Shown: positions 1 through 15,524 of the stretch, in pieces
Position numbering within the stretch: the stretch's first letter is position 1
Layout: each line of letters begins with the position of its first letter
NCBI GenBank assembly: GCA_003155465.1
Contig: PMCR01000343.1
Location: 9,800 to 25,323 of the forward strand
Reading direction: 5' to 3'
Origin: Myxococcales bacterium
GTDB lineage: Bacteria > Myxococcota > Polyangia > Fen-1088
Length of the DNA stretch: 15,524 nt
Notes under the pieces: generated by a model
Told to the model about the DNA's origin: nothing
What the model saw: the letters and a program-made list of their open reading frames with translations, nothing else
The model's database searches: none
Translations under genes and position numbers: made by a program

Positions 1-308
1 CCGTCGAGACGCTTGCTGCCGAAGGTGGGCAACAGGTGGGTAGTCATCACTTGCCTGTACCCGTTCTGCACTGATGGTTTGGTACGCGTTCGGACGTAGG
101 TAGCGAGCCATTCCTGGGCGAACTCGGCCAGGGTGGGCGCCGCGATTGGCTTCGACAACACGGGCTCACCACGGAGCAGCCGTTGGCGCAGCAGCGATTC
201 GTACATGCGAGCATCGGGTTCGGTGTTGACCGGACTGCGCTTACGATATCGGATTCCATTGAACTGAAAGTCCACCCACCATGAATTTCTAAATTTTCTG
301 GCACTCAT
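1..308 (-). CDS. Tyrosine recombinase (phage-type integrase), N-terminal part
   Basis: Only the first 102 residues lie in the window; the gene runs off the left edge. The visible part has the usual order of an integrase N-terminus: a short Trp-rich strand region (residues 9-22, with WW at 10-11), a linker, then a SAM-like core-binding domain from about residue 59 (TLAEFAQEWLATYV, then ...HLLPTFGSKRL). The catalytic domain with its Arg/Lys/His-x-x-Arg/Tyr residues would lie outside. I chose the ATG at 306-308 because it keeps the core-binding domain in frame; there is no clear Shine-Dalgarno before it. It lies 15 nt downstream of an excisionase-like gene on the same strand, the normal xis-int arrangement, so it probably integrates and excises the element to its right. 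The family is clear; the target site cannot be read. Confidence 0.85.
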   Translation of the reverse strand, partial: MSARKFRNSWWVDFQFNGIRYRKRSPVNTEPDARMYESLLRQRLLRGEPVLSKPIAAPTLAEFAQEWLATYVRTRTKPSVQNGYRQVMTTHLLPTFGSKRLD

Positions 309-323
309 ATGTGGTGTGGTTGT

Positions 324-632
324 TTATGAACTCACGCGGTTCTCCCGGAGGTGCGCTTCGATCTCGTCGACGTCGAAGCGCAGGAGGCCGCCCACCCGGT
401 GGAAGGGAATCGCGTGGCGCGCGACCAAGCGATAGACGCCGGTCTTCGAGATGGCGAGGCGGGCGGCGACATCCTCGATGGTGACGAGTGGCGGCCGGCC
501 GGCCCGGTCCGAACTGCGTGAATCAGTTCGTTTGAATGAAGCTGGTTGTTCAGGATCAGCGCCGCGCTGGGAATGGCCGAGTAGGCCAGGCCCCAATGGC
601 GATGTTGCATTGTAGCAAGATGGCGAGTTCAT
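324..632 (-). CDS. Excisionase-like helix-turn-helix DNA-binding protein
   Basis: The protein has 102 residues. Residues 49-97 are a MerR/excisionase-type winged HTH (HTH_17 family): LVTIEDVAARLAISKTGVYR, then a wing reading IPFHRVGGLLRFDVDEIEAHL. These small proteins bind and bend DNA at attachment sites or act as repressors. The first 48 residues look disordered and are not part of the domain, so the true start could be further in; the ATG at 632 has no convincing ribosome-binding site. It precedes the integrase by 15 nt and is divergent from the plus-strand gene run, so it could also regulate that run from the intergenic region at 633-1033. Excisionase is the most likely role from context; a transcription factor is the alternative. 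Confidence 0.8.
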   Translation of the reverse strand: MNSPSCYNATSPLGPGLLGHSQRGADPEQPASFKRTDSRSSDRAGRPPLVTIEDVAARLAISKTGVYRLVARHAIPFHRVGGLLRFDVDEIEAHLRENRVSS

Positions 633-736
633 GGAAAGGGGGCGGGCTGATCTGAACTGACCAGCTCTACTCCACCCCTATCGTCCCACATGCGGCCGGC
701 GCGGTAAGTGATACCAACTCGAAGCTGAAGAGTTAG

Positions 737-745
737 TTATCCACA
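737..745 (+). promoter_or_regulatory. DnaA box (exact strong consensus)
   Basis: The nonamer TTATCCACA is identical to the strongest E. coli-type DnaA boxes. It lies in a non-coding region beside int/xis and replication-related genes. A single 9-mer can occur by chance, so the case rests on the second site and the surrounding inverted repeat. Confidence 0.5.
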
Positions 746-758
746 GCCAGATACAGCA

Positions 759-780
759 AGAGAGCCCATTGCGGCTCTCT
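759..780. terminator. Terminator-like hairpin
   Basis: A perfect 8-bp stem, AGAGAGCC (759-766) and GGCTCTCT (773-780), closes a 6-nt loop and is followed on the plus strand by ATTT. The T-tract is short. It could end transcription entering from the left, or be a structural part of the origin-like region. Confidence 0.45.
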
Positions 781-806
781 ATTTGCGTTCACACCCTGAA
801 TTGCCC

Positions 807-815
807 TGGGGATAA
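807..815 (-). promoter_or_regulatory. Second DnaA-box-like site, one mismatch
   Basis: Read on the minus strand this is TTATCCCCA, one base from TTATCCACA. It faces the first box, about 60 nt away. It is weaker evidence than the first site and is listed because the two sit together inside one inverted repeat. Confidence 0.35.
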
Positions 816-1033
816 CCCCCCGTTCCCGCATAAATTGGTATCCCTTACCTAGCCGCCGCCATGTGGAATGATGGTCTTGGACTGTTTTGGTCCACGGAAT
901 CGGCGGGCTGTGCTTGTCGGCTCGCCCGCCGGTTCTGGCCTAACTTTGTGCCACCCACCCTCCTCTGGCGGCGGCTTTCGCACATTACGGCACTGCGCCG
1001 CAGGCGGTCAAGGGCTCGGGTGGACGATCCATC

Positions 1034-1651
1034 ATGTTCGCCCGAATCGCGCCGGAGAACTCCGCGCGCGTGCTCGCGGTAGTACCGACTCCGTGCTTCT
1101 CTGGCCATGCCGTTCTCGACGGCTGGGGGCTGGCTCCCGGTAGCTTCGCCACCTGGAAACTGGGCTCGCTGACAACTGATGCAGGACGAGAGCAATCCTT
1201 CAATCGCCGTCTGTGCGAATCTTTCCAGCGACACCGGCCAGCGGTTCTTGTTCTGGGGATACCCAGGCATGACGACGCGCGATCGCGCGGTCTTCGCGAA
1301 GGCGCCTGTCGCATAGCTGCCAGCTACGGTGTGCGTGCCATCGAGCGCCGTGTTTCCGAGGCACGTAGCTTGTTGCTCGGTTGCCAGCGTGGTTGCGAAG
1401 ACAACGCCCTCTCTGCTTGTGTCGCGAACAGCTTCTTCCCAGCGCTGAGGAAATTCCGAAGCCCCAAGCAGACGATCCAGCGCCGCTATCGCCTCCACGC
1501 TTTCGAGGCCGTGGCCCTGGCGCTTCTCGAACTTGTCGAGCGCGCGCCACTGTCGGCCGCCGCCGTTGCCAGAGATGAGGCCTTTGCCATGGGCCGGTTC
1601 AACGCCGCCCTCGCGGAGTCCGCGAGACGACACTTTCCCGACAACCTATGA
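1034..1651 (+). CDS. RuvC-like (RNase H fold) protein, probably catalytically impaired
   Basis: This 205-residue protein follows the layout of RuvC-type Holliday-junction resolvases. It has a first strand (VLAVVPTP, 13-20) leading into GHAVLDGWG, a second strand after RHRPA (VLVLG, 71-75), a middle helix and basic region (to about 112), and a C-terminal HAFEAVALALLEL (155-167). Active RuvC carries Asp in the first strand, Glu at the end of the second and Asp in the last motif. Here these positions read Val17, Gly75 and Glu158, so at least two of the acids are gone. Such a protein could still bind branched DNA at replication or recombination forks. The ATG at 1034 follows a weak GGTGGA; the frame is closed further up. 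It ends in a 4-nt ATGA overlap with the next gene. The assignment rests on motif layout only and is moderate. Confidence 0.55.
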   Translation: MFARIAPENSARVLAVVPTPCFSGHAVLDGWGLAPGSFATWKLGSLTTDAGREQSFNRRLCESFQRHRPAVLVLGIPRHDDARSRGLREGACRIAASYGVRAIERRVSEARSLLLGCQRGCEDNALSACVANSFFPALRKFRSPKQTIQRRYRLHAFEAVALALLELVERAPLSAAAVARDEAFAMGRFNAALAESARRHFPDNL

Positions 1652-2178
1652 CCAACCCGACTTTATCGAAACTCGGAGATCTTGAGATTACCCTCGTGCG
1701 CGCCGGCCGTACCTGCGCGCTCACCGGTGCCGAACTTGCGCAGCTTCTCGACTCGCCGGGAATCGTCATCCGCCTCGCGGCCGTGCTGTACTCCCGCAGT
1801 CGTCCCGTCACGGGGAACGGTGGGGCGACGGAGAAAGGAGAAGCGGTCAGGCAACAAGAAGAAGGGACCGAACGGAGCGGGATGGGAAGCGTTCTTGGTC
1901 AACGTTCGTTCGGCTGGGATGGCGAGTCGAGAAGGGAAGGAGTATCGACCCGTGGACAAGCGGCCGAGCGAACGGCCAGCTATCTGGCAGACAAGCTCGG
2001 TGACTTCAAGAGCATGGCCTTCTTCCGGCGGGTTGCCGAAGTACTTCCCCCTGAGGTGATTCGCGACGCGCTGGTGAAAGCGCTCGACCTTCGGCCCGCA
2101 GATGTCCGCCGCTCCCGCGCCGCCTACTTCACGAGTCTCATCATGCCGCATCTGCGGCGTTGCGATCCAAAAGCGTGA
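1648..2178 (+). CDS. Hypothetical protein with conserved C-terminal helical domain
   Basis: The protein has 176 residues. Residues 1-50 look folded (DLEITLVRAGRTCALTGAEL), about 52-107 form a Gly/Glu/Arg/Ser-rich linker, and 108-170 are a helical region reading TASYLADKLGDFKSMAFFRR and later AAYFTSLI. A tail of this kind (Leu-x-Asp followed by aromatic residues, ending in a YFT motif) resembles the C-termini of some phage and plasmid replication-associated proteins, but I cannot name a family with confidence. It starts inside the stop codon of the RuvC-like gene (ATGA), so the two are probably translationally coupled. Its stop overlaps the next likely start in the same way. A role in element replication or its control is inferred from position only. 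Confidence 0.65.
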   Translation: MTNPTLSKLGDLEITLVRAGRTCALTGAELAQLLDSPGIVIRLAAVLYSRSRPVTGNGGATEKGEAVRQQEEGTERSGMGSVLGQRSFGWDGESRREGVSTRGQAAERTASYLADKLGDFKSMAFFRRVAEVLPPEVIRDALVKALDLRPADVRRSRAAYFTSLIMPHLRRCDPKA

Positions 2179-2687
2179 CCACACTTATGTACCGAACACC
2201 ACCCAAGAGAACGCCGCGCGTAGCCGCCATCGTGGCTCGTCGACAGACCGCCGCCCTCGTCGTGCTGGACCCGTGGGAAATACGCGTGGCGATGGTCGCG
2301 CCGGTTGCCACTGTCCGGCTGGCGCTTCTCCGGGAGCATCCGACTGCGGTCGCCACCAACCAACGCTGGCCGTGGCTGCGCCGGGCCGGTCCCGAAGTCG
2401 TTCTCCCGGACTTGGCGGCTGAAGACTCGGTTCTTCCCGACCAAGCAGAACTGCGCCGGTTCTCCGGCATGAAGCACGAACTCCTGCTACGCCGCGCCTT
2501 GGCTCTCGCCGATCAAATTCTCACCCAAGCCCTCCATGACCAAATCATTTCCGAAAACCGATCTCGTTCGACTTCTGGCCCTGCCCGCGCCGACGCGCAT
2601 GCTGGCGCTCCTCGCCGCCTTTCGGTTTCTCGCCGTGTCGGATCTCGGCCTGGCCGGCATCGACAACGGCGAAGTGGATGCAGCTGA
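2175..2687 (+). CDS. Hypothetical protein, unrecognised family
   Basis: I place the start at GTG 2175, whose GTGA overlaps the previous stop exactly as the gene before it does; TTG 2160 and ATG 2187 are alternatives. From GTG the product is 170 residues. Residues up to about 120 look like a real protein: a basic start, strands such as TAALVVLDPWEIRVAM, then a Leu/Ala-rich helix (ELLLRRALALADQILTQAL). From about residue 121 the frame overlaps the next gene by 152 nt and becomes Arg/Ser/Gly/Pro-rich, as expected of a shadow. Either the tail is real but unstructured, or the original stop has been lost. No function can be assigned. It sits in the operon between the RuvC-like and relaxase-like genes. 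Confidence 0.55.
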   Translation: MTTLMYRTPPKRTPRVAAIVARRQTAALVVLDPWEIRVAMVAPVATVRLALLREHPTAVATNQRWPWLRRAGPEVVLPDLAAEDSVLPDQAELRRFSGMKHELLLRRALALADQILTQALHDQIISENRSRSTSGPARADAHAGAPRRLSVSRRVGSRPGRHRQRRSGCS

Positions 2688-3381
2688 AGCCGTCGGTTCC
2701 GTCCTTCGCTTTCAGCTTCAACGGCGAATGACCGACCGGGCCGCGACCCAGGTGCTTGCGCTCTCCCGCGCCGGTGCACTTGAGCTGGCCCGGGTCATGG
2801 ACGTGGAACCGGGCACAGTGCCGCACTCGACGCGGTCCAACTCTTCGCGCTCGGTAATGTTTCTGGACCATACCCTCGCGCGCAACGGGTTCGCCCTGTC
2901 TCTCGCCGGCATGAAGTGCGAGGCGGACGGAAGCGCCATTCTTCTTTCGTGGGAACACGACCGCGACCGGCTCGCTGACTCGGTGACGATGATGGCTAGT
3001 ACCAGCCAGCTTTGCCGCCAGCCGCTCGAAGCTGATGGGTTCGCCGTCTGTCACGGACCGCGCGGCATCGAGGGACTCCTGGTCGAGGTTGACCGCGGTA
3101 CGGAGCCGGTCGGGTATCTTGGCCGCAAGTATGCGGGCTATCTCGACTGGTGGCGCCAGGGCGGACACGCGCGACGGTTTGACGTGGATACGGTTCGCAT
3201 TCTCACGGTGGCGCCCGACGAGCGGCGAACGGCGCGATTGCGCAATGCTTGTTTGGAATCGACCCAGAGAAAAGCCGGTGGCTTGTTCTGGTTTGGCGCC
3301 GAGGATGTAATCGCGAAGCACGGAATCATGGCATCCATCTGGTCGACCGCCAAAGTCGAACGCCTGCCGCTTTGGACCTGA
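2536..3381 (+). CDS. Replication-relaxation family protein (MOBC relaxase-like)
   Basis: The protein has 281 residues and resembles the Replic_Relax family (PF13814). Its N-terminal helical part (about 19-110) begins MLALLAAFRFLAVSDL, followed by a region starting at VMFLDHTLA. The core has an Asp-Gly (D167) strand, then LLVEVDRGTEP with E184 and D186, then RKYAGYLDWW with K198 and Y199. MOBC relaxases such as TraX of pAD1 and MobC of CloDF13 belong to this group and have a restriction-endonuclease-like catalytic fold; they nick DNA at oriT to start conjugative transfer. Other members may act in replication. The coupling ATPase gene lies next door, which favours mobilization. The ATG at 2536 has no good ribosome-binding site; ATG 2599 would shorten the overlap with the previous gene and keep the domain. 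Confidence 0.75.
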   Translation: MTKSFPKTDLVRLLALPAPTRMLALLAAFRFLAVSDLGLAGIDNGEVDAAEAVGSVLRFQLQRRMTDRAATQVLALSRAGALELARVMDVEPGTVPHSTRSNSSRSVMFLDHTLARNGFALSLAGMKCEADGSAILLSWEHDRDRLADSVTMMASTSQLCRQPLEADGFAVCHGPRGIEGLLVEVDRGTEPVGYLGRKYAGYLDWWRQGGHARRFDVDTVRILTVAPDERRTARLRNACLESTQRKAGGLFWFGAEDVIAKHGIMASIWSTAKVERLPLWT

Positions 3382-3651
3382 GCTCACCTCAGCTGCCCGG
3401 AGACAACCACAGCGCGTGCGGCACTCATCGGCCATGTGTCGATGGCTGCACCAAAAGTCATACTTTTGTGGAATCTCCGGACACTTGGGGTGAGGGACGG
3501 GGCCATTGGCTCACCCTCACTTTCCCCGCGCCCGGGCCGCAACCTTGGCCCGGTCGTGCGAAACGATCCCCACCTGGGCGTTTCGGTGCTCCCGCCGTGG
3601 GGGTGGCCGCGTTGCGGGCGCGCGGGAAAGCGAACAAGCGCATCAGCCCCT
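3382..3651. other. 270-nt intergenic region with hairpins; possible oriT
   Basis: In an operon otherwise built with overlaps, this gap stands out. It holds a perfect dyad at 3452-3468, a second inverted repeat GTGAGGG (3490-3496) with CCCTCAC (3514-3520), and an overlapping alternative pairing GGTGAG/CTCACC. The coupling-protein frame is open back to 3436, but its sequence before 3652 is Pro/Gly/Arg-rich and unlike the family. A position between relaxase-like and coupling-protein genes is suitable for an origin of transfer. This is an inference from layout. Confidence 0.4.
3452..3468. repeat. 17-bp dyad: 7-bp arms, 3-nt spacer
   Basis: CAAAAGT, CAT, ACTTTTG: the arms are perfect complements. 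Its AT-rich make-up contrasts with the GC-rich surroundings. It could be a repressor operator or an oriT-proximal inverted repeat recognised by the relaxase-like protein encoded just upstream. Confidence 0.5.
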
Positions 3652-4959
3652 ATGAACCACTCAAGTCAGCGAACTATCCCCATCGCCACCCACGACCCGC
3701 GTTCGCCGCGAGCGGAGGTGGGTATTCGCCCGGCTGATCTACTTCGTTCCGTCTACGTCGTTGGGAAGACCGGGACCGGCAAGTCGACATTCCTTGAAAA
3801 TCTTCTCTTGCGCTCGGCCGATGCCGGCTTTGGCGGCGCGCTCATCGACCCGCACGGCGACCTCTTCTGGCGCGTTCTCGAAAACCTACCCTCACGTCAC
3901 TGGAATCGCGTGGCCATTCTCCGACCAGCCGATGCCGGCCGTCCGGTGGGCGTGAACCTTCTTGGCTCTTTGGCATGGGGCTCGCGCGCGCTGGTCGCTT
4001 CCGGGGTGATCGAGATTTTTCGCACGCTCTGGGGGCCAACGCTTTTCGGACCGCGGTCGGAGCATGTGCTTAGAAATGCGGCGCTTGCCGTCCTTGAGAA
4101 TCCGAACCCAACCCTTCTCGGTTTGCTGCGCTTCCTCATTGATGCCCCATACCGGGCGCGCGCGCTTTCGCGAATCACCGATCCGGTGGTGCGCATCTTC
4201 TGGATCAAGGAGTTTCCCTCCCTTGGCAAGTCCTTTGCCTCGGAGGTGACTGCCCCCGTTCTTAACAAGCTGGGCGCGCTCGCCTCGCCAGTTGTGCGCC
4301 GGCTCGTGGGGCAGGCAGCACCGCGGATGGATTTCCGCGAACTCATGGATGAAAGGCGAATCCTGATTGTCGATCTGTCCGGAATCGGCCGCGACGCCGC
4401 TCATTTCGTCGGCGCGCTCGTTATGACTGGGCTGGACCTCGCGGCTCACGCCCGCGCCGGAAAGCCAGCCTCAGAAAGATCGCCATTCCTGGTCGTGGCC
4501 GACGAGTTCCACTCGTACCTGACTCGCTCGTTTGTTTCTCTTCTTGCCGAGGGCCGCAAGTTCGGTGTGTGCGCGGCGCTGGCGCATCAGCATGCAGCAC
4601 AGCTCGATCCCGAAGTCCGCGCCGCGATCTTGGGAAACGCCGGTACGCTCGTCGCCTTCACGCTTTCGGCCGAGGACGCGGAAACCATTTCGCCGGAATT
4701 CGCGCCCGAACTGGTCGCCGCCGATCTGGTCCGACTTCGCCGACACCATCTGGCATTGCGTCTCTTGCGGAATGGCGAAGCGGCGCGGCCGATGATCGCA
4801 CGCACCTTGCCACCGGCACCCGTGGCGGGCGAAAAGCCGGAAACACTTCTGCGCATCAGCGCGGAACGATACGGGCGGCCAGCCAAGCAGGTGGATCGGG
4901 AGATCAGCGAGGCGCTCGGTGTATCGCCGACGTCATCGCCCCACCAGAAGGACGCGTAG
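3652..4959 (+). CDS. VirD4/TraG-like conjugative coupling ATPase
   Basis: From ATG 3652 the protein has 435 residues. It matches type IV secretory system conjugative DNA-transfer ATPases: Walker A GKTGTGKS at 38-45, then LIDPHGDLFWRVL, NLLGSLAWGS, GPRSEHVLRNA, PVLNKLG, Walker B FLVVADEFHSYLT with D284 and E285, and a later AEGRKFGVCAALAHQHAAQL and LGNAGTLVAFTLSAEDAETI. Coupling proteins bring relaxase-bound DNA to the secretion channel. I see no clear N-terminal membrane segment, so this is a soluble, short form as found in many mobilizable elements. An open frame extends upstream to 3436, but that part is not family-like. No strong ribosome-binding site precedes 3652, so the exact start is unsure. 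A general DNA-pumping hexamer role is the alternative. Confidence 0.85.
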   Translation: MNHSSQRTIPIATHDPRSPRAEVGIRPADLLRSVYVVGKTGTGKSTFLENLLLRSADAGFGGALIDPHGDLFWRVLENLPSRHWNRVAILRPADAGRPVGVNLLGSLAWGSRALVASGVIEIFRTLWGPTLFGPRSEHVLRNAALAVLENPNPTLLGLLRFLIDAPYRARALSRITDPVVRIFWIKEFPSLGKSFASEVTAPVLNKLGALASPVVRRLVGQAAPRMDFRELMDERRILIVDLSGIGRDAAHFVGALVMTGLDLAAHARAGKPASERSPFLVVADEFHSYLTRSFVSLLAEGRKFGVCAALAHQHAAQLDPEVRAAILGNAGTLVAFTLSAEDAETISPEFAPELVAADLVRLRRHHLALRLLRNGEAARPMIARTLPPAPVAGEKPETLLRISAERYGRPAKQVDREISEALGVSPTSSPHQKDA

Positions 4960-5062
4960 ATCGCGGGGCGTGCGGGCTCGTCGCTGACCACCTCGGTCGG
5001 CGCCGGTCCCGCTTCCCTGAGCATGGCGCTCGGGGCTGCGAGAAAGATCAGGTCTTTTCCAA

Positions 5063-5794
5063 ATGCGAGCAAACGGCAGTCACGCACCGCTTACCACCAA
5101 GATCGACATTCACGACAAGGAAGGCCGGAAAATCGGCGAGAAAGAGGTCGTCACCTACGCCGGCATCCTGGCGCTGGCCCATGACGAGGGGCTCCGCTCC
5201 ATCGTCACGAAGCTCGTCCAGGTGCCCACCAAAGAGAACGGCACGGTGGCCATCGTCACGGCCGTGGTCCGCACCAACCGCGGCGTGTTCACCGCGATCG
5301 GCGACGCCAACCCGGGCAACGTGAACCGCAAGATCGCGGCGCACATCATCCGGATGGCTGAGACGAGAGCCAAAGCAAGGGCGCTTCGGGACGCGATCGA
5401 TGTTGGTACCGTGGCGCTCGAAGAGCTGGGCGATCTAGTCGAGGAAGAGCTGTTGGCCGAGCCAACCAGCCAGCCCCAACAACCACCGGCGGCGGCGCGA
5501 GCGGCAACCGCCGCACCAACCTCGGCGACTAACCCGGCGAACGACAACCGCGGGGCGCCCTCCTCTGGCCCGATCTTCGCGGCCATGACCGATGCCCAGC
5601 GCCGGATGCTCTTCCGCCTGGCCACCGAGCGCGGCATCGCGCCCGAGAACGCCAACGCCTGGCTCCTGGGCCAGTTGAAGGTGTCCGATCTGAGGGCACT
5701 GTCTCGCTCAACCGCGAGCGAGGCCATCGATCGGCTCAAGAACGGCAAGCCCAACGGCACTGGTGGCAACGGCGCGAGCGCAGGAGTAGCGTGA
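5063..5794 (+). CDS. Putative single-strand annealing protein (Rad52/Sak-like)
   Basis: The protein has 243 residues in three parts. Residues 11-125 form a compact core with VPTKENGTVAIVTAVVRT (54-71), GVFTAIGDANPGNVN (74-88) and HIIRMAETRAKARALRDAI (94-112). A Pro/Ala/Gln-rich linker covers about 132-172. A C-terminal helical domain (176-226) reads TDAQRRMLFRLATERG followed by LSRSTASEAIDRL. A strand core followed by an Arg-rich MAETRA-type helix and a small C-terminal helical domain is the pattern of phage annealing proteins. Its stop overlaps the ATG of a Cas4-like nuclease, giving the classic annealase-exonuclease pair. It would anneal resected single strands during element recombination or replication. 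The family assignment is by pattern and context, without direct homology proof. The ATG at 5063 has only a weak upstream purine run. Confidence 0.6.
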   Translation: MRANGSHAPLTTKIDIHDKEGRKIGEKEVVTYAGILALAHDEGLRSIVTKLVQVPTKENGTVAIVTAVVRTNRGVFTAIGDANPGNVNRKIAAHIIRMAETRAKARALRDAIDVGTVALEELGDLVEEELLAEPTSQPQQPPAAARAATAAPTSATNPANDNRGAPSSGPIFAAMTDAQRRMLFRLATERGIAPENANAWLLGQLKVSDLRALSRSTASEAIDRLKNGKPNGTGGNGASAGVA

Positions 5795-6636
5795 TGGGGA
5801 CCGCGGTTCCGCACCTGAGCGCGTCCCGGATCTCGCTATATCTCCAGTGTCCGCGCAAGTACGCCTTCCGCTATGTGGAGGGCGTCGTTGTGCCTTGGAA
5901 GTCGGCGAACCTGGCGTTTGGCTCGGCCGTCCATGGGGCTCTCCAGACCTTCCACGAGAAACTCATGGAGGGCCAGAAGTCTACGGCGGACGAGATCGCG
6001 CGCCTCTTCGTCTCGGACTGGTACGCCCAACTCGTCGACGAGATCCGGTTCAAGGATGGTGACGACGCCAACTCGGTTCGTCTCATGGGCGAGGCCTTGG
6101 TCCGCCTCTATGTAGAAGGTCACCAAGACCTCAGTGTGGTGGCGGTGGAGTCCGGCTTTCAGATTCCTCTCGCCGACCCGGCCACCGGTGAAATCCTTGG
6201 CCCCGACCTCAAGGGGTTCTTCGACCTGATACTCAAAGGTGACACCATCGTCGAGCTGAAGACCGCGGCCAAGGCATACGATCAGGGCACGCTGGCCCGA
6301 CACATCCAGCTGACCAGCTACCGCTACGCGTACGCTCAGCTTCACAAACGCGATGCGACCCTCAAGGTCACGGCGCTGCTCAAGCAGCGTAAGCCGCGCG
6401 TCGAGACATACGAGGCGGTTCGCACCAAGGAGGACGACGCCTGGTTCGTCTACCTTGCCGTCGAGGCCAACCGGGGCATCGAGGCGGGCATCTTCCCGCC
6501 GTCGCCGTCGTTCCTCTGCGGCGACTGCGAGTACGCAGACCACTGCCGGAAGTGGCGAGGGTCAGCCAACACGAATCGCAAGCATGACGATCACCCACAT
6601 CATCCAGTCGCCGCACCTGCTGCCGTGGCCGCGTGA
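5794..6636 (+). CDS. Cas4/RecB-like PD-(D/E)XK nuclease with Fe-S cysteines
   Basis: The protein has 280 residues. It opens with HLSASRISLYLQCPRKYAFRY (first cluster Cys, C19), typical of the PDDEXK_1 (PF12705) group. The catalytic core is visible: GFFDLIL with D144, IVELKT with E154 and K156, and QLTSY with Q172 and Y176. The C-terminus has C242, C245 and C251 (CGDCEYADHC), which with C19 make the four-cysteine set of Cas4 and AddB nucleases that holds a 4Fe-4S cluster. The expected activity is resection of DNA ends to single strands. The start ATG shares one base with the stop of the annealing-protein gene, and AGGAG (5782-5786) sits 7 nt before it; GTG 5791 is an alternative. No cas1 or cas2 lies nearby, so a CRISPR role is unlikely. 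Confidence 0.85.
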   Translation: MGTAVPHLSASRISLYLQCPRKYAFRYVEGVVVPWKSANLAFGSAVHGALQTFHEKLMEGQKSTADEIARLFVSDWYAQLVDEIRFKDGDDANSVRLMGEALVRLYVEGHQDLSVVAVESGFQIPLADPATGEILGPDLKGFFDLILKGDTIVELKTAAKAYDQGTLARHIQLTSYRYAYAQLHKRDATLKVTALLKQRKPRVETYEAVRTKEDDAWFVYLAVEANRGIEAGIFPPSPSFLCGDCEYADHCRKWRGSANTNRKHDDHPHHPVAAPAAVAA

Positions 6637-6646
6637 AACCGAGAAT

Positions 6647-6677
6647 GCCCAGGGATTCCTCGCTGGAGTCCCTGGGC
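6647..6677 (+). terminator. Strong 13-bp hairpin after the nuclease gene
   Basis: The arms GCCCAGGGATTCC (6647-6659) and GGAGTCCCTGGGC (6665-6677) pair along 13 bp with one G-T wobble and a 5-nt loop, starting 10 nt after the nuclease stop. The bases after it (CGCTCCTTCC) are only pyrimidine-rich, so it may be a weak terminator, an mRNA 3'-end stabiliser or an attenuator before the leader that follows. Confidence 0.5.
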
Positions 6678-6680
6678 CGC

Positions 6681-6750
6681 TCCTTCCTCCCGCCTGTCCA
6701 TAGGCGCCGGAATGGTTCGGGTTCCGACGACGTCGGCGAAGGCCGGAGCA
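6681..6750 (+). promoter_or_regulatory. Structured leader, copy A (three hairpins)
   Basis: This matches copy B (7350-7421) at 49 of 57 aligned columns over its first 56 nt. Hairpin 1 is CGCCT/AGGCG (6691-6695 with 6702-6706). Hairpin 2 closes on a TGG loop (arms 6706-6712 and 6716-6722, with one G-G mismatch and a G-T pair). A conserved TCCGACGA linker follows, then hairpin 3, TCGGC/GCCGG with a GAAG loop (6733-6746). The end runs into GGAG-CAGG and an ATG at 6753, so the hairpins abut a translation start as in copy B. I propose a cis-acting RNA element. Confidence 0.55.
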
Positions 6751-6752
6751 GG

Positions 6753-6836
6753 ATGATCCATCTTTGCAGCTTCAGCAGGTCGCACACTCCGATAGTTTCC
6801 ACAACCACTGTGCCCGGCGAAACAAATCACCACTGA
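6753..6836 (+). CDS. Possible 27-residue leader peptide
   Basis: This short frame begins MIHLCSFSRSHTPIV and starts right after structured leader copy A, with GGAG 4 nt before the ATG, which is a tight spacing. Apart from its position after the leader, nothing shows that it is translated. It could be a leader peptide for the gene at 6912 or a chance frame. Confidence 0.2.
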   Translation: MIHLCSFSRSHTPIVSTTTVPGETNHH

Positions 6837-6911
6837 ACGCGTGTTCGTCTCGAATCTCGAAAGGGCGCTGAAGATCGACACGCGATTGACGCGCAGGAAA
6901 GGAAGTGAATC

Positions 6912-7172
6912 ATGGCCTACGTCGTAGGCATTCTCAGCGAAGAAGAAGAGCGTGTTCTTGGTTCCCGTGGCTGGGATGTCGAGCCCGCTCCCCGCGAACT
7001 CGTTCCCGAAGACGCGGACACCAGCGCACCAGAATCGCAACGAAACCACTTCAAGATGGTTTGGGTCGACACCTCTATGTTTCAGATCATGAACGGCCCC
7101 GACTGGGACAAGCGAACGGCAGCCAACGAAAACGGCAGCGGGGATTACCGTGCCGACGGTCAGCGTGACTGA
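6912..7172 (+). CDS. Small acidic hypothetical protein
   Basis: The product has 86 residues, beginning MAYVVGILSEEEERVLGSRG and including a folded-looking stretch MVWVDTSMFQIMNGPDWDKR at about 49-68. The Glu-rich start and the conserved-looking GPDW segment suggest a real small protein of mobile elements, but I do not recognise a family. The GGAAAGGAAG stretch (6896-6905) gives a good ribosome-binding site before the ATG. The frame ends at TGA 7170-7172; just past this stop it continues open with a Cys/His-rich stretch (see 7173-7259). Structured leader copy A lies about 160 nt upstream. Confidence 0.6.
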   Translation: MAYVVGILSEEEERVLGSRGWDVEPAPRELVPEDADTSAPESQRNHFKMVWVDTSMFQIMNGPDWDKRTAANENGSGDYRADGQRD

Positions 7173-7259
7173 TGTTGTGGTCCGCACACGCAGAGTGAGG
7201 ATGCCACCTGTCCGAACTGCGGGGGACGCTTGAAACGCCGCCGCCGCAGTCCAGTAGGA
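7173..7259 (+). pseudogene. Zinc-knuckle-like reading frame after an in-frame TGA
   Basis: In the frame of the preceding small gene, immediately after its TGA, the DNA reads CCGPHTQSEDATCPNCGGRL followed by KRRRRS. The spacing Cys-x-x-His then Cys-x-x-Cys, with Gly and basic residues after it, is like a small zinc-binding module. No ATG, GTG or TTG lies between the TGA and the cysteines. It may be a remnant of a longer protein, a readthrough extension or a separate gene damaged by mutation. The open frame continues into structured leader B, so the real end is unclear. Confidence 0.25.
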
Positions 7260-7349
7260 CCAACAGAACCTCGAACGGCCCCGGCGACGCGAATCACCGC
7301 TCGTGTTTTCGGGGCCTCCACCTTTTGCATCGAGGATGACATCTCGCTG

Positions 7350-7421
7350 TCCTTCTCCCGCCTGCTCGTAGGCGCCCGAATGGTTCGGGCTCCGACGAAG
7401 CCGGCCTCGTGCCGGGAGGAG
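7350..7421 (+). promoter_or_regulatory. Structured leader, copy B (three hairpins) before the DUF932 gene
   Basis: Hairpin 1 is CGCCT/AGGCG (7359-7363 with 7370-7374). Hairpin 2 is a perfect 7-bp stem, GCCCGAA/TTCGGGC around TGG (7374-7390). Hairpin 3 is CCGGC/GCCGG around CTCGT (7401-7415). The Shine-Dalgarno GGGAGGAG (7414-7421) overlaps the foot of hairpin 3 and lies 7 nt before the ATG at 7429. Folding could therefore mask or expose the ribosome-binding site, which makes translational control of the DUF932 gene plausible. A further inverted repeat, GGCCCCG/CGGGGCC (7277-7283 with 7310-7316), lies upstream. Confidence 0.6.
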
Positions 7422-7428
7422 AATTGCA

Positions 7429-8484
7429 ATGTTCGCAGACGCCGCTCAGTCCATTTCACCGCCAGCTCTTTTCCATTCTCACGCCAATGAGCAGACCTTC
7501 GACGAGGTGTTCGACAAGGTCACCAGCCAGGCCGACCTGGCTCTCCCTGACCAGGTGCTGCCGCTCTCGCGCCTGCGCGCGACTACCGACGGATTCATCG
7601 ACGCGCCGGGGCTGGGCCAGCTCAGTCTCACGACCTGGAGCCGACAGCAGCTTGCCAATATCCTGGGTATTCGCTGGGACCGTTGGTTCGCCAGCGATCT
7701 CGTGGCTCCCGCTGACCGCGCCGGGGAGATCAACCGCCGCTTCCAGCGCAGCAACGGTACCTGGAAGATCCGGGCGCGTAACAAGGCAACCGATGAACCC
7801 GCCGCGGGCGATGCCGTGCTCCGCGCCTTCGTCTCCCCGACGTACGCCCCCATTGATGACCTGCCGGTCTTCGAGACGCTTCGTCGCGTTCTGCCCGGCC
7901 ATGTGGAGGAATTTCGGTTCGTCCGCCTCGATCTCACGCCGCAGTCCAGCCAGTACGCCGTGGTCAGTCTCGTTGAGGTGGACCTTGGCGTCAGAGGACC
8001 CGACCGTCACCGGAATGGGTTCCTCATTGCCAACTCGGAAGTGGGCGCCCGGTCGCTTTCCATCCTTACCTGGATTTGGCGACTGGTCTGCACGAACGGC
8101 ATGGTGGCTGCCGCCTCTCAACTGTTCCGCATGGTCCACCGCCGCCGCAAGGACGAGTCGCTCGATGGCCGTGTGGCAGAAGCATTCAAGCTCCTGCCCG
8201 AGAAGTGGAGCAGGGCCGAGGCGGTTCTGCGTCGTGCCCGGCAGGACACCGTCGACGATCCTGGTGCCGTCCTGGAGGTGCTCCTCGAAACCAACCCACA
8301 ACTGCACGCCATGTCCCAGGCCGTCTACGACGCCTTCGAGGAGGACCCCGAGCCGAACCGCTTCGGCATCGTCCAGTCGTTCACGCGGGCCGCCCAACGG
8401 TTCTCACCCGAGCGGCGCCTCATGCTGGAGGAGTTTGCGGGCGATGTGGCTGCCAGGGTCATGTCTCCGGCGGTGTCGCTTTGA
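7429..8484 (+). CDS. DUF932 domain protein (phage/plasmid-related)
   Basis: The protein has 351 residues and resembles the DUF932 family found on phages and plasmids. A first segment reads LPLSRLRATTDGFIDAPG and LTTWSRQQLANILGIRWDRW; then RAFVSPTYAPIDDLPVFETL; then a strand-rich middle with VVSLVEVDLG, IANSEVGARSLSILTWIWRL and CTNGMV; and a helical C-terminal third (HRRRKDESLDGRVAEAFKLL and onward). The order and motif spacing fit a full-length member. The biochemical role is unknown; members are usually strongly expressed accessory proteins of mobile elements. The start is secure: GGGAGGAG lies 7 nt before ATG 7429. A three-hairpin leader directly precedes it, and the next gene overlaps its stop, so it heads a small cassette of three genes. 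Confidence 0.8.
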   Translation: MFADAAQSISPPALFHSHANEQTFDEVFDKVTSQADLALPDQVLPLSRLRATTDGFIDAPGLGQLSLTTWSRQQLANILGIRWDRWFASDLVAPADRAGEINRRFQRSNGTWKIRARNKATDEPAAGDAVLRAFVSPTYAPIDDLPVFETLRRVLPGHVEEFRFVRLDLTPQSSQYAVVSLVEVDLGVRGPDRHRNGFLIANSEVGARSLSILTWIWRLVCTNGMVAAASQLFRMVHRRRKDESLDGRVAEAFKLLPEKWSRAEAVLRRARQDTVDDPGAVLEVLLETNPQLHAMSQAVYDAFEEDPEPNRFGIVQSFTRAAQRFSPERRLMLEEFAGDVAARVMSPAVSL

Positions 8485-8975
8485 TCCGGCACGATCCCTA
8501 CGCGGTTTCGCCGCCGGGGGAGCCGTTCGACTACATCGTCGACGACGAACCGCTCAGGCGGGCACCGCCTGGCAGCCCAACGCTGCTTGAGACCGCGCAC
8601 TCGGCGCTCCGGCTTGCACCGGATTCGCTTTTCCGCAACTGGCGCAACGAGTGCGTGACGATCCGCGAGGAGATTGGGCTCGTCCACGGCCTGGGTCCCG
8701 TGGCGGTCCTGCACATCAATGGCGCGATCTTCCTCTACCCGCGCGGGTTCGGTGCCGATGTCCTCGATTTCGAGGCCACGGTCATCGATCCGGCGGAGGA
8801 GGCGATCGTTTCGGTAGGTGTGGGCGGTGCTCATCGCGCGCCTGTCCAGCGCAAGCTGGCCAAGGTGCTCGACTGGTATCGCACAGAGATCAAGCTCCGG
8901 GACAACAACTCGTCACCGCTCCTCACGGTCTTCGAGCTGTGGACCGACGGCCGGCCACTAAGGCGGGTGTCATGA
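8481..8975 (+). CDS. Hypothetical protein coupled to the DUF932 gene
   Basis: The product has 164 residues and an unrecognised family. I place the start at TTG 8481, overlapping the DUF932 stop as TTGA, because it begins where the folded-looking sequence begins (IRHDPYAVSPPGEPFDYIVD); there is no nearer ATG or GTG in frame. Residues about 30-60 look helical, and 65-130 look strand-rich (GPVAVLHINGAIFLYPRGFG, then DFEATVIDP). The C-terminal part has KLAKVLDWYRTEIKL and TVFELWTDG. There are no signal or membrane segments. It ends in an ATGA overlap with the next small gene, so the three form one translational unit. A partner role with DUF932 is inferred from this coupling. Confidence 0.65.
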   Translation: MIRHDPYAVSPPGEPFDYIVDDEPLRRAPPGSPTLLETAHSALRLAPDSLFRNWRNECVTIREEIGLVHGLGPVAVLHINGAIFLYPRGFGADVLDFEATVIDPAEEAIVSVGVGGAHRAPVQRKLAKVLDWYRTEIKLRDNNSSPLLTVFELWTDGRPLRRVS

Positions 8976-9157
8976 AGACGCGCGTCCAGAGCATCAAGCT
9001 CCCGCGCGGCGACGTGCGGGAGTTGCGGATCTACCGCAACAAGCGCACGACCCGGCTCGTCGTCTATGACGAAGACCTGGCCGTGCCGCTCATCAAAGCC
9101 CAGCTCGGCACGCCCGAGCGCGAAGCGCTCAGGAAGGCGCTGGGCAGGGACAAATGA
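8972..9157 (+). CDS. Small basic hypothetical protein
   Basis: The product has 61 residues, beginning MKTRVQSIKLPRGDVRELRI, with a strand-rich Arg/Lys-rich first half (RNKRTTRLVVYDEDLAVPL) and a helical end (TPEREALRKALGRDK). It is compact and positively charged, which would suit nucleic-acid binding, but no family is recognised. The start overlaps the previous stop (ATGA), and AAGGCGG lies about 5 nt before it. It is the last gene of the run, 18 nt before a strong intrinsic terminator. Confidence 0.6.
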   Translation: MKTRVQSIKLPRGDVRELRIYRNKRTTRLVVYDEDLAVPLIKAQLGTPEREALRKALGRDK

Positions 9158-9175
9158 AACGCATCCTCAATACGG

Positions 9176-9208
9176 GCAGGAACCGAAATGGTTCCTGCTC
9201 TTTCTTTT
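9176..9208 (+). terminator. Intrinsic terminator closing the mobile-element gene run
   Basis: A perfect 9-bp stem, GCAGGAACC (9176-9184) and GGTTCCTGC (9190-9198), closes a 5-nt loop and is followed by TCTTTCTTTT. It sits 18 nt after the stop of the last coupled gene. This is the best rho-independent terminator in the window. Confidence 0.8.
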
Positions 9209-9251
9209 CCATGGGCGCGCAACTCCGTCTGGCCACCGCCGATAACCAGGC

Positions 9252-9419
9252 ATGCTCGAACACATCGCCGCGCTCCATGACGTCGTCCATGGTTTCTGCA
9301 TGCTTGCATCCTGGTCATTCGCGATGGGCTACCGGGCCAGGGGAACGGCGTGCGTGGCTCGGGCAGCGGAGATCATAGTGTACCTTCAACAATTCTCTTC
9401 CTTGCCGAAGCCGCCGTGA
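9252..9419 (+). CDS. Possible 55-residue small membrane protein
   Basis: The frame begins MLEHIAALHDVVHGFCMLAS and continues WSFAMGYRARGTACVARAAE, ending IIVYLQQFSSLPKPP. The middle could form one short hydrophobic helix followed by a basic turn, as in small inner-membrane proteins. Only a weak CAGG lies before the ATG. It fills most of the 309-nt gap between the terminator and the next confident gene, in which I see little else. It may be a chance frame; its amino-acid make-up is less Arg/Pro-rich than the obvious shadows nearby. Confidence 0.3.
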   Translation: MLEHIAALHDVVHGFCMLASWSFAMGYRARGTACVARAAEIIVYLQQFSSLPKPP

Positions 9420-9466
9420 CCAGGGCCTGGATTCCGAAATGGGAGCGTGAGATTCTTTGGAGCGAA

Positions 9467-9712
9467 ATGCGAACCATCAAACGCTACTCGAACCGCAAGC
9501 TGTATGACACTCAAGAAAGCCACTATGTCACCCTGCAACAGATCGCCGGGCTGATCCGCAACGGCGACGAGGTCCGGGTGATCGACAAAGACACCCAGCG
9601 CGACCTGACTTCGGCGACGCTGGCTCAGATCATCTTCGAGGAGGAGAGGCGCGGGCCGCAGCTACCGACATCGGGGCTTCGCCAGATCATTCAGGCCGGG
9701 CGGATTCCGTAG
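9467..9712 (+). CDS. PHA-synthesis-regulator-type DNA-binding protein
   Basis: The product has 81 residues starting at ATG 9467, and nearly all of it is the PHB/PHA accumulation regulator DNA-binding domain (PHB_acc_N): IKRYSNRKLYDTQESHYVTL, then IAGLIRNGDEVRVIDKDTQR, then DLTSATLAQIIFEEE and LPTSGLRQII. PhaR-type repressors are normally about twice this length and have C-terminal domains absent here, so this is a short, domain-only form. GGAG (9459-9462) precedes the start with tight spacing. The frame is open upstream to 9350, but that sequence does not fit the domain. No PHA genes are nearby, so regulation of polymer storage cannot be claimed; a general small regulator is the safer reading. 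Confidence 0.8.
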   Translation: MRTIKRYSNRKLYDTQESHYVTLQQIAGLIRNGDEVRVIDKDTQRDLTSATLAQIIFEEERRGPQLPTSGLRQIIQAGRIP

Positions 9713-9803
9713 CGCCCCAGCGGCCGACCCCGCGAGTAGGCTTGGAGGGCGTTTTTCGCGGATCCAACGTGGAGGCCCGCCGGACGCCCACAAGATCGCT
9801 CGC

Positions 9804-10139
9804 CTACTGGTGTAGACGAGATTCCGACGCGGCTACACCAGCCGCTTCCGGCCTCTTCCCGCGCTCCTGGTCGATCCGCGCCGCGAGCGCGGTGCTAGCC
9901 TTGAAGTGGGGCAAGCGCTTCGGCTTGACCTCTACGATCCGGCCGGTCCGAGGATTCCGTCCCCTATACGCCCTGTAGCTCCGAACCTGGAATGTCCCGA
10001 ACCCACGAATTTCGATCTTCTCGCTCCGACGGATGGACTGCTCCATGCAGTCGAAGATGGTGTTCACCAGCAACTCGGCCTGAGCTTTGGGCATCTTCCT
10101 CTTCTGGGAGATGCTTTCGATCAGATCGGCGCGGGTCAT
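9804..10139 (-). CDS. HU/IHF-family DNA-binding protein
   Basis: The protein has 111 residues and a complete HU/IHF fold: N-terminal helices from TRADLIESISQKRKM, then KIEIRGFGTFQVRSYRAYRG (41-60), the DNA-intercalating RNPRTG with Pro63, and a closing PHFKASTALAARI. It binds and bends DNA as a dimer and helps form nucleoprotein complexes, including those of integrases and origins. It is closest to the IHF-beta/HU-beta side by the RNPRTG context. The last 17 residues or so extend beyond the usual 90-95 and look disordered. ACGGAG lies 8 nt before the ATG. It lies 16 nt downstream of the basic hypothetical gene on the same strand, so the two may be co-transcribed. Confidence 0.9.
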   Translation of the reverse strand: MTRADLIESISQKRKMPKAQAELLVNTIFDCMEQSIRRSEKIEIRGFGTFQVRSYRAYRGRNPRTGRIVEVKPKRLPHFKASTALAARIDQERGKRPEAAGVAASESRLHQ

Positions 10140-10155
10140 ACCGCGGGCTCCGTGT

Positions 10156-10509
10156 CTACCTGAGCGATAGAGCCAGCTTCAGCCCAGCCGCCACACCCTT
10201 TTCGTGCGTCACCTTCTTCACGCGGGCGCGCTCCGCGGGTTTGAGTCGCCGCATGGTGCCCAAGTACCGCCCCTGGAGCTTGCGGGCTCTGGCCAGCTTT
10301 GGGTTGGCCTTGGCGGGGCGGCGCGCGGTGTTGGCGACGGGCGGCTGCTTGGTCGTCGCCGGAGCCGATCTTGCCGACGGCGGGGTCGCAGGGTTGGCCA
10401 TGGCGGACGCGATCACGCTCTGGAGCCGGCGGGCGACACCCGCTTGGACCAGGGCGACGAAGCGAACGACGAAATCTCGGACAATGACTTCTACTTCGGG
10501 GGTTGGCAT
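10156..10509 (-). CDS. Basic hypothetical protein
   Basis: From ATG 10509 the product has 117 residues. It has an amphipathic helical N-terminus (EVEVIVRDFVVRFVALVQAG), a Pro/Ala/Lys linker (about 40-70), and a compact Lys/Arg-rich C-terminus reading LQGRYLGTMRRLKPAERARV then KKVTHEKGVAAGL. The C-terminal part looks like a small conserved nucleic-acid-binding or protein-contact module, but I do not recognise the family. An upstream extension to 10572 exists but is not protein-like. A TATACT sequence sits 9 nt before the ATG, so the mRNA may be leaderless. It is followed 16 nt later by the HU/IHF gene. Confidence 0.6.
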   Translation of the reverse strand: MPTPEVEVIVRDFVVRFVALVQAGVARRLQSVIASAMANPATPPSARSAPATTKQPPVANTARRPAKANPKLARARKLQGRYLGTMRRLKPAERARVKKVTHEKGVAAGLKLALSLR

Positions 10510-10518
10510 TTCGGCGCG

Positions 10519-10524
10519 AGTATA
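10519..10524 (-). promoter_or_regulatory. Possible -10 box for a leaderless transcript
   Basis: On the minus strand TATACT lies 9 nt before the ATG at 10509. Transcription would begin a few bases before the start codon. No -35 with proper spacing is visible; TTGCAA is 20 nt further up, too far for a standard sigma-70 promoter. Confidence 0.25.
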
Positions 10525-10555
10525 GCGGAAGTCAGTGGCGTGGGTTGCAATCTGA

Positions 10556-10603
10556 GAGCGGGGCCGTCCCAACCGCCTCTTCGCGGATGGTACAGCCCCG
10601 CTC
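10556..10603 (-). terminator. Hairpin after the MYXO-CTERM gene
   Basis: Perfect 9-bp outer arms, GAGCGGGGC (10556-10564) and GCCCCGCTC (10595-10603), enclose an inner CCGC/GCGG pairing. The hairpin begins 11 nt beyond the MYXO-CTERM gene's stop. There is no T-tract on either side, so termination may be inefficient or rho-assisted. Confidence 0.5.
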
Positions 10604-10614
10604 GTTGTCTTCCC

Positions 10615-13600
10615 TCAGTTCTGGTCAATCCTTCTGCGGCATGGCCGGAATCCTCGCCACAGCGCCAGGAAACCAAGGACGAGCAACGACCAGAATCCAG
10701 TTGGTTCCGTTTCTGTCTTGCCTCCGCCGACCACGCACCCACAGCCACTGGACGGCTTGGCGTTCGTCACCGCGCCGTCGTTTCCAGCACCATCCTGCGA
10801 GTGCGTCTGGCCGCCGTCTCGTCCGACCACTTCGGCATCACGCATGGTGCCCGTCGCGGCGTCTGCGAACACAACCCCGCCGTCGGAAACCACAGAACCG
10901 GACGCATCGGATGCTGGTGTGATGACCGCTATGTCTGCGGCTCCAGGCATGGCATCCACCACGGCGCTGTCGCGCGACGCGATCGCGTCGACTCGAATCG
11001 GGAGATCCGGGATGACATCCAAGGTGGCGGCGTCGGCGACAGTGATAGGCGGAGCGGCGTCATGCTGCGGCTCAGGAGAGACAGCCGTGCCGGTAGCCGT
11101 GACCGTACTGGTTGTCGCGGTGGCGGTGTGGGTGACTGTGGCCGAGCCAGTGTTCGTGGCAGTCGTGGTGCCGGTTGTCGTGAGCGTATTCGTCGCTGTG
11201 GAAGTGGATGTTGCCGTAGCGGTTGGGCCGTCAGGCGCGGCATCGATGGGCGAATCAATGGTAGTGTCAGCGCCAGCGTCGCGGCTCGGCTCAGGCACGA
11301 CGCCGAAGTAGATGGTCCACGTATCAGTAGAAGTCCGGACGTTTCCCGCCAGGTCGATGGCCTTGGCCGACCATGAGTGCGCGCCCACGGCGATGGCGGC
11401 GGTCGGGGTGGCGCAGACTTGCCCGTAGCCAGGGTCGGAGATGCCGTCGCGAACCATCGCGCCGTCGATCACAAGCTGGTAGTGGTCGAGGCCGCTCCCT
11501 GAATCGCTCGATTGGTTCCAGCAGAGCGAAGGCGTGGGCGAGACGCTCACGCTGCCGTCGGCGGGAGAAGCCAGCGAGAACGCGGCCGGCGCAATGGTGT
11601 CGACACTGAGTGCCGGTTTCTGGCGCGACCGGCGGAAAGCACCGGCGGCATCGACCGCATATACCTGCCAGGTGTGGGTGCCGTCCGTAAGCGCCACAGT
11701 TGGCGTCGCCGAGGTGGCTGTCGCGGCGATGTTGTCGATGGCGAGGCTCCCGTCGATCCAAATTTGATACTTGGCGAGTCCCGAACCGGCGTCAGTGGTG
11801 GCGTTCCATGAGAGGGTCGGTGTCGCGGTCACCGTCCAGCCGGAGGGACCGACTACGTCGAACGGCACCGGCGGCAAATCGTATCGAAGGGTGCGGCTCT
11901 CCGAGGGGGTTCGATTTCCGGCAACGTCGACGGCCACCACTTGCCAAGAATATGGTCCGCCGGTCACGCCCTGAATCTCCACCGAGTCGACGGACACGGC
12001 ATTGAACGGCGTCGCTACGCCGGTGAATCTGAGCGCCGAGGAACTGCCGCCGGTGAAGTCATCGAACGGCAGGCTGGTCTTGAGCCACGGCCGGCAGTTT
12101 GTCGCGGGCGTGTCGCGAACCAGGCGAAATCCGGCCGCGCTGCCATCGGAGGCAGAGACCTGATAGGTCTGCGCCCCGCAGATGGACTCATGGAGAGCGA
12201 GAAGCGCATGCCCGACGTTCGAGAGATCAATCACGCCCGAGGTGGCGGTGCTCCCGATGGTTCCGGATGTTGCGAGGGCGTAGATGTCCAGGGCGTAGCT
12301 GTTGATGTCGCTCTGGAGGTCGCACGACCAGTTGTAGGCGCTTGGCGGGATCGGAGCCATCGTCCAGCCGGCGCAGGAATCAAAGCCGTCTAAGAAGATG
12401 GACTTCGGCGGGATCGGCGCAGGAGACGACAGGACGCTGGGGCCAAGACCTGTTGTTTGGGCCGTGCCATTCACCCATATTTCGAATCCGGCCAAGCCCG
12501 ATCCACTGTCCGTGGCTCCGGTCCAGGAGAAGGTTGGCGTGTCCGTGCCCACCCAGGCGTTCTCGGCCGGCGCGACGAGCGTTGGCGCGGTCGGAGGAAC
12601 GGTGTCGACCTGCACGCTCCAGGTTGAAGTCGACTGGCGGGTGTTGCCCGCGGGATCCTTGGCTACCACGTACCAAGTATGGAATCCCTGCGACAATGCC
12701 TCGGCGGCTGTGAGGGTATATTCATCGTAGCCACAGCCGGTTTGCACCGAGCGCCGCAAGGCGCCGTCGATGTAGAGATCGTGGCTGATGCTGCCGCAGT
12801 TGGTGTCCCCAACCCACGCGAATGTGCACGTCGGCGAGCACCACGCCCCGTTGGTCGGTGAGCTGAGGTCGAAGGTGTTGGGAAGAGTCGAGTCGATAGC
12901 GAAATTGGCGTCGCTCGTGTCGGTCCAGGCCGAGGTCGTCTCGAAAAGGATGCTTCCGGCCGCATCGAGCGCGTCGATGCGAACGCGAACGGTCGCGCTG
13001 TTGATGCTAGGAACCGTCCACGAATACGAGTTCGCCGTGCCCGCGATGCCGGTGGCGATCGTGTTGGGATAGGTCGCTCCGCCGTCGGTGGAGTAGAGCA
13101 AGCGGAAGGAGGCCGGCGGCTCTGTCACGCTATTGTTCGCCCAGGTGATGTTGTGGATGGTACCTCCGGCCCAAATCTCGCCACCGTTCGGGCTCGTGAT
13201 GATCGCGTATTCCCGCCCGTCGTCGACAAGAAAATCGTCGACGTAAACTCCGTCGGCCGTGCCGCTTGCATCAGTCACGAGATGCAAGCGAAACCGCGCT
13301 TTGGCAATAGTCCCGAGCACGGATAGGTACTGGTACCCCTGATTCCAATTCGATCCTCGCAGACCGCCCCAGAGCCCCGTCCATGTTGCGCCGCTGTCGG
13401 TGCTCGCCTCCACGGTGAATGTGTCCCAATCCTGTGCGAGGGTTCCTTTGAGCCAAAACGAGACGAGTGCTCTGGAGGTGGCCGCGGCAAGATCTACATC
13501 CGAAACCATCGTCGCAGCGGTGTCCGTGTTGTTGGCATAGTTGCCACTGGGACTATCGGTCAGGCTGTAGCTGCCAGTATGGGCGTCAGAGATCAGCCTC

Positions 13601-13794
13601 CAAGTTCCCGTCAGGGTCCAGTTGGAGGTCCCGGACTCGAACCCATCACGAAAGACCGGAACGGCATGGGCTGGGCGGGCCATTCCCAGGCAAATAGTGC
13701 AGGCAGCGACAAAGGTACCAACGAGCACCTTGCCGACAGCAACCTTCGGGGCCGCCTCTGCGATAGGCGACCGGCGTCGAATACGAGCGGTCAT
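10615..13794 (-). CDS. Large exported multi-domain protein with MYXO-CTERM sorting signal
   Basis: The protein has 1,059 residues. A signal peptide covers 1-44 (cleavage after AHA). Residues 45-195 form a jelly-roll-like domain starting VPVFRDGFESGTSNWTLTG. At about 200-300 is an SPNGGEIW...ITW Ig-like unit. From about 305 to 825 come FN3/Ig-like repeats, each with PTLSW or similar, a DSGSGL or DAGSGL turn, and a closing HTWQV-x-AVD-x-AGN strand. The repeat starting near 400 is interrupted at about 465-605 by a second jelly-roll-like domain (IFLDGFDSCAGWTM). A Thr-rich stretch (about 855-903) and an Asp/Ala-rich stretch act as a stalk. The end is the sorting signal: GCGC (C1018, C1020), a hydrophobic helix and RPCRRR. 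It is likely surface-anchored or processed and may bind carbohydrate or other cells. AAGGAG precedes the ATG by 10 nt. A lipoprotein gene lies 48 nt upstream. Confidence 0.8.
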   Translation of the reverse strand: MTARIRRRSPIAEAAPKVAVGKVLVGTFVAACTICLGMARPAHAVPVFRDGFESGTSNWTLTGTWRLISDAHTGSYSLTDSPSGNYANNTDTAATMVSDVDLAAATSRALVSFWLKGTLAQDWDTFTVEASTDSGATWTGLWGGLRGSNWNQGYQYLSVLGTIAKARFRLHLVTDASGTADGVYVDDFLVDDGREYAIITSPNGGEIWAGGTIHNITWANNSVTEPPASFRLLYSTDGGATYPNTIATGIAGTANSYSWTVPSINSATVRVRIDALDAAGSILFETTSAWTDTSDANFAIDSTLPNTFDLSSPTNGAWCSPTCTFAWVGDTNCGSISHDLYIDGALRRSVQTGCGYDEYTLTAAEALSQGFHTWYVVAKDPAGNTRQSTSTWSVQVDTVPPTAPTLVAPAENAWVGTDTPTFSWTGATDSGSGLAGFEIWVNGTAQTTGLGPSVLSSPAPIPPKSIFLDGFDSCAGWTMAPIPPSAYNWSCDLQSDINSYALDIYALATSGTIGSTATSGVIDLSNVGHALLALHESICGAQTYQVSASDGSAAGFRLVRDTPATNCRPWLKTSLPFDDFTGGSSSALRFTGVATPFNAVSVDSVEIQGVTGGPYSWQVVAVDVAGNRTPSESRTLRYDLPPVPFDVVGPSGWTVTATPTLSWNATTDAGSGLAKYQIWIDGSLAIDNIAATATSATPTVALTDGTHTWQVYAVDAAGAFRRSRQKPALSVDTIAPAAFSLASPADGSVSVSPTPSLCWNQSSDSGSGLDHYQLVIDGAMVRDGISDPGYGQVCATPTAAIAVGAHSWSAKAIDLAGNVRTSTDTWTIYFGVVPEPSRDAGADTTIDSPIDAAPDGPTATATSTSTATNTLTTTGTTTATNTGSATVTHTATATTSTVTATGTAVSPEPQHDAAPPITVADAATLDVIPDLPIRVDAIASRDSAVVDAMPGAADIAVITPASDASGSVVSDGGVVFADAATGTMRDAEVVGRDGGQTHSQDGAGNDGAVTNAKPSSGCGCVVGGGKTETEPTGFWSLLVLGFLALWRGFRPCRRRIDQN

Positions 13795-13842
13795 GATGGC
13801 GGAACTCCTTGCCAGTGCGGCCGTTCAGATACCGACCCGCTG

Positions 13843-14604
13843 CTAGGGAACTTCCTTTGAGTTGACCAGCTTTCGCTCGCCCATGAGCTCCTGCGAATAC
13901 GTGTCCTGGATCTTCTTGCGAAGGTAGACGAAATCGAACCGGGTCTTGGCGACGGCAGTGCCGGCGGCATCGACCTTCACGGGAATTTCGTACAGCGAAA
14001 GTTTCCACGTTCCGGGGAGCTGTGTATTCGCCGGCAAGAACGACAAGTAGCCCGTCGTCGTGGTGCCGGGGAGCAGTTCCGTGTTGGGTCCGATGAACCG
14101 CACGGTCGTCAGCGCATCAGTGACCTTCGCGGCCGCCGCGGGACACGCGCCTTGCCGGGCGAGGCTGCTGGGGCGCGTGGCGGTTGCCACGACCTCTTCC
14201 TTGCTCTGGGGTTCGATCTGGTTTTCCGCCGGGTCGAAAAGCCGAATGACCGAGCCCTGGAGCCGCACAACGTGGTCGGTCTGGTTGGTCAGCTTGATTT
14301 GGTAGAGCTCACCCGTCGCAGGAAGGGCGGTGACGGTAGTCGTTCCTACCGCACCGGAGAGCGCATCGACGGCGGGTTTTCCGTCCACGTCGCAAGCCGC
14401 CACCTCAACGCGAAACACCTCGGGCATCTGCTTGAGGTTGGGAACTTCGATGGTGAGGCCATCCTTGGAAAGCGTGCCGGTGTTGCCGGGAGCCAAGGCG
14501 GTCTCGGTGCGCACCTGGGTCGACAGGGTTGGACCACACCCGATGCCAAGGATGGGGGCCAGGACTAGGGGAAAGACGGTCAGGGGTCTGCGGGTCGGGG
14601 ACAT
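13843..14604 (-). CDS. Putative lipoprotein, beta-rich, unknown function
   Basis: The product has 253 residues from ATG 14604; GAGGAG lies 6 nt before it. The N-terminus MSPTRRPLTVFPLVLAPILG is a signal peptide ending IGC with the lipid-modified Cys at 23. The lipobox is imperfect (Gly at -3, Leu at -4), so processing is probable but not certain. The mature part is strand-rich; LYQIKLTNQTDHVVRLQGSV followed by IRLFDP recalls FxLYD/DUF4352-type beta domains of envelope lipoproteins. The C-terminal part has FDFVYLRKKIQDTYSQELMG. An alternative longer start at 14676 has no support. The MYXO-CTERM gene begins 48 nt after its stop on the same strand, so the two may form an envelope operon. No enzymatic motif is seen. 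Confidence 0.7.
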   Translation of the reverse strand: MSPTRRPLTVFPLVLAPILGIGCGPTLSTQVRTETALAPGNTGTLSKDGLTIEVPNLKQMPEVFRVEVAACDVDGKPAVDALSGAVGTTTVTALPATGELYQIKLTNQTDHVVRLQGSVIRLFDPAENQIEPQSKEEVVATATRPSSLARQGACPAAAAKVTDALTTVRFIGPNTELLPGTTTTGYLSFLPANTQLPGTWKLSLYEIPVKVDAAGTAVAKTRFDFVYLRKKIQDTYSQELMGERKLVNSKEVP

Positions 14605-14665
14605 GATGAACTCCTCTCTTGAACTTGCGATCACCAAACATCCATCTGTGCTAAAACGCGCGCGC

Positions 14666-14697
14666 ACTCCGCGCACAAGCCGCCTTGTGCGCGGAGT
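14666..14697. repeat. Perfect 14-bp inverted repeat with 4-nt loop
   Basis: ACTCCGCGCACAAG (14666-14679) and CTTGTGCGCGGAGT (14684-14697) are exact complements around CCGC. The repeat lies between two divergent genes (lipoprotein leftward, recombinase rightward), so it is not at the 3' end of either. It could be an operator, a recombinase-binding or attachment-site part, or a barrier hairpin in the recombinase leader. Confidence 0.65.
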
Positions 14698-14742
14698 AGC
14701 TCGACCGAAACCGGCTTAGTCGGTACCGTGGAGGCACGCGAT

Positions 14743-15524
14743 ATGGACCAAGCCATCGGCGACTTCGCCACCCACCTGCGCGACCGAAACCGGTCCCCGC
14801 TCACCATCGCCCGCTACACCGACTTGCTTCGCAGATTTGTCCGTTTCGCCTGTAGCGAGCTTCACCAGGACACGGTCACCCCCAACCAGGTCGACAAAGC
14901 TCTGGTTGTTTTGTTCGTCCGAGAGGGTGGCGTGGCAGGCGCGCAAGCATCGGCCGCGACACGAAATTCTAGGCTGGCAGCGATACGAGCGTTCACACGG
15001 TTTCTGGTAGCTGAGGACCAACTTGCCCGCGACCCGACGGTCGGCATTCACTCAGCGAGCCTGCCAGAGCGAGCCCCGACCTTCCTGACCGCCGAGGAAT
15101 TCGCCAAACTTCGGCGCGTGGTGGAGAGCAGCGCCGCCGAGTTCTACCTTCGGCGCGACCCGGCGATCCTGGTCACCCTCTGGAACACCGGCTTGCGGCT
15201 GGCGGAACTGCTTTCTTTGGATTTGACAGTGGTCGACTTCGAGGCCGAGGTGTTCCGCGCCGTGCGCAGGAAGGGTGGAAAGATTCTGCCCGTATACTTC
15301 AACGTCGATGTGGCGATCGCGCTCCGTCGGTGGCTATGGCAACGGAAAGAGTACCCGAACGCCGCTACCAATCCCGCCTTGTTCTTAAGCGACCGAGGCG
15401 GACGTTTGAGTTCGCGTGCCGTCGAGGACCTCGTTGGCAAATACGCGAAGCTCGCCGGCATTGAAAAACACGTAACACCGCATGTACTAAGGCACAGTAC
15501 GGCCACGGCCCTGATCCGCGCAGG
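14743..15524 (+). CDS. Tyrosine recombinase (XerC/D-like), C-terminus outside the window
   Basis: The visible 260 residues run without a stop to the window end. An N-terminal SAM-like core-binding domain (about 1-100) contains SPLTIARYTDLLRRFVRFA and ATRNSRLAAIRAFTRFL. The catalytic domain shows TGLRLAELLSLD with R152, a RRKGGK loop with lysines around 177-180, and HVLRHSTAT with H247, R250 and H251. The catalytic Tyr should follow just past the edge. It cuts and rejoins DNA strands in integration, excision or dimer resolution. GGAGG lies 8 nt before ATG 14743. It is a different type from the left-edge integrase and points the opposite way. The RDRNRSPLTI and AFTRFL features fit Xer-like and integron-like recombinases equally. 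Confidence 0.9.
   Translation, partial: MDQAIGDFATHLRDRNRSPLTIARYTDLLRRFVRFACSELHQDTVTPNQVDKALVVLFVREGGVAGAQASAATRNSRLAAIRAFTRFLVAEDQLARDPTVGIHSASLPERAPTFLTAEEFAKLRRVVESSAAEFYLRRDPAILVTLWNTGLRLAELLSLDLTVVDFEAEVFRAVRRKGGKILPVYFNVDVAIALRRWLWQRKEYPNAATNPALFLSDRGGRLSSRAVEDLVGKYAKLAGIEKHVTPHVLRHSTATALIRA

Follow-up and report, generated by a model that had tools for sequence, protein, structure and literature searches.

A predicted Shine-Dalgarno-hiding hairpin with a recurring A-YGG-U cap in the leaders of DUF932 and other genes of putative Myxococcota mobile elements

Introduction

The ribosome-binding site of one mobile-element gene reportedly lies within a hairpin, as is predicted for the leader described here; that case concerns a single gene, and we know of no shared cap for its hairpin. 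For phage T4 gene 43, the published account describes an operator that comprises a conserved-loop hairpin, some 40 nt ahead of the start codon, and sequence at the ribosome-binding site (PMC3014915). Sites of the CsrA/RsmE regulators are given as ANGGAN or GGA loops near the Shine-Dalgarno sequence (PMC7652899), and iron responsive elements are described as stems of fixed length that are capped by a conserved (pseudo-)triloop and occur in the mRNAs of several genes with related functions (PMC8466369).

Here we analysed a stretch of 15,524 nucleotides of Myxococcales DNA (the window), in which a repeat occurs twice, as copy A and copy B, the latter before a gene of the DUF932 family (7429-8484, + strand like all window features given below; 351 aa; PF06067, E = 7.5e-10). 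Two marks of a Shine-Dalgarno-sequestering leader were found, namely predicted pairing of the Shine-Dalgarno sequence in copy B and in its close relative L121, and a cap that recurs in several leaders. By analogy, the T4 gene 43 operator would be the nearest system in principle. It differs in that, as described in that account, the reader is the gene's own product and a single gene is controlled, in that the loop is UAAC whereas the element leaders carry A-YGG-U, and in that the account does not place the Shine-Dalgarno sequence inside the hairpin, its predicted position in copy B (PMC3014915). CsrA/RsmE sites, as presented in the cited work, resemble our leaders in having a GG in a hairpin loop near the Shine-Dalgarno sequence and differ in the base that follows it, which is U in all eight leaders that pass the descriptor given below (PMC7652899). 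Since the loop is not ANGGAN and CsrA (PF02599) occurs in only one of five genomes with such leaders, which may be incomplete, CsrA is unlikely to be the reader. Iron responsive elements belong to animal mRNAs and are characterized in the cited description by an AGU pseudo-triloop and a bulged C, so that the likeness is one of principle only (PMC8466369). A description of this leader family was found neither in the literature searched, including the combination of DUF932 with RNA motifs, nor in Rfam.

A repeated sequence and its predicted fold

The two copies, at 6687-6737 and 7355-7405, align without gaps at 86% identity, and copy B is the best placement of copy A elsewhere in the window (44/51 positions, with at most 31/51 reached in 200 base shuffles of the window). 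An earlier note on this DNA had counted 49 matches in 57 columns; over the spans it gave, both copies are present and match at 48 of 56. Its statement that coding does not link them stands: in two frames the amino acid is altered in 5/6 and 6/6 codons, and the third frame has a stop codon in both copies; no codon pattern is seen. A dispersed repeat of the REP or MITE kind, which the same note had named as a competing identity, was looked for in genome G001 and the genomes of the class, and none was found; in G001 a single match is strong, the other 20 having E ≥ 0.24. When 317 genomes of the class were searched under strict filters with R2, a model of the repeat, 16 of them had a match at E ≤ 0.1, compared with about 32 expected from chance alone, and only that in G001 was strong. 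By blastn against 266 loci, both copies found L121 and otherwise short matches only. When two sequence patterns were searched in viral contigs, the 33 matches of the second and their flanks had only the pattern in common. Rfam 15 gave no match for the window at the gathering score, for positions 6600-7450 at E ≤ 1, or for the loci L279, L284, L368, L280 and L332 at E ≤ 0.1. A match on a Streptomyces plasmid (E 0.7) was rejected, as it sits among unrelated genes.

Scanning genome contigs with a DUF932 profile yielded 66 loci, and the close relatives among them come from a single Myxococcales MAG. They are L121 (83%) and L122, the contig of which starts within the DUF932 gene. L121 is the sole close relative with leader DNA for comparison. 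The earlier note had drawn three successive hairpins in each copy; the minimum-energy fold is instead a single long imperfect hairpin, of -42.1 kcal/mol for copy B (7344-7440) and -41.9 for L121. In both, the three-hairpin structure reaches -23.2 kcal/mol. Over the leaders compared, this structure lies 15-19 kcal/mol above the minimum-energy fold, and it was rejected on these energies and on its pair probabilities. The first hairpin has a pair probability (P) of 0.000 in copy B, 0.007 in L121 and 0.26 in copy A, and the third of 0.011, 0.017 and 0.059, respectively. What survives is the second hairpin with its UGG loop (mean P over the six inner pairs 0.92 in copy B and L121, 0.51 in copy A), which appears in the new fold as a 7-bp apical stem with an A-UGG-U loop at 7374-7390.

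According to the minimum-energy fold and the identity with L121, the leader of copy B extends from an anti-Shine-Dalgarno arm to the start codon of DUF932 (7352-7431). The arm, CUUCUCCC (7352-7359), is predicted to pair with and thereby hide the Shine-Dalgarno sequence of DUF932, GGGAGGAG (7414-7421), at pair probabilities of 0.99-1.0, and in copy B as in L121 the AUG is open in the predicted fold while GGGAGGAG is paired (P 0.9-1.0). Copy B (7343-7431) is more stable than its shuffles (z = -2.92). The L121 core alone is not (z = -0.64, 81/300), and with the strong preceding hairpin included the values are -4.62 for L121 and -2.97 for copy A. A GGCCCC...GGGGCC hairpin lies about 35 nt before copy B (7277-7316).

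Each copy had been described as a leader RNA ending at a start codon, which is correct for copy B (ATG at 7429, DUF932) and incorrect for copy A, whose ATG at 6753 opens a 27-codon frame only. Nor is a second functional leader in copy A supported, given that its apical stem (6706-6722) combines the UGG loop with a G-G mismatch, that its Shine-Dalgarno sequence has changed and is lost, with the fold closing via other bases, and that copy A alone (6675-6756) is no more stable than shuffles (z = 0.18). This altered leader (6679-6749) is probably a relic that no longer works. Directly before it stands a strong 31-nt hairpin (6647-6677), overlooked in the earlier note, which also precedes the single leader of L121. 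Between the two copies lies a gene for a protein of 86 aa (6912-7172; six protein relatives, no family), flanked on one side by a leader without that Shine-Dalgarno sequence (copy A) and on the other by one retaining it (copy B); its start at 6912 has a purine-rich stretch of its own. We also noted a sigma-70-like promoter match, TTGACG-16-AATCAT (9/12), at 6886-6913 directly before this ORF, where shuffles average 0.1.

Predicted hiding of Shine-Dalgarno sequences in distant DUF932 leaders

Within the class of L121's MAG, relatives of the window's DUF932 protein were found at E ≤ 1e-30 in 10 of 317 genomes (32-41% identity, G001 excepted), and a piece of the L332 protein had matches at E ≤ 1e-8 in 14 of 317; most DUF932 relatives of 59-95% identity are encoded on metagenome contigs. 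We assembled 20 DUF932 loci, counting the window and leaving out a second G001 copy that has no start. The distant leaders have no common sequence, and MAFFT gave no sensible alignment of full leaders from different genes. Several nevertheless share a plan, in which a strong hairpin is followed by a pyrimidine arm pairing the Shine-Dalgarno sequence and then by the start. The median probability that the Shine-Dalgarno sequence pairs upstream was 0.89 in 13 DUF932 leaders versus 0.23 in 47 control genes taken from the same contigs by rough gene calls (Mann-Whitney p = 6e-4; z against shuffles p = 7e-3); since copy B and L121, like L341 and L342, are near relatives, the 13 leaders are not independent. 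For single leaders the pairing z was only about 1 (-1.3 to 1.7), with L331 and L339 negative, and at L343, L126 and L365 such a leader, or an intergenic leader, was not seen.

The cap described below is present in six of the 20 DUF932 loci and absent from 14, of which five (L334, L335, L336, L338 and L370) seem by eye to hide the Shine-Dalgarno sequence beneath other loops. The hexaloops ACGCAC, AGUCUC, ACUCUC and ACCUUC were seen, again by eye, in the DUF932 leaders of L334, L336, L338 and L370. Such hexaloops on Shine-Dalgarno-hiding hairpins may represent a second loop class with a second specificity, as with phage repressors. In the NtrC-like genes of L334, L336 and L337 the Shine-Dalgarno sequence also pairs upstream in the predicted folds and the A-YGG-U cap is absent; L331 is unclear.

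A recurring A-YGG-U cap before element genes

An A-UGG-U or A-CGG-U loop, first seen by eye, ends a long hairpin in copy B, L121, L332 (before both DUF932 and an NtrC-like gene), L333 and L337. Some relatives share a whole architecture, comprising a hidden Shine-Dalgarno sequence and an apical stem of 6-8 bp with an A-[U/C]GG-U loop 36-48 nt before the start, and the cap precedes genes of four kinds: DUF932, NtrC-like, PD-(D/E)XK and vWA. When all triloops on stems of at least 6 bp were compared in 21 element loci, 10 of 14 A-YGG-U hairpins stood 25-60 nt before a Shine-Dalgarno sequence and start, versus 180 of 1870 with other triloops (p = 6e-8) and 2 of 14 with reverse-complement loops; two of the ten (L340 and L336) look spurious.

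We then defined a full descriptor, requiring a start 34-50 nt away, an ORF of at least 60 aa and a Shine-Dalgarno sequence paired upstream at P ≥ 0.6. With these limits, chosen after all eight members had been seen, 8 of 14 A-YGG-U hairpins pass in 248 kb of element loci versus 0 of 26 in 585 kb from elsewhere in five of these genomes (p = 4e-5); other triloops pass in 14 of 1890 cases in element loci and 29 of about 4850 in controls. The Shine-Dalgarno pairing probability of the eight members is 0.80-1.0. Five of them gave the idea, and for the three found after it (PD-(D/E)XK in L334, vWA in L332 and DUF932 in L378) the count is 3/9 versus 0/26 (p = 0.013; p = 5e-5 against other triloops). 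In 335 other loci (3.76 Mb, mostly viral) ten hairpins pass, all of them known members or their refetched copies from the same or near-identical contigs. Under looser limits, 10/77 element hairpins and 3/177 control hairpins pass, the relaxed loop and stem limits adding one weak element match (L343) and three control matches. All these counts rest on few independent leaders, on rough gene calls and on genomes that are possibly incomplete.

Two exact patterns were also searched in 14 genomes. The 51 loci inspected among the matches listed recovered the DUF932 leaders of L332 and L333 and yielded one new candidate, in G001, with a stem of 6 bp and P 0.69; at 19 further places, stems of at least 6 bp occurred in three and a fitting Shine-Dalgarno sequence and start, judged by eye, in none. 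In the searched DNA, such capped leaders were met only at element genes, bar this weaker candidate on another integrated element. The candidate (L423, G001:C103) is an A-CGG-U hairpin 40 nt before the start of a 1018-aa gene (L474:645-3701, - strand) that looks primase-polymerase-like by eye, with an integrase-like gene nearby (L474:6182-7441). A further match from the pattern search, at L430 (stem 5, 62-aa frame), looks like chance and was discarded.

The apical stem is exactly 7 bp long in six of the eight members, versus 24% of triloop stems of at least 6 bp (p = 0.004), with a mismatch beneath. Across eight apical stems, with copy A counted and the vWA leader left out, 96% of cells are paired, both sides have changed in six of seven pairs, and the covariation score is 0.99 versus at most 0.16 for slid versions. 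The expectation that relatives would keep the pairing while the sequence changes is thus borne out for the apical stem; because stems were a selection criterion, the test is partly circular and the covariation is supporting rather than independent evidence. Each of nine folded leaders forms one main hairpin over its core, a long interrupted duplex, with z from -0.64 (L121) to -5.68 (L334). In L337 and L378 the frame of the gene is open through the leader and an ATG stands in the loop, which leaves the start uncertain. Fold, hidden Shine-Dalgarno sequence, repeated loop and place before start codons are all results of computation.

Proposed mechanism and alternatives

With moderate confidence, we read copy B as the 5' leader of a DUF932 gene carried by a mobile element of Myxococcota and as a putative translational operator, in which a hidden Shine-Dalgarno sequence is combined with a cap that a trans-acting factor would recognise; the recurrence of this plan at several genes in related elements argues for an operator of this kind. 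The anti-Shine-Dalgarno arm would pair with the Shine-Dalgarno sequence, the helices beyond it would be interrupted, and the A-[U/C]GG-U triloop would sit on a final stem of roughly 7 bp. Folded in this way, the leader would bar ribosomes, so that translation would be off by default, and a trans-acting factor, probably element-coded, would read the conserved loop and set whether the hairpin stays shut. Both the control of translation in the cell and the factor itself are what we infer from the predicted structures. The earlier note had read a signal common to several genes from the A/B pair; such a signal is found in related elements, where different leaders carry the same loop, more than in the pair itself. 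A tentative extension, which we regard as a serious possibility somewhat short of an even chance, would be a regulon in which one RNA-binding factor silences NtrC-like activator, Cas4-like nuclease, DUF932 and vWA genes via A-YGG-U-capped hairpins and releases them jointly when the element moves or replicates. If true, key genes of little-studied myxobacterial mobile elements would have an RNA-level switch in common. The descriptor, with its loop, stem length, spacing and hidden Shine-Dalgarno sequence, is specific enough for finding more members, the capped hairpin could serve as bait for the factor controlling these elements, and the leader would offer a first handle on when DUF932 proteins are made.

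The hairpin might alternatively act in cis, as a guard that blocks read-through messages while a promoter inside the hairpin gives the gene a message of its own lacking the 5' arm, a principle found in some transposase genes. That the genes belong to mobile elements, and that in L121, L332 and L333 a strong hairpin immediately precedes the anti-Shine-Dalgarno arm, would suit a guard. It would not, however, require the conserved A-YGG-U loop or the stem of about 7 bp, and a promoter search limited to the sigma-70-like type found none in the window's leaders. We consider a guard unlikely.

Translational coupling, in which the hairpin would keep the gene closed and be melted by ribosomes reaching the end of an upstream frame, seems less likely again. 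It would fit two members: in L334 the PD-(D/E)XK leader lies inside the 3' end of an NtrC-like frame that crosses it and stops at +1 of the nuclease start, overlapping it, and L332 has a 163-aa frame that terminates at +1 of the vWA start. No frame, however, ends at the DUF932 start in the window or in L121, where the stops lie at +59 or far downstream, and since frames and stop places vary among members, coupling cannot be the common mechanism.

Slightly more doubtful than coupling is an RNase III site, whose cutting would free the Shine-Dalgarno sequence or start decay. All nine folded leaders do offer a long interrupted duplex, but such a site would not explain why the triloop is conserved and the stem length nearly fixed.

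We think it highly improbable that the two copies work as a recombination or cassette site, with the 86-aa gene inserted or lost between direct repeats, although the structure of L121 invites this reading. L121 has a single copy, which ends 23 nt before DUF932; its left flank, including the strong hairpin, matches that of copy A, its copy and right flank match copy B at 94%, and neither the 86-aa ORF nor the PD-(D/E)XK gene has a match there. As this is a single relative, however, insertion in the window and loss in L121 are not distinguishable, and the features that the leaders have in common (Shine-Dalgarno sequence, start and loop spacing) concern translation, with no dispersed copy found in G001. 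The cassette may describe the origin of the duplication rather than its function.

Least probable of all is a DNA operator bound as an inverted repeat by a dimeric repressor. Every apical stem does form an inverted repeat around three central bases, but the half-sites are not the same at three genes that share a contig (L332), and G-U pairs occur in them, which argues for RNA and against a DNA operator; the recurring features are pairing, loop and spacing from the start codon.

Gene content of the elements

The translational-operator reading places these leaders on mobile elements, and we take the window and the loci of its relatives to be related elements of this sort. The window encodes Replic_Relax, a coupling/HerA-type ATPase, a PD-(D/E)XK nuclease and DUF932. 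The nuclease gene lies before copy A (5791-6636; PF12705, E = 9e-31) and is Cas4-like, below the NCBIfam cut-off. L332 encodes Replic_Relax, a sigma-54 activator and a ParB/RepB-like protein. L331, L332, L333, L334, L336, L337 and L123-L125 carry the sigma-54 activator motif GAFTGA; the window and L121 lack it, so that the window's own element offers DUF932 as the sole target here.

Among the smaller proteins of the window, those of 164 aa (8481-9157) and 86 aa had relatives in a protein search and belonged to no family, and a family search with the 61-aa protein gave none. Structure prediction for the 86-aa and 164-aa proteins gave low confidence (mean pLDDT 60), and no PDB match at E ≤ 0.001 was found with the 164-aa model. 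Another DUF932 gene, a strong match to PF06067, lies on G001:C412 (L326) and is followed by a 42% relative of the 164-aa protein. In L121 the coupling-protein similarity (6413-9007) is split into pieces at 6413-6575 and 7724-9007, between which a 366-aa minus-strand ORF (6576-7676) stands as if inserted. L123 and L125 are near-identical element copies at both ends of JALHOH010000001.1 (683,555 bases), a contig labelled Patescibacteria; these copies are close to a Deltaproteobacteria MAG contig (L124), which points to either wrong binning or a two-copy element. In the window, the element genes are followed at 9350-10139 by a gene of the PHB-accumulation-regulator type and an HU-like gene, possibly host genes marking the right border of the element.
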